From the NCBI RefSeq assembly GCF_022747945.1, contig NZ_JALDST010000001.1, positions 4,650,001 to 4,714,000 on the forward strand: DNA of 64,000 bases, read 5' to 3'. This stretch comes from Micromonospora sp. R77 (GTDB lineage Bacteria; Actinomycetota; Actinomycetes; Mycobacteriales; Micromonosporaceae). The position numbers and the translations under genes are program-made. Each line of letters opens with the position of its first letter. The first letter of the stretch is position 1. Below are positions 1 through 64,000 of the stretch, piece by piece. The notes under the pieces are model-generated. The model was given only the letters and a program-made list of their open reading frames with translations. It was not told the DNA's origin and did not search any database.

Positions 1-1022
1 ACGGTGCCGCCACCACCCTCGACCGGGCGGCCAACTACTGGCTGAGCATCGCCAGCGCCCTGCAGGGCCAGGAGAAGTACGTCATCATCAACATCGGCAA
101 CGAGCCGTACGGCAACCAGAACTACGGCGCCTGGACCAACGACACCGCCAACGCCATCAAGAAGCTGCGCGCCGGCGGCCTCAGCCACACCATCATGGTC
201 GACGGCCCGAACTGGGGTCAGGACTGGTCGTTCACCATGCGGAACAACGCCTCGACCGTGTTCAACGCCGACCCGCAGCGCAACACCGTCTTCGACATCC
301 ACATGTACGGCGTCTTCGACACCGCCGCCGAGATCACCGACTACCTCGGCCGGTTCCGCAGCGCCGGGCTGCCCATCGTCGTCGGCGAGTTCGGCTTCAA
401 CCACTCCGACGGCAACCCGGACGAGGACACCATCATGTCCTACACCCAGGCCAACAACATCGGCTATCTCGGCTGGTCGTGGAGCGGCAACGGCGGCGGC
501 GTCGAATACCTCGACATGGCCACCGGCTTCAACCCCAACCAGCTGACCAGCTGGGGCCAGCGGATCTTCAACGGCGCCAACGGCATCAAGGCGACCGCGA
601 AGGAGGCGTCGGTCTACGCCGGCACCACCCCGCCCACCAGCAGCAGCCCCAGCCCGACCACCAGCCCGAGCCCGACCACCAGCCCGTCCACCCCGCCGAC
701 CACCACGCCGCCGCCCTCGGGCAGGAGCTGCACCGCCAGCTACACGATCATCAACAGCTGGCAGGGCGGCTTCCAGGCGGAGATCAAGGTGACCGCCGGC
801 TCGGCCGCGCTCAACGGCTGGTCGACGAGCTGGACCTTCGCCAACGGCCAGACGATCAGCCAGTCGTGGAGCACCACGCTGAGCAACAGCGGCGCGACGT
901 ACACCGGCCGCAACGTGGACTACAACGCCCAGCTCGGCGCCGGGGCCAGCACCACCTTCGGCTTCATCGCGAGCTGGAACGGCACCAACGCCACGCCCGC
1001 GGTGAGCTGCACCGCGAGCTGA
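1..1022 (+). CDS. Secreted GH5 (subfamily 8-like) beta-mannanase with C-terminal CBM2, 5' partial
   Basis: The reading frame is open from base 3, so the start and signal peptide lie before the window. The catalytic domain shows the acid/base Glu in NIGNEPYGN (codon at 102) and the nucleophile Glu in VVGEFGF (codon at 387). The stretch GWSWSGNGGGVEYLDM followed by LTSWGQRIF is typical of actinobacterial GH5_8 mannanases. A Pro/Thr/Ser linker (about 625-720) leads to a CBM2 with a Cys near each end and spaced Trp residues. The enzyme should hydrolyse beta-1,4-mannan outside the cell. The alpha- and beta-galactosidases downstream make galactomannan a plausible substrate. A cellulase of GH5 is the main alternative. 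Confidence 0.9.
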   Translation, partial: GAATTLDRAANYWLSIASALQGQEKYVIINIGNEPYGNQNYGAWTNDTANAIKKLRAGGLSHTIMVDGPNWGQDWSFTMRNNASTVFNADPQRNTVFDIHMYGVFDTAAEITDYLGRFRSAGLPIVVGEFGFNHSDGNPDEDTIMSYTQANNIGYLGWSWSGNGGGVEYLDMATGFNPNQLTSWGQRIFNGANGIKATAKEASVYAGTTPPTSSSPSPTTSPSPTTSPSTPPTTTPPPSGRSCTASYTIINSWQGGFQAEIKVTAGSAALNGWSTSWTFANGQTISQSWSTTLSNSGATYTGRNVDYNAQLGAGASTTFGFIASWNGTNATPAVSCTAS

Positions 1023-1038
1023 CGCCCGGCGTACCACC

Positions 1039-1068
1039 GGTGGCCGGGTCCGCACGGACCCGGCCACC
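1039..1068 (+). terminator. Hairpin terminator after the mannanase gene
   Basis: Perfect 14-bp arms (GGTGGCCGGGTCCG at 1039 and its complement ending at 1068) are separated by two bases, 17 bp after the mannanase stop. There is no T-run, which is usual for actinobacterial terminators. Confidence 0.75.
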
Positions 1069-1141
1069 TGCTCCTCCCGTACGATCACCGGACTCGTGGC
1101 GCGACCCGGTCGCTGCGGGTACCGCAACGAGGGAGCCCGCC

Positions 1142-1717
1142 ATGGTGACAGTCCAATCCCGGCCCCGGCCCTCGGGACTGGTCGTCGGGTCGCTGGTGGC
1201 GATCTCGTTCGGCACGGTCTTCGTGCTGGTCAACAGCGGCGGGCTGGCCGACCCGTGGCGGTTGATGGTGCGTACCCTCGGCGTGCTGGTGGCGGCGGCC
1301 CTGCTCGGCGCGCTGGTGCTGGTCGCCCGGCGGGCGCCGGCCGTGGCGGCGCAGCCGGCCACCGGCTTCATGGACCGCCGCTACTGGTGGGTGGTCGCCG
1401 CGGAGGTCGTCGCGCTCTTCGGCGGCCTGTCCGTAATCAACAACGTCCTGCACCGTCCGTCGGTGGCGGTCGCCTGGGTGGCGTTCGTGGTGGGGGTGCA
1501 CTTCTTCGGGCTCGGGTGGGTCTGGCGGATGCCCCGCTTCCACCGGTTGGGCGCGGCGATGACCGTGCTCGGGGTGGCCGGGTTCCTGATCGACGCGTTC
1601 GGCGGTGGCGCGGCGGCCGTGGCCCTGGTCTCCGGGGTGGGCTCGGGCGTGGCGCTCTTCGTCACCGTCGCCCTCGCGCTGCGCGAGGCGGGCCGGGCGG
1701 GCACCGCCGCCGGCTGA
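1142..1717 (+). CDS. Multi-pass membrane protein of unknown function
   Basis: A 191-residue protein starting at ATG 1142 with a GAGGGAG-like Shine-Dalgarno eleven bases upstream. It has about six hydrophobic segments: roughly residues 14-32, 41-60, 79-97, 104-122, 133-151 and 157-178. No catalytic motif is visible. Its downstream neighbour is the separately promoted DGPF/ECF42 pair, so no functional link follows. It resembles small conserved actinobacterial membrane proteins of unknown role. Confidence 0.75.
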   Translation: MVTVQSRPRPSGLVVGSLVAISFGTVFVLVNSGGLADPWRLMVRTLGVLVAAALLGALVLVARRAPAVAAQPATGFMDRRYWWVVAAEVVALFGGLSVINNVLHRPSVAVAWVAFVVGVHFFGLGWVWRMPRFHRLGAAMTVLGVAGFLIDAFGGGAAAVALVSGVGSGVALFVTVALALREAGRAGTAAG

Positions 1718-1746
1718 GCGGCCGCCCGGAATTCGTCGACACGCGA

Positions 1747-1773
1747 TGTCGAGAAGCCGGGACCGGCTCCGTC
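1747..1773 (+). promoter_or_regulatory. Predicted ECF42-type promoter of the DGPF gene
   Basis: TGTCGA (1747-1752) and CGTC (1770-1773) are 17 bases apart, about 50 bp before the DGPF gene. As I recall the literature, ECF42 sigma factors use a TGTCGA -35 and a CGA/TC -10 in front of their linked DGPF genes. The adjacent sigma gene is of that group, so an autoregulated promoter is inferred. Confidence 0.6.
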
Positions 1774-1825
1774 CCCGGGGTGAGCGCGACGAGAATGGGT
1801 CGCCCAGCACGGAGGAGAACCGACG

Positions 1826-2233
1826 ATGGCCAAGTACCTGCTGCTCAAGCACTACCGCGGCGCCCCGGACCCGGTCAACGACGTGCCGATGGACCGGTGG
1901 ACGCCGGAGGAGATCTCGGCGCACATGCAGTACATGCACGACTTCGCGGCCCGGCTGGAGGGCACCGGCGAGTTCGTCGACGCCCAGGCGCTCGCCCCCG
2001 AGGGCACCTTCGTCCGGTACGACGGCGAGGGCCGCCCGCCGGTCACCGACGGTCCGTTCGCGGAGACCAAGGACCTGATCGCCGGCTGGATGGTGATCGA
2101 CGTGGACAGCCACGAGCGGGCCGTCGAGCTGGCCGGGGAGCTCTCCGCCGCCCCGGGCGCGGGCGGCAAGCCGATCCACGAGTGGCTGGAGCTGCGCCCC
2201 TTCCTGACCGCGCCCCCCACCATCACGGAGTGA
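1826..2233 (+). CDS. YCII-related (DGPF) domain protein linked to ECF42 sigma factor
   Basis: A 135-residue dimeric alpha/beta-barrel type protein starting MAKYLLLKHY. The hallmark DGPF tetrapeptide lies in TDGPFAETKDLIAGW near residue 78, so it belongs to the YCII-related/DGPF family. The ATG is preceded by GGAGG at about nine bases. The sigma gene begins 4 bp after its stop, the classical ECF42 arrangement. The biochemical role of DGPF proteins is unsettled; they are thought to be targets or partners of the sigma factor, and no anti-sigma gene is present. Confidence 0.9.
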   Translation: MAKYLLLKHYRGAPDPVNDVPMDRWTPEEISAHMQYMHDFAARLEGTGEFVDAQALAPEGTFVRYDGEGRPPVTDGPFAETKDLIAGWMVIDVDSHERAVELAGELSAAPGAGGKPIHEWLELRPFLTAPPTITE

Positions 2234-2237
2234 CCTG

Positions 2238-3407
2238 ATGGACGAGGCCCTGCTCCGGAGCCTCACGCCGACGGTGATCGGGGTCCTCGTCCGCCGCGGA
2301 GCCGACTTCGCGGCGGCCGAGGACGCCGTCCAGGAAGCGCTGGTCGAGGCGGTCCGCGGCTGGCCCGCCGACCCGCCGCGCGATCCGAAGGGCTGGCTGG
2401 TCACCGTCGCCTGGCGCAAGTTCCTCGACGTGACCCGCTCGGACGCCGCCCGCCGCCGGCGGGAGGAACGCGTCGACGCCGAACCGGCCCCCGGGCCGGC
2501 GTCCGAGGTGGACGACACGCTCCAGCTCTATTTCCTCTGCGCCCACCCGTCGCTGACCCCGTCGTCGGCGGTCGCGCTCACCCTGCGCGCCCTCGGCGGG
2601 CTGACCACCCGGCAGATCGCCCAGGCCTATCTGGTGCCCGAGGCGACCATGGCGCAGCGGATCAGCCGGGCCAAGCGCACCGTCTCCGCCGTCCGGTTCG
2701 ACCAGCCCGGCGACGTCGCCACCGTGCTGCGGGTGCTCTACCTGGTCTTCAACGAGGGCTACTCCGGCGACGTCGACCTCGCCGCCGAGGCCATCCGGCT
2801 CACCCGGCAGCTCGCGACCGCGATCGACCACCCCGAGGTGGCCGGTCTGCTCGCCCTCATGCTGCTGCACCACGCGAGACGGGCCACCCGGACCGCGCCG
2901 GACGGCAGCCTGGTGCCGCTCGCCGAGCAGGACCGCCGCCGGTGGGACACCGGGTCGATCGCCGAGGGCGTCGAGATCCTCCAGGCGGCCCTCGCCCGCG
3001 ACCGGCTGGGCGAGTTCCAGGCCCAGGCCGCCATCGCGGCGCTGCACGCCGACGCGCCGACCGCCGAGGAGACCGACTGGGTGCAGATCGTCGAGTGGTA
3101 CGACGAACTGGTCCGGCTGACCGACAGCCCGATCGTCCGGCTGAACCGGGCGGTGGCCGTCGGTGAGGCCGACGGACCGCGCGCCGGGCTGGCGGCGCTC
3201 GCGGCGCTGGACGACACCCTGCCCCGGCACACCGCGGTGGCGGCCTACCTCCACGAACGCGACGGCGACCCGGCCACGGCGGCCCGGTTGTACGCCGACG
3301 CCGCCCTGCGGGCCCCCAACCTGGCCGAACGCGACCACCTCACCCGCCAGGCCGCCCGCCTCAACACCCGTCGCCCGCTCGGCGAGCGGGGCGCGCGGTT
3401 TCCGTGA
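2238..3407 (+). CDS. ECF42-group RNA polymerase sigma factor with C-terminal TPR-like extension
   Basis: A 389-residue protein. Residues about 1-75 hold sigma region 2 (GADFAAAEDAVQEALVEA and GWLVTVAWRKFLD), and about 105-165 hold region 4 with a helix-turn-helix (GLTTRQIAQAYLVPEATMAQRISRA, split here at the motif). The remaining 200 or so residues form the helical extension typical of ECF42 (DUF6596), including LVFNEGY and LNRAVAVGEADGP. The extension is thought to replace a separate anti-sigma factor. It is translated directly after the DGPF gene and probably drives that promoter. The stop codon lies in a large hairpin. Confidence 0.9.
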   Translation: MDEALLRSLTPTVIGVLVRRGADFAAAEDAVQEALVEAVRGWPADPPRDPKGWLVTVAWRKFLDVTRSDAARRRREERVDAEPAPGPASEVDDTLQLYFLCAHPSLTPSSAVALTLRALGGLTTRQIAQAYLVPEATMAQRISRAKRTVSAVRFDQPGDVATVLRVLYLVFNEGYSGDVDLAAEAIRLTRQLATAIDHPEVAGLLALMLLHHARRATRTAPDGSLVPLAEQDRRRWDTGSIAEGVEILQAALARDRLGEFQAQAAIAALHADAPTAEETDWVQIVEWYDELVRLTDSPIVRLNRAVAVGEADGPRAGLAALAALDDTLPRHTAVAAYLHERDGDPATAARLYADAALRAPNLAERDHLTRQAARLNTRRPLGERGARFP

Positions 3408-3450
3408 ATCGGGGGCCTCCCACCTCAGGGAGGCCACCGATTCACGGAAA
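3399..3450. terminator. Long bidirectional hairpin between convergent genes
   Basis: The 23-base arms at 3399-3421 and 3428-3450 are complementary with one mismatch and enclose a 6-base loop. The left arm contains the stop codon of the sigma gene. The hairpin ends 31 bp before the end of the convergent alpha-galactosidase gene, so it could stop transcription from both sides. Confidence 0.75.
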
Positions 3451-3481
3451 GAGGGCGCATGAGGTTCCGGGGGTGCGGCGT

Positions 3482-5683
3482 TCAGGTGGTGGTGAGTTCC
3501 AGGAGGAGGGCCTGTTCGGGGTGCAGGGCCGGCAGTTGCAGGCCGACCGTTCCGAGCACGGCCCCGCCCAGCGTCACGCCGGTCGGCAGCCAGCCCGGCT
3601 CGGTCAGTTGCAGCACCGCCGGTTCCGGTACGCCGGCCGGGAGGCGGACCGTGTAGCGCCGCGCCGGGTCGAGGCCGGGCAGGCGTACCGGGCCGGGGGT
3701 CTGGGCGGCGGACGTGGTCAACCGGGAGATCGCGTACACCGCGTGGGAGCCGTCGTGGGCGACCACGCCGTGCGCCTGGACGGCCGGGTCGGGGTGGTCG
3801 ACCCGGACCACCCGGCCGGCGTGCAGCAGCGGGCGGAGCCGCTTGTGCAGCGCCACCCAGGCGGTCAGTTCGGCCCGCTCGGCCGGGGTGATGCGGCTGA
3901 TGTCCCATTCGATGCCGTGGTGGCCGAAGAGCGCGGTGACCGCCCGGAAGCCCAGGTCGTGGACCCGGTGGGTGGTGTGCGAGCGTTCCGGTCCGATGTG
4001 GCTGCCGACCAGTTCCGGCGGGAGGAGCAGCCCGGTCCAGCGTTGGATGGCCAGCCGTTCCAGGGCGTCGTTGCAGTCGCTGGCCCAGACCCGGTCGGTG
4101 CGGCGCAGGATCTCCAGGTCCACCCGGGCGCCGCCGGAGGAACAGCTCTCGATCTCCACGTCGGGGTGCCGGGCGCGCAGTTCGTCCAGCAGCCGGTAGA
4201 CCGCCACGGTCTGTGCGTGCACGCCGGGCCGGCCGGCGTGCCCGGCCTCGGTGAGGTCCCGGTTGTGGTCCCATTTCAGGTAGCCGATGCCCTCGTGCTC
4301 GGAGAGCACCGCGTCCAGCCGGCCCAGCAGGTGGTCGTACGCGTCCGGGTGGGCCAGGTCGAGGACCTGCTGGTGCCGCCATTCCGGCGGCAGCCGGCCG
4401 GGCACCTGGAGCAGCCAGTCGGGGTGGGCGCGGAACAGGTCGGAGTCGGTGTTGACCATTTCCGGCTCGACCCAGAGCCCGAACTGCATGCCGTGCCCGC
4501 GGACGTGGTCGATGAGTGGTTGCAGCCCGTCCGGCCACACGTCGTCGTCCACCCGCCAGTCGCCGAGCCCGGCCCGGTCGTGCCGGCGGCCGGCGAACCA
4601 GCCGTCGTCGAGGACGAAGCGTTCCACGCCCACCTCGGCGGCCCGGTCCGCGAGCGCGGTCAACCGGTCCAGGTCGTGGTCGAAGTAGACCGCCTCCCAG
4701 ACGTTCAGGGTGACCGGTCGGGGGCTGCGCGGGTGCCCGGGCCGGGCCCGCAGGTGGGTGTGCAGCACGTCGCTGAGCCCGTCCAGCCCGGTGGCCGAGT
4801 GGACGGCATACAGCAGGGGAGTGGCGTACTCGGCGCCGGGGGCGAGCACGATCTCGCCGGGGGCGAGCAGTTCGCCGCCGCCGAGGGCGGCCTCCCCGGT
4901 GGGCCGGCGTTCCGCGTACGTGACGTGGTCGCCGCTCCAGGCGGTGTGCACCGCCCAGACCTCGCCGTGGCCGAAGCCGAATCCGGCGGTGCCGGCCACC
5001 AGCAGCAGCGTCGCGTCGTGCCCGGTCCGCCCGTGCCGGCCCTCCCGCACCCACGCGCCCATCGGCCACGGGTGCCGCTGGGGGCTGCGTTCCCGGCACC
5101 ACCGGCCGGTCAGGTCGAGCAGGTCGGTGGCGACCGGCGGCACCGGCAGCGCCGGGGTCAGCTCGCGCAGCTCGTACGGCGCGTCGCCGTCGTTGCGCAG
5201 CCGGTGCCGTACCGTCAGCAGCCCCGCCGGGTCGAGCGTGAGCTCGACCGTGAGCGCCAGCCCCGCGCCCGGGTCCGCCGCCCGCACGGTCACCCGCGCC
5301 GCGCCGCCGCCGTGGTCCCGCTCCTCACCGGATACGCGCACCGCCTCCCCGCCCGGGGCCACGCGACCCGGCTCCGGGCCGCCGTCGACGACGTCGAGCC
5401 CGTCGAGGCGGAAGGCGGTGGACCAGTCCCGCCCGTCGCGGTGCCCGGCGAGACCGGGCCGGCCGCTCCAGCCGGCGCTCGCCTCGGGCAGCAGCGACAG
5501 CACGGTGGGCGCGTCGAAGCTGCTCGGCACCACCGGTGGGACGGTGGCGTCGACCAGGGCGGGCAGGTCGTCGGCGGGGACCGGGCCGAGGTCGGCGCCC
5601 CAGTGCACGACCCGGGGCAGGCCGGGGCCGCGCGCGTCGAGCACCAGGCTGGTCCGCGCGCGGCGCAGGTGGACGATGCTCAT
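3482..5683 (-). CDS. GH36 alpha-galactosidase
   Basis: A 733-residue protein, full length for GH36. The N-terminal beta-sandwich is followed by the (beta/alpha)8 barrel with VLDDGWF (about 357-363) and FGLWVEPEMVN (about 401-411). The nucleophile Asp is in YLKWDHNR (D472), and the acid/base Asp is in WASDCND (D536). No signal peptide is visible, so it acts inside the cell on imported alpha-galactosides such as galactomannan oligosaccharides. Its ATG overlaps the stop of the upstream permease gene (ATGA at 5680-5683), so it is the last gene of the importer operon. Confidence 0.93.
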   Translation of the reverse strand: MSIVHLRRARTSLVLDARGPGLPRVVHWGADLGPVPADDLPALVDATVPPVVPSSFDAPTVLSLLPEASAGWSGRPGLAGHRDGRDWSTAFRLDGLDVVDGGPEPGRVAPGGEAVRVSGEERDHGGGAARVTVRAADPGAGLALTVELTLDPAGLLTVRHRLRNDGDAPYELRELTPALPVPPVATDLLDLTGRWCRERSPQRHPWPMGAWVREGRHGRTGHDATLLLVAGTAGFGFGHGEVWAVHTAWSGDHVTYAERRPTGEAALGGGELLAPGEIVLAPGAEYATPLLYAVHSATGLDGLSDVLHTHLRARPGHPRSPRPVTLNVWEAVYFDHDLDRLTALADRAAEVGVERFVLDDGWFAGRRHDRAGLGDWRVDDDVWPDGLQPLIDHVRGHGMQFGLWVEPEMVNTDSDLFRAHPDWLLQVPGRLPPEWRHQQVLDLAHPDAYDHLLGRLDAVLSEHEGIGYLKWDHNRDLTEAGHAGRPGVHAQTVAVYRLLDELRARHPDVEIESCSSGGARVDLEILRRTDRVWASDCNDALERLAIQRWTGLLLPPELVGSHIGPERSHTTHRVHDLGFRAVTALFGHHGIEWDISRITPAERAELTAWVALHKRLRPLLHAGRVVRVDHPDPAVQAHGVVAHDGSHAVYAISRLTTSAAQTPGPVRLPGLDPARRYTVRLPAGVPEPAVLQLTEPGWLPTGVTLGGAVLGTVGLQLPALHPEQALLLELTTT

Positions 5684-6588
5684 CCCTTGCTGGCTCCCAG
5701 GGTCAGGCCCCGGACGAACTGCTTCTGCAACAGGAAGAAGATCACCAGGGTGGGGATGGCGACCAGCACCGAGCCGGCCGAGACGAGGTTGTTGTCGGTG
5801 AAGAACTCGCCGCGCAGGTTGTTCAGCGAGCTGGTCACCGGGAACTTGTCGCCGGTACGCATCAGCACGGTGGCCCAGAAGAACTCGTTGTAGATCCAGG
5901 TCACCTCCAGGGTGGCCAGCGCGGCCAGGGCGGGCCGGCACAGCGGCATGGTGACCTGCCAGTACTGCCGCCACACGCTGGCCCCGTCGACCATCGCCGC
6001 CTCGTAGAGCTCGTGCGGGAGCGCCTTCATGTAGTTGCTGAGCACGAAGACGCAGAACCCGCACTGGAAGGCGACGTTGACCAGGATCAGCCCCCAGTAG
6101 CTGTCGTAGAGCAGTTCCGAGTCGCTCATCCACTCCGGCAGCGGCACCTGGGTGAAGAGCCGGAACAGCGGGATGAGCAGGGCCTGCTGCGGCAGCAGGT
6201 TCGCCGCGGTGAAGAGCCCGAGCAGGACGATGTTGAGTTTCCAGCTGAACCGGGCGATCACGAACGCCACGCAGGAGGCGAGGAAGAGCGTGAGCAGCAC
6301 GGCCGGGACGGTGATGTAGACCGAGTTGAGGAAGTGCTTGCCGAACTCGGCGGTCTTCCAGGCGGTGGTGTAGTTGTCCAGCGTCCAGCCGCCGAGCGAG
6401 ACGTACCCGTTGCGGGCGGTGTAGTCGTAGGACCGCAGCGAGGTGAGCACCGCCCAGAGGATCGGGAAGAGCCAGCCGACGGCCACCACGCCCAGGAACA
6501 GGTGCAGCACCACCCGGGCCGGTCGTACCGGTCGGTGGGGCCGGCCCGCCGTGCCGACCGAGGGTTCGCGGATTCCGGTCGCGGTCAT
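5680..6588 (-). CDS. Carbohydrate ABC transporter permease, MalG type
   Basis: A 302-residue inner-membrane permease with six predicted membrane spans. The cytoplasmic EAA loop is ELYEAAMVDGASVWRQYWQV, which docks to the ATPase. It pairs with the MalF-type permease upstream (4-bp overlap at 6585-6588) and the binding protein at 7566-8897. No ATPase gene is in the operon, so a shared MsiK-type ATPase encoded elsewhere is likely, as is usual in actinomycetes. The sugar is inferred from neighbours (galactosides); the sequence alone does not show it. Confidence 0.92.
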   Translation of the reverse strand: MTATGIREPSVGTAGRPHRPVRPARVVLHLFLGVVAVGWLFPILWAVLTSLRSYDYTARNGYVSLGGWTLDNYTTAWKTAEFGKHFLNSVYITVPAVLLTLFLASCVAFVIARFSWKLNIVLLGLFTAANLLPQQALLIPLFRLFTQVPLPEWMSDSELLYDSYWGLILVNVAFQCGFCVFVLSNYMKALPHELYEAAMVDGASVWRQYWQVTMPLCRPALAALATLEVTWIYNEFFWATVLMRTGDKFPVTSSLNNLRGEFFTDNNLVSAGSVLVAIPTLVIFFLLQKQFVRGLTLGASKG

Positions 6589-7541
6589 CGCCGGTCCTCC
6601 CGCATCACGGTGAACAGATAGAGGGTGATGAAGACCAGCGACACCACCAGCATGATCGTCGCCAGGGCCGAGCCGAAGCCGATCCGGCTGGCCTCGCCCA
6701 CCACGTTGGAGGTGACCAGCGCGGAGAGCAGTTCCAGCCCGTTGCGGCCCTTGTTGATGACCCAGACCAGGTCGAAGGCGCGCAGCGACTCGATCACGGT
6801 CACCACCAGCACGATGATGTTGATGGGCCGCATCACCGGGAAGACCACCCGGAAGAAGGTGCTGGTCTCCGAGGAGCCGTCCACCGCCGCGGCCTCCCGC
6901 AGCGACGGGTCGACGCCCTTCAGTCCGGCCAGGTAGAGCAGCATGATGTAGCCGACGTGTCGCCAGCCGGCGGCGAAGAGCACCGCCCAGATGTTGACGT
7001 TCGAGTCGCCGTACCAGTCGGTCTGGGTGCCGAGCACGGCGTTGAGCAGGCCCTGGTCGCGGCTGTAGATGAGCTGCCAGACGAAGCCGATCAGCGCCAG
7101 CGAGAGCACCACCGGCAGATAGAGCGCGGTCTGGTAGAACCGGCTGCCGCGGATCTCCTTGTCCAGCAGCACGGCCAGGAACATGCCGAACGGGGTGGCC
7201 ACCACGAAGAGCGCGGCCAGCCAGAGCAGGTTGTTCTGCACGGCCGGCCCGAACGGCGGGTAGTTGTTGACCACGTTGTCGTAGTTCTGCAGGCCCACCC
7301 AGTCGATCTCGCCGACCGGGCCGATGCCGTCCCAGTCGGTGCCGGAGAGCAGCACGGTGGCGACCGCCGGCAGCCAGACCAGGCCGACCACCAGCAGCAG
7401 GGGTACGAGCACCATCAGCGTGATCACCACGCGGTCGGTGCGGGACAGCAGCCGTAGCCGGCGGCCACGACCACCCGTGGAGGTGGTCGCGGCCGGCGGC
7501 GGCACGGCGCGATCCGCTTGGATCAGGGGCAGGTCGGACAC
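6585..7541 (-). CDS. Carbohydrate ABC transporter permease, MalF type
   Basis: A 318-residue permease. The cytoplasmic N-terminus is followed by a span at about 35-60 and five more spans. The EAA loop reads LREAAAVDGSSETSTFFRVV (about residues 214-233). It forms a heterodimer with the MalG-type protein, whose start overlaps its stop by 4 bp. The gene starts 24 bp downstream of the binding-protein gene in the same operon. Confidence 0.92.
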   Translation of the reverse strand: MSDLPLIQADRAVPPPAATTSTGGRGRRLRLLSRTDRVVITLMVLVPLLLVVGLVWLPAVATVLLSGTDWDGIGPVGEIDWVGLQNYDNVVNNYPPFGPAVQNNLLWLAALFVVATPFGMFLAVLLDKEIRGSRFYQTALYLPVVLSLALIGFVWQLIYSRDQGLLNAVLGTQTDWYGDSNVNIWAVLFAAGWRHVGYIMLLYLAGLKGVDPSLREAAAVDGSSETSTFFRVVFPVMRPINIIVLVVTVIESLRAFDLVWVINKGRNGLELLSALVTSNVVGEASRIGFGSALATIMLVVSLVFITLYLFTVMREDRR

Positions 7542-7565
7542 GATGTCCTTCCCCTCTCGCCGTCG

Positions 7566-8897
7566 TCAGTCAGTGAAGATCGACTTCTTCTGGTTCTCGA
7601 TGCTGGTGAGCAGTCCGCCGATGTCCTTCGGGTTCTTGATGAACTGCTGCAACGCCGGGATGATCACCGTGGAGGCGAAGTCCGGCCGGGTGTCCCGGTC
7701 GAGGAACTGCGCGATCTCGGTGGCCGAGCCGACCAGTTCGGCGGCCTTCTTCTGCAGGGCGGTGTAGCCGCTGGTGTCCGCGCCGGTGTTGGCGACCAGG
7801 GTGCTCGGGTCGTTCTTCACCACGATGTTCGCGGCGTCCTTGCTGCCGACGTACTCCAGCAGCTTCTTGGCGTTCGCCTCGGACTTCGGCTTGCGGGCCA
7901 TCATGTAGCCGTCGATCGGCGCGTCCAGGGCCTTCGCCCCGATCGCCGGGTCGATCTCGGGGAAGGTGAAGAAGTCCAGGTCGTTCTGCTCGTCGTTGCT
8001 GAACTGCTGGGCGACGAAGAGGCCGAGCAGGTACATGCCGCTCTTCTTCTGCTGCAACGACTGGGCGGCCTCCTGCCAGGTGCGGCCCAGGGCGTCCGGC
8101 TGGTGCAGCGGCAGCAGCCCGGCCCAGGTGTCGAAGACCTTCTTCACCTTGTCCGAGGTCCACGCCTCCTTGCCGGCCATCAGGTCGACGTGGAACTGGT
8201 AGCCGTTGATCCGCAGGTTGAGGATGTCGAAGGTGCCCATCGCCGGCCAGCCGTCCTTGTCGGCGAAGGCGATCGGGGCGAGGCCGTCCTTCTTCATCTG
8301 CGCGCCGAGCGTGTTCAGCTCGTCGAGGGTCTTCGGCACCTGGTAGCCGCGCTGCTGCCAGACCGACTTGCGGTAGAAGACCGCCCACGGGTAGTACGAC
8401 GCGGGGACGAAGTACTGCTTGCCGTCGTCACCGGTGGAGGCCTTCTTGAAGGCGTCGGAATAGCCGGAGAGCTTGCCCCAGACGTCGCTGACGTCGCCGG
8501 CCAGGCCCTTGGCGGCGAAGAAGCGCATCCGGTAGCCGGCGAACCACATGAACACGTCGTCCGGCTTGCCCTGCAGGTAGTTGTTGATGTTCTCCTGGAA
8601 CGTGTTGTGGTCGACCGTGTTGACCGCGGGCTGGATGCCGGACGCGGTCTGGAAGCCGGCCATCACCTTGGCGATGACGTCCTTCGGCTTGGGGTCGGAC
8701 TGGTTCGAGCCCACCGAGACCGTCTTCGAGTCCGAACCGGAGCCCGAGTCGGAGTCGCCGCAGCCGGCGAGGAGGCCCGTGCCGAGCAGCGCCCCGGTGC
8801 CGGCCGCGCCGGCCAGCAGGGAGCGCCGGTTCAGGCCGGCGACGGACGGGGGTACGAGCCGGGCGAGGTACTCGGCTTGCGAGCGGGGACGGGACAT
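7566..8897 (-). CDS. Extracellular sugar-binding lipoprotein of ABC importer
   Basis: A 443-residue family-1 solute-binding protein. Start 8897 is chosen because AGGAGG lies six bases upstream; an ATG 12 codons earlier has no such site. The N-terminus has a twin-arginine motif (NRRSLLAG), a hydrophobic stretch and the lipobox LLAGC, so it is exported (probably by Tat) and lipid-anchored. MWFAGYRMRFF and the C-terminal KPKSEANAKKLLEYV are typical of actinobacterial oligosaccharide-binding proteins. First gene of the operon with two permeases and the alpha-galactosidase. A strong promoter lies about 125 bp upstream. Confidence 0.92.
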   Translation of the reverse strand: MSRPRSQAEYLARLVPPSVAGLNRRSLLAGAAGTGALLGTGLLAGCGDSDSGSGSDSKTVSVGSNQSDPKPKDVIAKVMAGFQTASGIQPAVNTVDHNTFQENINNYLQGKPDDVFMWFAGYRMRFFAAKGLAGDVSDVWGKLSGYSDAFKKASTGDDGKQYFVPASYYPWAVFYRKSVWQQRGYQVPKTLDELNTLGAQMKKDGLAPIAFADKDGWPAMGTFDILNLRINGYQFHVDLMAGKEAWTSDKVKKVFDTWAGLLPLHQPDALGRTWQEAAQSLQQKKSGMYLLGLFVAQQFSNDEQNDLDFFTFPEIDPAIGAKALDAPIDGYMMARKPKSEANAKKLLEYVGSKDAANIVVKNDPSTLVANTGADTSGYTALQKKAAELVGSATEIAQFLDRDTRPDFASTVIIPALQQFIKNPKDIGGLLTSIENQKKSIFTD

Positions 8898-9026
8898 TGT
8901 TCCTCCTGCGTGGAAGAGGTGCGCTGCGCCCAAGGGCCGTCAGGTGGCGGGGAGCGGTGTTCGTGCCGGCAGTGATAGATCCACCGTGAATCCACATGTC
9001 CGAACAAAAACAGCCGGTGGCGGTTG

Positions 9027-9054
9027 AAGCTACCGCTTGGCGCGGCGCTGTCAA
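9027..9054 (-). promoter_or_regulatory. Sigma70-type promoter of the sugar ABC/alpha-galactosidase operon
   Basis: Read on the minus strand: TTGACA (9054-9049), 16 bases, TAGCTT (9032-9027). The transcript would start near 9020, leaving a leader of about 120 nt before the binding-protein ATG. Confidence 0.65.
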
Positions 9055-9108
9055 GAGGGGCGGCGGGCACTGATAACCCAGTCGTGACAAGGCCGAGACC
9101 AGGTAAAC

Positions 9109-9143
9109 GTTGGAAATTTTGTCGATGTTGGAAAGTGTTGACT
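9109..9143 (+). promoter_or_regulatory. Direct repeats and -35 in front of the beta-galactosidase gene
   Basis: GTTGGAAA occurs at 9109-9116 and again at 9127-9134, 18 bp apart. TTGACT follows at 9138-9143, and the ATG is at 9175 with no visible Shine-Dalgarno. The pair may be an operator for the DeoR-type regulator encoded at 11216, and the mRNA may be nearly leaderless. Both are inference. Confidence 0.45.
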
Positions 9144-9174
9144 TGAGTGGTCCCGGGGGGCACGCTCTGCACTC

Positions 9175-11178
9175 ATGCGGAACTGGCAGGGCGACGGCAT
9201 CTGGTACGGCGCCGACTACAACCCGGAACAGTGGCCCGAGGAGGTCTGGGCCGAGGACGTCGCGCTGATGCGCGAGGCCGGCGTCAACCTGGTCTCCGTC
9301 GGCATCTTCTCCTGGGCCCTGCTGGAGCCGTCCCCCGGCACGTACGAGTTCGGCTGGCTCGACCGGGCGCTCGACGTGCTGCACGACGGCGGCGTCCGGG
9401 TCGACCTGGCCACCGCCACCGCCAGCCCGCCGCCGTGGCTGGCCCACCGCCACCCCGAGACGCTGCCCCGCCGCGCCGACGGCGCGATCCTCTGGCCCGG
9501 CGGGCGGCAGGCGTACTGCCCCAGCTCGCCGATCTTCCGGGACCGGTCCCTCGCCCTGGTCGAGGCCGTCGCGGGCCGGTACGCCGACCACCCCGCCGTG
9601 GTCATGTGGCACGTCTCCAACGAACTGGGCTGCCACAATGTGCACTGCTACTGCGACGTCAGCGCCGAGGCGTTCCGGGGCTGGCTGCGCGAGCGCTACG
9701 GCGACCTGGACACCCTCAACGCCGCCTGGGGCACCGCCTTCTGGAGCCAGCGCTACCACGACTGGGCCGAGGTCAACCCGCCGCGCACCGCGCCGACCTT
9801 CGCCAACCCCACCCAGCAGCTGGACTTCCTGCGCTTCTCCTCGGACGAGCAGCGGGCCCAGCTGCGCGCCGAGCGGGACGTGCTCAAGCGGCTGGTCCGG
9901 CAGCCGGTCACCACGAACTTCATGATCGGCACCGGGATCAAGTACCTCGACTACCACTCCTGGGCGCCCGACGTGGACGTGGTCTCCAACGACCACTACC
10001 TCACCGCCGCCGACCCGCAGCCGCAGGTCAACCTGGCGCTCGCCGCCGACCACACCCGGGGCGTCGCCGGCGGCGACCCGTGGCTGCTGATGGAGCACTC
10101 CACCAGCGCCGTCAACTGGCAGCCGCGCAACGTCGCCAAGACCCCCGGCCAGCTGCGCCGCAACAGCCTCGCCCACGTCGCCCGCGGCGCCGACGGGGTG
10201 CTCTTCTTCCAGTGGCGGGCCTCCCGGGCCGGTGCGGAGAAGTTCCACTCCGCGCTGGTACCGCACGCCGGCCCGGAGACCAAGGTGTTCCGCGAGGTCT
10301 GCCGGCTCGGCGCCGACCTGCAGGCCCTCGCCGAGGTACGCGGCAGCCGGGTCGACGCCGACGTGGCGATCCTCTTCGACTACGAGGCCTGGTGGGGTGC
10401 CGAACTCGACTCCCACCCCAGCGTCGACGTCACCTACGCCGACCGGCTGAACGCGCTGCACGGCGCGCTCTGGCGGGCCGGCGTCACCGCCGACGTGGTG
10501 CACCCGTCGACCGACCTGTCCCGCTACCGGCTCGTCCTGGTGCCCACCCTCTACCTGGTCCGGGACGCCGACGCCGACGCCCTGCGCCGCTTCGTCGAGG
10601 CGGGCGGCACCGCGCTGGTCACCTACTTCAGCGGCATCGTCGATGAGCACGACCACATCCGGCTCGGCGGCTACCCCGGCGCGTTCCGCGAGCTGCTCGG
10701 CCTGCGGACCGAGGAGTTCTTCCCGCTCCGGGCGGGGGAGCGGGTCACCCTCGACGACGGCGCGTGCGCCGACGTGTGGACCGAATGGCTGCACGCCGAG
10801 GGCGCGGAGGTGCTCGCCGCGTACGCCGACGGGCCGTTGCCCGGCGTGCCCGCGCTCACCCGGCACGCCGTCGGTGCCGGCGCCGCCTGGTACGTCGGCA
10901 CCCGGCTCGACGACGCGGCCACCGACCGGTTGGTGACCCGCCTGCTCGCCGAGTCCGGGGTCCGGCCGGCGGCGCCCGCCCCGGCCGGCGTCGAGGTCGT
11001 CCGGCGCCGCGACGGCGAACGGAGCTGGCTCTTCGTCATCAACCACACCGACGCCGAGGCGCGGCTCGCCGTCACCGGCACCGAGCTGCTCGGCGGCGCG
11101 CACTGCGCCGGTGAGCTGGTCGTGCCGGCCGGCGAGGTGGCCGTGGTCCGGGAGGTCCGGTCGGCGACGGCCGCCTGA
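9175..11178 (+). CDS. GH42 beta-galactosidase
   Basis: A 667-residue enzyme of normal GH42 length. The acid/base Glu is in HVSNELGC (E150), and the nucleophile Glu is in LLMEHSTSAVNW (E307). Cys115, Cys153, Cys158 and Cys160 match the zinc cluster known in GH42 enzymes. The C-terminal half holds the trimerisation domain and a small beta domain. No signal peptide, so it is cytoplasmic and would cleave terminal beta-galactosides delivered by the divergent ABC importer. A DeoR regulator follows 37 bp downstream and is probably co-transcribed. Confidence 0.93.
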   Translation: MRNWQGDGIWYGADYNPEQWPEEVWAEDVALMREAGVNLVSVGIFSWALLEPSPGTYEFGWLDRALDVLHDGGVRVDLATATASPPPWLAHRHPETLPRRADGAILWPGGRQAYCPSSPIFRDRSLALVEAVAGRYADHPAVVMWHVSNELGCHNVHCYCDVSAEAFRGWLRERYGDLDTLNAAWGTAFWSQRYHDWAEVNPPRTAPTFANPTQQLDFLRFSSDEQRAQLRAERDVLKRLVRQPVTTNFMIGTGIKYLDYHSWAPDVDVVSNDHYLTAADPQPQVNLALAADHTRGVAGGDPWLLMEHSTSAVNWQPRNVAKTPGQLRRNSLAHVARGADGVLFFQWRASRAGAEKFHSALVPHAGPETKVFREVCRLGADLQALAEVRGSRVDADVAILFDYEAWWGAELDSHPSVDVTYADRLNALHGALWRAGVTADVVHPSTDLSRYRLVLVPTLYLVRDADADALRRFVEAGGTALVTYFSGIVDEHDHIRLGGYPGAFRELLGLRTEEFFPLRAGERVTLDDGACADVWTEWLHAEGAEVLAAYADGPLPGVPALTRHAVGAGAAWYVGTRLDDAATDRLVTRLLAESGVRPAAPAPAGVEVVRRRDGERSWLFVINHTDAEARLAVTGTELLGGAHCAGELVVPAGEVAVVREVRSATAA

Positions 11179-11215
11179 GCCCGCGTAGCCTGCCCGTGCG
11201 CCCGAAGGAGGTTCG

Positions 11216-11992
11216 ATGCTCGCCCAGCAACGGCAGAGCGCCATCCTGGAGCTGATCCGGCAGCGCGGCGGCGTCCGGGTCAGTCACCTGGTGAGCCGCT
11301 TCGGCGTCTCCGACATGACCATCCGGCGGGACCTGGAGGTGCTCGCCGAACGCGGCCTGGTCGACAAGGTCCACGGTGGGGCGACGCTGGCCGGCCCCGG
11401 CTCCGCCGAGGAGCCCGGCTTCGCCGCCAAGTCGGTCCGCCAGCAGACCGAGAAGCGGGCCATCGCCGAGCGGGCCGCCGAGCTGGTCGAACCCGGCATG
11501 GCGGTCGCCCTCTCCGCCGGCACCACCACCGCGGCCCTCGCCGCCCGGCTCGCAGAGGTACGCGGGCTGACCGTCGTCACCAACTCCATCCCGGTCGCCG
11601 ACGCGCTCTACCAGAACCCGCGCGCCGACCAGACCGTCGTGCTGACCGGCGGGATCCGTACGCCCTCGGACGCGCTGACCGGGCCGGTCGCCGAGGCCGC
11701 CATCGCCGCCCTCAACGTCGACCTGCTCTTCCTCGGCGTGCACGGGATGAGTCCCCGGACCGGGTTCACCACCCCGAACCTGCTGGAGGCGGCGGTCAAC
11801 CGGCGGCTGATCGGCGCGGCCCGCCGGCTCGTCGTGCTCGCCGACCACACCAAGTGGGAGACCATCGGCATCGCCACCATCGCCCCGCTGGACGACGCCG
11901 ACGTGCTGATCAGCGACGGGAAGCTGCCCCCGGAGGGCCGCCGCGTCATCGGCGAGCAGGTCGGCGAGCTGATCGTCGTCGACGTCGACTGA
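11216..11992 (+). CDS. DeoR/GlpR-family transcriptional regulator
   Basis: A 258-residue regulator with a GAAGGAGG ribosome site. The winged helix is in the first 60 residues (ILELIRQRGGVRVSHLVSRF, then VSDMTIRRDLEVL). The C-terminal sugar-phosphate sensing domain includes SAGTTTAALAARL and VVLADHTKWE, both typical of DeoR proteins. By position it should control the beta-galactosidase and the divergent importer operon; the inducer would be a phosphorylated sugar. The GTTGGAAA direct repeats are candidate binding sites. Confidence 0.9.
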   Translation: MLAQQRQSAILELIRQRGGVRVSHLVSRFGVSDMTIRRDLEVLAERGLVDKVHGGATLAGPGSAEEPGFAAKSVRQQTEKRAIAERAAELVEPGMAVALSAGTTTAALAARLAEVRGLTVVTNSIPVADALYQNPRADQTVVLTGGIRTPSDALTGPVAEAAIAALNVDLLFLGVHGMSPRTGFTTPNLLEAAVNRRLIGAARRLVVLADHTKWETIGIATIAPLDDADVLISDGKLPPEGRRVIGEQVGELIVVDVD

Positions 11993-11994
11993 CG

Positions 11995-12015
11995 GCCCGG
12001 GTTCCCGCCCCGGGC
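11995..12015 (+). terminator. Short hairpin after the DeoR gene
   Basis: GCCCGGG (11995-12001) and CCCGGGC (12009-12015) form a 7-bp stem with a 7-base loop, two bases after the stop codon. Confidence 0.45.
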
Positions 12016-12074
12016 GGTCCCGTCCTGCGGATCCCGGGATGCCGGTCGGCGGCCACCCGGCTAGCGTCCGACGG

Positions 12075-13376
12075 ATGACCAGCCCGCACCGGACCCGGAT
12101 CCGTCCGCCCCGGGACCGCCCGGCGGGCCGGGCGCGAACCCCGTCGATGGTGGCCCTGGTGCTGCTCACCGGGGTCGGGCCGTTCGCCACCGACACGTAC
12201 GTCGCCGCCCTGCCGGAGCTGCGCGGCTCTCTGCACACCAGCGCGACCGTCGCGCAGCTGACGATGACCGCCTTCATCATCGGCGTCGCCGTCGGTCAGC
12301 TGCTGCTCGGCCCGGTGAGCGACGCCCGGGGGCGGCGCGGCATCGTCATCGCCACCAGCCTCACCTTCGCCGCGCTCTCCGTGGTCTGCGCCCTCGCGCC
12401 CAGCGGCGCGGTCCTCGTCGCGGCCCGGCTCGGCCAGGGCATCGCCGCGGGCAGCGGGGTCGCCGTCGGGCGGGCGATGGTCACCGACACCTGGCGCGGA
12501 CCGCAGGCGGCGGCCCGCTTCGGCACCCTCGCCTCGGTCACCTTCCTCGGCCCGGTGGTCGCCCCGGCGGTCGGTGGCCTGATCCTGCACCAGGGCACCT
12601 GGCGTACGGTCTTCGCCGCGCTGACCCTCTTCGGCGTGGCGATGGTGGTCGCCGTGCTGCTCGGCCTGCCGGAGACCCTGCCGCCGGAGCGCCGCCAGTC
12701 CGCGGGTGCCGCCGGCACGCTGGCCAGGATGGGCGACCTGCTGCGCGACTGGTCCTTCCTGCGGCACGTGGTGGTGCAGTGCCTGGCCACCGCCGGCTTC
12801 TTCACCTACATCGGCGGCTCGTCGTTCGTCCTGCAGACCGTATACGGCGTGAGCCCCGGGACGTACGCGATCATCTTCGCCACCAACGCGGCCGGCATGG
12901 CCGGCGCGAGCCTGTTGTTCCGCCTGTCGGTCGCCCGGGTGGGCGCCGCCCGGCTGCGGGGCGTCGGGGTCCTCGGGTCGACGTCGGCCGCGGTCGGGTT
13001 GCTCGCCGTGGCCCTCGCGGATCCGGCGGCGGGGCTCCCGGTGGCGCTGCCGTGGGCGCTGCTCTCGCTGGTGGTCGCCGGCATGGGCCTGGTCCTGCCG
13101 GCCACCACCGCGCTGGCCCAGGAGGCCGGTCGTCGGGCGGCGGGAGCGGCCGCCGCGTTGCAGGGCGGGTTGAGCTTCCTGGTGGGCGCGCTCGTCACCC
13201 CGCTGACCGGGGTGCTCGGCTATCGCACGCTGCTGCCGATGGCCCTGTCGATGGCCGTGTTCTTCCTGCTCGCCACGGCGCTGCTGCGCCTCTCAGGCAC
13301 TTCACAGGCATCCGGGTTAGGGTCCCCTCAGCAAACGTCCGACGCTCCATCGTGGAGCGCCGTCGAGCGGGAGTGA
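12075..13376 (+). CDS. MFS multidrug exporter, Bcr/CflA (DHA1) family
   Basis: A 433-residue transporter with twelve predicted spans. The start at 12075 places a short basic N-terminus before span 1. MFS motif A is seen as GPVSDARGRRG between spans 2 and 3. GPFATDTYVAALPE at the first span and GQGIAAGSGVAVGRAMVTD at span 4 to 5 are typical of the Bcr/CflA drug-proton antiporter group. The substrate is unknown. The Spo0M-like gene starts 3 bp after its stop, but a TAGGGT -10-like box at 13318 could serve that gene separately. Confidence 0.9.
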   Translation: MTSPHRTRIRPPRDRPAGRARTPSMVALVLLTGVGPFATDTYVAALPELRGSLHTSATVAQLTMTAFIIGVAVGQLLLGPVSDARGRRGIVIATSLTFAALSVVCALAPSGAVLVAARLGQGIAAGSGVAVGRAMVTDTWRGPQAAARFGTLASVTFLGPVVAPAVGGLILHQGTWRTVFAALTLFGVAMVVAVLLGLPETLPPERRQSAGAAGTLARMGDLLRDWSFLRHVVVQCLATAGFFTYIGGSSFVLQTVYGVSPGTYAIIFATNAAGMAGASLLFRLSVARVGAARLRGVGVLGSTSAAVGLLAVALADPAAGLPVALPWALLSLVVAGMGLVLPATTALAQEAGRRAAGAAAALQGGLSFLVGALVTPLTGVLGYRTLLPMALSMAVFFLLATALLRLSGTSQASGLGSPQQTSDAPSWSAVERE

Positions 13377-13379
13377 CCG

Positions 13380-14336
13380 ATGGTCTTCAAGAAGATGCTG
13401 AGTGCGTTCGGCGTGGGCGGCCCCAGCGTCGACACCGTCCTGGCCAACCCCAACACCCGGCCCGGCCTGACCCTCGACGGGCACGTCAACCTGGTCGGCG
13501 GCGACGCCCCGGCCAGCATCGAGCAGATCACCGTCGGCCTGGTCACCCGGGTCGAGATCGAGAGCGGCGACTCCGAGTACGGCGGCATCATGGAGTTCCA
13601 CCGGATGGGCGTGAGCGGCCCGCTGGAACTGGCCCCGAAGCAGCAGCTGTCCATCCCGTTCCGCCTCGCCGTGCCGTGGGAGACCCCGGTCACCGACGTG
13701 TACGGCCAGCGCCTGCACGGCATGACGATGGGGCTGCGGACCGAGCTGGCGGTGGCCCGGGCGGTGGACAAGAGCGACCTGGACCAGGTGGCCGTGCACC
13801 CGCTGCCCATCCACGAGCGCATCCTGGACGCCTTCCAGGCGCTCGGGTTCCGCTTCAAGCACGCCGACCTGGAACGCGGTCACATCCACGGCGTGCAGCA
13901 GACGCTCCCGTTCTATCAGGAGATCGAGTTCTTCGCCGCCCCGCAGTACGCGGGCACGGTCACCGAGGTCGAACTGACCTTCGTGACCAGCCAGCGGGGC
14001 GTCGAGGTGATCCTGGAGTGCGACAAGCGGGGCGGCTTCCTCAGCGCCGGGCACGACGTCATCGGCCGGTACGCCGTACCGCACTCCGACGCCGGGCGGA
14101 CCGACTGGGTCCAGGTGGTCGACGGCTGGCTGCGGGACACCACCTCCCGGTACGGCAGCCTGCGTACCCATGGCTTCGGCGCCCCGCACGGGCACGGGCA
14201 CGGCCGGGGGCCGGGAATGGGCGGCCTGGTCGCTGGCACCGCGCTCGGCGTGGCCGGCGGGCTGGTCGCCGGTGAGCTGATCGAGGATGCCTTCGAGGGT
14301 GACTTCGGGGACGACTTCGGCGGCGACTTCGAATAG
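13380..14336 (+). CDS. Spo0M-family sporulation-control protein
   Basis: A 318-residue protein whose first about 230 residues match the arrestin-like Spo0M fold. It begins MVFKKMLSAFGVGGPSVDTV and contains VNLVGGDAPASIEQITVGLV and FHRMGVSGPLELAP. The C-terminal tail is rich in His/Gly (GHGHGRGPGMGG), then a hydrophobic Gly/Ala stretch and an acidic end (DFGDDFGGDFE), a layout common in actinobacterial members. Spo0M affects sporulation and cell shape in Bacillus; its role in actinomycetes is unclear. It lies 3 bp after the MFS gene. Confidence 0.9.
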   Translation: MVFKKMLSAFGVGGPSVDTVLANPNTRPGLTLDGHVNLVGGDAPASIEQITVGLVTRVEIESGDSEYGGIMEFHRMGVSGPLELAPKQQLSIPFRLAVPWETPVTDVYGQRLHGMTMGLRTELAVARAVDKSDLDQVAVHPLPIHERILDAFQALGFRFKHADLERGHIHGVQQTLPFYQEIEFFAAPQYAGTVTEVELTFVTSQRGVEVILECDKRGGFLSAGHDVIGRYAVPHSDAGRTDWVQVVDGWLRDTTSRYGSLRTHGFGAPHGHGHGRGPGMGGLVAGTALGVAGGLVAGELIEDAFEGDFGDDFGGDFE

Positions 14337-14341
14337 CCACG

Positions 14342-14381
14342 ACGACGGTGGCCCCGGGACGGATCCCGGGGCCACCGTCGT
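14342..14381. terminator. Perfect bidirectional hairpin terminator
   Basis: Perfect 18-bp arms (14342-14359 and 14364-14381) with a 4-base loop sit between the convergent Spo0M-like gene and the small membrane-protein gene. Confidence 0.85.
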
Positions 14382-14398
14382 TCTCAGGTGTCGTTCAC

Positions 14399-14779
14399 TC
14401 AGTGGCGGGCCTTGCGCTCCTCGCCGCTGCGGAAGTTGCTGCCCGCCTTGGCCAGACCACGGCTACCCAGGTAACCGATGGTCAGCAGCGTGATGAAGAA
14501 CCAGGCCTGCGGGGCGCGGAAGATGTCCACCCCGACCGAGTTCTTGCCGACCAGGTAGGACGCCACCAGCACGCCCGCGACGGACGCCACATAGACCCAG
14601 AACTCCGTCGTCGCGAACGACGGCTTGGTCTCCGTGCCGGGTGCGGCGATGGCCTGCTCCCGGTACCCGTCGTGCATCATCGGCATCGGGCGGGTGGGTG
14701 TCTCCTGCATGGCCGCCCGGTTCGAGACGTCCTGCGCCGGGCGGTTCATGGGCCTGGTGGATGCAGCCTGCGTGCTCAT
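14399..14779 (-). CDS. Small two-span membrane protein
   Basis: A 126-residue protein starting MSTQAASTRP, with GAGGAGG eight bases before the ATG at 14779. The first 60 residues are polar. Two hydrophobic spans lie at about 66-84 and 93-112, and the tail is basic (RSGEERKARH). Such proteins are widespread in Micromonosporaceae and Streptomyces, without known function. Confidence 0.8.
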   Translation of the reverse strand: MSTQAASTRPMNRPAQDVSNRAAMQETPTRPMPMMHDGYREQAIAAPGTETKPSFATTEFWVYVASVAGVLVASYLVGKNSVGVDIFRAPQAWFFITLLTIGYLGSRGLAKAGSNFRSGEERKARH

Positions 14780-15153
14780 CTTGTCCTCCTCAGGATGCGA
14801 TGAGTCGTTCCCTGCACTCCCTCGCCCCGCTACCGCGTTTCGGCCACGGCACGGTTCGCGTTCCTGGCGGGGGCACCCTCCGTCTACCCGACCCCCCGGC
14901 GGCCTAACACCCCCTCCCGGCCGAATAGCAGCAGCCCACCGCCGTCCCGTCACCCGGTACGGGCGGCGGCGCTCGGTCTCGGCGGCCAGTGCCGGTGGGG
15001 GACGTCCGTCGGGCCTCCCGGGGCAGCGGTCGGCCGTGCGGAACCGGACAGACGGTCGGTCCAGCGCCGGGAGGGCCCATCGGTCCGGCGGGGTTTGGTG
15101 GGGCGGTCGCCGGGCACGCAGGAAGATCCGCGACGAGCTGCGAGGTGGTTGAC

Positions 15154-15576
15154 GTGCGTGAGGACGACATGCGGCAGGACGCCGCCCGCCGGGCCGAGGA
15201 CCGGGTCGCCGGCGGGGTGTACGGCGAGGGCGCGCTCGACGAGGTCACCGTGCCGCCGACCGACGTGAACCGGGTCATCCAGGACGAGGACCCGGACGAC
15301 CCGGCGCGCGTCCGGATCGACCCGGAGGTGCTGCGCGACGGTGGCCCGACCCGCGGTCAGGGTGCGGTCACCACCACCGGTGGTACCGCCGGACCGGCCA
15401 GCACCCGCCGGGTCGCCCGCCAACCGGAGCGGCACCCCGGCACGGTGGCCCCGACCACCACCGGGGACGCCACCACGGGCGGCATGAGCACACCGGCCGG
15501 CGGCTCCACCAGCGACCAGTCCGCCAGCGGCAGCCAGGTCGGCAACTTCACCGACGAGAGCCCCAACCCCGGCTGA
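15154..15576 (+). CDS. Acidic, low-complexity hypothetical protein
   Basis: A 140-residue protein without membrane spans or Cys. The GTG at 15154 is preferred because GAGGTGG lies six to seven bases upstream; an ATG five codons later is possible. The N-terminal half is charged (REDDMRQDAARRAEDRVAGG, then DEVTVPPTDVNRVIQ). The C-terminal half is Thr/Gly/Ser/Pro rich and probably disordered. I do not recognise a family. A perfect hairpin follows at 15641. The 374 bp upstream (14780-15153) holds no other gene that I can support. Confidence 0.6.
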   Translation: MREDDMRQDAARRAEDRVAGGVYGEGALDEVTVPPTDVNRVIQDEDPDDPARVRIDPEVLRDGGPTRGQGAVTTTGGTAGPASTRRVARQPERHPGTVAPTTTGDATTGGMSTPAGGSTSDQSASGSQVGNFTDESPNPG

Positions 15577-15640
15577 CCCACCCGCACCCGCGCCGGCCCC
15601 GCGCCCGCATCCGTACCCGACAAGATCACGCTCGAACATG

Positions 15641-15676
15641 GAAGTGGTGGCCTCCGAGAACGGAGGCCACCACTTC
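15641..15676 (+). terminator. Perfect hairpin terminator
   Basis: Two 16-base arms (15641-15656 and 15661-15676) are perfectly complementary around AGAA, 65 bp after the stop of the acidic protein gene. Confidence 0.75.
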
Positions 15677-15717
15677 CTGCATCCAGCACGATCTCCGCCC
15701 CGGCACCCCATACCCTC

Positions 15718-15792
15718 GTCGATCATGAAGTTGGGGTGGTTCACGAAAGGCGTGAAGTCGCCGGAATCGGGCGCCACAACTCCATGATCGAC
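15718..15792. repeat. Intergenic inverted repeat with GATCATGAAGTTG core
   Basis: GTCGATCATGAAGTTG (15718-15733) is repeated in inverted form at 15777-15792 with one mismatch, around a 43-base spacer. It lies between convergent genes. I recall similar GATCATG(A/G)AGTTG palindromes scattered in Micromonospora genomes, so this may be one copy of a dispersed family; that needs a genome search. Confidence 0.6.
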
Positions 15793-15847
15793 GGGGGCGG
15801 GCGGGCGGGGGCGGGCGGGGTGGGCGAGGGTGGGCGAGGGGGGAAGG

Positions 15848-18136
15848 TCAGGGGGTGCGGAGGATGCCCAGGCGTTGGGTGGCGCGGGTGAGGGCGACGT
15901 AGAGGTCGCTGTGGCCGCGGGGGGACTCCGCCACGATCCGGTCCGGCTCCACCACGAGGACCGAGTCGAACTCCAGGCCCTTGGCCTGCGAGACGGTCAG
16001 CACCACCACCCGGCTCTCCAGCTCGGGGTTGTCGCCGACCGCCGCCTCGGGCAGTTCCGCGCCGAGCGCCGCGCCCAACTCGGTTACCCGGGCCTCCGGA
16101 ACGATCACCCCGAGCCGGCCGTCGTCCAGCCCGGCCGCCTCCCGGGCCGCCGCGTCGACCAGCTCCGCGGTGAGCCGGTCCGCGTCGACCGTCCGGTCCC
16201 ACGGCGGCACCCCGGATTCGCGTACGGAGCGGGGCGGGCGCAGCGCGGGGTCGATCTCGGCGAGCACCTCGGCGGCGACCGCCATGATCTCGGCGGGGGT
16301 GCGGTAGCTGACGGTCAGCTCCTCCAGCCGCCACCGCCGCGCCACGTACGGCTCCAGTGCGTCCTGCCAGGACGGTGTGCCGGCCAGCGCGCCGGTCTGC
16401 GCCACGTCCCCCACGATCGTCATCGACCGGCTGGGGCAGCGGCGCATCAGCAGTCGCCACGCCATCGGCGACAACTCCTGCGCCTCGTCCACGATGACGT
16501 GCCCGAACGCCCAGCTCCGGTCGGCGGCGGCCCGCTGCGCGGTGGTCAGCCGCTCGGACTCCTCCTGCCGTTCCAACAGCCGGTCGGCGTCGAGCAGGTC
16601 GGTGACGCCGAGGATCTCGCCGCCCTCCGCCTCGTCCTCGACGTCGATCGAGCGGGAGCCGCGGGCGATCTCCAGCACGCCCTCGGCGTACTCCCGCTGC
16701 AGCGACCGGATGCGCTCCCGGCGGGCCGCGGCGGCGCGCTCGTCCTCACCCAGCAGTTCGGCCGCCTCGTCGAGCAGCGGCACGTCGGCGGGGGTCCAGC
16801 CGCCCGGCTGCCGGTGCAGCGCGGCCCGCTCCGCGTCGGTGAGCATCGGCGCGGCGGTGGCGATCCGGTCCGGGTCGGCGAAGAGGTCGGCGAGCAGCCG
16901 CTGCGGGGTGAGCACCGGCCACAGCTCGTCGAGGACGGCCCGTACCTCCGGCTCCTCGCGCAGCTCGCGCCGGATCTCGGCGACGTCGGCCTCGGCGAGC
17001 AGGTTCTCCCCGCCGAGCGGGTCGGCGCCGATCCGCTCGGCGACCTGGGCGGCGAGCGCGTGCACGATCTCGATGTCGAAGAGCGCCCGGGCCAGGTTGT
17101 GCGGCCGGCCGGTGCGCCGGACCCGGTCCCGGGCCGCCCGGACGGTCGCCGGGTCGAGCAGCAGCACCTCCCGCTGCGGCAGTTCGATCTCCAGCGGCTC
17201 GTCCGGCACCCGCTGCCGGTCCTGGACGGCGGCGGCCAGCACCTCGGTCAGCACCGTCCGCCCCTTGAGCGCCGCGGTGGTCGCCGGCTCGGTCCGCCGG
17301 GCGCTGACCCCGGGGAAGAGGTCGCCCTGGGTACGCAGCAGCACGCCGGTCTCGGCCAGCGCCGGCAGCACCTGGGAGATGTAGCGCAGGAAGGTGGCGT
17401 TCGGGCCGACCAGCAGCACGCCGCGGGTGGAGAGCTGCTGGCGGTGGGTGTAGAGCAGGTACGCGGCGCGGTGCAGCGCCACCGCGGTCTTGCCGGTGCC
17501 CGGCCCGCCCTGCACCACCATGACGCCGGGCAGGTCGGCGCGGATGATCCGGTCCTGCTCGGCCTGGATGGTCTCGACGATGTCCCGCATCCGGCCGGTA
17601 CGCCCGGCGTTGAGCGCGGCGAGCAGGGACGCCTCGCCGGTCAGCTCCTCGTGCGCGGTGGGGGAGGCGGCGGCGATGTCCAGCACCTCGTCGTTGAGGC
17701 CGACGACCTTCCGCTCCCGGGTGCGCAGGTGCCGGCGGCGGCGTACGCCCTGCGGGTTGGCGGCGGTGGCGAGGTAGAACGCCCGGGCGGCGGGGGCACG
17801 CCAGTCCATCAGTAGCGGGTCGTAGTCGCCGGTGGTGTCGAAGATGCCGATCCGGCCGATGTAGCGGCGGGCGCCGTCGTCGCCGTCGAGCCGGCCGAAG
17901 CAGAGGCCGTTCTCCACGGCGGCGTACTGCTCCACCTGGTCGGCGTACATCCGGACGGCGGAGTCGCGCTGGGAGCGGGCCTGCTGCGTGCCGCCGGTGG
18001 TCCGCAGTTCCTCGGTGAGCCGGCGGGCGGCCTGCTCGCGCAGGTCGTCCAGCCGGTGGTAGAGCATGGAGACGTAGTCCTGCTCGTGGCCGATCTCGTC
18101 GGCTCCGGGCAGCTCACCGTTGACGTGCGTTGACAA
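15848..18136 (-). CDS. helR: HelR/HelD-type RNA polymerase recycling ATPase (superfamily 1)
   Basis: A 762-residue UvrD-like protein. An N-terminal coiled-coil arm (about 20-75) is followed by a Q motif (ETIQAEQDRIIRA), Walker A GGPGTGKT (210-217), Walker B VIVDEAQELS, and the C-terminal motif VLTVSQAKGLEFDSVLVV. This layout fits actinobacterial HelD/HelR, which frees stalled RNA polymerase and can give rifampicin tolerance. The start is a TTG at 18136 with AGGAG six bases upstream; no ATG fits near the conserved N-terminus. It is monocistronic, and its leader carries a hairpin. Confidence 0.88.
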   Translation of the reverse strand: MSTHVNGELPGADEIGHEQDYVSMLYHRLDDLREQAARRLTEELRTTGGTQQARSQRDSAVRMYADQVEQYAAVENGLCFGRLDGDDGARRYIGRIGIFDTTGDYDPLLMDWRAPAARAFYLATAANPQGVRRRRHLRTRERKVVGLNDEVLDIAAASPTAHEELTGEASLLAALNAGRTGRMRDIVETIQAEQDRIIRADLPGVMVVQGGPGTGKTAVALHRAAYLLYTHRQQLSTRGVLLVGPNATFLRYISQVLPALAETGVLLRTQGDLFPGVSARRTEPATTAALKGRTVLTEVLAAAVQDRQRVPDEPLEIELPQREVLLLDPATVRAARDRVRRTGRPHNLARALFDIEIVHALAAQVAERIGADPLGGENLLAEADVAEIRRELREEPEVRAVLDELWPVLTPQRLLADLFADPDRIATAAPMLTDAERAALHRQPGGWTPADVPLLDEAAELLGEDERAAAARRERIRSLQREYAEGVLEIARGSRSIDVEDEAEGGEILGVTDLLDADRLLERQEESERLTTAQRAAADRSWAFGHVIVDEAQELSPMAWRLLMRRCPSRSMTIVGDVAQTGALAGTPSWQDALEPYVARRWRLEELTVSYRTPAEIMAVAAEVLAEIDPALRPPRSVRESGVPPWDRTVDADRLTAELVDAAAREAAGLDDGRLGVIVPEARVTELGAALGAELPEAAVGDNPELESRVVVLTVSQAKGLEFDSVLVVEPDRIVAESPRGHSDLYVALTRATQRLGILRTP

Positions 18137-18166
18137 GCCGTCTCCTCAGCACTTAGAATCCGTGCA

Positions 18167-18188
18167 GGAATGGCCCGAGGGTCATTCC
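18167..18188. other. Hairpin in the helR leader
   Basis: GGAATGGCCC (18167-18176) pairs with GGGTCATTCC (18179-18188) with one G-T type mismatch. On the plus strand it is followed by TTTTT. On the helR transcript it is a leader hairpin 31 bp before the TTG start, so it could influence helR expression or stop antisense transcription. Confidence 0.4.
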
Positions 18189-18279
18189 TTTTTGCGTCTG
18201 AACGGTAGAAGATACCGCGCGACGGGTCGCGGGACCAAGCCTGCCCGCTCGCCCGCGACCGCGTCACCCGGCTTCGTCG

Positions 18280-18630
18280 TCACCGCCCGTTCGTCGTCTC
18301 CACGCGTGCGATGAGCTGCTTGAGGCGGGCGATCTCCTCGGCGAGCGCGGTGTCGCCCGCCGGGGTGAGGGTGATCCAGGTGCGGGCGCGCCGCCCGGCG
18401 TATCCCTTCTCGACCTCGACCAGCCCGGCCGTCTCCAGCACGGCCAGGTGCTGGGAGAGGTTGCCGGCGGTCAGCGCCAACTGGGTGCGCAGGAAACCGA
18501 ACTCCACCCGGCGGGCCTCGTGCGCGACGGTGAGGATGCCGAGCCGCACCCGCTGGTGCACCACGTCGTCGAGCCCGGTGACCGGATGCGGGTCCTCGGT
18601 GGCGTCCGGGATGCCGGTCGGGTCGGTCAC
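18280..18630 (-). CDS. Winged-helix transcriptional regulator (HTH_34/MarR-like)
   Basis: A 116-residue regulator starting at GTG 18630, which overlaps the stop of the upstream membrane-protein gene (GTGA, 18627-18630). The winged helix spans about residues 24-100: VRLGILTVAHEARRVEFGFL, LTAGNLSQHLAVLETAGLV and EKGYAGRRARTWITLT. A short coiled tail follows. Such regulators are usually coded with a membrane protein in actinomycetes and regulate that pair. The imperfect palindrome at 19342-19358 is a candidate operator. Confidence 0.87.
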   Translation of the reverse strand: MTDPTGIPDATEDPHPVTGLDDVVHQRVRLGILTVAHEARRVEFGFLRTQLALTAGNLSQHLAVLETAGLVEVEKGYAGRRARTWITLTPAGDTALAEEIARLKQLIARVETTNGR

Positions 18631-19334
18631 CGGGGCCGTCGCAGCCGTTGGGCCAGCGCGAAGCCGGCGCTGCCCAGCGCCAGCAGGCCGGCGCCGAGGG
18701 CCAGCAGCGGCCCGTGCTGCCAGTCGGCGAGCCAGCCCCCGCCCCAGCCGGAGGTGACCGGCAGCAGCACCACCACCAGGTAGGCGACGGTGAACATCAG
18801 CAGTGCGACGTTCCGTTCCAGCCAGGCCAGCACCAGCAGGGCCAGCCCGATCCCGCCGGTGGGGGAGAGCAGCCGGAACAGGACCAGGACGGAGGCGGAC
18901 GGGTGCAGCAGATCCTGCGGGTCGGGGACGAGCCACCGTCCGGCACCGACCGCCTCGGCGGCGACGAGCACGAGCGACACCGCCACCCCGGTCAGCACGT
19001 ACGGCCGCACCCGGGCGTCCACTCCCCGGTGCCGGGCGACCCGCAGGTACCCGTAGGCGATCACCACGTACGCGCACGCCAGCGCCGTCACCCAGTAGAT
19101 CTCCGGGACGACGAACCACACCTTGCACACCTCGCCGCCGTTCACCGGGCGGCAGTCGCTCTGGATCGGCTGGCTGTACCGGTAGACCGGGATCGCCCCG
19201 AGGGTCACCACGGCCAGCACCAGCAGCGGCAACCAGGTCACCCGCTGGGCGAGGCGGACCCGGCGCGCGAGGCCGCGCGCCTCCGCCAGCAGCCGGCGGG
19301 GATCGCCGCCGGCCGGAACCGCATCAGTAGTCAT
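18627..19334 (-). CDS. Six-span membrane protein paired with winged-helix regulator
   Basis: A 235-residue protein with predicted spans at about 35-53, 75-97, 111-129, 149-168, 173-192 and 203-222. Two Cys (CRPVNGGEVC) lie in the first external loop and could form a disulfide. Start ATG 19334 is supported by the MTTDAV reading frame, but there is no good Shine-Dalgarno, and the upstream palindrome sits only 7 bp before it, so a leaderless transcript is possible. Function is unknown. Confidence 0.75.
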   Translation of the reverse strand: MTTDAVPAGGDPRRLLAEARGLARRVRLAQRVTWLPLLVLAVVTLGAIPVYRYSQPIQSDCRPVNGGEVCKVWFVVPEIYWVTALACAYVVIAYGYLRVARHRGVDARVRPYVLTGVAVSLVLVAAEAVGAGRWLVPDPQDLLHPSASVLVLFRLLSPTGGIGLALLVLAWLERNVALLMFTVAYLVVVLLPVTSGWGGGWLADWQHGPLLALGAGLLALGSAGFALAQRLRRPR

Positions 19335-19341
19335 GCCAATA

Positions 19342-19358
19342 GGTTTGCATAACAAACC
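19342..19358 (-). promoter_or_regulatory. Palindrome before the membrane-protein/regulator operon
   Basis: GGTTTG (19342-19347) and CAAACC (19353-19358) are perfect inverted half-sites around CATAA. On the minus strand TTATGCA overlaps it and could be a -10 element. Its position suggests the operator of the winged-helix regulator. Confidence 0.5.
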
Positions 19359-19480
19359 GATTGGCGCCAGAGGGTTGGCCGAGGTGGTGCACGACGGTGG
19401 TGGGCGCGCGTCGCCGGGACACGGAACGGGGGCCCGTCCGGCTCGCGCCGTCCGGACCCCCGCAGGGTCGTGCCGTCGGG

Positions 19481-20617
19481 TCAGCCCCTGGCCACCTGGT
19501 AGAGCCGCTCCGGCGTGACCAGCCCGGCCAGCACCCGGCCGTCGTCGGTCAGCAGCACGCTGAACAGCTTCCCGGTCAGCAGCCGACCGCTGCCCCAGTC
19601 GCCGCTGACCTTCTCCAGCGAGCCGAGCAGACCGGCCGCCAGGTCGGCCGGGTCACCGCCCTTGCCGTCCTTCGGCAGGGCGGCCGGACCCTTCGCGCCG
19701 CCGGGCAGGCCGGCCGCGTCGAGCCGCGCGACCACCACGGTGGTCCAGCCGGTGCCGACCGTACGCGGCGCGACGCCGTCCGGCCGCCGGTCGGTGGGAC
19801 GCCCCGGCACGGCCTTCCCGTCCGGTACGGCCTTCGTCGACTCCTCGGTCACCTTCACCCCGGCCGGCGGGTTGAACCGGAACTGGTCCGCCTCGGGCCG
19901 GCGGAAGTCGACCTGGGTGAACGCCACCTCGATCGCCGGCTTGTCACCGCCGTCGGCGAGCACCTCGAAGCGCAGCGGCACGTGCTCCTTCGCGTCCAGC
20001 GCGATCCGCACCTGGTGCACCAGGGAGTCGGCGTCGCGCGGGCTCAGCACCAGCTCGTACGCGTCCCGCCCGGCCACCCGGGCGGACCGGCCGACGGTGA
20101 CCGCCGTGGTCGGGTCGACGGCGGCGAGCGCGCGGTCGGCGGCCTCGGCCGGGGTGACCGGGACCTCGGGCGCGGCGGCCGGTTCCACCGGCAGAGTGCG
20201 GTGCTTCGCGGTGTTGCTGCGGCTGTCCCAGACCCACAGGTCGCGGCCGTCGCGGATCACGTCCCGCTCGCCGAGGGTGTCGAGCAGCGCGACCCGTTGC
20301 CGCTGTTCACCGGAGTACCAGACACGCAGGGTGTGGGTGCCGGTGAGCAGGGTGGTCAGCTCGTTCCCGCCGGCCATCCCGGCCAGGTTGGCCACCTGCG
20401 GCAGACCCAGGTCGGCCCGCTGCACCACGGTGCCGGAGAGCCCGTCGAGGCGGGACGTCTGCAGGTCGACCAGGAGCTGCGCGGCGGTACGCGGCGGCAG
20501 GGCCGGTTCGGCGTCGGCGGCGAACGTGCCGACGGCGGCACCGCCACCGATCACGGCGACCCCCGCGGTCACCGGGACCAGCCAGCGGAGCACGGTGCGG
20601 TTGTTCAGTACGGACAT
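19481..20617 (-). CDS. Exported RseB/LolA-like lipoprotein-carrier fold protein
   Basis: A 378-residue protein with AGGAGG eight bases before ATG 20617. The N-terminus has a signal or anchor (about residues 8-33: LRWLVPVTAGVAVIGGGAAV) without a lipobox. The body matches the LolA/RseB half-barrel: LSGTVVQRADLGLP, LRVWYSGEQRQRVAL, DLWVWDSRSNTA and LDAKEHVPLRFEV. It probably acts on the outer face of the membrane as a stress or lipoprotein sensor. It is divergent from the two-component system at 20714, which may regulate it. Confidence 0.8.
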   Translation of the reverse strand: MSVLNNRTVLRWLVPVTAGVAVIGGGAAVGTFAADAEPALPPRTAAQLLVDLQTSRLDGLSGTVVQRADLGLPQVANLAGMAGGNELTTLLTGTHTLRVWYSGEQRQRVALLDTLGERDVIRDGRDLWVWDSRSNTAKHRTLPVEPAAAPEVPVTPAEAADRALAAVDPTTAVTVGRSARVAGRDAYELVLSPRDADSLVHQVRIALDAKEHVPLRFEVLADGGDKPAIEVAFTQVDFRRPEADQFRFNPPAGVKVTEESTKAVPDGKAVPGRPTDRRPDGVAPRTVGTGWTTVVVARLDAAGLPGGAKGPAALPKDGKGGDPADLAAGLLGSLEKVSGDWGSGRLLTGKLFSVLLTDDGRVLAGLVTPERLYQVARG

Positions 20618-20713
20618 GGTGGACACCTCCTGACCGCCATGCTGCCCTCCGGTCGCTGTGAACGCGCTGAGGAGAACCCCTACGGGGTGTCGCCGGGTGG
20701 CACCCTTGGTGGC

Positions 20714-21369
<656 letters not shown>

Positions 21370-21373
<4 letters not shown>

Positions 21374-22836
21374 CGCTCGGGCTGCGGGCCCGGCTGACCG
21401 CGCTGGGGGTGCTCGGGCTGGCCGTCGGCTTCGCGCTCGGCGGGGTGCTGCTGGTCGGCGCGCTCGGCTGGACCCTCCAGCGCACGGTCGACGCCGAGGC
21501 GTTCCGCACCGCCGACGCGGTCGCGCTGCTCACCGCCTCCGACGCGCTGCCCGACCCGCTGCCGGTGGCCGGCGGCCAGCTCCGGGTCCAGGTGGTCGAC
21601 GCCCAGGGCCGGATCCGGGCCGCCTCCATCGACGCCGACCGGCTGGTCCCGATGCTCCGCCCCGACCAGCTCGACCGCGCCGGCCGCCAACGGCTGGTGG
21701 TCGACGGGCGGCGGCTGGGGCTGACCGGGCCGGCCCGGGTGGTGACGGTGCCGGCCGGCACCCCGGCGGAGCCGCTCACCGTCCTGGTCGGCAAGTCGAT
21801 GGCCGACGTCCGGCACAGCCTGCACGTCGTCCGTACGCTGCTGCTGGTCGGGTTCCCGCTGCTGGTGGCGGGGCTGGCGGTGGTGGGCTGGCGGGTGGTC
21901 GGCGCGACGCTGCGCCCGGTGGAGGCGCTGCGCAGCGGCGCGGCCGAGATCACCGGGCGGGCCGGGTCGGAGCGGCTGCCCGTACCGGCGGCGCGGGACG
22001 AGATCCACCGGTTGGCGGTCACCCTGAACGACATGCTGGACCGGCTGGCGGCGACCCGGGAACGGCAGCGGGCGTTCCTCGCCGACGCCGCGCACGAGTT
22101 GCGCAGCCCACTGACCAACATGCGTACCGAGCTGGAGGTGGCGCGGCGGCTGGCGGACCGGACGGACTGGCCGGCGGTCGCCGACGACCTGCTCGCCGAC
22201 GCCGAGCGGCTGGGCCGGCTGGTCGACGACCTGCTGCTGCTGGCCCGGCTGGACGAGGAACCGGTGGACGGCCCGGCGACCCGGGCGGTCGGGCCGGTGG
22301 AGCTGGGCGAGCTGCTGCGCGAGGTCGCCGCCCGCTGCCCGTCGCCCCCGGTGCGGGTGGTCCCGCCGGAGGGGCCGCGCTGGACCGAGGGGGACCCGGA
22401 CGAGCTGCGCCGGGTGCTGACCAACCTGGTCGACAACGCCGTCCGGCACGCCCGTTCGCAGGTCGTGCTGGCGGTCACCGGACCGCCCCCGGCCGGCGGG
22501 GGCGGTGCTCCGGCGTACCACCGGGTGACGGTGACCGACGACGGGCCGGGCGTCCCGGAGGCCGACCGGGAGCGGGTCTTCCAGCGGTTCACCCGGCTGG
22601 ACGACGCGCGGGTCCGGGACGCGGCGGCCCGGCCTGGGCCTCGCCATCGTCCGCGAGCGGTCCGCGGCCGGCGGCTTGGGCCGCGCTCGCCGCCGCAGGC
22701 CGCACCGTCGGGACGCCGGTGCCGTCCGGCCCGACCGCGTCGACCGGCGGTGCAGCTCCGGACCCGGGCGCGGCGGGCGGGCCGGGCCTCCCGACCGTGT
22801 GGCTGCCGGCGCTCACCGACGCCGGACGCCGGCTGA
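21370..22836 (+). pseudogene. Sensor histidine kinase, frameshifted in the ATP-binding domain
   Basis: Two membrane spans (about 10-32 and 155-175) flank an external sensor region. HAMP, then the H box AHELRSPLTN with H242, the N box TNLVDNAVRHA and the G1 box TDDGPGVPE are in frame. The G2 box GLGLAIVRE (about 22634-22660) lies in the +1 frame, and the final LPTVWLPAL lies in the third frame, so two single-base changes are needed (near 22.63 and 22.67 kb). The ATG overlaps the response-regulator stop. Because both flanks are intact, sequencing error is more likely than gene death. The frame followed here ends at 22836; the third frame stays open to 22955. Confidence 0.8.
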
Positions 22837-22876
22837 CCCGCCACCCGGCGGAGCGGTCCACTCTCCCGCCGGCCGG

Positions 22877-24394
22877 TCAGCGGCGGTTCGTGCAGACCGG
22901 ATGCGAGCGGGCGACCGTGTCGGTCGACCAGACCACCGCGACGGTGAAGCAGTAGTCGGTGGTGCGGTCGAGGCCGTACACGATCCACTGGTGGTGCCGG
23001 CGGGAGCTGCTGGAACGGTGGGGGTCCTGCCCGACGCGGCCGCCGGAGACGACCACCGAACCCGGCCCCTCCCCGCCCGCCGGGTAGCTCCAGCGCAGGG
23101 CGATGTTGTCCTGCCGGTCGGTGAGCCGCACCGGCGCCCGGCGGGGTCGACACGGTGGAGGCCGGCGCGGGGCTCCGCGGGGCCGCGCCGGGTGAGGCAG
23201 CGGTCGCCGACGGGCGCGGTGCCCGTCGGGGTGTCGCGCGAGCCGTCCACCTGGGACACCCCGGCGATCACCGCCGCCGCGCCGAGCAGCACCACGACCA
23301 CCTTCGCCGACCACCAGCGGCAGCCACCGGCTGCGGTCGGGCGGTGGCGGGGCCGGCCGGTGCACGGGTACGGGCAGCAGCCGGGACCTGTCCGCCGGCT
23401 CGTACGGCGGCTCGACCCGGCGGACGCCGTCGGCCTCCTGCCCGGCGAGGGCCACCACCGACGGCGGCAGCGCGGGCTCCGCCGGCGGGTACGCCTCGTC
23501 GAACGTCTGCTCGGGCGGCCACCAGCCGTCGTCGGCGTCGTCCTCCTCGGACAGCCGCGGGTTCGGCACCGACGGTGCGGTGGGCTCGGCGACCCGGTCT
23601 GCGGGACGGTAGGGCGGCGGTTCGGGTGGCCCCTCGTCGGCCGGGGGGACCCGGGCGGCCGGCACGGTGTGCGCCGGGCGGGCCGGTGACTCCGGCGCGG
23701 CGCAGACGTGGTCGGGGTCGGCGGCGGCCCGGACCAGCCCGGCCACCTGACCGGCGAGCGGGTCGTCGGGCGCCAGGTGCAGCCGGCACAGCTCCTCGGC
23801 CAGGGCGAGGTGCTCGTGGGAGGCGAGGAACTCGCCGCAGTCGCGTTCCATCGCGCCGAGCCGGGCCAGCATCCGGATGCCGCTGGGGTGGCCGTCGCCG
23901 TACACCTCGCGGTGCAGCTCCCAGGCGTCCTGGAGCCGGTCGCGGGCGATCTCGCACTGGCCGCGCGCGTATTCCACGGTGGCCAGGTCGGCGTGGGCGG
24001 CGAGCACCCGTTGCGACTCCGGCCCGTCCCGGGCGGTCAGCTCGATGATCACGTCGGAATAGAGCCGGGCGGCCCGGGCGTCGCTGCCGACCCGGTGCAG
24101 CACGGCGGCGAGGGTGGCGGCGGCGGTGACGGTGCGCTCGTCGGAGCGCCCGTGCAGCCGCGCCTCGGCCGCGTACGCGAAGGCGGCCCAGCCGCGCGCC
24201 GCGTGCGGTTCGCCGAGGGCGACGAGCACCTTCGCCTGGAGGCCGGCGGCCTCGGCCAGCTCGGGGGAGGCGTTGGCCGGGCGCGGGTCGGCGTCGCTGA
24301 GCGCGTCGGCGAGCAGCCGTTGGGCGCCGGCCAGGTCACCTGCGGACACCAGATGGTGCGCCTGGACAGTCAGTTCACCGAAGCCGGAGGACAC
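22877..24394 (-). pseudogene. TPR protein with membrane anchor and C-terminal Fn3-like domain, frameshifted
   Basis: Residues about 1-230 are tetratricopeptide-like helices (LVSAGDLAGAQRLLADAL, RVLAAHADLATVEYARGQ). An acidic/proline linker follows. The expected membrane span (VVVVLLGAAAVIAGVSQVDG) is in another frame at about 23.31-23.24 kb, and a PASTVSTPPG linker appears in the third frame. The original frame resumes with an Fn3-like domain (VRLTDRQDNIALRWSYP to YCFTVAVV). That implies three compensating indels between 23.31 and 23.14 kb. The single frame is open throughout by chance because of high GC. A cytoplasmic TPR sensor with an external Fn3 domain is inferred. Confidence 0.65.
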
Positions 24395-24452
24395 GCCCCA
24401 TCGTGCTCGCCCGGCGACAATAAGTACAACCCCCCGAGCCGACCTTGATCGG

Positions 24453-24905
24453 TCAGGTTCTCCTCAGGTGATCGGCCAGGGTCTCGCTGATCCGCCGGAG
24501 CTGGTCGACCTGGGCGGGGCTGAGGGCGTCGAACAGGTGTCGGCGCACGCCGTCGACGTGGCCGGGCGCGGCGGCGGCGAGGGCGGCGAAGCCGGCGTCG
24601 GTGAGGACGGCGATCTGCCCGCGCCGGTCGGTCGGGCACTCCTGGCGTTCGATCCAGCCGGCGGCCTCCAGCCGGGCGGCGGCGTGCGAGAGCCGGCTGC
24701 GGGAGGAGCCGGTGGCCTCGGCGAGGTCACTCATCCGCAGCCGCCGGTCGGGTGTCTCGGAGAGCCGGACCAGGATCTCGTAGTAGGCGTGCGGCATGCC
24801 GGCGTCGCGTTGCAGCTCGCGGTCGAGGGTCTCGGTCAGCGCCCGGGTGGCGGTCAGGAAGGCCCGCCAGGTCCGCTGTTCGTCGGGGTCCAGCCAGCGG
24901 GTCAT
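24453..24905 (-). CDS. MarR-family transcriptional regulator
   Basis: A 150-residue regulator with the MarR winged helix: MPHAYYEILVRLSETPDRRL, LAEATGSSRSRLSHAAARLE and wing CPTDRRGQIAVLTDAG. Start 24905 (MTRWLDPDEQ) is chosen; an ATG four codons upstream (24917) is possible. It is divergent from a VOC-family gene, and an 18-bp perfect palindrome lies between the two starts, so it is expected to repress both. The ligand is unknown; phenolic or electrophilic compounds are common for this family. Confidence 0.88.
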   Translation of the reverse strand: MTRWLDPDEQRTWRAFLTATRALTETLDRELQRDAGMPHAYYEILVRLSETPDRRLRMSDLAEATGSSRSRLSHAAARLEAAGWIERQECPTDRRGQIAVLTDAGFAALAAAAPGHVDGVRRHLFDALSPAQVDQLRRISETLADHLRRT

Positions 24906-24925
24906 GACCGCCATCATAGCGGAAG

Positions 24926-24943
24926 TTGTTGAACGCTCAACAA
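24926..24943. promoter_or_regulatory. MarR operator palindrome
   Basis: TTGTTGA (24926-24932) and TCAACAA (24937-24943) are perfect inverted half-sites around ACGC. It lies 8-20 bp upstream of both divergent start codons, as expected of an autorepressing MarR operator. Confidence 0.75.
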
Positions 24944-24964
24944 AACCGCGCTAGCGTGGAGGTC

Positions 24965-25486
24965 ATGGGAATCCACCGGCTCAACCACGCCGTCCTCTAT
25001 GTCAGCAACCTCGACCGCAGCGTCGCCTTCTACCGCGACGTGCTGGGCTTCCGTCCGGTGGCGATGACCCCGGACGGGTTCCGCGGCGCGACCTTCCTCC
25101 AGGCGCCCGACTCGACCAACGACCACGACCTCGGACTGTTCGAGATCGGCGCCGGGGCGGGCCGCTCGCAGGCCGGCCGCGCCACCGTCGGCCTCTACCA
25201 CCTGGCCTGGGAGGTGGACACCCTCGACGAGTTGGCCGCCACCGCCGAGCGGCTGGCCGCCGCGGGCGCCCTGGTCGGCACCTCCGACCACGGCACCACC
25301 AAGAGCCTCTACGGCCAGGACCCGGACGGCCTCGAGTTCGAGATCGTCTGGCTGGTCCCGCTCGACCTGCTCGACGACGGCGCGCTGGCCGCCCGCAAGC
25401 AGATCGGCCGGCTCGACCTGGCCGCCGAGCGGCAGCGCTACGGCGGGCAGACCCGCGGCGGGGTGGGGATCTCCGTCCCGGCCTGA
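24965..25486 (+). CDS. VOC-superfamily (glyoxalase/extradiol dioxygenase-like) enzyme
   Basis: A 173-residue vicinal-oxygen-chelate protein. It starts MGIHRLNHAVLYVSNLDRSV, has FYRDVLGF, then LYHLAWEVDTLDEL and DPDGLEFEIVW. Candidate metal ligands are His (LNHAVL), His (YHLAW) and Glu (LEFEIV), the usual 2-His-1-Glu set. It is divergent from the MarR gene and shares its operator. Substrate unknown; catechol dioxygenase or glyoxalase/thiol detoxification are both possible. Confidence 0.88.
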   Translation: MGIHRLNHAVLYVSNLDRSVAFYRDVLGFRPVAMTPDGFRGATFLQAPDSTNDHDLGLFEIGAGAGRSQAGRATVGLYHLAWEVDTLDELAATAERLAAAGALVGTSDHGTTKSLYGQDPDGLEFEIVWLVPLDLLDDGALAARKQIGRLDLAAERQRYGGQTRGGVGISVPA

Positions 25487-25510
25487 TCCGCCGTGCGGTA
25501 GAACGGCACC

Positions 25511-26402
25511 ATGCCGACCGACGCCGTCCTGCGCGAACTGCTCGTCCGCCAGCTCGACCACTGGCTGCCGGGAGCGCTGCACCGCTCCCGGCGGGCCACC
25601 ATCGCCCTCGCGTACGCCGGGAGCGACGCCGGTGGCGCGGACGCCGCGCTGCGGGTGGTGGCCGAGTTCGCCGACCGGCTGCGCGGCCGGCGGCTGACCC
25701 TGCTGGTGCTGGCCGACGCCCTGGACCTGCCGGCCCTGGCCGATCGAGGCGACCCTGCCGGTGGACGTGTCGCCGTGCACGTCGGTGCCCGGCCACCTGG
25801 ACCGGCTGCCGCCCGCGCTGAAGGCGGCCGGCGCGGCCGGTGCGCCGCTGCTCACCCTGGTCGACGGCGGGGAGCCGACGCCGGCGCTGCTGGCCGCCGC
25901 GACCACCGGCCGCCCCGCCGAGCTGCTGCTGGTCACCGACGCCGGCCGGTCGCTGCGGCCGGCGCTCACCGAGGCTGGCTTCCCGCTGGTCACCGAGGTC
26001 GACCTGGTGCCTGCCGACGGGCCGGCCCGGCGGCTCGCCTTCGCCACCGGCTCCGACCGCAGCCTGGAGGCGCTGAAGGACGCGCTCTGGGCGGTCGACG
26101 AGTACGCCGGGGTCCGCTACCGCGATCCCGCCGACCCGGCCGGGCGGCTGCTGGACATCACCGGAGACCCGGAACCGGGTCCGCTGCGCCGCGAACTGCT
26201 GGCCGAACTCACCCGCTCCGGTCCGCGTACGGTGACCGAGCTGCGCCGCTTCACCCTCACCTCGACGGTCTACCGGGCCGCCGACACGACCCGGGCGCTG
26301 ACCTCGCTGCTCGCCTCCGGCGCTGTCGGCCGGCACCCGGAGCACGGTCGGCTCGGCGGCGACGTGCTGATCACCGCCGGGGACGCTGGGTCAGCTGCTT
26401 GA
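25511..26402 (+). pseudogene. Conserved hypothetical protein, single frameshift
   Basis: Starts MPTDAVLRELLVRQLDHWLP at 25511. At about 25742 the reading shifts by one base: LVLADALDLPALA continues as IEATLPVDVSPCTSVPGHLD in the frame ending at 26402. The combined product is about 296 residues. The C-terminal part (FTLTSTVYRAADTTRALTSL) looks like a winged helix similar to that of TcmP-type proteins, only weakly. Its end overlaps the convergent potassium-channel gene by 32 bp. Sequencing error is the simplest reason for the shift. Confidence 0.6.
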
Positions 26403-26886
26403 CCACGATGGACGCCCCGGTGGTGACGACCCCGATGCTGAACAGCATCTGCCCGCAGACGACGACCCGGGCGATCTGCCCTTGGGCGTGCACGTCCCCG
26501 TAGCCGATGGTGGTGAGCGTGGCGAGGGCGAAATAGAGCGCGTCGATCCGGGTGTTCAGGTTGGCGAACTGGTCGGGACGGCTGTCCGCCACCACGTAGT
26601 CGGCGAGCGCGAAGACGAGCACCCCGGCGAGCAGCGCGACGGCGAGCCGGATCAGTTGGCGTACCTCGGTGTCACCGGTCGGCGCGGTGGCCCGGAGTTG
26701 CCGGCGGACCTGGCCGGTGACCAGCAGCGCCACGACCACGACCAGGAGCAGGGTGCCGATCGAGCGCAGGGCGAGACGCAGCCCGTTCGGGTCGGCCTCG
26801 ACCGGCACCAGGAAGTAGGCGAGCAGCAGCAGCACGGCGGACACCGCGGCCCGTCGCTGTTCCCGTCGGTAGGAGTCGTCGGCCAT
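26371..26886 (-). CDS. Two-pore-helix potassium channel family protein
   Basis: A 171-residue membrane protein with spans at about 14-28, 42-60 and 82-102, a pore helix and a last span at about 143-162. The selectivity filter TTIGYGDV is intact, so it should form a tetrameric K+ channel. No cytoplasmic RCK domain is present; the tail is short (KQLTQRPRR). It overlaps the 3' end of the convergent hypothetical gene. Ends with a basic tail, as in other short actinobacterial ion-channel proteins. Confidence 0.9.
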   Translation of the reverse strand: MADDSYRREQRRAAVSAVLLLLAYFLVPVEADPNGLRLALRSIGTLLLVVVVALLVTGQVRRQLRATAPTGDTEVRQLIRLAVALLAGVLVFALADYVVADSRPDQFANLNTRIDALYFALATLTTIGYGDVHAQGQIARVVVCGQMLFSIGVVTTGASIVVKQLTQRPRR

Positions 26887-26950
26887 GCGGCGATTCTCCG
26901 CCCGGTCGACGGGCTGCCCGGGTGGAACGGCGAAGCTGCCCCCGGACGCC

Positions 26951-26985
26951 GAACGGGGTGCCGGTGAACCACCGGCACCCCGTTC
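26951..26985 (-). terminator. Perfect hairpin terminator of the DUF4236 gene
   Basis: Two 16-base arms (26951-26966 and 26970-26985) are perfectly complementary around AAC, 13 bp beyond the stop of the DUF4236-type gene. Confidence 0.8.
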
Positions 26986-26997
26986 GAGCTCGGGACG

Positions 26998-27177
26998 TCA
27001 CGCCCGGGACTTGTCCTGCTTCCAGGACAGCGGGCCCGGCAGGTCCACACGGTGGGCGCGGGACTTCGAGTTCCAGGACCAACGACCGATCTTGACGCTC
27101 CACGACGAGAAGCCGTTCTCGGTGAAGTTGAGGATCAGCGGGCCGTACTTCTGGCGCTTCCGGAACTGAATGCCCAT
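26998..27177 (-). CDS. Small DUF4236-family protein
   Basis: A 59-residue protein starting MGIQFRKRQKYGPLILNFTE at 27177, with AGAGGAG eight bases upstream. The pattern FRKRxKxGPLxLNFTxNGFSSW and the Trp/Ser-rich WSWNSKSRAHRVDLPGP are typical of this short family. Function unknown. It has its own terminator, so it is monocistronic. Confidence 0.8.
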   Translation of the reverse strand: MGIQFRKRQKYGPLILNFTENGFSSWSVKIGRWSWNSKSRAHRVDLPGPLSWKQDKSRA

Positions 27178-27429
27178 CGTGGGCTCCTCTCTCGTCGTGT
27201 TCTTCCCTGCGTCTGCGGCATCGAACATGCCCGAAGCGACGTTTCGTGAAACCTGGTCGGGTCCGCACTGGACTGTCGCCCATCGCGCCCGCCAGAATCT
27301 CTATCCAACGGATAGGGGTTAAGGGGTTGTAAATGCTGGTGAGAGCGGGTCGTAACAATCGGAGCGACGCACATCTCACTGTGTGGAAGAGCGTTGACCG
27401 GGCCGGAGAGCGGCCGGCAGCATGAGGTC
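27178..27429. promoter_or_regulatory. Divergent promoter region of DUF4236 gene and sulfur operon
   Basis: No gene seen. It is locally AT-richer around 27295-27360 and holds the perfect inverted repeat CTATCC-AAC-GGATAG (27301-27315). TTGACC at 27393 is a possible -35 for the leader peptide transcript. Assignments are tentative. Confidence 0.4.
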
Positions 27430-27519
27430 ATGTCGCAGCGGGACGAGCTCCACCTCACCGCTCGCGTGCACGTCGACCTGGTCCGGCACGCGAGCGCGCT
27501 CTGTCGAGCCCACCGGTAA
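27430..27519 (+). CDS. Cysteine-containing leader peptide of the sulfur operon
   Basis: A 29-residue reading frame starting MSQRDELHLTARVHVDLVRH and ending ASALCRAHR. The core R-x-H-x-D-L-x-R-x-x-S-A-L-C-R matches the short putative leader peptides found before sulfur or cysteine operons in actinobacteria. Ribosome stalling at the Cys codon when cysteine is scarce would change expression of the importer genes 139 bp downstream. Too short for most gene callers. The family match is from memory; the mechanism here is inferred. Confidence 0.75.
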   Translation: MSQRDELHLTARVHVDLVRHASALCRAHR

Positions 27520-27657
27520 CACCGGCTCGGCCACCCGTCGTCACTCCTTCTCCGCACGCCCCCACCGGCTGCCGGCGCATCGTCGCCCGGCCCGCTGCGG
27601 CGTGCGCTCGCGCCCCTCGTGGGCCCCCGCACCGTGCACAGATCAGGAGACCCCTCC

Positions 27658-28692
27658 ATGGCCTCATCCCGTCATCCGCTGCGGCGTACCCTCGCCGCCG
27701 CCGTCGCCCTGCTCACCCTCGCCGCCACGGCCGGCTGCGGCACCGACGCCGCCGCCGACGGCAGGCAGGTCACCGAGCTGCGCTACCAGGGCTCGGTCGG
27801 CCAGGTGACCCTCCCCGAACTCGCCGCCGACCTCGGCTACCTCGGCGACGTGAAGCTCAAGTGGATCGGCAACGTCACCGGCGGTCCGGCCGACATCCAG
27901 GCCACCGCCACCGGGCAGAGCGACTTCGGCGGCGCGTTCAACGGGGCGATCGTCAAGCTCGCCACCGCCGGCGCCCCGATCACCGCCGTGGTCAGCTACT
28001 ACGGCTCCGACGCGCAGACCTTCCAGGGCTACTACGTGCTCGACGACAGCCCGATCCGGGGACCCCGCGACCTGATCGGCCGGAAGGTCGGCATGAACAC
28101 CCTCGGCGCGCACGCCGAGGCGGTGCTGAAGACCTGGCTGGTCAAGGGCGGGCTGACGCCGGCCGAGATCGCGAAGGTGGAGCTGGTGGCGCTGCCCCCG
28201 GTCAACACCGAGCAGTCGCTGCGGGCCAGGCAGATCGACGTCGCCGTGCTCGGCGGGGTGATCCGGGACAAGGCCGTCGCCAACGGCGGCATCCGCACCG
28301 TCTTCACCGACTACGAACTCCTCGGCGCGTTCAGCGCCGGCGCGTACGTGTTCCGCGACGACTTCATCACGCGCAACCCGAGGACCGTGCGGGCGTTCGT
28401 CGGCGGGGTCGGCAAGGCCATCGAGTGGGCGCGTACCCAGCCCCGGGAGACCGTGGTGGCCCGACTGGAGTCCATCATCGCCAAGCGGGGCCGCAACGAG
28501 GACCCCACCCTGGTGAGGTACTGGAAGTCCACCGGCGTGGCCGGCACCGGCGGCGTCATCACCGACCGTGAGTTCGGCACCTGGATCGACTGGCTGGCCG
28601 ACGCCGGTGAGCTGAAGGGCGACCGGCCGAAGCCGTCCGACATCTACACCAACGAGTTCAACCCGTTCGCCACCGGCGGTGGTGGCGCGTGA
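27658..28692 (+). CDS. Sulfonate/organosulfur ABC transporter binding lipoprotein (SsuA-like)
   Basis: A 344-residue NitT/TauT-family solute-binding protein. AGGAG lies ten bases before ATG 27658. The signal peptide (RRTLAAAVALLTLAATAGC) ends in a lipobox. The body has the family features ELAADLGYL, SDFGGAFNGAIVKL and GRKVGMNTLGAHAEAVLKTW. It feeds the ATPase (start overlaps its stop, GTGA 28689-28692) and the permease. With the LLM monooxygenase and flavin reductase downstream, an organosulfur ligand is the best guess. Confidence 0.88.
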   Translation: MASSRHPLRRTLAAAVALLTLAATAGCGTDAAADGRQVTELRYQGSVGQVTLPELAADLGYLGDVKLKWIGNVTGGPADIQATATGQSDFGGAFNGAIVKLATAGAPITAVVSYYGSDAQTFQGYYVLDDSPIRGPRDLIGRKVGMNTLGAHAEAVLKTWLVKGGLTPAEIAKVELVALPPVNTEQSLRARQIDVAVLGGVIRDKAVANGGIRTVFTDYELLGAFSAGAYVFRDDFITRNPRTVRAFVGGVGKAIEWARTQPRETVVARLESIIAKRGRNEDPTLVRYWKSTGVAGTGGVITDREFGTWIDWLADAGELKGDRPKPSDIYTNEFNPFATGGGGA

Positions 28693-29498
28693 GCACCGAC
28701 AAGATCCTCTTCGACCGGGTCAGCAAGGTCTTCCCGGGTCGCCGCGCGGGCGGCGGCGCGGTCACCGCACTCGACCGGCTCACCCTCGGCGTACGGCCCG
28801 GCGAGTTCCTGGTCGTCGTCGGTCCCAGCGGCTGCGGCAAGTCCACCCTGCTCGACCTGCTCGGCGGACTGTCCACCCCGACCTCCGGGCAGGTCCTCGT
28901 CGACGGCCGGCCGGTCACCGGGCCCGGCCTGGACCGGGGCATCGTCTTCCAGCAGTACGCGCTGCTGCCCTGGCGTACCGCCGCCGGCAACGTCGCGTTC
29001 GGACTGGAGGCCAAGGGCGTGCCCCGCGCCGAGCGGGCCGACCTGATCGCCGCGCACCTCGACCTGGTCGGGCTGACCGGGTTCGCCGACCGCTACCCCC
29101 ACGAGCTCTCCGGCGGCATGAAGCAGCGCGTCGCCATCGCCCGCAGCCTCGCGTACGACCCGGACGTGCTGCTGATGGACGAGCCCTTCGCCGCCCTCGA
29201 CGCGCAGACCCGCGACTCGCTCCAGGACGAGCTGGTCCGGATCTGGCAGGCCACCGGCAAGACGATCGTGTTCATCACGCACGGCATCGACGAGGCGGTG
29301 CACCTCGGCCAGCGGGTCGCGGTGATGACCTCCCGGCCCGGCCGGATCACGCAGGTCATCGACATCGAGCTGGGGGACCGGGACGCGGTCGAGGACGTCC
29401 GCTCCTCGGACGCCTTCCGGCACCACCGGCACCAGATCTGGACCCTGCTGCGCGACGAGGTCCGCGCCGCCCGACCCCAGGAGGCCCACGTTGGTTGA
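28689..29498 (+). CDS. Sulfonate-type ABC transporter ATPase (SsuB/TauB-like)
   Basis: A 269-residue ATPase with Walker A GPSGCGKST, Q-loop FQQYALLPW, signature LSGGMKQR, Walker B VLLMDEPF and the switch His in VFITHGIDEA. GTG start overlaps the binding-protein stop by 4 bp, and its own 3' end overlaps the TTG start of the permease gene. It energises import of the organosulfur substrate. Confidence 0.92.
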   Translation: MSTDKILFDRVSKVFPGRRAGGGAVTALDRLTLGVRPGEFLVVVGPSGCGKSTLLDLLGGLSTPTSGQVLVDGRPVTGPGLDRGIVFQQYALLPWRTAAGNVAFGLEAKGVPRAERADLIAAHLDLVGLTGFADRYPHELSGGMKQRVAIARSLAYDPDVLLMDEPFAALDAQTRDSLQDELVRIWQATGKTIVFITHGIDEAVHLGQRVAVMTSRPGRITQVIDIELGDRDAVEDVRSSDAFRHHRHQIWTLLRDEVRAARPQEAHVG

Positions 29499-30346
29499 CC
29501 TCGCCGAACGTCCCGCCCGACTGGCCGCCGTGCGCCCGGCCGCGCCCGACGACGCCGACGCGCCCACCGTCGCGGCCTGGCTGCTGGGCTCGGCGGGTGG
29601 CCCTGCACCGCAGCGCCGCGTTGCTCGCCCTCGCCGCGATCTGGGAGACCGCGCCCCGCGCCGGGCTGGTCGACCGGGTCTTCCTGCCGCCGCTGTCGGA
29701 GGTGCTGGCCGCCTGGTGGGCGCTGCTGGTCAGTGGCCAGCTCGCCGACCACGTCGGCGCCAGCCTCACCCGCTCGCTGACCGGGCTGGCCCTGGCGGTG
29801 CTCACCGCCATCCCGCTCGGCCTGCTGATCGGCTGGTACCGACCCCTCGCCGACCTGCTCAGCCCACTGCTGGAGGTGTTCCGCAACACCGCCGCGCTGG
29901 CGCTGCTGCCGGTCTTCGTGCTCATCCTCGGTCTCGGCGAGACCTCCAAGATCGCCCTGGTGCTCTACGCCTGCTCCTGGCCGATCCTGCTGAACACCAT
30001 CGCCGGCGTGAAGGGCGTCGACCCGCTGCTGGTCCGCTCGGCCCGCTCGATGGGGCTGGACCACCTGCGGCTGTTCCAGAAGGTGATCCTGCCGGCGGCC
30101 GTACCGACCATCTTCACCGGCGTCCGGCTGGCCGGGGCGTACTCGATCCTGGTGCTGGTCGCGGCCGAGATGGTCGGCGCGAAGGCCGGGCTCGGCTACC
30201 TCGTCAACTACGCCCAGTACAACTTCGCCATCCCCGACATGTACGCCGGGATCATCACGATCTCCGCGATCGGACTTGTCGTGAACCAGCTTCTCGTCGC
30301 CGGGGAACGTCGTTTCTCCACCTGGCGCGTCGACCCCACCGCCTGA
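29491..30346 (+). pseudogene. Sulfonate-type ABC permease (SsuC-like), single frameshift
   Basis: The likely start is TTG 29491 with CAGGAGG seven bases upstream (MVDLAERPARLAAVRPAAPD). Near 29.60 kb the coding frame changes by one base and continues VALHRSAALLALAAIWETAP to 30346. The rest is an intact six-span permease with the cytoplasmic loop LVRSARSMGLDHLRLFQKVI typical of SsuC/TauC. The operon is otherwise intact and well conserved, so an indel in the sequence is more likely than a dead importer. Confidence 0.85.
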
Positions 30347-30362
30347 GAGGAAACCCCCTGCC

Positions 30363-31697
30363 ATGTCCCGAACCCTGCACCTCAACGCATTCCTGATGGG
30401 TGTCGGCCACCACGAGGCGGCCTGGCGGCACCCGCTGGTCGACCCGCGTCGGGTGGCCGACGTCCGGCACTTCCAGGAGCTGGCCCGGATCGCCGAGCGG
30501 GGCACCCTCGACTCGGTCTTCCTCGCCGACGGTCTCGCCGTCGGGCCCGCCGTGCGGCACAACATCCAGGCCGTCTTCGAGCCGCTGACCCTGCTCGCCG
30601 CGCTGGCAGGCGTCACCGAGCACGTCGGTCTGATCGCCACCGCCTCCACCACCTACAACGAGCCGTTCAACCTGGCCCGGAAGTTCGCCTCGCTGGACCA
30701 CCTCAGCGGCGGCCGGGCCGGCTGGAACATCGTCACCTCCGCCCAGTCCCGGGAGGCGTGGAACTTCAACCTCGACGACCATCCCGCGCACGCCGACCGC
30801 TACCGCCGGGCCGCCGAGTTCGTCGAGGTGGCCACCAAGCTCTGGGACAGCTGGGAGGACGACGCACTGGTCCTGGACGCGGCGGCGGGCGTCTTCGCCG
30901 ACACCGACCGGGTGCACGAGGTGGGCCACGCGGGGGAGAGCTTCCAGGTGCGCGGGCCGCTCAACACGCCCCGGCCGCCGCAGGGCCGGCCGCTGCTGGT
31001 GCAGGCCGGCTCGTCCATCGACGGGATCGCCTTCGCCGCCCGCTACGCCGAGGCCGTCTTCACCGCCCAGCAGACCCTCGCCGACGGGCAGGCCTTCTAC
31101 GCCGCGCTCAAGCGGACCACCGCCGACGCCGGCCGCGACCCCGACCTGGTCAAGGTGCTGCCCGGCATCGCCCCGGTGATCGGGGGTACGGAGGCCGAGG
31201 CGCAGGCCCTCGCCGCCGAGCTGGAGGCGCTGATCGTGCCCGAGCACGCCCTCGCCCAGCTCTCCGGGATGACCGGGATCGACCTGGCCGCGCTGCCGCT
31301 GGACGGCCCGCTGCCCGACCTGCCCGACGTCTCCGCCGTGCAGTCCCACCAGAGCCGCTACCAACTCGTGGTCGACCTGGCCCGGCGGGAGCAGCTCACC
31401 ATCCGGCAGCTCATCGGCCGGCTCGGCGGCGGTCGCGGGCACCGGGTCGTCGCCGGCACCCCCGAGCAGATCGCCGACCAGATCGAACTCTGGTTCACCC
31501 AGGGCGCCGCCGACGGCTTCAACGTCATGCCACCCCTGCTGCCCCACGGACTGGAGGCATTCGTGGACCACGTCGTGCCGCTGCTGCGCCGGCGCGGCCT
31601 GTTCCGGCACGAGTACACCGGCCGGACGCTGCGCGAGCACTACGGGCTGCCCCGCCCCGCCAGCGCGTACGCCGGCCGTGAGCTGGTGACCGCGTGA
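30363..31697 (+). CDS. LLM-class flavin-dependent monooxygenase (NtaA/SnaA/DszA family)
   Basis: A 444-residue TIM-barrel monooxygenase, normal length for the family. It begins with RTLHLNAFLMGVGHHEAAWR, then GRAGWNIVTSAQSREAWNFN and LLVQAGSSIDGIAFAARYAE, all characteristic of NtaA/SnaA/DszA proteins. It needs reduced FMN, presumably from the flavin reductase whose GTG overlaps its stop (31694-31697). Role: oxidative cleavage of an imported organosulfur compound to release sulfite, by context. An aminopolycarboxylate substrate is the alternative. Confidence 0.9.
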   Translation: MSRTLHLNAFLMGVGHHEAAWRHPLVDPRRVADVRHFQELARIAERGTLDSVFLADGLAVGPAVRHNIQAVFEPLTLLAALAGVTEHVGLIATASTTYNEPFNLARKFASLDHLSGGRAGWNIVTSAQSREAWNFNLDDHPAHADRYRRAAEFVEVATKLWDSWEDDALVLDAAAGVFADTDRVHEVGHAGESFQVRGPLNTPRPPQGRPLLVQAGSSIDGIAFAARYAEAVFTAQQTLADGQAFYAALKRTTADAGRDPDLVKVLPGIAPVIGGTEAEAQALAAELEALIVPEHALAQLSGMTGIDLAALPLDGPLPDLPDVSAVQSHQSRYQLVVDLARREQLTIRQLIGRLGGGRGHRVVAGTPEQIADQIELWFTQGAADGFNVMPPLLPHGLEAFVDHVVPLLRRRGLFRHEYTGRTLREHYGLPRPASAYAGRELVTA

Positions 31698-32245
31698 CCA
31701 CCGTGGACCGGCCGGACACCGGCACCCTGGAACTGCGCCCCGTCGACACCGATCTGTTCCGCAGCCTGCTGCGCCGGCAGGCGGCCACCGTCACCGTGGT
31801 CACCGCGCCCGGCCTGGCCGCCAACCGGCACCTGCCCGCGCTGCCGCCGGCCGGGTTCACCGCCACCTCGTTCACCTCGGTGTCACTGGACCCGCCGCTG
31901 GTCTCGTTCTGCCTGGGCCGGTCCTCGTCGAGCTGGCCCACCGTGGACCGGGCCGAGCACCTGGCGGTGCACCTGCTCGCCGCCGGCCAGCAGGAGGTGG
32001 CCCGGATCTTCGCCACCAGCGGCATCGACCGGTACGCCGCCCACCCCGGCTGGCGGCAGGGCCCGTTCGGGGTGCCGCTGATCGACGCCGCCCTGGCGGT
32101 GCTGCTGTGCCGGGTGGTCCGCCGGATCGACGCCGGCGACCACACCATCGTGCTCGGTGAACCCCTCGCGCTCGGCACCGGCGAGGACGGCGACCCACTC
32201 GTGCACCACCGGGGCGGCTTCACCACCACCGTCGGGCCGTGGTGA
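31694..32245 (+). CDS. Flavin reductase family protein (FMN reductase component)
   Basis: A 183-residue split-barrel flavin reductase. Typical motifs are FRSLLRRQAATVTVVTAPG, GFTATSFTSVSLDPPLVSFC and HLAVHLLAAGQQEVARIFA. It should supply FMNH2 to the adjacent monooxygenase. It overlaps the monooxygenase gene by 4 bp and the following nitroreductase-like gene by 4-7 bp, so all are translated as one unit. Confidence 0.92.
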   Translation: MTTVDRPDTGTLELRPVDTDLFRSLLRRQAATVTVVTAPGLAANRHLPALPPAGFTATSFTSVSLDPPLVSFCLGRSSSSWPTVDRAEHLAVHLLAAGQQEVARIFATSGIDRYAAHPGWRQGPFGVPLIDAALAVLLCRVVRRIDAGDHTIVLGEPLALGTGEDGDPLVHHRGGFTTTVGPW

Positions 32246-32856
32246 CCGCGCCACCCGCGCCGGACCTGCTCGCGCTGGACCGGGCCGCCCAGGACCTGCT
32301 GTTCCGGGCGGCCCGGACGGCCACCGCGTTCACCACCGAGCCGGTCGACGACGCTCAGGTCGAGGCGATCCACGAGCTGGTCCGGTACGGCCCGACCGCG
32401 CTGAACGCCCAACCGCTGCGGGTGCTGCTGCTGCGCTCGACGGCGGCTCGGGAGCGGCTGCTGCCGTACGTGAGCGCGGGCAACCGGGAGAAGACGGCGG
32501 GCGCGCCGCTGGTGGCGGTGCTGGCCGCGGACGTCGACTGGCACGAGTGGCTGCCGAAGGTGTTCCCGCACCGGCCGCAGGCCCGCGACTGGTTCGCCGG
32601 TGACCCCGCCGGCCGGGAGGCCCAGGCCCGGTTCAACGCCGCGCTCCAGATCGGCTACCTGATCGTCGGCGTACGGGCCGCCGGGCTGGCGGCCGGGCCG
32701 ATGGCCGGCTTCGACGCACCCGGCGTGGAGCGGGAGTTCTTTCCCGACGGGCGGCACCGGGTGCTGCTGCTGATGAACATCGGCCGGCCCGCCGGGGACG
32801 CCCACCGGGCACGGCTGCCCCGGCTGGACCACGCCGAGGTGGTCCGCACGCTCTGA
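32242..32856 (+). CDS. Nitroreductase-family protein, RutE/HadB type
   Basis: A 204-residue (207 bases upstream choice adds one codon at 32239) FMN-binding nitroreductase-fold protein. RxATxFTxEPVDDAQVEAIH, YGPTALNAQPLRVLLL and the C-terminal EREFFPDGRHRVLLLMNIG match RutE/HadB-type reductases. RutE handles malonic semialdehyde in Escherichia coli; here it is more likely to reduce an aldehyde or other product of the monooxygenase. The two GTG starts (32239, 32242) cannot be separated by sequence. Confidence 0.85.
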   Translation: MTAPPAPDLLALDRAAQDLLFRAARTATAFTTEPVDDAQVEAIHELVRYGPTALNAQPLRVLLLRSTAARERLLPYVSAGNREKTAGAPLVAVLAADVDWHEWLPKVFPHRPQARDWFAGDPAGREAQARFNAALQIGYLIVGVRAAGLAAGPMAGFDAPGVEREFFPDGRHRVLLLMNIGRPAGDAHRARLPRLDHAEVVRTL

Positions 32857-32863
32857 ACGGTGG

Positions 32864-33319
32864 TCAGCGCGGTTCCCAGGCGTCCGGGCGGGCGATCAGC
32901 TTCCGGACGTGCCCGGGGAGCTTGCCGCTGGCCATCTCGGCGAGGCTGACCTCGTCGACGACCTGCCGGACGGCGGCGCGCACCGCCACCCAGAGCCGGG
33001 GCAGGTTCTCCGCCGCGCCGGCGTACTGCGTCTCCTCGGGGCGTACGCCGCGCACCCCGGCGAGCGGGCCGTCCACGGCGCGCAAAATCTGCCCGATGGT
33101 GACGTCGCGGGGCGGCCGGGCGAGGGTGTAGCCGCCCTCGGCGCCGCGCTGGGCCCGGACGATCCCGGCACGGCGCAGGTCCGCCAGGACGGCCTCCAGG
33201 AACTTGCGGGGCATGTCCTGCTCGGCGGCGATGACCTGGGTCGACAGCAGGGCGGGGTACGCGGTGGCCAGGCTCAGGGCCGCCCGGACCGCGTAGTCGC
33301 CGCGCGCGGAGATCTGCAC
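32864..33319 (-). CDS. Rrf2-family transcriptional regulator without cysteines
   Basis: A 151-residue winged-helix regulator starting at GTG 33319: MQISARGDYAVRAALSLATA, then MPRKFLEAVLADLRRAGIV and RGAEGGYTLARPPRDVTIGQ. The protein has no Cys at all, so it cannot carry the Fe-S cluster of IscR/NsrR; it resembles the CymR-like sulfur regulators in that respect. Convergent with the sulfur operon (7 bp between stops) and 7 bp behind the AraC gene. Control of the sulfur operon is a reasonable inference. Confidence 0.88.
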   Translation of the reverse strand: MQISARGDYAVRAALSLATAYPALLSTQVIAAEQDMPRKFLEAVLADLRRAGIVRAQRGAEGGYTLARPPRDVTIGQILRAVDGPLAGVRGVRPEETQYAGAAENLPRLWVAVRAAVRQVVDEVSLAEMASGKLPGHVRKLIARPDAWEPR

Positions 33320-33326
33320 CCCGTCA

Positions 33327-34232
33327 TCATGCCCGGCCGTTGCCCACCGGGGAGTCGGCGGGCCGACGCGGGCGCACCATGCGGACAGTCGCCGGCTGTT
33401 CCCGGTTGGCCCGGAAGGCTCCCGGGCTGACCCCGACCTCCCGGGTGAAGAACCGGCCGAAGTTGGTCGGCTCGGGAAAACCCAGCCGCCGGCCGATCCC
33501 GGCGATCGGCTCGTCGGTGGCCGCGAGCAGCCGGCTGGCCTGCAACGCCACCCGCTCGTCGATCACCTGCTTGGCGCTGCGGCCGGTGACGGCCAGGCAG
33601 GCCCGGGTGAGGGTACGCACCGAGCAGCCCAGTCGCGCGGCATAGTCCTCGACCCGGCGGGTGTGTCGGTAGTCGCGCTCCACCTCCCGGCAGAGCCGGT
33701 GGAAGGTGACCGACTCGCCGCGCGGGGCCGACCGGTCCGGCCCACCGGGCAGCAGGCTGAGCCGCAGCAGCAGCACGGCGAGCTGGTGCCGCAGCAGCGC
33801 CCGGGCCGCCGGTACGTCCCGGTGCCGCTCGGCGTCCACCGCCAGCTGGGTCACCTCGCTGATCACCGCGTCCTCGTCCTCCCCGGCGAGCTGCCGGTAG
33901 GCCGGCACCGCGTCCGGGTCGACGTCCAGCCCGCGCAGCGTCCCCGCGCCCCAGCGCACCACCGTCGCGTCGAGCTGGGTGCCGAGGCAGCGCAGCACCT
34001 GACCGGCGCGGACCCGCAGCAGCGTGCCGGGCCGGCAGGGCAGCGCCCGGAAGTCCAGTTCTGCGGTGCCGTGCCCGCCGGTGACCAGGATCAGCAGGTC
34101 GGCGTCGACGAGCACCGGCCGCCGCCAGCCCGGCTCGGGGGCCAGGTCGGCGAGGGCGCCGGTGCCGATCTCGTCGATGTCGGACGGGAGGTCGGTGCGG
34201 GTTGCCGGGGAGAGCTGACCGGGAGTGACCAT
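33327..34232 (-). CDS. AraC-family transcriptional regulator
   Basis: A 301-residue regulator. The N-terminal half is a cupin-like ligand domain (about residues 20-120). The C-terminal two helix-turn-helix motifs are in VEDYAARLGCSVRTLTRACL and LGFPEPTNFGRFFTREVGVS. ATG 34232 has no rival start nearby. It is probably co-transcribed with the Rrf2 gene. Its ligand is unknown; the divergent SDR gene at 34374 is the obvious candidate target. Confidence 0.87.
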   Translation of the reverse strand: MVTPGQLSPATRTDLPSDIDEIGTGALADLAPEPGWRRPVLVDADLLILVTGGHGTAELDFRALPCRPGTLLRVRAGQVLRCLGTQLDATVVRWGAGTLRGLDVDPDAVPAYRQLAGEDEDAVISEVTQLAVDAERHRDVPAARALLRHQLAVLLLRLSLLPGGPDRSAPRGESVTFHRLCREVERDYRHTRRVEDYAARLGCSVRTLTRACLAVTGRSAKQVIDERVALQASRLLAATDEPIAGIGRRLGFPEPTNFGRFFTREVGVSPGAFRANREQPATVRMVRPRRPADSPVGNGRA

Positions 34233-34321
34233 CGTCCCGACGTTAACCGGACAACCTGCACCTTGCATCTCGACCGGGGTCGGCGGGCGGGGGTTGTCGC
34301 CGTGGTCACGCCCGATTAGGT

Positions 34322-34333
34322 TACCGATCGGTA
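34322..34333. promoter_or_regulatory. TetR-type operator palindrome before the SDR gene
   Basis: TACCGATCGGTA is a perfect 12-bp palindrome, extended by GG-T and A-CC flanks. It lies 41 bp before the SDR start. Such sites are typical of TetR-family regulators, but no TetR gene is in the window. Confidence 0.55.
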
Positions 34334-34373
34334 GCCGGGCCGGCGGGTCCCGCCGAGGCGCGAGGGGATGCGG

Positions 34374-35150
34374 ATGAGCGAGCTGTTCTCGGTCGACGGC
34401 AAGACCGTCCTGGTCACCGGCGGGTCGCGGGGGATCGGGCTGATGATCGCCCGGGGCTTCGTCCGGGCGGGCGCGCGCGTGATCATCTCCTCGCGCAAGG
34501 CCGACGTGTGCGCCCGGGTCGCCGCCGAACTCTCCGCCGAGGGGCGGTGCGAGGCGATCCCCGCCGACCTGAGCCACGACGAGGGCGCGCAGGGGCTGGC
34601 CGCCGCGGTGTGCGAGCGCACCGACCGACTCGACGTGCTGGTCAACAACGCCGGCGCGACCTGGGGCGCGCCGCTGGAGGCATACCCGGAGGCCGCGTTC
34701 GACAAGCTCTGGGCGGTCAACGTCAAGGCCGTCTTCCGGCTCACCACCGCGCTGCTGCCGGCGCTGCGCGCGGCAGCGAGCGCCGACGACCCGGCCCGCG
34801 TCATCACCATCGGGTCGGTCGACGGCCTCCGCGTCCCGTTCATGGAGGTGTACGCCTACTCGGCCACCAAGGCCGCCGTGCACATGCTCACCCGCAGCCT
34901 CGCCCACCAGCTCGCCGCCGAACGGATCACCGTCAACGCGATCGCGCCCGGACCGTTCGAGAGCCGGATGATGGCGTTCGCGCTCGACGACCCGGCCTCC
35001 CGGGCCGCGATCGAGCAGCAGGTGCCGCTGGGCCGGATCGGGCGACCGGACGACATGGCGGGCACCGCCATCTTCCTGGCGTCCCGGGCCGGCGCCTACC
35101 TGACCGGGGCGGTGATCCCCGTCGACGGTGGGATCACCACGCACGGCTGA
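34374..35150 (+). CDS. Short-chain dehydrogenase/reductase (classical SDR)
   Basis: A 258-residue NAD(P)-dependent oxidoreductase. TGGSRGIG (nucleotide binding), NNAGA, catalytic Ser in TIGSVDG and YAYSATKAA (Tyr-x-x-x-Lys) are intact. ATG 34374 is preferred because GAGGGG lies six bases upstream; an ATG two codons earlier is too close to it. RxxDMAGTAIFLASRAGAYLTG near the C-terminus resembles the RhlG/FabG-like group, so a 3-oxoacyl substrate is possible. A TetR-type palindrome precedes it. Confidence 0.9.
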   Translation: MSELFSVDGKTVLVTGGSRGIGLMIARGFVRAGARVIISSRKADVCARVAAELSAEGRCEAIPADLSHDEGAQGLAAAVCERTDRLDVLVNNAGATWGAPLEAYPEAAFDKLWAVNVKAVFRLTTALLPALRAAASADDPARVITIGSVDGLRVPFMEVYAYSATKAAVHMLTRSLAHQLAAERITVNAIAPGPFESRMMAFALDDPASRAAIEQQVPLGRIGRPDDMAGTAIFLASRAGAYLTGAVIPVDGGITTHG

Positions 35151-35186
35151 AGGCGGGGACGCTGTCCGCGTACCCCTGGGTGACGG

Positions 35187-35225
35187 CCGGGGCCGCGCGG
35201 ACTCGGCAGATCCGCGCGGCCCCGG
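35187..35225. terminator. Hairpin between convergent SDR and SsgA-family genes
   Basis: Perfect 15-bp arms (35187-35201 and 35211-35225) around a 9-base loop, 36 bp after the SDR stop and 10 bp before the convergent gene end. Confidence 0.75.
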
Positions 35226-35235
35226 TGCGGGTGGG

Positions 35236-35667
35236 TCAGCGGCCGGCGAGCAGCCGGTTCACCGCGGTGTCGACGTCCAGGTGCTCGGCCTCGCGGCCGC
35301 GCGGGACGACGACGTAGGTCCGGCGCAGGAAGCGCACGAGCACGCTGCGCGGTACCTCGAACAGGGCGTTGCCGTCCGGGGACGACAGCGCGAGCGCGAC
35401 GAAGTCGCCGCGCGGAGTGGCCCACGGCCACACCCGGACGTCGCCGATGCCGGCCGGCTCGTCGAGCCCGGTGACCAGCAGTTCGCGCGCGAACGACCAG
35501 CTCACCGCCTCGCCGCCGGCGGATTCGGCGTGGAACAGGACATGGACCGCATACGGGTCAGCAGGGTCGTAACGCAGACTGGCACGCACCGGCAAGGCGG
35601 TGGCGTCAGGTGCGACGAGCCTTAGCGACGTCTCGACCTCTACGGTCGTCGGTCGGATGACACTCAT
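35236..35667 (-). CDS. SsgA/SsgB-family sporulation and cell-division regulator
   Basis: A 143-residue SsgA-like protein, the usual length. Family features are SLRYDPADPYAVHVLFHAES, VSWSFARELLVTGLDEPAGI and VWPWATPRGDFVALALSSPD. SsgA-like proteins help place FtsZ during sporulation-specific septation and exist only in morphologically complex actinobacteria. This supports the taxonomic placing. It is monocistronic. The 273 bp before the next gene (35668-35940) is AT-richer around 35800-35820 and holds its promoter, but no further gene. Confidence 0.9.
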   Translation of the reverse strand: MSVIRPTTVEVETSLRLVAPDATALPVRASLRYDPADPYAVHVLFHAESAGGEAVSWSFARELLVTGLDEPAGIGDVRVWPWATPRGDFVALALSSPDGNALFEVPRSVLVRFLRRTYVVVPRGREAEHLDVDTAVNRLLAGR

Positions 35668-35940
35668 GGACGTTCTCCCCCCGGCACCGCTGCGGAACGC
35701 GCGTGTCCCGCTTTTCCCATACTCAGGTGCTACTCCTGGCTACGCTCCGCCATACGCTGACTTCACCCAGTGGTGGGAAGGGGGTCGGAAGGCCCGCTAG
35801 AATGTGAAAATTCTTGTAGGATTTCCGGTTCTGCCCAGTGCGTGATCCCGCCCGGCATCGGGTGGTTCAGTCGTCGACTTACTCCGGTAACGTCCAGTCG
35901 TCCGCAGGGGTGACGGTCGCGGGCCACACTGGGGGTGGAA

Positions 35941-36483
35941 ATGGTCACGAAGCGTTCCGAAGTGGAGCCGACGACCACGGTCGACCCACCGAAAGGTGCG
36001 GCCCGAGCAGCCGAAAGGCGGGGGTACGGGGTGTCCACCGAACCAGGGTCGCGGCGCCCCTCCGGCACCGCCGTGGCCCCTCGCCGCAGCGGTTGGCAGC
36101 AGCGGGTGCACACCACCCTCGACCTGATCCGGGCCAACCCCACCGGCCGGGTCGCCCTCAAGATCTTCATCGGGGTGGCCGGCGCCATCGTCGTCACTGT
36201 CGGTATAGCGCTCATCCCGCTCCCCGGGCCCGGCTGGCTGCTGGTGATCGCCGGACTCGGGATCTGGGCCGTCGAGTTCCACTGGGCGCGCCGACTGCTC
36301 GGCTTCACCCGCCGGCACGTGCACGCCTGGACCCGCTGGGTCACCAGCCGGTCGCTGCCGGTGCGGTTCGTGCTGGGGGCGGTCGGGCTGGTCTTCGTGG
36401 CCGTGGTGGTGTGGCTGTCGCTCAAGTACAGCCTCGGCATCGACCTGGTGGCGCGGGCGCTGCACTACCTCGCCACGCACTGA
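35941..36483 (+). CDS. TIGR02611/PGPGW-family membrane protein
   Basis: A 180-residue protein with a polar N-terminal 65 residues, then two close hydrophobic segments around the signature IPLPGPGW (about residues 96-103) and a further span near the C-terminus (VRFVLGAVGLVFVAVVVWLS). The PGPGW motif defines the family; function unknown. ATG 35941 is used with GGGGGTGG upstream; a GTG two codons earlier is possible. It lies immediately before the tRNA-Val gene. Confidence 0.87.
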   Translation: MVTKRSEVEPTTTVDPPKGAARAAERRGYGVSTEPGSRRPSGTAVAPRRSGWQQRVHTTLDLIRANPTGRVALKIFIGVAGAIVVTVGIALIPLPGPGWLLVIAGLGIWAVEFHWARRLLGFTRRHVHAWTRWVTSRSLPVRFVLGAVGLVFVAVVVWLSLKYSLGIDLVARALHYLATH

Positions 36484-36535
36484 CCACCCGGGTTTTTGGT
36501 CCGGGCCCTCGATCAGGTAGAGTTCTCAGCGCTGA

Positions 36536-36610
36536 GGGCGATTAGCTCAGCGGGAGAGCGCTTCGTTCACACCGAAGAGGTCACTGGTTCGATCCCAGTA
36601 TCGCCCACCA
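36536..36610 (+). tRNA. tRNA-Val (anticodon CAC), CCA encoded
   Basis: A complete cloverleaf: acceptor GGGCGAT/ATCGCCC, D arm GCTC-AGCGGGA-GAGC, anticodon stem CTTCG/CGAAG with loop TTCACAC (anticodon CAC), T arm ACTGG-TTCGATC-CCAGT, discriminator A and encoded CCA. A -10-like TAGAGT is at 36518-36523. Accessory DNA starts right after it. Confidence 0.97.
36566..36579 (+). repeat. Left attachment-site candidate inside tRNA-Val
   Basis: The 14 bases TTCACACCGAAGAG (anticodon loop and 3' stem) recur exactly at 43981-43994 and are followed in both places by N-TCA. The anticodon-to-T-loop part of tRNA genes is a common integrase core site. Confidence 0.55.
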
Positions 36611-36626
36611 TCGAAGTACCGCAGCA

Positions 36627-36654
36627 AGAGCCATCCTCGGAAGAGGGTGGCTCT
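36627..36654 (+). terminator. Hairpin terminator after tRNA-Val
   Basis: AGAGCCATCCTC (36627-36638) pairs with GAGGGTGGCTCT (36643-36654) with one G-U pair around GGAA, followed by TCTGGTT. Confidence 0.75.
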
Positions 36655-36665
36655 TCTGGTTGCAT

Positions 36666-36701
36666 CGTCAGGCTTCGTTGAACGTCAGCAGATCGTCAGC
36701 G
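36666..36701. repeat. CGTCAG direct repeats near left island end
   Basis: CGTCAG occurs at 36666, 36683 and 36694, the last two extended to CGTCAGC(A/G). Similar copies (CGTCAGCA at 43856 and ATCAGCA at 43868) lie the same distance inside the right end. They resemble integrase arm-type sites. The rest of 36702-36957 holds no gene that I can support. Confidence 0.4.
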
Positions 36702-36957
36702 AACGCGTTGCGGATTCATCAAGGCCGGCCGTCCGAGTGACGGATGGAGCCTCAGCCTGGTCGACAGGTGCTGGTGACCCCACGTGGGCGTCGCCGGTCG
36801 GAATGCCTGCGACGCCTACTCGGCGGCGAAGGTCGGGAGGCCGACCATGCGGCTTCATCGGTGGGCGATGGCGACAGATGCGCGCTGTCCAACAGCCTGG
36901 ACGGCCCTGACGGTCGGCGGCCTCGTGCTGCTCTGAGCGTTCTGGCAGGCTCTCGTC

Positions 36958-37533
36958 ATGCGCCCCATGGACGGCCGTGACGTCGACGAAGCCGTGGCCG
37001 AGATGGTGCGGGTACTTGCACCGCACGAGTCCGCGGACTGGCGACGCCCGGCTGGCACCCTCGAATGGAGCTGCTGGAAGACGGCCGCCCATGTCGCGCA
37101 TGACCTCCTCGCGTACGCCGGGCAGCTCGCTGCTCTACCCGAATCCGCCTACCTTCCGTTCGACCTGGTGGTACGCGACGACGCGTCTCCCCGCGATCTG
37201 CTGCGAACAGTCACCGGCGCAGGACGGTTGCTGAGTAATGCGTTGGCCGTATCTGACCCTTCGGTGCGAGCCTGGCACTGGGGTCCGACGGACCCGAGCG
37301 GCTTCGCAGCGCTGGGCGTGAACGAGACGCTGGTGCACACCCACGACATCACCGAAGGTCTCGGCATCGTGTGGCATCCGCCCGAATCTCTCTGCAGCGC
37401 CGTGCTCGCCCGGCTTTTTCCCGACACTCCGGCCGAGGATCCGGTCCAGGCGCTCCTCTGGTCCACAGGGCGTACCGACCTTCCCGGCCGGCCTCGACTC
37501 ATGTCGTGGGTCTTGAAGGCTGCAGTCGGCTAG
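36958..37533 (+). CDS. DinB/MDMPI-fold (maleylpyruvate isomerase N-terminal-like) protein
   Basis: A 191-residue protein of the mycothiol-dependent maleylpyruvate isomerase-like/DinB superfamily. Conserved signs are the Trp-rich start (LEWSCWKTAAHVAHDLLAYA), the first metal His in HVAHD, and VHTHDITEGLG with the other His pair. These would bind a divalent metal in a four-helix bundle. Substrate unknown. It is the first gene after the tRNA and lies in the possible island, though its GC content matches the genome average. Confidence 0.8.
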   Translation: MRPMDGRDVDEAVAEMVRVLAPHESADWRRPAGTLEWSCWKTAAHVAHDLLAYAGQLAALPESAYLPFDLVVRDDASPRDLLRTVTGAGRLLSNALAVSDPSVRAWHWGPTDPSGFAALGVNETLVHTHDITEGLGIVWHPPESLCSAVLARLFPDTPAEDPVQALLWSTGRTDLPGRPRLMSWVLKAAVG

Positions 37534-38229
37534 GTCAACTGTCGGTGCCGCTGCTCCTCCTGTGCACGAGCATCCGCTCGTAGCGATCGGTGCTCTCCCT
37601 GTCGCAGGCCACATGGCGGACGCGTGCCGCACATCAGCCGACGGAGGACCGGAGTGTGCTGTGAGCTGTTGCCGAATTGGCCTGCACTGAATCAAGGCGC
37701 TCCGCGCGGCGCGGGCCGGGGCGCGGCAAACGGCTCCTGCCGAGCCGCCGCCCCGGCGCAAGGGCGCCGGGGCGGAAAATCAGCCGGCCCGAAACCCACG
37801 CCCCGCCCCGCGCATCACCCCTGGGTCAGTGAAGTGACCCGGTGACGAATCCCGAAGAACGGCCAAGACCAGGCGGACGCTCTCTCACCGGTTCCCGACG
37901 ATCCAGAGACCCTCGGAAGGCCAGCGGCCACACGGGTGGACGGAGTTGCCGAACAACCGCGGTTGGCCGCTGGAGTCCCGGGAGGGAAAGGGGTGGAGGT
38001 GGTGGGAGGGGTGTAGGTGAGGGAGGCGCGGGGTTAGAGCTGTGCCTCCGGCGGGGGCCAGACGACTCCAGGATGGAGTTGCCGAACGGTTCCGGTGGGT
38101 GGGTGGTTGAGGTGGCACGCCATCCCGCCAGCCACCGACCCAGGCAAGCCGAGCAGACCAGGGCCAGGGCGACAAGGTCGTACGTCCGGTAGGGCGCTCC
38201 ACCTTGTCACCCTGGCCCTGGCCTGCTCC
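37534..38229. other. Structured non-coding region upstream of the IS110 element
   Basis: No convincing gene. It carries an inverted repeat CCAGCGGCCA/TGGCCGCTGG (37921-37930 and 37974-37983), a 17-base direct repeat GGA(C/T)GGAGTTGCCGAAC (37938-37954 and 38071-38087), a purine-rich tract (about 37980-38030), and a long hairpin at 38151-38228. Confidence 0.6.
38151..38228. repeat. Long inverted repeat (28-base arms)
   Basis: Arms at 38151-38178 and 38201-38228 are complementary with two mismatches and enclose a 22-base loop. Rho-independent terminator, relic of a small element, or part of an RNA are all possible. Confidence 0.7.
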
Positions 38230-39570
38230 ACGGAGTGTGGGTCGGCGGCAGACAGTGAGGATGGTGGGGTGGGTCGCCGGGCTGGTCTGACTCACCGGCA
38301 GACCGACGCTTGCTTGTCCTCATCCCGATTCGTCGGCCGACCCGGTGGCCCCGACATCTACATGTCACCGGCCAGGCGTCGTGACTTGATAGGAGCCTGT
38401 GCGAGAGGCGCCCACCACTGTGTTGTCCGCATCGCCTGACCGGTGACGTGTCCACGTGTTCTCGACGCGACCGAGAAAGGCGGACCTCACCAGCATGGCA
38501 GCGAAGAAGCGATCGGTCATCGGCGGTGTCGACACCCACCGCGACACTCACCACGCGGCGATCATCGACAGCACGGGCGCGCTCCTGGCCGACGCCGAGT
38601 TCCCCGCGAACAGCGACGGCTATGCAGACCTGCTGGCCTGGATGCGCTCGTTCGGCCGGCTGACCGCCGTCGGAGTTGAAGGCACCGGCAGCTACGGCGC
38701 TGGCCTGGCCCGCCATCTGACCAGCAAGAAGGTCATCGTTGTCGAGGTCGACCGGCCCGATCGCAGGACGCGCCGCACCAAGGGCAAGTCCGACCCGATC
38801 GACGCCATCGCCGCCGCCCGGGCGACCCTCGCCGGCACCGCCATGGGCACACCGAAGACCCGCACCGGACCGGTCGAAGCCATCCGCGCCCTGCGAGTAG
38901 CCCGCCAAGGCGCAGTCAAGGCCCGCACGGCAGCGATCAACCAGATGCGCGGCCTGATCGCCGCCGCCCCGGAAAACCTGCGGGCACAGTTGACCAAGCT
39001 CAGCGCTGCCGTCCTGGTCACCCGCTGCGCCGCACTCACCATCGACCCGACCCGGCTCCACGACCCTGAACAGGCCACCGCCGCCGCGCTGTCCGGACTC
39101 GCCCGGCGAGCCAGCATCCTGACCGAGGAGATCACCACCCTGGACCGGCAGCTGGCACCGCTGGTCCGCCAGGCCGCGCCCCGCACCAGCGCCCTGTTCG
39201 GCGTCGGCACCGACGTCGCCGCTCAACTGCTCACCACCGCCGGCGACAACCCCGACCGGCTGCGCTCAGAAGCAGCACTGGCCCACCTCTGCGGTGCCGC
39301 ACCCATCCCCGCCAGCTCAGGACGAGTGCGCCGCCACCGCCTCCACCGCGGAGGCGACCGCGGCGCCAACCACGCCCTGCACACCATCGCGCTGTGCCGC
39401 ATGCGCTACGACCAACGCACCAGGGCCTACCTGCAACGACGCATCACCGAAGGCCTCAGCAAGCAGGAAATCCTGCGCTGCCTGAAGCGCTACATCGTCC
39501 GCGACGTCTACGCGGCCCTGCGGGCCGACTTCGCCGCCCTCACCCCTTGACCTCCATAGGAGCATCGGGA
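38230..39570 (+). mobile_element. IS110-family insertion sequence (ends approximate)
   Basis: An intact IS110 transposase gene is flanked by ATAGGAGC at 38389-38396 and 39556-39563, probably close to the element ends or core sites. IS110 elements lack terminal inverted repeats, so the borders cannot be fixed here. The non-coding stretch before the transposase (38230-38494) is where IS110-group elements encode their bridge RNA. Confidence 0.6.
38495..39550 (+). CDS. IS110-family transposase (DEDD recombinase)
   Basis: A 351-residue transposase starting MAAKKRSVIGGVDTHRDTHH. The RuvC-like domain has the acidic set D13, E62 (VGVEGTGSYG), D100 and D103 (KSDPIDA). The C-terminal domain has a helix-hairpin-helix-like FGVGTDVAAQLL, the serine-bearing AAPIPASSGRVRRH and the HTIALCRMRYDQRT end. 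All parts are present, so it may be active. IS110 enzymes are guided by a bridge RNA encoded in the same element. Confidence 0.95.
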   Translation: MAAKKRSVIGGVDTHRDTHHAAIIDSTGALLADAEFPANSDGYADLLAWMRSFGRLTAVGVEGTGSYGAGLARHLTSKKVIVVEVDRPDRRTRRTKGKSDPIDAIAAARATLAGTAMGTPKTRTGPVEAIRALRVARQGAVKARTAAINQMRGLIAAAPENLRAQLTKLSAAVLVTRCAALTIDPTRLHDPEQATAAALSGLARRASILTEEITTLDRQLAPLVRQAAPRTSALFGVGTDVAAQLLTTAGDNPDRLRSEAALAHLCGAAPIPASSGRVRRHRLHRGGDRGANHALHTIALCRMRYDQRTRAYLQRRITEGLSKQEILRCLKRYIVRDVYAALRADFAALTP

Positions 39571-39686
39571 TGACGAGCAAGGCACCTGCGGTGGCGAGGC
39601 ACGCGGGATTCGGGACATCTGCCTGATAGGGCCATGCCGACTGCGGAGAGAGGCGCGACCTAATGCGAAAGGAGAATGCCTTCTCT

Positions 39687-42677
39687 TCAGCTGACAGCTG
39701 CTTCGATGCCCTCGCTGACGTCGCGCCACGCTGTGTCCGGGTTTTCCCAGTTCATTACCGCCTTGCCGTCAGTTGGGAGTGCCTGCAACTCCTTCAATGC
39801 CGGCTCATGGAGCCAATTGCAGTCTCTCACGATCACCGGGACGACCTTGCATTCGCCTGCCGTTCGCCTGCGTAACGCTTCCCGCATCTCCCTATCACTG
39901 CAGTAGTCGGATGCGAGGAAGTCTGCACTTATCAGTAGTATTACCAGATCAGCTTCCTGCAAGTTGCTATCGATTGCGTCTCGCCAGCCATCTCCCGCCC
40001 CAATGCGTCGGTCGCTCCACACGTCGATCAATCCGGACCTGCGGAGTACCTTCAGGTGACTCTCAAGAGAGTCTTTGTGTCGCTCGTCTTTGTGGCTATA
40101 GCTGATGAAGACGCGTGCACCTCTGCTGGTCGCTTCGACCGGGCCCTTGCGCAAGCTTTCTCTTTTTCGTGCCCTAAGGTCAACGCCATTCAGTAGTTCG
40201 GCTACATTTATATCGAAAAACTCGCCATCCATATACTCCTGGAGCATCGTCATTCCATTTCGCTCGGCGGCCACCAACTTTTCATACTGCACCGTCAGTT
40301 GGCGGCGAGCAATGACGACGGGAACGTATGCTTCTACTTTGAATAAAAAGCTTCGGTGAATATGCTCGAAGTCCGACCGGATGACTGCGAGGAGACGACG
40401 CCTTCCGGCCGTCGGGCCATCTACGGCAATGTGGATCACTCGATCTGTTGGTTCTGCTTTGATTAAGGCCTTGTTTCCTTCCCACGAGAGCACGCAGCCA
40501 CTGCGCCACTTTGGTTGGTCGGTTGACAGTACATGTGAGCGAACGATAAACCTAGGCACCAGTCCCTCTGGTAGCACCGGGTATCTATACTGGAAGTGTA
40601 GAGCTCCCGCCTCCTTCACATGCCGTTCGACATCGACAGGCTGCTGCTTAGGAAGTAGTTCTGCAACCAGAAAGCGATCTGGGTGGTCGTGATAGGGAAA
40701 ACACAGCTCGAATTTCCTCATCAGTTCAAGAAGGAAAGCGTGCCGCTCGGCGGGGTATTGATTCGGGTCAAGAATTTCAGTCAGATCTGCCGCTTCAATC
40801 TCGCCTCTTTTCTCTGAAGCTAGACGAGAGTTTAGGATGGCGTAGATTCCTTCAGTTACCCAGTGCGGATTTAAAACATGGGTATCGCGGAGGCGTGGAT
40901 CATCTCTATAATTGAGGGCAATGCCTAGAAGGTGCAGATATTCTGCAAGCTTTTCCTGCTCGGCTTGGTCAACTTCCCCAAATTTTCGACACAATTGGCG
41001 AAACGACTCGAAGCTTAAGTAATTCTCGCGCATTGTGGATAGCTGATTCTTGATTTCGAACCATGCTGTGGGAAACTTGACCCTCAAGTCAGGAAGTTCG
41101 GAGGTTTCCTGCACGATCCGGGCTCTCAAGCGGTCGATTCCTAGGCCCTCGTCGCCAACCGCGCAATCTGACCTGACGAACGCACGGATCGCGGGGAATC
41201 TCTGGCGAAGGCCTACCTCATCAAGTTCGAATGGGTCCTTTGATATTTGATTCATGGCCACGATTACGGGTGAACCGGGAGCGAAGCTCTCCATCAACCG
41301 TAGCCAGTATTCAGCGTCTGCATCCGCGCTTCCAGACCGTCCTGAGAGCGCCAAGACATATAGGCTTCGGCTGGTCAAAAAGAACTGATGGGTTGCATGC
41401 ATAATTTCTTGCCCGCCAAAATCCCATACATTAAGGCGCGCCTTCTGTTGGTCGGGAAGTGTAACATCCCAGGTCGTTACCTGTATCCCCTCTGTTCTGA
41501 GCTCTCCGGACTCAAAGTGGTTGTGAACTAATCGGTTAACCAGCGAGGTTTTGCCGACACCACCCCAGCCGAGCAAAATCAGCTTCGCCTCGTTGAGTGG
41601 TTTGCCGGACTCCGCTGTCCGAAAGTAATAGTCGAGAATTCTTTTGGCGGACCCGTCCCATCCGCCCTCCGGGAACTGACCGAGAATTTCCTCCGGCAGT
41701 TGAAGTAGTGGGTGGCCGTGCAACAATAATACTTCCAGGCCAGGCAGATTTTTGAGAGCCGCGGGGAGAGAGGCGAGGCTTTCTAATCTTACGTCTTGCT
41801 CGCTTGGAGTACGGATAGCGCGCACGCTGCGACTTGGAGTTTCCTCCCACTCCACCGGGGCATCGTCGCTATCGTCTTCCCGTATCAAATAAGCGCCGTA
41901 TCCTGCTTGACTGAAGAAGTCAAGAATCTTAAGCCTCTGCCAAGAGGTGACTACCTCCGGGACTTGATCGAATCGGTTAAATCCTAGGCGAACGTGGCGC
42001 AGTGGAAGACCCGCCATCGTGTCGGGTAGGTCTGTTAGGAAATTCCGTTCGAGTGATAGGCTTCTCAGTCTCTTAAGAGCGCCGAATGACGGAGGAATTG
42101 CGGTGAGATTGTTCCGGGCGAGGTTCAGCTGTATTAGATTAGGCAGGCGGTCCCATTTGTCGGGTAACACATGAAGGTTATTCGCCCAAAGCTGAAGTGT
42201 CTGCAAATGCTCTAAGTCGAAGAGCCAGTTAGGGATCTGGCCGAAATGGTTGTCCCCGATCGCCAAGTGGCGGAGTTCCTTCAGGTGGCCGATAGAAGGC
42301 GGAAGGTGGCAATTGGAGCCCGCACTGAACTTTTGAAGGCCCGTCAGTTCCCCTACCTGGGGAGGAATGAACAAATCATCATTGCTCCATAGGTCTAGAA
42401 CTCGGAGATTCTTTAGGTTGCCAATTCGTGGCGAGACGGAAGTAATTCGGTTGCTGGTTAGCTTGAGAATCGTCAGTTGTTCAAGGCTATATACCTCATC
42501 CGGAATCTCTTCGATCTGCGCGAAAGAGAGATCTAGGACACCGGTTTCTGCGGAATTTTGGATGGCTTCTTCGACTTCTTCTAACGACCAACCGGTATCT
42601 AGAACGTCGTCATCTTCATCTAGGTCATCATCATCGTGGTACAGGTCGTCATCATCGAACAACGCTTCTTGATTCAA
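39687..42677 (-). CDS. LRR-Roc-COR-TIR (ROCO-TIR) protein, probable immune receptor-like
   Basis: A 996-residue multidomain protein. Order: Asp-rich tail (1-28), leucine-rich repeats (about 45-330), Roc GTPase with Walker A GWGGVGKT (370-377), G3 DFGGQ (419-423) and MNQISKD (475-481), COR (about 545-790), and TIR (about 853-985) with VFISYSHKD and the putative catalytic Glu in YCSDRE (E930). Bacterial TIR domains of this kind often cleave NAD+ on infection. LRR sensing, GTPase switching and TIR output suggest an abortive-infection receptor, by inference. Base composition is far more AT-rich than its surroundings, so it was probably acquired. Monocistronic; no partner gene next to it. Confidence 0.92.
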   Translation of the reverse strand: MNQEALFDDDDLYHDDDDLDEDDDVLDTGWSLEEVEEAIQNSAETGVLDLSFAQIEEIPDEVYSLEQLTILKLTSNRITSVSPRIGNLKNLRVLDLWSNDDLFIPPQVGELTGLQKFSAGSNCHLPPSIGHLKELRHLAIGDNHFGQIPNWLFDLEHLQTLQLWANNLHVLPDKWDRLPNLIQLNLARNNLTAIPPSFGALKRLRSLSLERNFLTDLPDTMAGLPLRHVRLGFNRFDQVPEVVTSWQRLKILDFFSQAGYGAYLIREDDSDDAPVEWEETPSRSVRAIRTPSEQDVRLESLASLPAALKNLPGLEVLLLHGHPLLQLPEEILGQFPEGGWDGSAKRILDYYFRTAESGKPLNEAKLILLGWGGVGKTSLVNRLVHNHFESGELRTEGIQVTTWDVTLPDQQKARLNVWDFGGQEIMHATHQFFLTSRSLYVLALSGRSGSADADAEYWLRLMESFAPGSPVIVAMNQISKDPFELDEVGLRQRFPAIRAFVRSDCAVGDEGLGIDRLRARIVQETSELPDLRVKFPTAWFEIKNQLSTMRENYLSFESFRQLCRKFGEVDQAEQEKLAEYLHLLGIALNYRDDPRLRDTHVLNPHWVTEGIYAILNSRLASEKRGEIEAADLTEILDPNQYPAERHAFLLELMRKFELCFPYHDHPDRFLVAELLPKQQPVDVERHVKEAGALHFQYRYPVLPEGLVPRFIVRSHVLSTDQPKWRSGCVLSWEGNKALIKAEPTDRVIHIAVDGPTAGRRRLLAVIRSDFEHIHRSFLFKVEAYVPVVIARRQLTVQYEKLVAAERNGMTMLQEYMDGEFFDINVAELLNGVDLRARKRESLRKGPVEATSRGARVFISYSHKDERHKDSLESHLKVLRRSGLIDVWSDRRIGAGDGWRDAIDSNLQEADLVILLISADFLASDYCSDREMREALRRRTAGECKVVPVIVRDCNWLHEPALKELQALPTDGKAVMNWENPDTAWRDVSEGIEAAVS

Positions 42678-42779
42678 TCCGAGCCTCCCACAGCATTAAC
42701 TTCATCGGACTGTCGTTCAAAGTCGAGAGCCGCTTAGTGTTTGAACGCGAGCGCTACCGGACTCACTGCAACAGACTCG

Positions 42780-43013
42780 CTACGAGTCGCGACTCGTTAG
42801 GGCGGTATAAGAGTAGACAGGCAATTCGCCAACATCGTCAATGTAAACATAGGCGTGATCGACTCCGGGGCTTGCGACGTCGGAGGATCCGAGATAAAAG
42901 CCACTCTGATGCAGTATCAATTGCGGCGGAAGGGCTCCACCAGAATCGGTCTCTATGGGGACCACCCGGCCATCTGCGGGCCCACCGACCAGCCATCCCT
43001 CTACAATGGTCAT
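42780..43013 (-). CDS. Small hypothetical protein
   Basis: A 77-residue frame starting MTIVEGWLVGGPADGRVVPI and including GFYLGSSDVASPGVDHAYVY and LPVYSYTAL. The GGPADG start and Tyr-rich end resemble short hypothetical proteins common in Streptomyces, which supports a real gene. No ribosome site precedes the ATG, so the start is uncertain. Function unknown. It lies 102 bp upstream of the ROCO-TIR gene on the same strand; a link between them cannot be shown. Confidence 0.5.
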   Translation of the reverse strand: MTIVEGWLVGGPADGRVVPIETDSGGALPPQLILHQSGFYLGSSDVASPGVDHAYVYIDDVGELPVYSYTALTSRDS

Positions 43014-43128
43014 TGGAGGATCATCCCAGGTGATAGGAGTGAAAGGAAGCCTGGCTTCAGGGGTGACCGGTGGATGCCTGGGGCCGAGGGCCGACGTCAG
43101 ACGCCCAGCCCGTGACTCCGAGGAGCAC

Positions 43129-43677
43129 GTGCGGCAAGCTGGGCTTGTGACTGCGGCCATCATTGCTGCGAGCGCGAGCGTTGTCGTCGCCGTGCTTGCC
43201 TTCGTACTCAACCAGTATGGACAGACTCGCCGAGACCGGCGGCAGGCTCGCTTGAGCCGAGTCAATGGTCAGTTGCGCGACCTTTATGGCCCGTTAAACG
43301 CCATTGTGGACTCAAACGAGCGGGTTTGGGTCGCATTGCGAGGCACTGCGCTTCCTGGTGCGACCGAGCGGAGCGCCACTGCGGGCGATGCTGCCTGGCG
43401 CAGGTGGCGAGACGAGGTCCTTCAGCCCGCGAACCGTCAGATGCGCGATCTCGTCTTCAGGTATGCCGACCTACTAGTGGAGGAGGAGGTACCTGTACCG
43501 CTCCGCGACTTCTGTGCCCACGTGGCTGCTCAAGAGATTGTCCGCGCTTCCGAGGCTCAGGGTGTCAAAGAGGACCCTCTAATTGGCCACCCGGGCGACG
43601 CCTACGTTTCATACGTCCGCTCGACCTTCTCTGCCCTCAAGAAGGAGCAGGCTCGTCTGCTGCGGCAGACACGTTAG
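43129..43677 (+). CDS. Membrane-anchored hypothetical protein
   Basis: A 182-residue protein. One N-terminal span (about residues 7-28: TAAIIAASASVVVAVLAFVL) is followed by a basic, helical cytoplasmic part (RRDRRQARLSRVNGQLRDLY). GTG 43129 is chosen because GAGGAG precedes it closely; GTG 43147 is possible. A mainly helical domain with no catalytic motif. Function unknown; the layout (anchor plus helical domain) resembles accessory proteins of mobile regions. Composition is lower in GC than the flanking genome. Confidence 0.65.
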   Translation: MRQAGLVTAAIIAASASVVVAVLAFVLNQYGQTRRDRRQARLSRVNGQLRDLYGPLNAIVDSNERVWVALRGTALPGATERSATAGDAAWRRWRDEVLQPANRQMRDLVFRYADLLVEEEVPVPLRDFCAHVAAQEIVRASEAQGVKEDPLIGHPGDAYVSYVRSTFSALKKEQARLLRQTR

Positions 43678-43980
43678 CCACCAGGGGATCTACGAGAGAC
43701 GCGCGACGAGACCAGATGGCAGCCGTTGAAGCACGACTGCCGACGAAAGTGGCGTCCACACCTCATATGGGGCGGCGAAGTAGGGTCGGCGGGTCTCAGC
43801 TGGGTAGGGAACTTTGTACAGCAGCTGAGCGCCGAGCAACACCGCCTACGGCCGCCGTCAGCAAGAAATCAGCAAGAGGCGCCGTGCCAACGATGGGTGA
43901 CCGACCTCAGGCGGTGGCCGGCAAGAACCTGGCGGCGTCAGATGGCATCGGTTGGCGCACATCGACTAACGTGATCAACA
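43678..43980. other. Non-coding right end of the putative island
   Basis: About 300 bp without a supported gene. It holds CGTCAGCA (43856) and ATCAGCA (43868), resembling repeats near the tRNA, and leads to the partial tRNA copy at 43981. Confidence 0.4.
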
Positions 43981-43994
43981 TTCACACCGAAGAG
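43981..43994 (+). repeat. Right attachment-site candidate (partial tRNA-Val copy)
   Basis: TTCACACCGAAGAG is identical to the tRNA-Val anticodon loop and 3' stem. It continues N-TCA-NN-GG-TCGATC, which loosely follows the tRNA variable and T loops. No other tRNA parts are present, so it is not a tRNA gene. Confidence 0.55.
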
Positions 43995-44068
43995 ATCAAA
44001 GGTCGATCTTCCGTTTCCCTGATTTCGAGAGGTTGGTGCGGGAAGTCGTTGGCCTTGATACTGGGCGG

Positions 44069-44620
44069 ATGGCGGAGCTGACTCGGTGGACGGTCCATGG
44101 CGAGCGGATGGTGGACGACACCCGACGGGCGCGGTTGAGCATCGCGTCTGTCGAGCTGCCAGACGGGGTCCGGTTCGAGCAGTACGTGATCCGGGCACCC
44201 CGCTCGGCCATGGTCGCCGTCCTCGATGACCGGCAGCGCCTGCTCCTGATGCGGCGTCACCGCTTCGTGTTCGACCGCTGGGTCTGGGAACTGCCCGGTG
44301 GCTACGTCGACGATCAGGAGGAGCCGGCGGAGTGCGCGGTCCGTGAGGTCGAGGAGGAGACCGGCTGGCGGCCGGGCGAAGTGGAGCCCTTGTTGACGTT
44401 CCAGCCATGGGTGGGCACGGCCGACGCGGAAAATCTGCTGTTCCTCTCGCGCAGCGCGAAGCACATCGGAGCGCCGACGGATGTCAACGAGGCTGAGCGG
44501 GTCGCCTGGATCCCGCTGAACGAGGCCCGAGAGCTGGTTAGCAGAGGCGAGATCGTCGGCGCGGGAACAGTGATCGCCGTGCTGGAGTTGGTCGCCCGGG
44601 AGGCGCGCGGCGAGCTGTAG
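44069..44620 (+). CDS. NUDIX hydrolase
   Basis: A 183-residue pyrophosphohydrolase. The NUDIX box is complete: GGYVDDQEEPAECAVREVEE followed by ETGW, with the metal-binding REVEEE. QYVIRAPRSAMVAVLDDRQR and the FDRWVWELPGG approach resemble ADP-ribose pyrophosphatase-like members. Start 44069 (MAELTRWTVHG) fits the domain; an upstream TTG at 44033 would extend it. It is convergent with the XRE regulator gene (4 bp between stops), an arrangement often seen in Streptomyces. Confidence 0.87.
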   Translation: MAELTRWTVHGERMVDDTRRARLSIASVELPDGVRFEQYVIRAPRSAMVAVLDDRQRLLLMRRHRFVFDRWVWELPGGYVDDQEEPAECAVREVEEETGWRPGEVEPLLTFQPWVGTADAENLLFLSRSAKHIGAPTDVNEAERVAWIPLNEARELVSRGEIVGAGTVIAVLELVAREARGEL

Positions 44621-44624
44621 CGAG

Positions 44625-46067
44625 TCAGCGCTGAGTACCCAAGGCAGCGTCGACTCGCGCGATGAACTGTCGTACGACAGGTCGCTTCCGGTGCGGTGCG
44701 AGCTCGGCTTGCAGGTCGCGTACGTAGCGGACGGCCCGGGTGGAGCGGAGTTGGGCGGTGAGCGTTAGGGCTTCCGCGCCGATCGCACAGCCGCGTTCGG
44801 GCTCGCCGCGCTGGACCTGGACGGAGGCGAGCAACGCCAGGTTGAAGGCCTTGCCGCGGATGTAGCGCTCGTCCATGTCGAGGGACCGGCGGGCGAAGCG
44901 TTCGGCGGGCAACGCCTTGCCCAGGGCGTGGAAGCAGTGGGCGAACTTCGCGGACAGGTAAGCCTCGTCGAAGTAGCCCAGCCACTGCGGGTTGCCGCTG
45001 CGGTCGGCCCGGTCGAGGGTCTGCTCGGCTTGGTGCAGGGCAGCCGCGCACGCCTTCTCGTCGCGGGCGGTCGCGTGGGCGTGCGCTTCCATCACGTACG
45101 CCTCGGCGGTCAGGACGGCCAAACCGGCGCGTCGGGCGGTTTGCCGCGCGGCGCGGGCCAGGTCGATGCCGGTCGCTGCCTGACCCAGGTAGGTGGCCTG
45201 GTGGCTCATCGCGGCCAGAATCTCCGCCCCCAGTCCGGCATCGCCAGCGGCGCGGGCCAGGTCCAGGGCAAGGGTGAGGTGGCGCTGGGCGATGCCGTGC
45301 TCCGCCAGGTCGTACGCCTGCCAGCCGGCGAGCTGGGTCAGCTCGGCTGTGGCGCTGAGCAGGCTGCGGCCCGTCGCCGGGTCGTATCGGCCGTCGGTCA
45401 GGAGCGGGGTGACCTCCTGGTGGAGATAGCGCGCGACGGCGTCACGGGCGTGACCGCCGCCGTACTGGTTGTCCAACCGTCGCCAGGTCGAGCACAGCTC
45501 GCGGATGGTGTCGATGTCGGGTTGGCCGACGGTGCGTCGGCCGGACCTGCTGACGGGCTCCCCGGTAGGTGCGGTGAACCAGCGCAGCGCGGGGAGGGTG
45601 TAGGCCGCCGAAGCGAACGCCGTCTGGCGGATCAGTTCTCTGCGGTTCACGTCGCCTTCCCAGAGCCGTACTGCGGCGCGGAGATCGTCGCGCCAGCATC
45701 GGTCGACCGGGGTGTCACTCTGCCGCTGCTGGCCGGTGTGGACCATGTCGTGATGACATGGTCGGCGGGTAGGCGCCAGACCGAGCGTCATCCTCGACTC
45801 GTCGGGCATGTCGAGTCCGTCGGCTATCCGCTCCAGCACCTCTATTGAGGTGACCTTTCGACCGGCCATGACCCGGCTGACGTATCCCTGCTCTAGTCCG
45901 ACCGCAGCCCCGATACGGGTCTGACTCGCGCCGGTCAGCCGGCTGAGCGTTCGGAAGAGCCCGCCGATGTCCCGCCTGCTCAACGACTCGCAGACGACTT
46001 TGTCGGACCACACGTCCGAAGGGATCCGCAGCGGATCGAGCAGCACGCCAGCTCCCGGAGTGGTCAT
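44625..46067 (-). CDS. XRE-family regulator with C-terminal TPR-like region
   Basis: A 480-residue protein. The N-terminal helix-turn-helix is in LFRTLSRLTGASQTRIGAAV and GLEQGYVSRVMAGRKVTSIE (about 37-76). From about 150 the protein is all helical with repeats such as AYDLAEHGIAQRHLTLALDL and AVLTAEAYVMEAHAHATARD, like the sensor half of Streptomyces regulators of this kind. Two CATGTC palindromes, one inside the gene (45741-45763) and one upstream (46128-46148), are likely binding sites. It is divergent from four tiny genes. Confidence 0.87.
   Translation of the reverse strand: MTTPGAGVLLDPLRIPSDVWSDKVVCESLSRRDIGGLFRTLSRLTGASQTRIGAAVGLEQGYVSRVMAGRKVTSIEVLERIADGLDMPDESRMTLGLAPTRRPCHHDMVHTGQQRQSDTPVDRCWRDDLRAAVRLWEGDVNRRELIRQTAFASAAYTLPALRWFTAPTGEPVSRSGRRTVGQPDIDTIRELCSTWRRLDNQYGGGHARDAVARYLHQEVTPLLTDGRYDPATGRSLLSATAELTQLAGWQAYDLAEHGIAQRHLTLALDLARAAGDAGLGAEILAAMSHQATYLGQAATGIDLARAARQTARRAGLAVLTAEAYVMEAHAHATARDEKACAAALHQAEQTLDRADRSGNPQWLGYFDEAYLSAKFAHCFHALGKALPAERFARRSLDMDERYIRGKAFNLALLASVQVQRGEPERGCAIGAEALTLTAQLRSTRAVRYVRDLQAELAPHRKRPVVRQFIARVDAALGTQR
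45741..45763. promoter_or_regulatory. Palindrome within the XRE gene
   Basis: GACCATGTC (45741-45749) and GACATGGTC (45755-45763) are perfect 9-base arms around GTGAT. It shares the CATGTC...GACATG core with the upstream site. Confidence 0.45.
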
Positions 46068-46127
46068 CCGACTACCGATGGTGTCTGCCGGTGAGCCTAG
46101 GCGGGGGATCCGACGTGGTCGAGAAGG

Positions 46128-46148
46128 GTCATGTCACCGTGACATGAC
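46128..46148. promoter_or_regulatory. Palindromic operator between XRE gene and small-gene operon
   Basis: GTCATGTCA (46128-46136) and TGACATGAC (46140-46148) are perfect arms around CCG, 61 bp before the XRE start and 111 bp before the first small gene. Probable XRE binding site. Confidence 0.65.
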
Positions 46149-46258
46149 TGGCCGACATGGCCGCCCACCCATGCCCTGCGAGACGGTGCCGGCATGGCGT
46201 TCAACTGTGAGATTCGCACCGGCCGGCAGGGCCGGCGGGCGCTGAACGGGCCGGCCCG

Positions 46259-46456
46259 ATGAAGTCGGATCCGACCGGGACGCGTCGGGTGTCGTACGCG
46301 GAGTATCTGGCCGCAGTCGCGATGACCTTGGCGCGGCGGCACCGGCCGGCGTGGTCGTGGCGGCGGTGGGTGTGCCGGTGTGGTGCGGAGTTGCCTTGCC
46401 GGAGTCGACACCGGATTCCGATCAGTGGTGCGCACTGGCCGGGGGAGGGGTCGTGA
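46259..46456 (+). CDS. Small Cys-containing protein 1 of coupled operon
   Basis: A 65-residue basic protein starting MKSDPTGTRRVSYAEYLAAV. It carries WVCRCGAELPCRSRHRI, a C-x-C plus C cluster that may bind metal. Its stop overlaps the next GTG (46453-46456). Similar tiny proteins accompany XRE regulators in other actinomycetes; function unknown. Confidence 0.65.
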   Translation: MKSDPTGTRRVSYAEYLAAVAMTLARRHRPAWSWRRWVCRCGAELPCRSRHRIPISGAHWPGEGS

Positions 46457-46629
46457 CGGGGCTGGAGGAGCGGATTCTGCGCGTACACCTGCCGGGCCTG
46501 GACGGGATGTGCGGCGGGTGTCGGGTGTGGTGGGGGCGGCTCGTGCCGTACCCGTGTTGGCAGGTGGAGTGGGCGACCAGCCGGCGGGCGCGGCGGTTGA
46601 CCGCGACCGTGCTCGGAGGTCGCGGGTGA
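46453..46629 (+). CDS. Small CxxC protein 2 of coupled operon
   Basis: A 58-residue protein read from GTG 46453 (TGLEERILRVHLPGLDGMC). CGGC and a later Cys (VPYPCWQVEW) suggest a small metal-binding knuckle. GTGA overlaps at both ends show translational coupling. Function unknown. Confidence 0.6.
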   Translation: MTGLEERILRVHLPGLDGMCGGCRVWWGRLVPYPCWQVEWATSRRARRLTATVLGGRG

Positions 46630-46844
46630 GCAGTCACGGGCCGGTGCTGCCGCTGTGGAGTTGCGGTGGTTGTGGTGGGCCGTGGCCGTGCGGGACGCGG
46701 CGGCGGGAGTTGCGGGCGGAGTTCGCCGACGCCCGGGTGTCGCTCGCGCTGTACATGGGTGGGCAGTTGGCGCGGGCGGCGGAGGATCTGCACTGGGTGC
46801 CGGCGGGGGTGCTGCACCGGCGGTTCCTGGGGTGGTTGCGGTGA
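46626..46844 (+). CDS. Small CxxC protein 3 of coupled operon
   Basis: A 72-residue protein from GTG 46626 (SSHGPVLPLWSCGGCGGPWP), with CGGC and a third Cys five residues later. It then forms a basic helix (RRRELRAEFADARVSLALYM). It overlaps both neighbours by 4 bp. Function unknown. Confidence 0.6.
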   Translation: MSSHGPVLPLWSCGGCGGPWPCGTRRRELRAEFADARVSLALYMGGQLARAAEDLHWVPAGVLHRRFLGWLR

Positions 46845-47014
46845 GCATCCTGCGGCCCGGGGACGAGAAGTTCCACTACAGCGTCGGCTCGCACCGGTGG
46901 ATCCCGCCGGACCCGGACTACGACCAGGAGGTCTGGGACGAGCAGGTCCGACAGCACAAGCAGGGTCACCTCAGGAACGAGTGCCCGAAGGTCCGCATCC
47001 AGCGGCTCGTCTGA
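46841..47014 (+). CDS. Small protein 4 of coupled operon
   Basis: A 57-residue charged protein from GTG 46841 (SILRPGDEKFHYSVGSHRWI) with an acidic/aromatic middle and basic end (RNECPKVRIQRLV). Last of four genes joined by GTGA overlaps. Function unknown. Confidence 0.6.
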   Translation: MSILRPGDEKFHYSVGSHRWIPPDPDYDQEVWDEQVRQHKQGHLRNECPKVRIQRLV

Positions 47015-47122
47015 GGTCAGCAGCACGCGTCCCGGCCCGTTAGCGTCCGTACGTGTGTCTACGTCCGCGTGATGTGGCGGGCCGGGCCGGGCCGTTGCCC
47101 CGCTACCCAGGAGGACGGGGCG

Positions 47123-47179
47123 ATGTCAGATGGGATGCAGCCCCACCTCAGATTGGCTTGGTCACCTCATCCGCAATGA
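47123..47179 (+). pseudogene. Truncated gene start with a good ribosome site
   Basis: AGGAGG stands eight bases before an ATG that opens only an 18-codon frame (MSDGMQPHLRLAWSPHPQ). The frame runs into the 3' end of the opposite-strand secreted-protein gene, as if an insertion had cut off the original gene. Low certainty. Confidence 0.3.
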
Positions 47180-47555
47180 AGCAGTCACCGCTGTGACAAA
47201 GCCAGACCTGCACGCCGTTGATGCCACCAGAAGGGCCTTCTACAAGGAAATTGAAGCTGACAGAACCGCCGCTAGAGGTTCTGGTCTGGGTAAGCGAAGA
47301 GAGTTCCACGTCAGACTGGAAGAAGACGAACTTTGCGGTCGTCGAGCCAGCAGAACTCGTGTAGTCGTAGACTTCGCCCTGGACGCCGACGGACCGGTTG
47401 TACCAGGTCACGCCTCCCTGAGTCCAGCCGAAGTTCTCGGAAGTGTCACTGAACGGAGACACCGGGTAGGCGGCAGATGCGGGAACTGCAGTGAGCCCCA
47501 GCGCCGGGATTACTGCAGCGACCGTTACGAGCAGACGTCTGCCAAAGCTTCTCAC
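47148..47555 (-). CDS. Small secreted protein
   Basis: A 135-residue protein with a clear Sec signal peptide (MRSFGRRLLVTVAAVIPALG, cleavage after ASA near residue 28). Start GTG 47555 with GGAG upstream. The mature part is Ser/Thr/Gly rich with two Cys near the C-terminus (WLCHSGDCFIAD) that could pair. Beta-rich, about 107 residues mature; no family recognised. The 227 bp upstream (47556-47782) holds only its promoter region. Confidence 0.8.
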   Translation of the reverse strand: MRSFGRRLLVTVAAVIPALGLTAVPASAAYPVSPFSDTSENFGWTQGGVTWYNRSVGVQGEVYDYTSSAGSTTAKFVFFQSDVELSSLTQTRTSSGGSVSFNFLVEGPSGGINGVQVWLCHSGDCFIADEVTKPI

Positions 47556-47782
47556 GCGATCTCCGATCAGAGAAATGAGGCCCTTGAGTCAGCCTAGGAG
47601 GTGGGCCTGATGCGCACGCTGCGGCATGCAGAACCGAATCCATCGGCCTGTCGCCCGAAGCCTACCGGACTGTCCACTCTGTAACGGTCCCGCTGGCACT
47701 TGCGGGGAGCGGAATCTGCGGCTGCTCTCCGAGATGAACGGCTGGCCACGGTCACCTGTCGACCTGCAGCCTGGGTGTTCGG

Positions 47783-50764
47783 TCAATTGACCACCGCCCC
47801 GCCGTCGCGGAGATAGAGGAGTTGGGTGAAGAACAGAAACAGCTGCTCGATCTCCGGGGCGAGTTGCAGATGATCATGGGCGCCGAGGCCGTCGATCGGG
47901 GAGAGCAGTCGAGTGGCCTGTCGGAGGACGTTGTCCTCGGTCTCCGCAGCGGCGCGCCGGAACACCTCACTGGACAGCCCGGACCGGTACGCCTCACCGA
48001 GCATGCCGCGGCCCTCATAGGCCTGCAGGATGTGGATGATCGCGGCGTTGGTCTCCCGGATGCCCGGGGTGCCCGGCTTTGCGAACGGCTCCTCGGACGT
48101 ATGGTGCACGCCGCGCACCACCTGCTGGCGGTCGGCTTCCAACGCGCTCCGCCGGCCACCCGGTCGGATGCCGCCGTGATCCCTGCTGGCCAGGGCGACG
48201 AGCAGACGCGCAGGCTCGGTCAGGCCGCCGATCTCGTTCCAGTACCCGCCGTGCTGGTGCTGAACGATGTACGGAAGCTCTGCGATGTCGTTGTCGGTGG
48301 GACCGACGACGAGCCCCCACGGCTCCTTGTCGAGCAACCGGCGGCCCAACCGGTCGGCCAGCACCCGACGGATCAGTCCGGAGCGCTCGGTGTTCAGCGC
48401 CGCCCGCAGGGTGTGTCGGCTTCTGTCCGGTGCCCCGGTGAGCAGGTATCCGTAGCGGCGGTACGGATCGCCGGAGCGCAGGGCGCGGGGCAGTGATCCG
48501 GTTCGTTGACCGTCCGGAAGCTGTCTGCTGTGCAACCACGCCGAGGCCTGGGTCCAGAGCGACCTGCCGATCTGGCCGAGCCTGCTGAGCGGAGAGAAGA
48601 CCTCATTCCGGAAGAAGCGATTCCGCGCTATTCGCTCCGCCTCTGCGAGGGAGGCCGGCACGAGCGCCCGGCTTCGGTGCAGCCCGGCGAGCACGCTTCC
48701 CGCCAGCATCACCACCGCCACCGCGGACAGCGTCCAACCCAGCCAGCTGAGCCATGGCACCGTCCTTCCCAGCGGGAGCCGCAGGGCGGCGATCCCGGCG
48801 ATCGCCAGCAGCGCGGCCGCGCACGCGTTCAGCAGCATCGTGTTGGTGAGGTGCACCCGCTCGAGCCGGTTCAGTTCGCCCAACTGTTCGTCGACCCGGT
48901 CCCGGCGCGCTGCGGCGATCCGCTGCGCCGTCGCTTCCCGCTCCCCGGGCCAGCGACGGACCAGTTCCTGGAAGCGTCGATCTGCCTCGTCCGCGCGGTA
49001 GGACTCGTTCAGCTCCCTGACGCCCCGCGTCAGCTGGTCGGCGCTCTGCGTCCGGCTCCACCCCAGGGCGGCGAGTTCCCCGTACAGGTCGGACAGGTCC
49101 GGCTCGTCGGCCTCGAGTCGCTTGTGTCTGGACCCGAGGAGGTCACGCAGCGCCCGGTCGAGGGTGTTGCTGTCACGGTAGACGAACACCTCGTCGTAGA
49201 CCCGCCGCAAGAGGCTCTGCACCTCTGAGCTGGCGTAGCCGATCACGATCAGCACGTGCCGCTCCGCCGGCCCCGCGTCACCTCCCGACATGCCGGCCTT
49301 GACCCGCGCCAGGAGATCCTCCTCGGCGCGTTCGGCCTCGGCGAGATAGAACATCGCCTCACTGAGCCGGACCATCAACCGCGTCGCTCCGGGCAGGTTC
49401 ACCGTGAACTGGAAGCTGGCCTGCAGATTGATGGTGAGCTGACCCAACCCCCAGAGCACCCGACGTACCGACATCTCCACGGTCGCCCGATCGAGGACGA
49501 GCAGGCTGTCCGGGATGTTCTCGGGGCCGATGCACTCCAGCGGCGGAGCGAAGTCCTGAAACGACTGCCAGGCGAGCTGCAACAGTGCCCGCACGTTGCC
49601 GCCACTTGTGATCAACAGCGTCCGCACCGCGGCGTCCGTGAACGGCCACGCCGACCGGTAGAAGCCCTGTTCGGCCGGGTCGAGCACCGTGAGCACGTAC
49701 ATGCCGAGCAGTTCGAAGGCCTGACTCGGCTGCAGTGGAAAGCAGGGGACGTCGTTGGACCCGAACCGCTGGCGCAGGTCGGCCGGCAAGAGCGACCAGG
49801 TCTCCTCGCTGGCGGCGACGATCAGCATGCCGCCGATATCGGGTATCGACTCGACCAGTGAGTGGAGGAAGCCGCAACTCTCCACCACCAGGCTGCCCGC
49901 CGGACCGGCCAGGAACTTCTCCGCCTGGTCGAGGATGAGGACCAGCGGTCGGTTCGCCCGGTCGCAGAGCAGGGCCAGCAACTGGAGCCCGTAGCGGCAC
50001 TGGTCGGCCGTCTCGAGCGGACCGGAGATGCCCAGCCGGCGCAGCTCCGAATCGGGTACGGGGCGGGCCTGCAGCCAGGCGAAGGCGGCGTCCTGAAGAT
50101 CGGGCTCCAGCAGATAGATGAGTGCCCGGTGGAAGTTGGACTCGTCCCGCACCACGTTCTGCAGGCGATCAGCCTGCGCCTGGAGCAGGAGGCCACGCTC
50201 GAGGAGGTGCTTGTTGAACATGTCGAGCAGGATCGACGGATTCTTCTGGAAGGCAGCACTGTCGCGCAGCGGCAACGGCCCGCCGTGACTCAGTGAGCCG
50301 AGGAACTTCAGTGCGACGTCGGTGAGATACGAGAGCGACACCTGCGCCATGAGCAGCCGGTAGGCATGCACGAAGTTCGGACTGCTGAGCTTCACGTACA
50401 GCGGGAAGAGCGCGTCGTCGGCGGGCCCGACGGAAGTATGTTCGGTGGCCACCTGTCCGACGGCGGCCCGGATGGCATGGGTCTTGCCGGAGCCGTGCTC
50501 ACCGTGCACGAAGACCGCCTGACCCTCACGTCGGCCGGCCGTCTTCGGCGCCAGTTGGAAGCGGGCGACGAACGTGGTGGTACGCCGTACCGCATCGAGT
50601 TGGAGCGTCGGCGTGTGCTGCTGCCAGGACCGGTACGAGTCGAGGAACGGTCCCTCCTCCACGGCGGTGGTGGCCTGTGCCGGGAACGGGTTGAAGGCGG
50701 GGATCGATGTGGCCACGCTGCGTTCACTCTTTTCAGTCACCGGGTGGGCGCCCGTGGAATTCAT
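47783..50764 (-). CDS. AAA-type P-loop ATPase with two membrane spans, last gene of NTPase operon
   Basis: A 993-residue protein. AAA-like ATPase with Walker A GEHGSGKT (88-95), Walker B LVLILDQAEKF (274-284, D279) and a sensor-1-like GGMLIVAASEE. A middle helical region follows, including VIGYASSEVQSLLRRVYDEV. Two membrane spans lie at about 642-662 and 670-694, then about 300 residues of unknown fold. It overlaps the preceding P-loop gene by 32 bp. The architecture (cytosolic NTPase, membrane hairpin) suggests a membrane-linked effector or sensor; no family name can be given. Anti-phage function is only a hypothesis. Confidence 0.88.
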   Translation of the reverse strand: MNSTGAHPVTEKSERSVATSIPAFNPFPAQATTAVEEGPFLDSYRSWQQHTPTLQLDAVRRTTTFVARFQLAPKTAGRREGQAVFVHGEHGSGKTHAIRAAVGQVATEHTSVGPADDALFPLYVKLSSPNFVHAYRLLMAQVSLSYLTDVALKFLGSLSHGGPLPLRDSAAFQKNPSILLDMFNKHLLERGLLLQAQADRLQNVVRDESNFHRALIYLLEPDLQDAAFAWLQARPVPDSELRRLGISGPLETADQCRYGLQLLALLCDRANRPLVLILDQAEKFLAGPAGSLVVESCGFLHSLVESIPDIGGMLIVAASEETWSLLPADLRQRFGSNDVPCFPLQPSQAFELLGMYVLTVLDPAEQGFYRSAWPFTDAAVRTLLITSGGNVRALLQLAWQSFQDFAPPLECIGPENIPDSLLVLDRATVEMSVRRVLWGLGQLTINLQASFQFTVNLPGATRLMVRLSEAMFYLAEAERAEEDLLARVKAGMSGGDAGPAERHVLIVIGYASSEVQSLLRRVYDEVFVYRDSNTLDRALRDLLGSRHKRLEADEPDLSDLYGELAALGWSRTQSADQLTRGVRELNESYRADEADRRFQELVRRWPGEREATAQRIAAARRDRVDEQLGELNRLERVHLTNTMLLNACAAALLAIAGIAALRLPLGRTVPWLSWLGWTLSAVAVVMLAGSVLAGLHRSRALVPASLAEAERIARNRFFRNEVFSPLSRLGQIGRSLWTQASAWLHSRQLPDGQRTGSLPRALRSGDPYRRYGYLLTGAPDRSRHTLRAALNTERSGLIRRVLADRLGRRLLDKEPWGLVVGPTDNDIAELPYIVQHQHGGYWNEIGGLTEPARLLVALASRDHGGIRPGGRRSALEADRQQVVRGVHHTSEEPFAKPGTPGIRETNAAIIHILQAYEGRGMLGEAYRSGLSSEVFRRAAAETEDNVLRQATRLLSPIDGLGAHDHLQLAPEIEQLFLFFTQLLYLRDGGAVVN

Positions 50765-51737
50765 TCGCCATCTCGACCTGACGAACCATCGTCTCGATCC
50801 ATCTGCCGGGAAGCGACAATTCCCCGGCCTGCGGCCACCGCTCGGTTCCCTCGTATGCGATCAGCCGCCAGTGCAGTAGGAAGCCCAGCCATCCGAGCAC
50901 CCGGGCGACCGGGCTGCTGCGGCTGGTGAAGGTGCGGCGCAGGCCCTCCAGATCGAACGGACACTCCACCTCGGGGGCGGCGATCTGCCAGCGGTTGCTG
51001 GCCAACAATTCGACACTGTCGCCGGACAGCGCCGGAAGCGTGACGCTTCGCGCCCATCGCTGCCAACGTTTGCGTTGGGCCAGGCGCTCGGCAGAGGCGG
51101 TGTCCGCATTGCCCTCGTAGTGGTCACGGGTGACGACGACAGCCATCTGCACGTTCTCGAACACCACGGCGAGGGTGTCCATGAAGGCGTCCTCCTGGAC
51201 GCCATCGATCAGCAGTCCGATGTGCACGGGCGGCTTGACGATGTTTTCCGCATAGTTGTTGAGGTATTCGGCGCGGCTCTGCAGGTCGAGGTCCTCCAAG
51301 CCCGGTCCGCCGCCGTCGGGAACCTCGCGCATCAGGGAATCGCGGTGGTTCGCCCAGTTTCCGTTACGGATGACGGTGTTCCGGATCGCCTTTATGAGCC
51401 GGTTGGTGCGTGACCGGCTGTCGTGGTCGATGTCGTTGACCGTCACCACATGGAACGTCTCGCCGACACCCCGGTGTTCGGCGTACTGGTGCAGGATCCT
51501 GCGCGCCAGGGTGGTGCGGCCGGTGCCCTCGCGGCCCGACACGAGAAATGCGGCAGGCTGCTTCTCGTCCACCCGTTGCCGAATGTAGCCGTCGATGTCG
51601 TCGAGGCTGGGGAAGCCGTCGAAATCCAGCAGGTAGCACCGGTGGTCCGCGCGTCGTGCGTCCAGTTCCCGATGGATGTACGGGTTGCCGTCGGTCAGGT
51701 TGTAGAGGCTGTAGTCGGCGTCGTGGAAGTCGCTCAT
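50733..51737 (-). CDS. P-loop NTPase-fold protein with Walker A Lys replaced by Arg
   Basis: A 334-residue protein. The P-loop reads GREGTGRTT (68-76), with Arg at the position of the catalytic Lys; Walker B is IGLLIDGVQED. Such a change usually removes or weakens ATP hydrolysis, so it may be a regulatory or adaptor partner. The stop of the KAP gene and its ATG overlap (TGATG at 51735-51739), and its end overlaps the big ATPase gene by 32 bp, so the three proteins are probably made in fixed ratio and act together. Confidence 0.85.
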   Translation of the reverse strand: MSDFHDADYSLYNLTDGNPYIHRELDARRADHRCYLLDFDGFPSLDDIDGYIRQRVDEKQPAAFLVSGREGTGRTTLARRILHQYAEHRGVGETFHVVTVNDIDHDSRSRTNRLIKAIRNTVIRNGNWANHRDSLMREVPDGGGPGLEDLDLQSRAEYLNNYAENIVKPPVHIGLLIDGVQEDAFMDTLAVVFENVQMAVVVTRDHYEGNADTASAERLAQRKRWQRWARSVTLPALSGDSVELLASNRWQIAAPEVECPFDLEGLRRTFTSRSSPVARVLGWLGFLLHWRLIAYEGTERWPQAGELSLPGRWIETMVRQVEMANEFHGRPPGD

Positions 51738-52996
51738 CAGGGCTGGCCGCCGAAGAGCGTCAGGTGGTCGGCCAGCCGGGCCTGCTCGGAACCGAAGTCG
51801 GACGTGGTGAAGAGCGGCTCGAGGTAGGCCTGACGCCGGTAGTGCGGCTCGATCGCGCGGTACAGGCCGGGGCCCCGCTCCCGGAAGTGGGTACGCAGTG
51901 CCCCCTCGCTGGCCTCGAGTTTGCCGGCGTAGATGAGCTCCAGAATGACCAGGATGTCCGGGTCGGCCAGGACGGCGGAGAAGAGTCTCGGTGTCTGCAC
52001 CCGCAGCGTGGTGAGCCGTACCAGCAGGTCGCGGTTGAGGCCGGCCAGCCCGGGCGTCCGGGCCACCATCGAGGTGGTGAACGCCAACAGGTTCAGCACC
52101 CTCTTGATCTTGCGAGGATTCGGCAGCAGGATCTTTTCCAGCAGATCACCGTGCTCGTCGAACAGTTGCGGATCGGCCAGTTCGCTCAACAGCGTCCGGA
52201 CTCCGCGGTTGTCGAGCGGCAGCAGGTAGAGCGGCAACTGGATCATTTTCTCCAGATATTCGTCACCGAGGTCGACCAGGTCTTCCTGCGCGAATCCGAA
52301 ATCGCGGTACTTCATGGCGACCGCGCGATCGACCAGTTCCTTGGAGAGCGCCATGAGGACGAAGACTCCGGGCACGTCCAGGAACAGCTTGATCGACTCG
52401 AGGAGGTCGATGACCTGATCCGGCTCGCAGCGGTCCAGGTCGTCGATGAAGATGACGGCGCGGATACCCTGGTTGTCCAGTCCGGCCAGCTCGTCCCGAA
52501 GTACCGTGCGCAGGTTGCTCAGCTCACTGCCGACGTCGTTGCGGGCCTTTGCGTACTGGGCCGACGCCGCATCCAGCTTGTCCACCGTGACCCGGCCGGC
52601 AGTGACGGCGCTCAGCAACGTATCTGCGGCCAAGGTGCCGATGATCGACGTTATCTTGAGCGCGGCGGACTGGAACCGCTTGGCACGATCGGCTGTCATG
52701 GCGTCGCGCAGGGCGCGCAACAACGGTTGGATGAGGTTCGGTTCCCGGCGGTGTACCCAGGGATTGAAGTGCACCGGCAGGAACGCGTCCTCGTTGCGCT
52801 CGCGCAGCCGTTCGTCCACCATCGTCAGCACGCTGGACTTTCCGCTGCCCCACGCCCCCAGCACTCCGATCGTGAACGGGGTGTGGCTGTCGGGGCTGGC
52901 CAACAGGGACACCAGCGGATCCACGTAGCGCGAGAACTGCAGCCGATCCTGTCCACATAACGCCGGCGCGTCGGACAGTACAGCGAGGCTCGTCAT
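51737..52996 (-). CDS. KAP-family P-loop NTPase, first gene of NTPase operon
   Basis: A 419-residue KAP NTPase. AAGGAG lies before ATG 52996. Walker A is GAWGSGKSS (47-55); Walker B is VIFIDDLDRCEP (181-192), whose DDLDRC is the KAP hallmark. A short hydrophobic stretch (ITSIIGTLAADTLLSAVTAG, about 115-134) replaces the usual membrane insertion between the two motifs. KAP proteins occur in phage exclusion (PifA of plasmid F) and in eukaryotic membrane scaffolds. Leads the operon with the Arg-P-loop protein and the membrane ATPase. Confidence 0.9.
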   Translation of the reverse strand: MTSLAVLSDAPALCGQDRLQFSRYVDPLVSLLASPDSHTPFTIGVLGAWGSGKSSVLTMVDERLRERNEDAFLPVHFNPWVHRREPNLIQPLLRALRDAMTADRAKRFQSAALKITSIIGTLAADTLLSAVTAGRVTVDKLDAASAQYAKARNDVGSELSNLRTVLRDELAGLDNQGIRAVIFIDDLDRCEPDQVIDLLESIKLFLDVPGVFVLMALSKELVDRAVAMKYRDFGFAQEDLVDLGDEYLEKMIQLPLYLLPLDNRGVRTLLSELADPQLFDEHGDLLEKILLPNPRKIKRVLNLLAFTTSMVARTPGLAGLNRDLLVRLTTLRVQTPRLFSAVLADPDILVILELIYAGKLEASEGALRTHFRERGPGLYRAIEPHYRRQAYLEPLFTTSDFGSEQARLADHLTLFGGQP

Positions 52997-53375
52997 GGTG
53001 GTCGACTCCTTAGCGCCGGCCCGCCCGACCGGCCTAGATCGGCGAGGCCTTTTTACCAGCACTCCATGCCGCCCGCTGACCCTAGGTGATGATCAATCTC
53101 GATGGATGCGCCATTCGGTCAGGATGCTGACCCAATCCGGCGTGGGCAAGCCTCTTGGTCGTCCCAGATCCCTGGCGGTTGGCCCGCCGGCAAATCGGCC
53201 GAACGACGAGCGGGGCAAACATCCCGCGATTCCGCCGAGGCCGCGCCGGTCAACCGGGGCACGGTAGATATCTCATCCAGCTCACCGAAGCCGCGTTCCG
53301 CAGGTATCAGACGACCGGGTCCGGACGGGGGTGGTGAACAGTGACGGTGGTCGGGGGGTCCTAGGCTCCAGGGCC
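52997..53375. promoter_or_regulatory. Divergent promoter region of the NTPase operon
   Basis: About 380 bp without a supported gene, somewhat lower in GC than the flanks around 53050-53110. It must hold the promoters of the KAP operon (minus) and the lipoprotein-like gene (plus); no clear -35/-10 pair was seen. Confidence 0.4.
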
Positions 53376-53912
53376 ATGAGGACGCGTAGACCGCTGCTGG
53401 TGGCGGTGATCGGTGCCGCTGCTGTGCTGCTGTTGGCGGTCGTCGGCTGCGCCTGGGCGGGTTTCCGGCTCGTCGGCGACGACCGGACGGAGACGCGCGC
53501 CTGCCAGGACTCCGTGACGGCCGCAGCGGCGAAGGTACGCACCGACCGCTGGGATCCTCCGGGGGAGTTGCCGGACCTCGGCGACTACCCGGAGATCCAC
53601 TGGCAGGTGCGTACGCAGGGCAACCCGTGTTCCCGGGCGCCCGGCCCCACCGACCGGGCGTACCAGGGTGTGGTCACGCTCCGACCGGAGGACGCGCGGG
53701 CGTTGGCCGAGCGCTACGACTTCGTACCGTTGGCGGCTGGCAACCCGAACGGCCCCGCAGACTTGTGGCCGGCCCTGGTGCCGTTCCTCCCGAGCGGGTC
53801 GCGGTGGCTGCACAGCAGGTCGTACGACGAGACCGCCCCGTCGACGCGATGGCGGACCGCGTTCCTCGACGTCGAACACCGGACGCTGGTGTTCATGCTC
53901 AATGACCACTAG
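53376..53912 (+). CDS. Exported or membrane-anchored hypothetical protein
   Basis: A 178-residue protein starting MRTRRPLLVAVIGAAAVLLL, with a strong hydrophobic segment and Cys25 (LAVVGCAWAG) that may be a lipobox-like or anchor Cys. Two further Cys (RACQDS and GNPCSRAP) could pair outside the cell. The body ends with TRWRTAFLDVEHRTLVFML. No family recognised; similar lone lipoproteins are frequent in actinomycetes. Confidence 0.75.
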   Translation: MRTRRPLLVAVIGAAAVLLLAVVGCAWAGFRLVGDDRTETRACQDSVTAAAAKVRTDRWDPPGELPDLGDYPEIHWQVRTQGNPCSRAPGPTDRAYQGVVTLRPEDARALAERYDFVPLAAGNPNGPADLWPALVPFLPSGSRWLHSRSYDETAPSTRWRTAFLDVEHRTLVFMLNDH

Positions 53913-53993
53913 CGGGGTGCGACCGCCGGAGGAGCCGCCCTCTTGCCAGGACGGCTCTTCCGGGCGGCCGCTCCCCGGCGCAGGTGGACGGCC

Positions 53994-54344
53994 TCAGCGA
54001 CGGGCCAGGCGACGCGCACCGGAGCCGCCGTAGGGCAGGCCGTAGTGCGCGAACACCGACGGCTCGTCGTTGGCTGCCAGTTCGCCGTTGGTGTCGATGG
54101 ACGGGGCGTCGCCCACCTGCTTCTTGTCGTACCGCACGCGGACGGCACTCGGCGACACCGTCGCGCCGTCCAACGGGACGAAGGCCAGCCGGTGCCGGCC
54201 CAGGATGCCGACCCTGACGGTGGCGAACGCTGGCTCGTCCGTGGCCGTGTCGACATAGACGGCCTCCAGTTCGCCGATCTTGTCGCCCTGAGGATCGATC
54301 ACCTTTTGGCCGTGCCAGTCACGGAGATTCTCTGCTGGGAACAT
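53994..54344 (-). CDS. PRC-barrel domain protein
   Basis: A 116-residue protein with a PRC-barrel: LRDWHGQKVIDPQGDKIGEL, EAVYVDTATDEPAFATVRVG and HRLAFVPLDGATVSPSAVRV. Such domains act in RNA metabolism or as small binding modules; in actinobacteria these stand-alone copies are often stress-related. Convergent with the upstream plus-strand gene. Function not fixed by sequence. Confidence 0.87.
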   Translation of the reverse strand: MFPAENLRDWHGQKVIDPQGDKIGELEAVYVDTATDEPAFATVRVGILGRHRLAFVPLDGATVSPSAVRVRYDKKQVGDAPSIDTNGELAANDEPSVFAHYGLPYGGSGARRLARR

Positions 54345-54520
54345 TCGACAGGGATGCCCCGACGGCGCGGACCGAAACTGGAGCGGCCGGCGCGGAGGGG
54401 CTGGACCTCCGTCCCGTCGGGAGCGCGGCGGATGCTCATCCGGTTGGGCCTGGGTACTCAGCGCCGGATCGGGTGTTCCGGCTCAGGCTTGTCCGTCCGA
54501 ACCCGACGAGACTTTCCGGC

Positions 54521-56098
54521 ATGGCCGAGACGCTGCACCGATACGTTGCCCCGCCGACCGTCGCGTCCCCCGACCTGACGGTCGGTGAACGGCTGCGTCG
54601 GGTGCGACTGGCGCTGCTCGGCCGGCTGTCCGGGGCGGTGCTGCGGTTCCTCGTCCGCCGTCCCGCCCGGTGGCGGTGGGCGGCGCGGCGGCACCACCCG
54701 GTGCTGGACCGGCTGGCGGCGGCGAACGCCCGGCGGGTCTGCGCGCTCGCCGCGCTTGACGTCCCGGCGTACCGCGACTTCCTGCGGAGCCGACCGGGCG
54801 GGCGGCGCCGGCTGGGGGACTTCCCGGAGACCGACAAGGAGAGCTACGTCGTCGCGTACGACGCCGGCCGGCGCTGCTGGGGCGGCCGGCTGCCGACCCG
54901 GGGCGTGGTGGTCGACGAGTCGGCCGGCTCGTCGGGGCGGCCGTTCAACTGGCCGCGCGGCGAGCGGGAACTGCGCGCCGTGCACCACGACATCGTCGGC
55001 TACACCAGCCTGGTCTTCCCGATGCGCCGACCGTTCGTGATCAACGCGTACTCGATGGGGGCCTGGGCGACCGGGACCACGACGGGCGCCGCGCTGGCCC
55101 GGGTCGCGGTGGTGAAGAACACCGGCCCCGACCTGGGGAAGATCGTCGACACGCTGCGCGAGTTCGGCCCGGACTTCGACTACCTGGTGACCGCGTACCC
55201 GCCGTTCCTGAAGCACCTGCGGGACCGGCTCGACGTCGAGGGCTTCCCCTGGGCGCGCTACCGGATCCAGGCCAGTTGCGGGGGAGAGGGGATGACCGAG
55301 GCGCTGCGGGACTACCTCCAGGAGCGGTTCGTGCGGGTCCGGTCGGCGTACGGGGCGTCGGACCTGACCATCGGGCTCGGCGCGGAGACCCGGTTCACGG
55401 TGTGGCTGCGGCGCCGGCTGCGCACCGACGCGGCGCTGCGGGCGGCGCTGCTCGGCGCGGGCGAGCAGCGGCTGCCGATGGTGTTCCAGTACAACCCGCT
55501 CGCCACCTACCTGGAGACCAACGAGCGACGCGAGCTGCTCTGCACCGTCACCGGTCTCGACGTGATCCAGCCTCGGCTGCGCTACAACGTCGGCGACGAG
55601 GCGCTCCTGGTCGACCAGCGGCGGATCCTCGACCTGGTCCGCGCCGACCCGCAGGCCCGGGCCGAGTGCCGGGCGGCGCTGTCCAGCGAACGGATGGCGC
55701 TGCCGGTGCTGCTGCTGTTCGGCCGGCGCGACTCGACGGTGTCCTACCTGGGCGCCAACCTCTATCCGCAGGACGTCGAGTACGGCCTGTACACCGGCAA
55801 CCCGCACGCAGCCGAGATCAGCCGGTTCTGCCTGACGCTGGTCGAGGACGCCGCGTTGGAGACCCGGCCGGTGATCCACCTGGAGCTGCGCCGCCCGCTG
55901 GCGGAACCGGAGCGCGCCGCCCTCGCCGCCGCCTGTCGGGACGGGGTGCTGCGGCACCTCGCGGCGGTCTCCCGGGACTTCGCGCAGTCGCTGACCGAGG
56001 ACCCGACCGCCGGTGACCTGCGCGTCGAGACACACGAACCGGGCACCGGCCCGTTCGCCGGACAACAGAAGATCAAGAATGTCTACCTGGTGGGCTGA
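54521..56098 (+). CDS. Phenylacetate-CoA ligase/CapK-like adenylate-forming enzyme
   Basis: A 525-residue ANL-superfamily protein. The P-loop-like motif is ESAGSSGRPFNW (132-143); later come YGASD (AMP-binding) and LRYNVGDEA. VLLLFGRRDSTVSYLGANLY is the hinge region before the small C-terminal domain, as in PaaK/CapK proteins. It should activate a carboxylic acid as adenylate or CoA ester. First of four tightly packed genes; the GNAT protein downstream could accept the activated acyl group. Start ATG 54521 is the first in frame that keeps the domain intact. Confidence 0.85.
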   Translation: MAETLHRYVAPPTVASPDLTVGERLRRVRLALLGRLSGAVLRFLVRRPARWRWAARRHHPVLDRLAAANARRVCALAALDVPAYRDFLRSRPGGRRRLGDFPETDKESYVVAYDAGRRCWGGRLPTRGVVVDESAGSSGRPFNWPRGERELRAVHHDIVGYTSLVFPMRRPFVINAYSMGAWATGTTTGAALARVAVVKNTGPDLGKIVDTLREFGPDFDYLVTAYPPFLKHLRDRLDVEGFPWARYRIQASCGGEGMTEALRDYLQERFVRVRSAYGASDLTIGLGAETRFTVWLRRRLRTDAALRAALLGAGEQRLPMVFQYNPLATYLETNERRELLCTVTGLDVIQPRLRYNVGDEALLVDQRRILDLVRADPQARAECRAALSSERMALPVLLLFGRRDSTVSYLGANLYPQDVEYGLYTGNPHAAEISRFCLTLVEDAALETRPVIHLELRRPLAEPERAALAAACRDGVLRHLAAVSRDFAQSLTEDPTAGDLRVETHEPGTGPFAGQQKIKNVYLVG

Positions 56099-56101
56099 GT
56101 G

Positions 56102-56542
56102 ATGCGTACCCGTGACTTCTCCCTGGCCCCGGCCCAGGCCGGCGCCGAAGCCATGTTCGTCGGCGCGACCCGCTACCGCGGCCCGCTGGCGGTCCTGCGG
56201 CTGTTCCCGGCGTGGCGGCGCATGGTCCGCGACCTGCGCCGGACGCCCGGCTACCGCTGGCACACCGTCTACTGGCAGTTCCCCTGCACGCTCGGCACGA
56301 TCGCCTTCTTCGCCGACCGCGACGCGATGTTGCGCTTCGCCCGGTCCCGGCAGCACCGCCGGCTGATGGCCTGGGTGACCGACGGCACCCGCAACGCCAC
56401 CGGCGGTTTCATTCGGCTCTGGACCGCCGAGCCCGACGGCTATTCCAACGGGGTGTGGCGGGCCGAGTCCCCGGAGATGGCGCACATCCCGACCTTCACC
56501 CCGCTCGGGTCGGAGCGGACCGGCCCGGCGGTGCGCCGGTGA
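56102..56542 (+). CDS. Small monooxygenase-like (spheroidene-monooxygenase-type) protein
   Basis: A 146-residue protein. VGATRYRGPLAVLRLFPAWR, WHTVYWQFPCTLGTIAFFAD and LMAWVTDGTRNATGGFIRLW resemble the dimeric alpha/beta-barrel fold of DUF4188/spheroidene-monooxygenase-like proteins. It starts 3 bp after the ligase gene and overlaps the GNAT start (GTGA 56539-56542). A heme-free oxidative or structural role is possible; not proven. Confidence 0.7.
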   Translation: MRTRDFSLAPAQAGAEAMFVGATRYRGPLAVLRLFPAWRRMVRDLRRTPGYRWHTVYWQFPCTLGTIAFFADRDAMLRFARSRQHRRLMAWVTDGTRNATGGFIRLWTAEPDGYSNGVWRAESPEMAHIPTFTPLGSERTGPAVRR

Positions 56543-57624
56543 GCGCCGGCCGGACCCGCTTCGAGCGGGTCGTCGACCGCCGCGGCCTGCGCGAGTTCCT
56601 CGCGCTCACCGACCGGGTGTACGCCGACCAGCCGCGCTTCGTCCCCACCCCGCGCCAACAGGTGCGCCGCTGGTGGCGCGACGGGACACCGATGTACGTG
56701 CTGCGCGACGCCACCGGGACGGTGGTGGGTCGCACCACGCTGCACACCGATGCCGCCTTCGACGCGAAGCTCGGCCGCCGCTGCCAGCTGTTCGGGCTGA
56801 CCGAGTTCACCGCGCCGGCCGCCGAGCCGCTCTTCGCGGCGATCACCTCCGCCGCCCGCGCCGCCGGGGACCGCGACCTGCTGTTCGGCCCGGTCGCCCT
56901 GCTGCCCAACCAGGCCGGCGGGGTCATCACCGCAGGCTTCGCCGACCGGGGCTTCGTCGACAGCGCCTGGAACCCACCCCGCTACGTGACCGCCTACGAG
57001 TCGTCCGGCTTCCGCCGGCGGTTCGAGTCGGACACCTGGATCTGCCCGATCACCGGTCCCGGCTCGCCCGAGCCTGCGGAAGCGCCGGCGGGGGACCTGC
57101 GGGTGCACCGGGGCGACGTCCGACGGCTCGACGAGCAGCTCGACCTGCTGCGGGAGCTGCTCAACGCCTCCTTCGCGCAGCTCGGCTACTACACCGAGAT
57201 CTCCGCCGAACAGTTGCGTCGGCAGACCGACGGGCTGGCGTACCTGCTGGACGAGTCGCTGCTGCTGCATCTGACCCGGGGCGGGCAGCCGGTGGCGTTC
57301 GTGCTCTGCCTGCCGGACATCAGCGAGTTCCTGGTGCGGGTCCGGGGCGACCTGCACCCGCTGAACCAGCTGCGGCTGCTGGCCACCCGACGCCGCTACC
57401 GCCGCGAGGCGGTGCTGATCATCAAGGGCGTGCTCCCCGACCACCAGGGACGGGGCTACCAGCGGCTGCTCTCCGCCGAACTGCGCCGCAACCTGCACGC
57501 CGGCGGCTACACCACGCTGCGCAGCACGTACGTCGGCCGCGACAACCCGGCGTCCGCCGCCCAGTTCCGGGCGCTCGGCGGCCGGCCGCTGCACGGCTAC
57601 ACCTTCTATGAGAAGGCACTGTAG
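56539..57624 (+). CDS. GNAT-fold N-acyltransferase-like protein
   Basis: A 361-residue protein from GTG 56539. The N-terminal half (about 1-180) has a GNAT-like domain with GTVVGRTTLHTDAAFDAKLG. The second half holds LLRELLNASFAQLGYYTEIS and an acyl-CoA-binding-like loop ILIIKG... VLPDHQGRGYQRLLSAELRR. Long GNAT proteins of this kind often act on cell-envelope lipids or natural products. Its stop abuts the ATG of the nitroreductase-like gene. Confidence 0.8.
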   Translation: MSAGRTRFERVVDRRGLREFLALTDRVYADQPRFVPTPRQQVRRWWRDGTPMYVLRDATGTVVGRTTLHTDAAFDAKLGRRCQLFGLTEFTAPAAEPLFAAITSAARAAGDRDLLFGPVALLPNQAGGVITAGFADRGFVDSAWNPPRYVTAYESSGFRRRFESDTWICPITGPGSPEPAEAPAGDLRVHRGDVRRLDEQLDLLRELLNASFAQLGYYTEISAEQLRRQTDGLAYLLDESLLLHLTRGGQPVAFVLCLPDISEFLVRVRGDLHPLNQLRLLATRRRYRREAVLIIKGVLPDHQGRGYQRLLSAELRRNLHAGGYTTLRSTYVGRDNPASAAQFRALGGRPLHGYTFYEKAL

Positions 57625-58607
57625 ATGGACATCTCCGCGCTGCACGTGCTCGCGCCGCTGTTCTGGCGGGCGCCGAGCGCGCACAACACCCAACCGTGGC
57701 GGCTCGATTACCGGGACGAGGAGGTCCACGTCGGGTGGGACCACGCCGACACCCTGCCCGCCGCCGACCCCACCGGCCGCGACCTGCGACTGTCGCTCGG
57801 CGCGTTCGTCGAGACCTGCCTGATCGTCGCGGCCGACCTCGGACTCCCGATCGAGTACGTGCCGGACCACTGCGTCGAGGACCGCCGGGTGGGCTGGTTG
57901 CGGCTGTCCCCGCACGGCTACCGCAGCCCGTTCACGGCGGCGCAGGTGCAGGGCCGCCGTACCCACCGGGGCCGGTTCTCCGCCGGCCCGGACGCCGACA
58001 CGGTCGCCGCGCTGGACGCGGTCGCCCGGCAGGCCGGCGGGGAGGTCCGCGTCGTGCCGGACCGCGACCGGCTGGCCGGGCTGCTCACCACCGCCGACCG
58101 GCACCTGTACGCGGAGCCCGCCGTGGTCCGGGAACTGCGTGGCTGGCTGCGGCTCACGCCGGCCCACCCGCGCTACCCGGCCGACGGGCTCACCGACCGC
58201 TGCCTGGAGCTGTCACCGGTCGAGGCGACCGGACTGCGGGCGGCGCTGGCCGCGTACCCGGTGCTGCGCCCGCTCGGGCTGCCCCGGCTGCTGGCCGCGG
58301 CGGCCGGCGACCCGCTCGCCCTCGGCGGCACGGTGATCGTGCTGGTCGGGCCGGCCGGGCTGGACGACGCGGCGCAGGTCGAGTTCGGGCGGGTGCTGAT
58401 GCGTACCTGGCTGACCCTGCACGCGGCCGGGCTGGCGGCGCACCCGCTGAGCCAGCTCATCGACGCGCCGGCCACCCGCGCCGCGCTCGGCTCGGCGCTG
58501 GACGGGCGCCGGAGCGGCTGCTGCACGTCGCCTGGGTGGGCCGGCCGGTCGGCCCGGCGGCCCGCTCGGCGCGCCGGGTCGGCGGCACCCGCTATGCCGG
58601 CCCGTGA
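57625..58607 (+). pseudogene. Acg-type nitroreductase-fold protein, single frameshift near the end
   Basis: Starts MDISALHVLAPLFWRAPSAH, with SAHNTQPWRL and RDLRLSLGAFVETCLIVAAD, typical of actinobacterial Acg-like FMN proteins. Near 58.50 kb one base change moves the conserved end (PERLLHVAWVGRPVGPAARS) into the frame ending at 58607. Without it the frame would run on to 58824. The gene directly abuts the GNAT gene and is the last of the cluster. Redox role, probably on the cluster product. Confidence 0.75.
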
Positions 58608-58820
58608 CCAGCACGGTGCCGCGGCTGATCCAGCCGGCCCGATCGAGGTCGACCGCTTCCGGACGGTGGAGCTGCCGACGGCCCCCAGCCTTCTCTCTGA
58701 CGCTCTCCACAGGACCGTGATCAGTTCTCGCCCGCCGGCCGGAATCGCCCATCCGACGGAGGGCGGGAGCACTCCGGGCGGTTGCTCGACTGTCGAGGGG
58801 GAGTGGGGCAGCATGTGCCG

Positions 58821-59171
58821 GTGAGTTTCGACCTTGACGTGCTGGCCATCAGTCCGACGGCGAGCGACGATGCGGTGCGCGCCATGGTGAGGCGGTGCCG
58901 AGACGGCCAGCACCCCGAGGGCGACCTGGACGAAAGGATCGTCGGTTTCTACGAGAGTCTGCGCGCCCGCTATCCCGACTTTCCGCCGTACCCGGATGAT
59001 TCGCCCTGGATGTCGATGCCGCTCGAGGTGGGCATCGACCACATCAGCGTGAGCATGAGCCACGGACAGCGCAGTGACGCGGCCCTTGCGCTGATCATTG
59101 CTCTCGCCACGAGTCATGGACTGACGATCCATGACCCCCAGAACGGTCAGGTGACCCGACCTCGGAGCTGA
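58821..59171 (+). CDS. Conserved hypothetical protein
   Basis: A 116-residue protein from GTG 58821 (SFDLDVLAISPTASDDAVRA). GDLDERIVGFYESLRARYPD and SPWMSMPLEVGIDHISVSMS follow. Related proteins in actinomycetes share the same layout; function unknown. The GTG is not preceded by a strong ribosome site. Confidence 0.7.
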   Translation: MSFDLDVLAISPTASDDAVRAMVRRCRDGQHPEGDLDERIVGFYESLRARYPDFPPYPDDSPWMSMPLEVGIDHISVSMSHGQRSDAALALIIALATSHGLTIHDPQNGQVTRPRS

Positions 59172-59211
59172 CGTCAGCGGGTGTCGGCTCGCCCCGAGGG
59201 CGCGAAGGAGG

Positions 59212-59486
59212 ATGGTCATAGCAGGGATCCGGCAGGTTCTGTTCATTCAGGGCGGCGGCGCGGGCGTGCACGACGAATGGGACGACAGGTATCCCGATCG
59301 TTCATCCCACCGCCTACCGGAACCTGCTGGCCAAACTCACCGTCCCCGCCGGCTCAGCGATGTGACGCCGCCGCCGACGACAACGGATGCGCAGAAGCGG
59401 CTTTCGATGAGCGGGGCGTCATGATCCCGAAACGGATATGGCAGGAGCTGCGGCGGCAGCCACCCGGCGTCTTGCTGAACCGCCGG
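59212..59486 (+). pseudogene. Remnants of an alpha/beta hydrolase and a second gene
   Basis: GAAGGAGG precedes a frame reading MVIAGIRQVLFIQGGGAGVH, then DEWDD, the typical start of a small alpha/beta hydrolase. It loses sense after about 26 codons. In another frame the text IPIVHPTAYRNLLAKLTVPA precedes a stop, apparently the end of a different gene. Deletion has joined fragments; no functional product is expected. Confidence 0.5.
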
Positions 59487-60458
59487 TCAGTGCGATGCCC
59501 GGCGGGCCCGGAACGTGGCGCGGTACGCCTGGGGCGAGACGCCGACCTCCCGGCGGAAGGTCTGCCGCAGGTTGGCGGTCGAGCCGATCCCGGTGCGCGC
59601 GGCGATCCGGCCGATCGGTTCGTCACCGGCCTCCAGCATTCGCTGGGCGGCGAGCACCCGCTCGCGGGTCAGCCACCGGTGCGGGCTCATCCCGGTGAGG
59701 CGGTGGAAGTGCCGGGCCAGCGTACGCGGGCTCATGTGCACCCGTTCGCCCAACGACCGCAGCGACCACGGCTGGTCCAGGTGCCCGCGCATCCAGTCCA
59801 GCAGCTCCGGCAGCGGGTCGCCGGGGTCCGGGCGCAGCGGCGAGTCGACGAACTGGGCCTGCCCGCCGCTGCGGTACCCGGCGAGCACCAGTTTGCGGGC
59901 CAGAGTGGCCGCCGCGTCCGCGCCGTAGTCCCCGCGTACGACGTGCAGGGCGAGGTCCATGCCGGCGGACATGCCGGCGGCGGTGAGGACGCCGTGGTCG
60001 TCGATGAACAGCGCCCGCGGGTCCACGGTCGCGGCGGGGAAGAGCGAGCCCAGCAGCGGCGCGAGCGCCCAGTGCGTGGTGACCCGCCGGTGGTCGAGGA
60101 GTCCGGCGTGGCCGAGCACGAACGCCCCGGTGCAGACCGACATGATGCGGGCCCCGCGCCGGTGCGCGCGTCGCAGGGTGGCCAGCAGCGGCCGGGGCGG
60201 CACCTCGTGCTCCCGCGTCCACCCCGGTACGACGAGCAGGTCGGCGGCCTCCGCCTCGGCCAGCCCGTACGGGGCGGACACGGTGACCCCACGGTCCAGT
60301 TCGACCGGTCCCGCCTCGACGGCGCAGGTCCTGGTGCGGTACCACGATCCGAACCGGGGCGAGTGGTCCACCCCGAAGATCTCGTTGACGGTGACGTAGT
60401 CGAAGCTGCCCGCGCCCGGATAGGCGAGCATCGCCACCCTCGGCCCCTCGACCGGCAT
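59487..60458 (-). CDS. GlxA-type (DJ-1/PfpI + AraC) transcriptional regulator
   Basis: A 323-residue regulator with GGGAGG six bases before ATG 60458. The N-terminal DJ-1/PfpI-like domain includes RVAMLAYPGAGSFDYVTVNE and the nucleophile-elbow-like MSVCTGAFVLGHAGLL. The AraC domain has two helix-turn-helix parts: LRSLGERVHMSPRTLARHFH and GRIAARTGIGSTANLRQTFR. The ligand and targets are unknown. It faces the hydrolase remnant and the MBL gene. Confidence 0.92.
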   Translation of the reverse strand: MPVEGPRVAMLAYPGAGSFDYVTVNEIFGVDHSPRFGSWYRTRTCAVEAGPVELDRGVTVSAPYGLAEAEAADLLVVPGWTREHEVPPRPLLATLRRAHRRGARIMSVCTGAFVLGHAGLLDHRRVTTHWALAPLLGSLFPAATVDPRALFIDDHGVLTAAGMSAGMDLALHVVRGDYGADAAATLARKLVLAGYRSGGQAQFVDSPLRPDPGDPLPELLDWMRGHLDQPWSLRSLGERVHMSPRTLARHFHRLTGMSPHRWLTRERVLAAQRMLEAGDEPIGRIAARTGIGSTANLRQTFRREVGVSPQAYRATFRARRASH

Positions 60459-60687
60459 CGCAGACCTCCCCGATTCGATCGTGGCGCGGCCCACCGACGC
60501 CCGGACCGCCCACACCGATCGTAGGAACGCGGTGGTGGGGCAGTCCGGACAGCCGTCGACAGGATCAGGTCAGTGCCGTCGGGGGCGGGGTGTGCCGGGC
60601 GGGAAGCGGCTCTAGCGTCGGCGTCGACCCCGCCGGAGCGGGACCGGTCCGGTCTCCCGGCGCACCCGCGAGGAGAGGCAGCCGACA

Positions 60688-61669
60688 GTGCACGACAGAT
60701 CCGCCGAGTTCGGGCGCAGAGGGTTCCTGCTCGCCGCGACGGCCGCGACCGTCGCCGGCTCGCCTGGGCGGCACCGACCGGGCGGGCGCGGCCGTCCCGG
60801 CCCGCGCCACCGCCGGGCCCCGGCCGGTACGTCGGGCCGGCCGGCCGCCGGTGGCCTCCCGGTCGGTCGGCCCGTTCCGGGTGACGCCGCTGCTGGACGC
60901 GTCGGGGCCGTTCTTCCTCGGCCGGCAGCAGGCGTTTCCCGGGGTGACGCCGGAGGACTGGGAGCTGGCCCGGGCCGTCGACCCCGGCGCGTTCGGCCCG
61001 GGGGAGACGTGGCACCTGGACTTCCGCTGCTACGCCGTCCGGGGGCCGGGGGACCGGCTGACGCTGGTCGACGCCGGGGTCGGCCCCGCCGACAGCCCGG
61101 CCGCGAGTTGGGCGCCGGTGCCGGGCCGGCTGCCCGCCGAACTCGACCTCGCCGGCATCGACCCGGCGGACGTCGACACCGTGGTCCTCACCCACCTGCA
61201 CGAGGACCACTTCGGCTGGTCGGTCGCGCCGGACGGGACGCCGGTGTTCCCCAACGCGCGCTACGTCGTGCAGCGGCGGGAGGTGGCGGCCCTGACCGCC
61301 GGCCGGGCCGCGCTGACGTACGTCGTGAACCCGCTGCACGCCACCGGTCAGCTCGACGAGGTGGACGGCGCCACTCGCCTGGCCACCGTGGGTCGGGGCG
61401 CCGGCGGCTGGATCGGGGTGGTGCCGACACCCGGCCACACCCCGGGTCACCAGTCGGTCGTGGTGGACGGGTGCGGCGCGCAGGTCATCGTCACCGGCGA
61501 CGTCCTGGTGCACGCGGTGCAGCTGGTCGACCCGGAGGTGGGCTACCGGTACGAGGCGGACCCTTCGGCGGCCCGGCGCAGCCGTCAGTGGTTGCTGGCC
61601 CACGCGCGCGCCCACGGCGCCGTGCTGGCCACCGCCCACCTGACCCGGCCCTGGACCGACGTCGGCTGA
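60688..61669 (+). pseudogene. Exported MBL-fold metallo-hydrolase, frameshifted near the signal peptide
   Basis: Starts at GTG 60688 (HDRSAEFGRRGFLLAATAAT, a twin-arginine signal). Near 60.76 kb the frame changes by one base, then an intact MBL domain follows: VGPFRVTPLLDASGPFFLGR, THLHEDHFGW (the HxHxDH metal site), PTPGHTPGHQSVVV and ending at 61669. The second frame lacks a start of its own. Zinc hydrolase outside the cell; quorum-quenching lactonase-like members share this layout. Probably a sequence indel. Confidence 0.8.
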
Positions 61670-61755
61670 GGCACCCGTGCGGGGGCCGCCGGCCAGGCCC
61701 CGACCCGCTCCCGTAAAGAACCTTCACCCCTCGTCCCGCGCCAGATCATTTCCTT

Positions 61756-61777
61756 CCATCGATGGCGTTGGTAGTGT
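61756..61777 (+). promoter_or_regulatory. Palindrome and -10 element of the second ABC operon
   Basis: CCATCGATGG (61756-61765) is a perfect palindrome; TAGTGT (61772-61777) is six bases before the GTG start at 61784, suggesting a leaderless mRNA with an operator overlapping the promoter. Confidence 0.5.
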
Positions 61778-61783
61778 GCTGCC

Positions 61784-62743
61784 GTGCCCTCCCCCAGCAC
61801 CGTCGGCGTCGGTACGGATCACCACGCCCCGACTCCCACCCGCGCCACGGTTCGGCGGGGCAAGCCGGCTCGCGGCACCGATTCCGCCCTCGGCTGGTTG
61901 CTGTTGCTGCCGTCGGTCGTGGTCTTCGGGCTGTTCGTGTTCTGGCCCCTGGGGCGGACGCTCTACCTGTCCGTGCACGGCAACGACCTCTTCGGCGCCC
62001 CCTCGGTGTACGTCGGCGCCGAGCACTACCGGGAACTGCTGTCGCCCGAGTTCGGCCGGGTGCTGGCCACCACCGGCCTGTTCACCCTCCTGTCCGTGGT
62101 GCCGGCCGTCCTGGGCGCGCTGGTCGTGGTGCTGCTGCTGGAGGCACGCATCCGTGGCGTACGGGTGCTGCGTACCGCCTTCGCGCTGCCGTTCGCGTTC
62201 TCGGTGGCGAGCGCGTCGGTCGTCTTCGCCGTCATCTACAACCCCGCGATCGGCGTGGCGAACGGCCTGCTCGGCTCCCTCGGGATCGACCGGGTCAACT
62301 GGCTCACCGATCCGTCCATCGCGTTGCCCGCCGTGGCCGCCGCGACGGTGTGGATGAACCTCGGCTACAACGTGCTGGTGCTCTCCGCCGGTGTCGCGGC
62401 GATCTCGCCCGAGGTGGTCGAGGCCGCCCGGCTGGACGGCGCGACCGGTTGGCGACTGGCGTCCCGGATCACCGTGCCGCTGCTCTCCCCGCAGCTGTTC
62501 TTCCTCGTCGTGGTCTCCACCATCCACGCGCTGCAGAGCTTCGGCCAGATCCACATCCTGACCAAGGGCGGCCCGGACCGGGCCACCACGACGCTGGTCT
62601 ACTCGATCTACGAGAAGGCGTTCGCCTTCGGGTCCTCCGACTTCGGCTCGGCCAGCGCGCAGGCCGTCGTGCTGCTGGTCGTCATGCTCGGCTGCACGGC
62701 TGTCCAGTTCGGCGTCCTCGAACGGCGGGTCCACTACCGATGA
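61784..62743 (+). CDS. ABC sugar/glycerophosphate permease, MalF/UgpA type
   Basis: A 319-residue permease. Six spans start near residue 35. The EAA loop is VVEAARLDGATGWRLASRIT. ILTKGGPDRATTTLVYSIYE resembles UgpA-like members. GTG start with no ribosome site (see the promoter). Stop overlaps the next ATG (ATGA 62740-62743). Confidence 0.9.
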   Translation: MPSPSTVGVGTDHHAPTPTRATVRRGKPARGTDSALGWLLLLPSVVVFGLFVFWPLGRTLYLSVHGNDLFGAPSVYVGAEHYRELLSPEFGRVLATTGLFTLLSVVPAVLGALVVVLLLEARIRGVRVLRTAFALPFAFSVASASVVFAVIYNPAIGVANGLLGSLGIDRVNWLTDPSIALPAVAAATVWMNLGYNVLVLSAGVAAISPEVVEAARLDGATGWRLASRITVPLLSPQLFFLVVVSTIHALQSFGQIHILTKGGPDRATTTLVYSIYEKAFAFGSSDFGSASAQAVVLLVVMLGCTAVQFGVLERRVHYR

Positions 62744-63570
62744 AGAAGTTCAGCCTCGGGCGGGCCGCCGTCTACGTCGTGCTCGGCCTGGCCCTGATCC
62801 CGGTCCTGTTCCCCATCTACTACGGCTTCGCCGGCGCGGTGATGGGCCCCGGTGACCTGGCCACCTATCCGCCCGCGTTGGTGCCGCACGAGCTGCACTG
62901 GCAGAACGTCCGGGACGTGTTCCACGCGGTGCCGCTCGGTCGCTTCTACGTCAACTCCGCGGTCCAGGCCGGGGCGATCACGGTGGCCCAGATCGTCACC
63001 AGCATCCTGGCCGCGTACGCCTTCGCGTTCCTCCGGCTGCCGGCGAAGGCCGTGACGTTCGGTCTGTTCCTCGCCACCCTCATGGTGCCGTGGGAAGCGA
63101 TCATCATCCCCAACTACCTGGCCGTCTCCGGCTGGGGCCTGGCGCGGGGCGGGGCGACCTACCTCGGTCTCGTGCTGCCCTTCCTCGCCTCCGCGTTCGG
63201 CACGTTCCTGCTGCGGCAGGCCTTCCTGCAGTTCCCGACCGAACTGCGGGACGCCGCGGTGATCGACGGGTGCGGTCACTGGCGGCTGTTGTGGCGGGTC
63301 ATCGTGCCCCTGTCGAAACCCTCGATCGCGGCCGTCGGGGTCTACGTCTTCCTCTCCGCGTGGAACCAGTACTTCTGGCCGCTGATCCTGATCCGCGACG
63401 CCGAGTACCAGACCCTCCAGATCGGCATCTCGCAGCTCAACGACGCGGAGGTGGCGCAACCGGGCCTCGTCCTCGCGGGCGTCGCGCTGTCCCTGCTCCC
63501 GACGTTGGCCGTCGTGCTCTTCGGCCAGCGCTACATCGTCCGCGGCCTCACCGCCGGATCGCTGCGCTAA
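62740..63570 (+). CDS. ABC sugar/glycerophosphate permease, MalG/UgpE type
   Basis: A 276-residue permease with six spans. The EAA loop is LRDAAVIDGCGHWRLLWRVI. FPTELRDAAVIDGCG and SAWNQYFWPLILIRDAEYQT resemble UgpE-like members. It pairs with the preceding permease (4-bp overlap). Confidence 0.9.
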   Translation: MKKFSLGRAAVYVVLGLALIPVLFPIYYGFAGAVMGPGDLATYPPALVPHELHWQNVRDVFHAVPLGRFYVNSAVQAGAITVAQIVTSILAAYAFAFLRLPAKAVTFGLFLATLMVPWEAIIIPNYLAVSGWGLARGGATYLGLVLPFLASAFGTFLLRQAFLQFPTELRDAAVIDGCGHWRLLWRVIVPLSKPSIAAVGVYVFLSAWNQYFWPLILIRDAEYQTLQIGISQLNDAEVAQPGLVLAGVALSLLPTLAVVLFGQRYIVRGLTAGSLR

Positions 63571-63589
63571 CTGGAGAAGAGGAGAACCG

Positions 63590-64000
63590 GTGAGACAACC
63601 TCAGTTCGGTCGGGTCATGACGGCAGTCGTCGCGCTGGCAGCGGCCGCCGCGCTCACCGCGTGCGGTGGTTCCGATTCCGGCAGCGGTGCGGACGGGGAC
63701 GCCCGCGACGCGCCCGGCGCGGAGGTGCTGGAGAAAGCCACCGGGAAGACGACCATCGAGTTCTGGCACGGGATGAAGGGCGCCAACGCCGCCGCGATCG
63801 ACAAGCTGGTCGCCGACTTCAACGCCCAGAGCGGGGGCAAGGTCGAGGTCAAGGCCATCTACCAGGGCAACTACGACGAGACGGTGGCCAAGTACAAGGC
63901 CTCGGTGCAGCAGAAGAACACTCCCGCGCTGGTGCAGGTCTACGACATCGGCTCCCGCTTCATGGTCGACTCCAAGCAGACCGTGCCGATGTACAAGTTC
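63590..64000 (+). CDS. ABC solute-binding lipoprotein (UgpB-like), 3' partial
   Basis: From GTG 63590 with GAGGAG upstream. Signal peptide (MTAVVALAAAAALTAC) with a lipobox, then VEFWHGMKG-like IEFWHGMKGANAAAIDKLVA and AIYQGNYDETVAKYKASVQQ, closest to glycerol-3-phosphate-binding UgpB. The gene runs off the window. Glycerol-phosphate diesters are the likely ligand; other sugars are possible. Confidence 0.88.
   Translation, partial: MRQPQFGRVMTAVVALAAAAALTACGGSDSGSGADGDARDAPGAEVLEKATGKTTIEFWHGMKGANAAAIDKLVADFNAQSGGKVEVKAIYQGNYDETVAKYKASVQQKNTPALVQVYDIGSRFMVDSKQTVPMYKF

Follow-up and report, generated by a model that had tools for sequence, protein, structure and literature searches.

A predicted LRR-Roc-COR-TIR receptor of Micromonospora sp. 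R77 with an altered G4/G5 nucleotide pocket

The predicted receptor gene and its genomic setting

The window analysed here, a stretch of 64,000 nucleotides from the genome of Micromonospora sp. R77, carries on its reverse strand a gene for an LRR-Roc-COR-TIR protein of 996 amino acids (39687..42677; ORF list and Pfam). The start codon is TTG, and six bases 5' of it is GGGAGG, a Shine-Dalgarno-like sequence read by eye (42684..42689, reverse strand). All Pfam matches exceeded the models' own cut-offs, confirming by HMM search the leucine-rich repeats, COR region and C-terminal TIR that a sequence-only reading of this DNA had claimed. On the reverse strand these are an LRR region of repeats plus linker, delimited by Pfam and orthologue comparison (residues 31-335, 41673..42587; LRR_8, 7e-22), a Roc domain defined by Pfam and fold match (residues 356-530, 41088..41612; Pfam Roc at 365-478, 2e-26), COR-A (residues 536-675, 40653..41072; 2e-40), COR-B (residues 692-831, 40185..40604; 1e-28) and a TIR domain recognised by Pfam and fold (residues 853-996, 39690..40121; TIR_2 at 856-967, 6e-18). 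COR follows Roc directly, the arrangement that defines the ROCO family, both in the Pfam models (Roc, COR-A, COR-B) and in fold matches to 4wnr and 3dpu. The protein has one whole-protein match in its own genome. By its predicted domains, this single large actinobacterial protein has the layout of immune receptors of animals or plants: repeats as sensor, a switch that binds nucleotides and a C-terminal domain of a kind that in many cases destroys NAD.

The gene is strikingly poor in GC (52.7%, against 70.8% for the window), as the sequence-only reading had noticed; the dip spans roughly 39.75-43 kb, and values of 0.61-0.64 follow up to 44 kb. In 21 of 25 loci the ROCO-TIR gene had a lower GC content than the remaining locus sequence, so AT-richness is a trend of the family.

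A tRNA-Val(cac) gene (36536..36610, forward strand) forms the left edge of a variable region defined by alignment to relatives, and the receptor gene lies 3.1 kb beyond it, adjoined by an IS110-family transposase identified with Pfam (38456..39550, forward strand). Upstream of the transposase is a long inverted repeat (38150-38229), where Rfam miRNA matches fell far short of the gathering scores, consistent with chance hits to a long hairpin. The left flank as far as tRNA-Val was kept in 14/14 relatives tested, and the alignments ended within 3 bases of the tRNA 3' end in 11 of the 14 and within 15 bases in all of them; since every alignment stops at the end of tRNA-Val, the receptor gene is accessory DNA. 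An integrase-borne island with clear ends was considered and rejected: the exact copy of part of tRNA-Val at 43981..43994 (forward strand), a possible att remnant found by sequence match, is only 14 bases long, against tRNA fragments of 43-47 bases found downstream on the same strand, within 25 kb, in four relatives (G114, G071, G159, G078). No integrase was recognised by Pfam among nine ORFs scanned past the tRNA, and the 43-47-base tRNA fragments among the matches listed for the own genome all lie more than 1.19 Mb away.

In the relatives, 98 ORFs within 12 kb downstream of tRNA-Val (two of the 14 relatives having less than 4 kb of sequence) gave 38 PADLOC families at 1e-5, including DrmA (6e-197), mREase_II (1e-182) and TmtA (4e-51), and Pfam identified four phage integrases and one pSAM2-type RepSA among them. 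The upstream side, with 97 ORFs from 11 loci, gave 16 PADLOC families, the best at 1e-29 and most of them UvrD-helicase (GajB) models. The site is thus a mobile hotspot with defence genes sometimes aboard. The variable region also holds a NUDIX gene (44033-44620, forward strand), which adjoins an HTH_31 regulator (44625-46067, reverse strand), is accessory as well (matched at 1e-40 in 16/41) and in two relatives, G071 and G127, has NUDIX counterparts no more than 10 kb downstream of tRNA-Val. Further on, at 47783-53062 (reverse strand), are three adjoining P-loop NTPase genes. They encode an AAA_16-like protein of 993 aa that weakly resembles BrxD (7e-4), an AAA_16/NB-ARC-like protein of 334 aa and a KAP NTPase (1e-41), and may form a further conflict system within this variable region.

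A survey of homologue neighbourhoods for defence islands, proposed in the sequence-only reading, gave no clear sign of enrichment. The 110 ORFs beside 12 ROCO-TIR loci matched 24 PADLOC families at E<=1e-10, among them type I and IIG restriction-modification enzymes, a ThsB-like TIR, IetA, PbeA, SspA and DndA, of which the last two resemble the housekeeping protein IscS. The raw count was higher in a control of 106 ORFs from the same contigs (54 families at E<=1e-10), where most of the 25 families listed were single-member PD-T4-6 models, the pattern expected from one kinase; defence-gene enrichment is therefore not claimed. Among 323 ORFs from 25 loci plus the window, the most widely common cluster occurred in 6 loci and lay 0.1-7.2 kb away from the receptor gene. 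Carriage by phages and plasmids was also rejected: 3 of 50,697 phage records matched at 1e-10, the best place in each covering LRR residues only, and 7 of 72,556 plasmids matched at 1e-50, with query coverage never above 80%. Neighbourhood support for defence is weak.

Relatives and receptor-like traits

The family search scored 7994 candidates, of which 3906 matched, and the homologues described in this paragraph are the best 120 of these 3906. Window aside, the closest among them were proteins of Micromonospora chersina and M. parva (69-70%), and next came mostly metagenomic proteins (52-69%), one of P. toevensis (53%) and cyanobacterial ones (about 43-47%). Most of the best 120 had LRR, Roc, COR and TIR models. 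P0025, P0029, P0034 and P0064 had no LRR model; the first three have TPR models (Pfam), P0034 has NB-ARC as well, and their core motifs are retained. By sequence, the nearest solved structures were Chlorobium tepidum Roco (6e-80) and 4wnr, a Roc-COR chain (7e-78).

A Roc-COR tree of 85 rows, built by a quick method with SH-aLRT support only and with several long branches, L072 foremost, placed four Micromonosporaceae TIR proteins in one clade (100), nested in an eight-row set with cyanobacteria and a Methylococcaceae (96), with another Micromonosporaceae ROCO (L055) distant. This topology fits transfer between phyla. In the genome of L023 (G381), contig C135 carries two COR-A genes, one on each strand and separated by about 3 kb.

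Compared with three close orthologues, the window protein was 80-88% identical in Roc, 81-83% in COR-A, 72-77% in COR-B and 77-80% in TIR, and 52-56% in LRR residues 31-254, indicating from alignment that divergence is fastest in the LRR. Positive selection on the concave face of the LRR was considered and rejected, as exposed positions were 44.6% identical against 49.9% for the rest of the repeat, too small a difference. The tails after COR-B, classified with Pfam for 79 ROCO loci, were TIR_2 in 36, EAD7 in 6, MCU in 3 and CHAT in 2, with PNP, EAD1 and others seen once each. Two Stenomitos proteins, L043 and L044, have Roc-COR cores that are 93.2% identical (439/471), 66.4% identity in the part before Roc-COR, and tails that by eye are different TIR types with 28.8% global identity; in the equally close pair L048 and L051 (92.7%) the tail was retained, at 87.4% identity. 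The alignments thus show C-terminal tails swapped on near-identical Roc-COR cores, and LRR divergence together with exchangeable effector tails fits what is expected of receptors.

In the Pfam tally over the set, some LRR-Roc-COR proteins thus end in an MCU channel, a CHAT protease or a nucleoside phosphorylase. By eye only, the tail of L069 appears phosphorylase-like and those of L049 and L050 nuclease-like. Short tails with repeated GD-x-N-like motifs, which may resemble amyloid signalling motifs, are found in L027, L061, L062, L071, L073 and L081.

The nucleotide pocket of Roc

The sequence-only reading had called the Roc GTPase intact, which is right for the P-loop GWGGVGKT (residues 370-377, 41547..41570, reverse strand) and switch II DFGGQ (residues 419-423); their core residues (G370..GK[TS] and D419..G422) are present in 85/85 rows, window included. 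The base pocket is different. The G4 motif NKxD, which is the usual ROCO motif and not part of the family's definition, reads NQIS in the window (residues 476-479, 41241..41252, reverse strand) and lacks the guanine-specificity Asp, and the G5 motif reads SDCA (residues 503-506, 41160..41171, reverse strand), with Asp504 at a position that is Ser in most other ROCOs.

Both changes are shared by the relatives with DYC-type TIR domains. The NKxD Asp was found in 1/31 DYC-type rows (L002), against 48/54 other ROCO rows, comprising 10/11 with other TIRs and 38/43 with no TIR. Residue 504 was Asp in 30/30 DYC rows; among the others it was Ser in 51/54 and Asp in 3/54, with Asp504 outside the DYC group in L027, L030 and L072. 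Asp504 occurred without Asp479 in 29/30 DYC rows, and Asp479 with Ser504 in 47/54 others. In the 115-row alignment the position of the NKxD Asp was mostly basic, with Lys in 60 and Arg in 10, and Asp in 3, and residue 504 was Asp in 114 and Glu in 1. With 29/31 rows in one clade (L014 and L021 lie outside), the DYC group is nearly one clade, which argues for one or few events and against many independent ones.

NLR and STAND receptors have an ATP-type switch. A comparison for the altered pocket is SpoIVA, a TRAFAC NTPase considered here for its nucleotide switch only, which according to PMC7952092 is an ATPase with both an altered G4 and a G5 acidic residue. As described there, Era hydrolysed ATP, and not specifically GTP, once its NKxD was changed to NSxR and a G5 Glu was added, and in SpoIVA a return of the G4 Asp by itself had little effect on activity. 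The likeness has limits, for SpoIVA is a cytoskeletal sporulation ATPase whose acidic residue is two after the G5 Ser (PMC7952092), whereas here the Ser itself is Asp, and its G4 (NSxR) has lost the Lys that DYC ROCOs, most often NKxK, mostly keep, the window reading NQIS.

Given the lost Asp, the gained Asp504 and the SpoIVA comparison, an ATP-type switch is possible, and by this analogy the window protein may resemble NLRs in its nucleotide use rather than its GTP-using relatives. A relocated Asp could still read guanine, which is a further point against the SpoIVA analogy. We propose tentatively, at somewhat less than even confidence, that Roc has turned to another nucleotide, most likely ATP/ADP, throughout the DYC-type TIR ROCO clade, which spans at least 11 phyla in the Roc-COR tree, and has converged on the NLR/STAND switch. 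The reciprocal G4/G5 change predicts a lost guanine preference and offers a natural experiment in base change of a Ras-like switch; if the proposal is true, an ATP-type ROCO switch could couple NAD+-killing to the adenine-nucleotide state of an infected cell. No ROCO paper on Asp loss with a G5 Asp was among the literature matches listed, and this altered pocket is the part found nowhere in print in the literature searched and the part most worth testing.

TIR domain, proposed mechanism and known systems

Some TIR domains are scaffolds and many destroy NAD. Structure prediction, also proposed in the sequence-only reading, confirmed the TIR fold and placed it close to NADase TIRs, with scaffold TIRs scoring nearly as high in the predicted-fold comparison, in which the VIA-align rows re-examine Foldseek matches only and do not speak against families absent from them. 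The putative catalytic Glu that the earlier reading saw in YCSDRE (residues 925-930) is Glu930 (39888..39890, reverse strand), which proved invariant in 115/115 aligned sequences.

The domains, predicted fold, conserved residues, LRR divergence, effector exchange and accessory location come from sequence comparison and prediction; from these we infer ligand sensing, switching, NAD+ cleavage and phage protection. The protein is probably a stand-alone, horizontally acquired intracellular receptor, in which an LRR-triggered, Roc-COR-gated TIR NADase would give abortive defence. The LRR would sense an invader-derived or invader-altered ligand, the ligand would change the nucleotide state and dimerisation of Roc-COR and so bring the C-terminal TIRs together, and the clustered TIRs would cleave NAD+ or make a cyclic ADP-ribose signal, stopping growth of the infected cell. 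The sensor-switch-effector module of the sequence-only reading keeps its architecture, foreign composition and TIR fold, joined by LRR divergence and exchangeable tails, and loses the canonical GTP-specific Roc motif. If true, this one-gene receptor would combine an LRR sensor with an LRRK2-type switch and a TIR as killer, and would be a simple model for the coupling of sensing to output in ROCO proteins.

The TIR might instead be a signalling cyclase and not a killer, acting like ThsB of Thoeris and supplying an unlinked effector with a cyclic ADP-ribose isomer. In PADLOC the window TIR indeed matches the ThsB model PDLC00420 best (1.9e-46), yet no ThsA-like gene was recognised with Pfam among ten neighbours scanned and no partner gene beside the family is common to more than 6/26 loci, so we consider this unlikely, if worth keeping in mind.

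Housekeeping or developmental signalling, with a ROCO switch and a TIR scaffold serving actinomycete differentiation and not defence, would suit the closeness of scaffold TIRs in the fold comparison, and there are ROCOs with roles in development and chemotaxis, namely plant Tornado1 and those of Dictyostelium (PMC4104024). The distribution is against it. Only 8/160 genomes of the genus, counting its own, match at E<=1e-30, and in the other seven the match is confined to parts of residues 143-776, at 30-35% identity, with no TIR in the sequence stretch examined after the core; in the family, 5/354 genomes match at 1e-80, own included, with one other over the full length. With the tRNA-hotspot location and the invariance of Glu930 also against it, this explanation seems improbable. 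That the gene is a decaying or silent passenger of the IS110 or a tRNA-targeting element is very improbable: foreign composition, the adjoining IS110, the possible att remnant and the degenerate G4 motif would suit it, but the frame is open across 996 codons behind a good Shine-Dalgarno, Glu930, P-loop and switch II are kept, and the G4 change is not decay of the window copy because it is common to relatives from other phyla.

The receptor reading for which we argue has a published precedent, in a paper by Kaur, Iyer, Burroughs and Aravind. Prokaryotic LRR-AP-GTPase-COR proteins are there predicted to be counter-invader systems (Kaur et al. 2021, PMC8195603, class of Figure 6D), with at least 24 kinds of variable C-terminal domain or effector, TIR included, in section 15. 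The window protein has the same LRR, Roc/AP-GTPase, COR and variable C-terminal effector, as well as the rapidly evolving N-terminal LRR and exchangeable effector on a common core described for that class in the available text. The defence-module idea of the sequence-only reading therefore agrees with a published class and was already in Kaur et al. 2021; by its sequence, the window protein is a new variant within a class whose counter-invader role is a prediction in PMC8195603 too. What differs is the switch, treated as a GTPase in section 15, which makes no mention of NKxD Asp loss with a G5 Asp in a TIR clade.

Among the literature matches listed, which covered few subscription papers, none reported experiments on a bacterial ROCO acting in defence. 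The solved references, C. tepidum Roco (6hlu, 8r4b) and Methanosarcina barkeri Roco2 (4wnr), have NKID as G4 and leave the window TIR part unmatched. The NADase domains of AbTir, SPARTA TIR-APAZ and plant TIR-NLRs are 13-23% identical to the window TIR, which has Y-x4-E where AbTir has W-x3-E, and the window protein has a ROCO switch in contrast to the short pAgo of SPARTA and the NB-ARC of plant TIR-NLRs. Thoeris pairs ThsB with ThsA, whereas the window TIR has its sensor and switch in the same polypeptide. Bacterial TIR-STAND/NLR proteins use a STAND ATPase switch, in place of which the window protein has Roc-COR.
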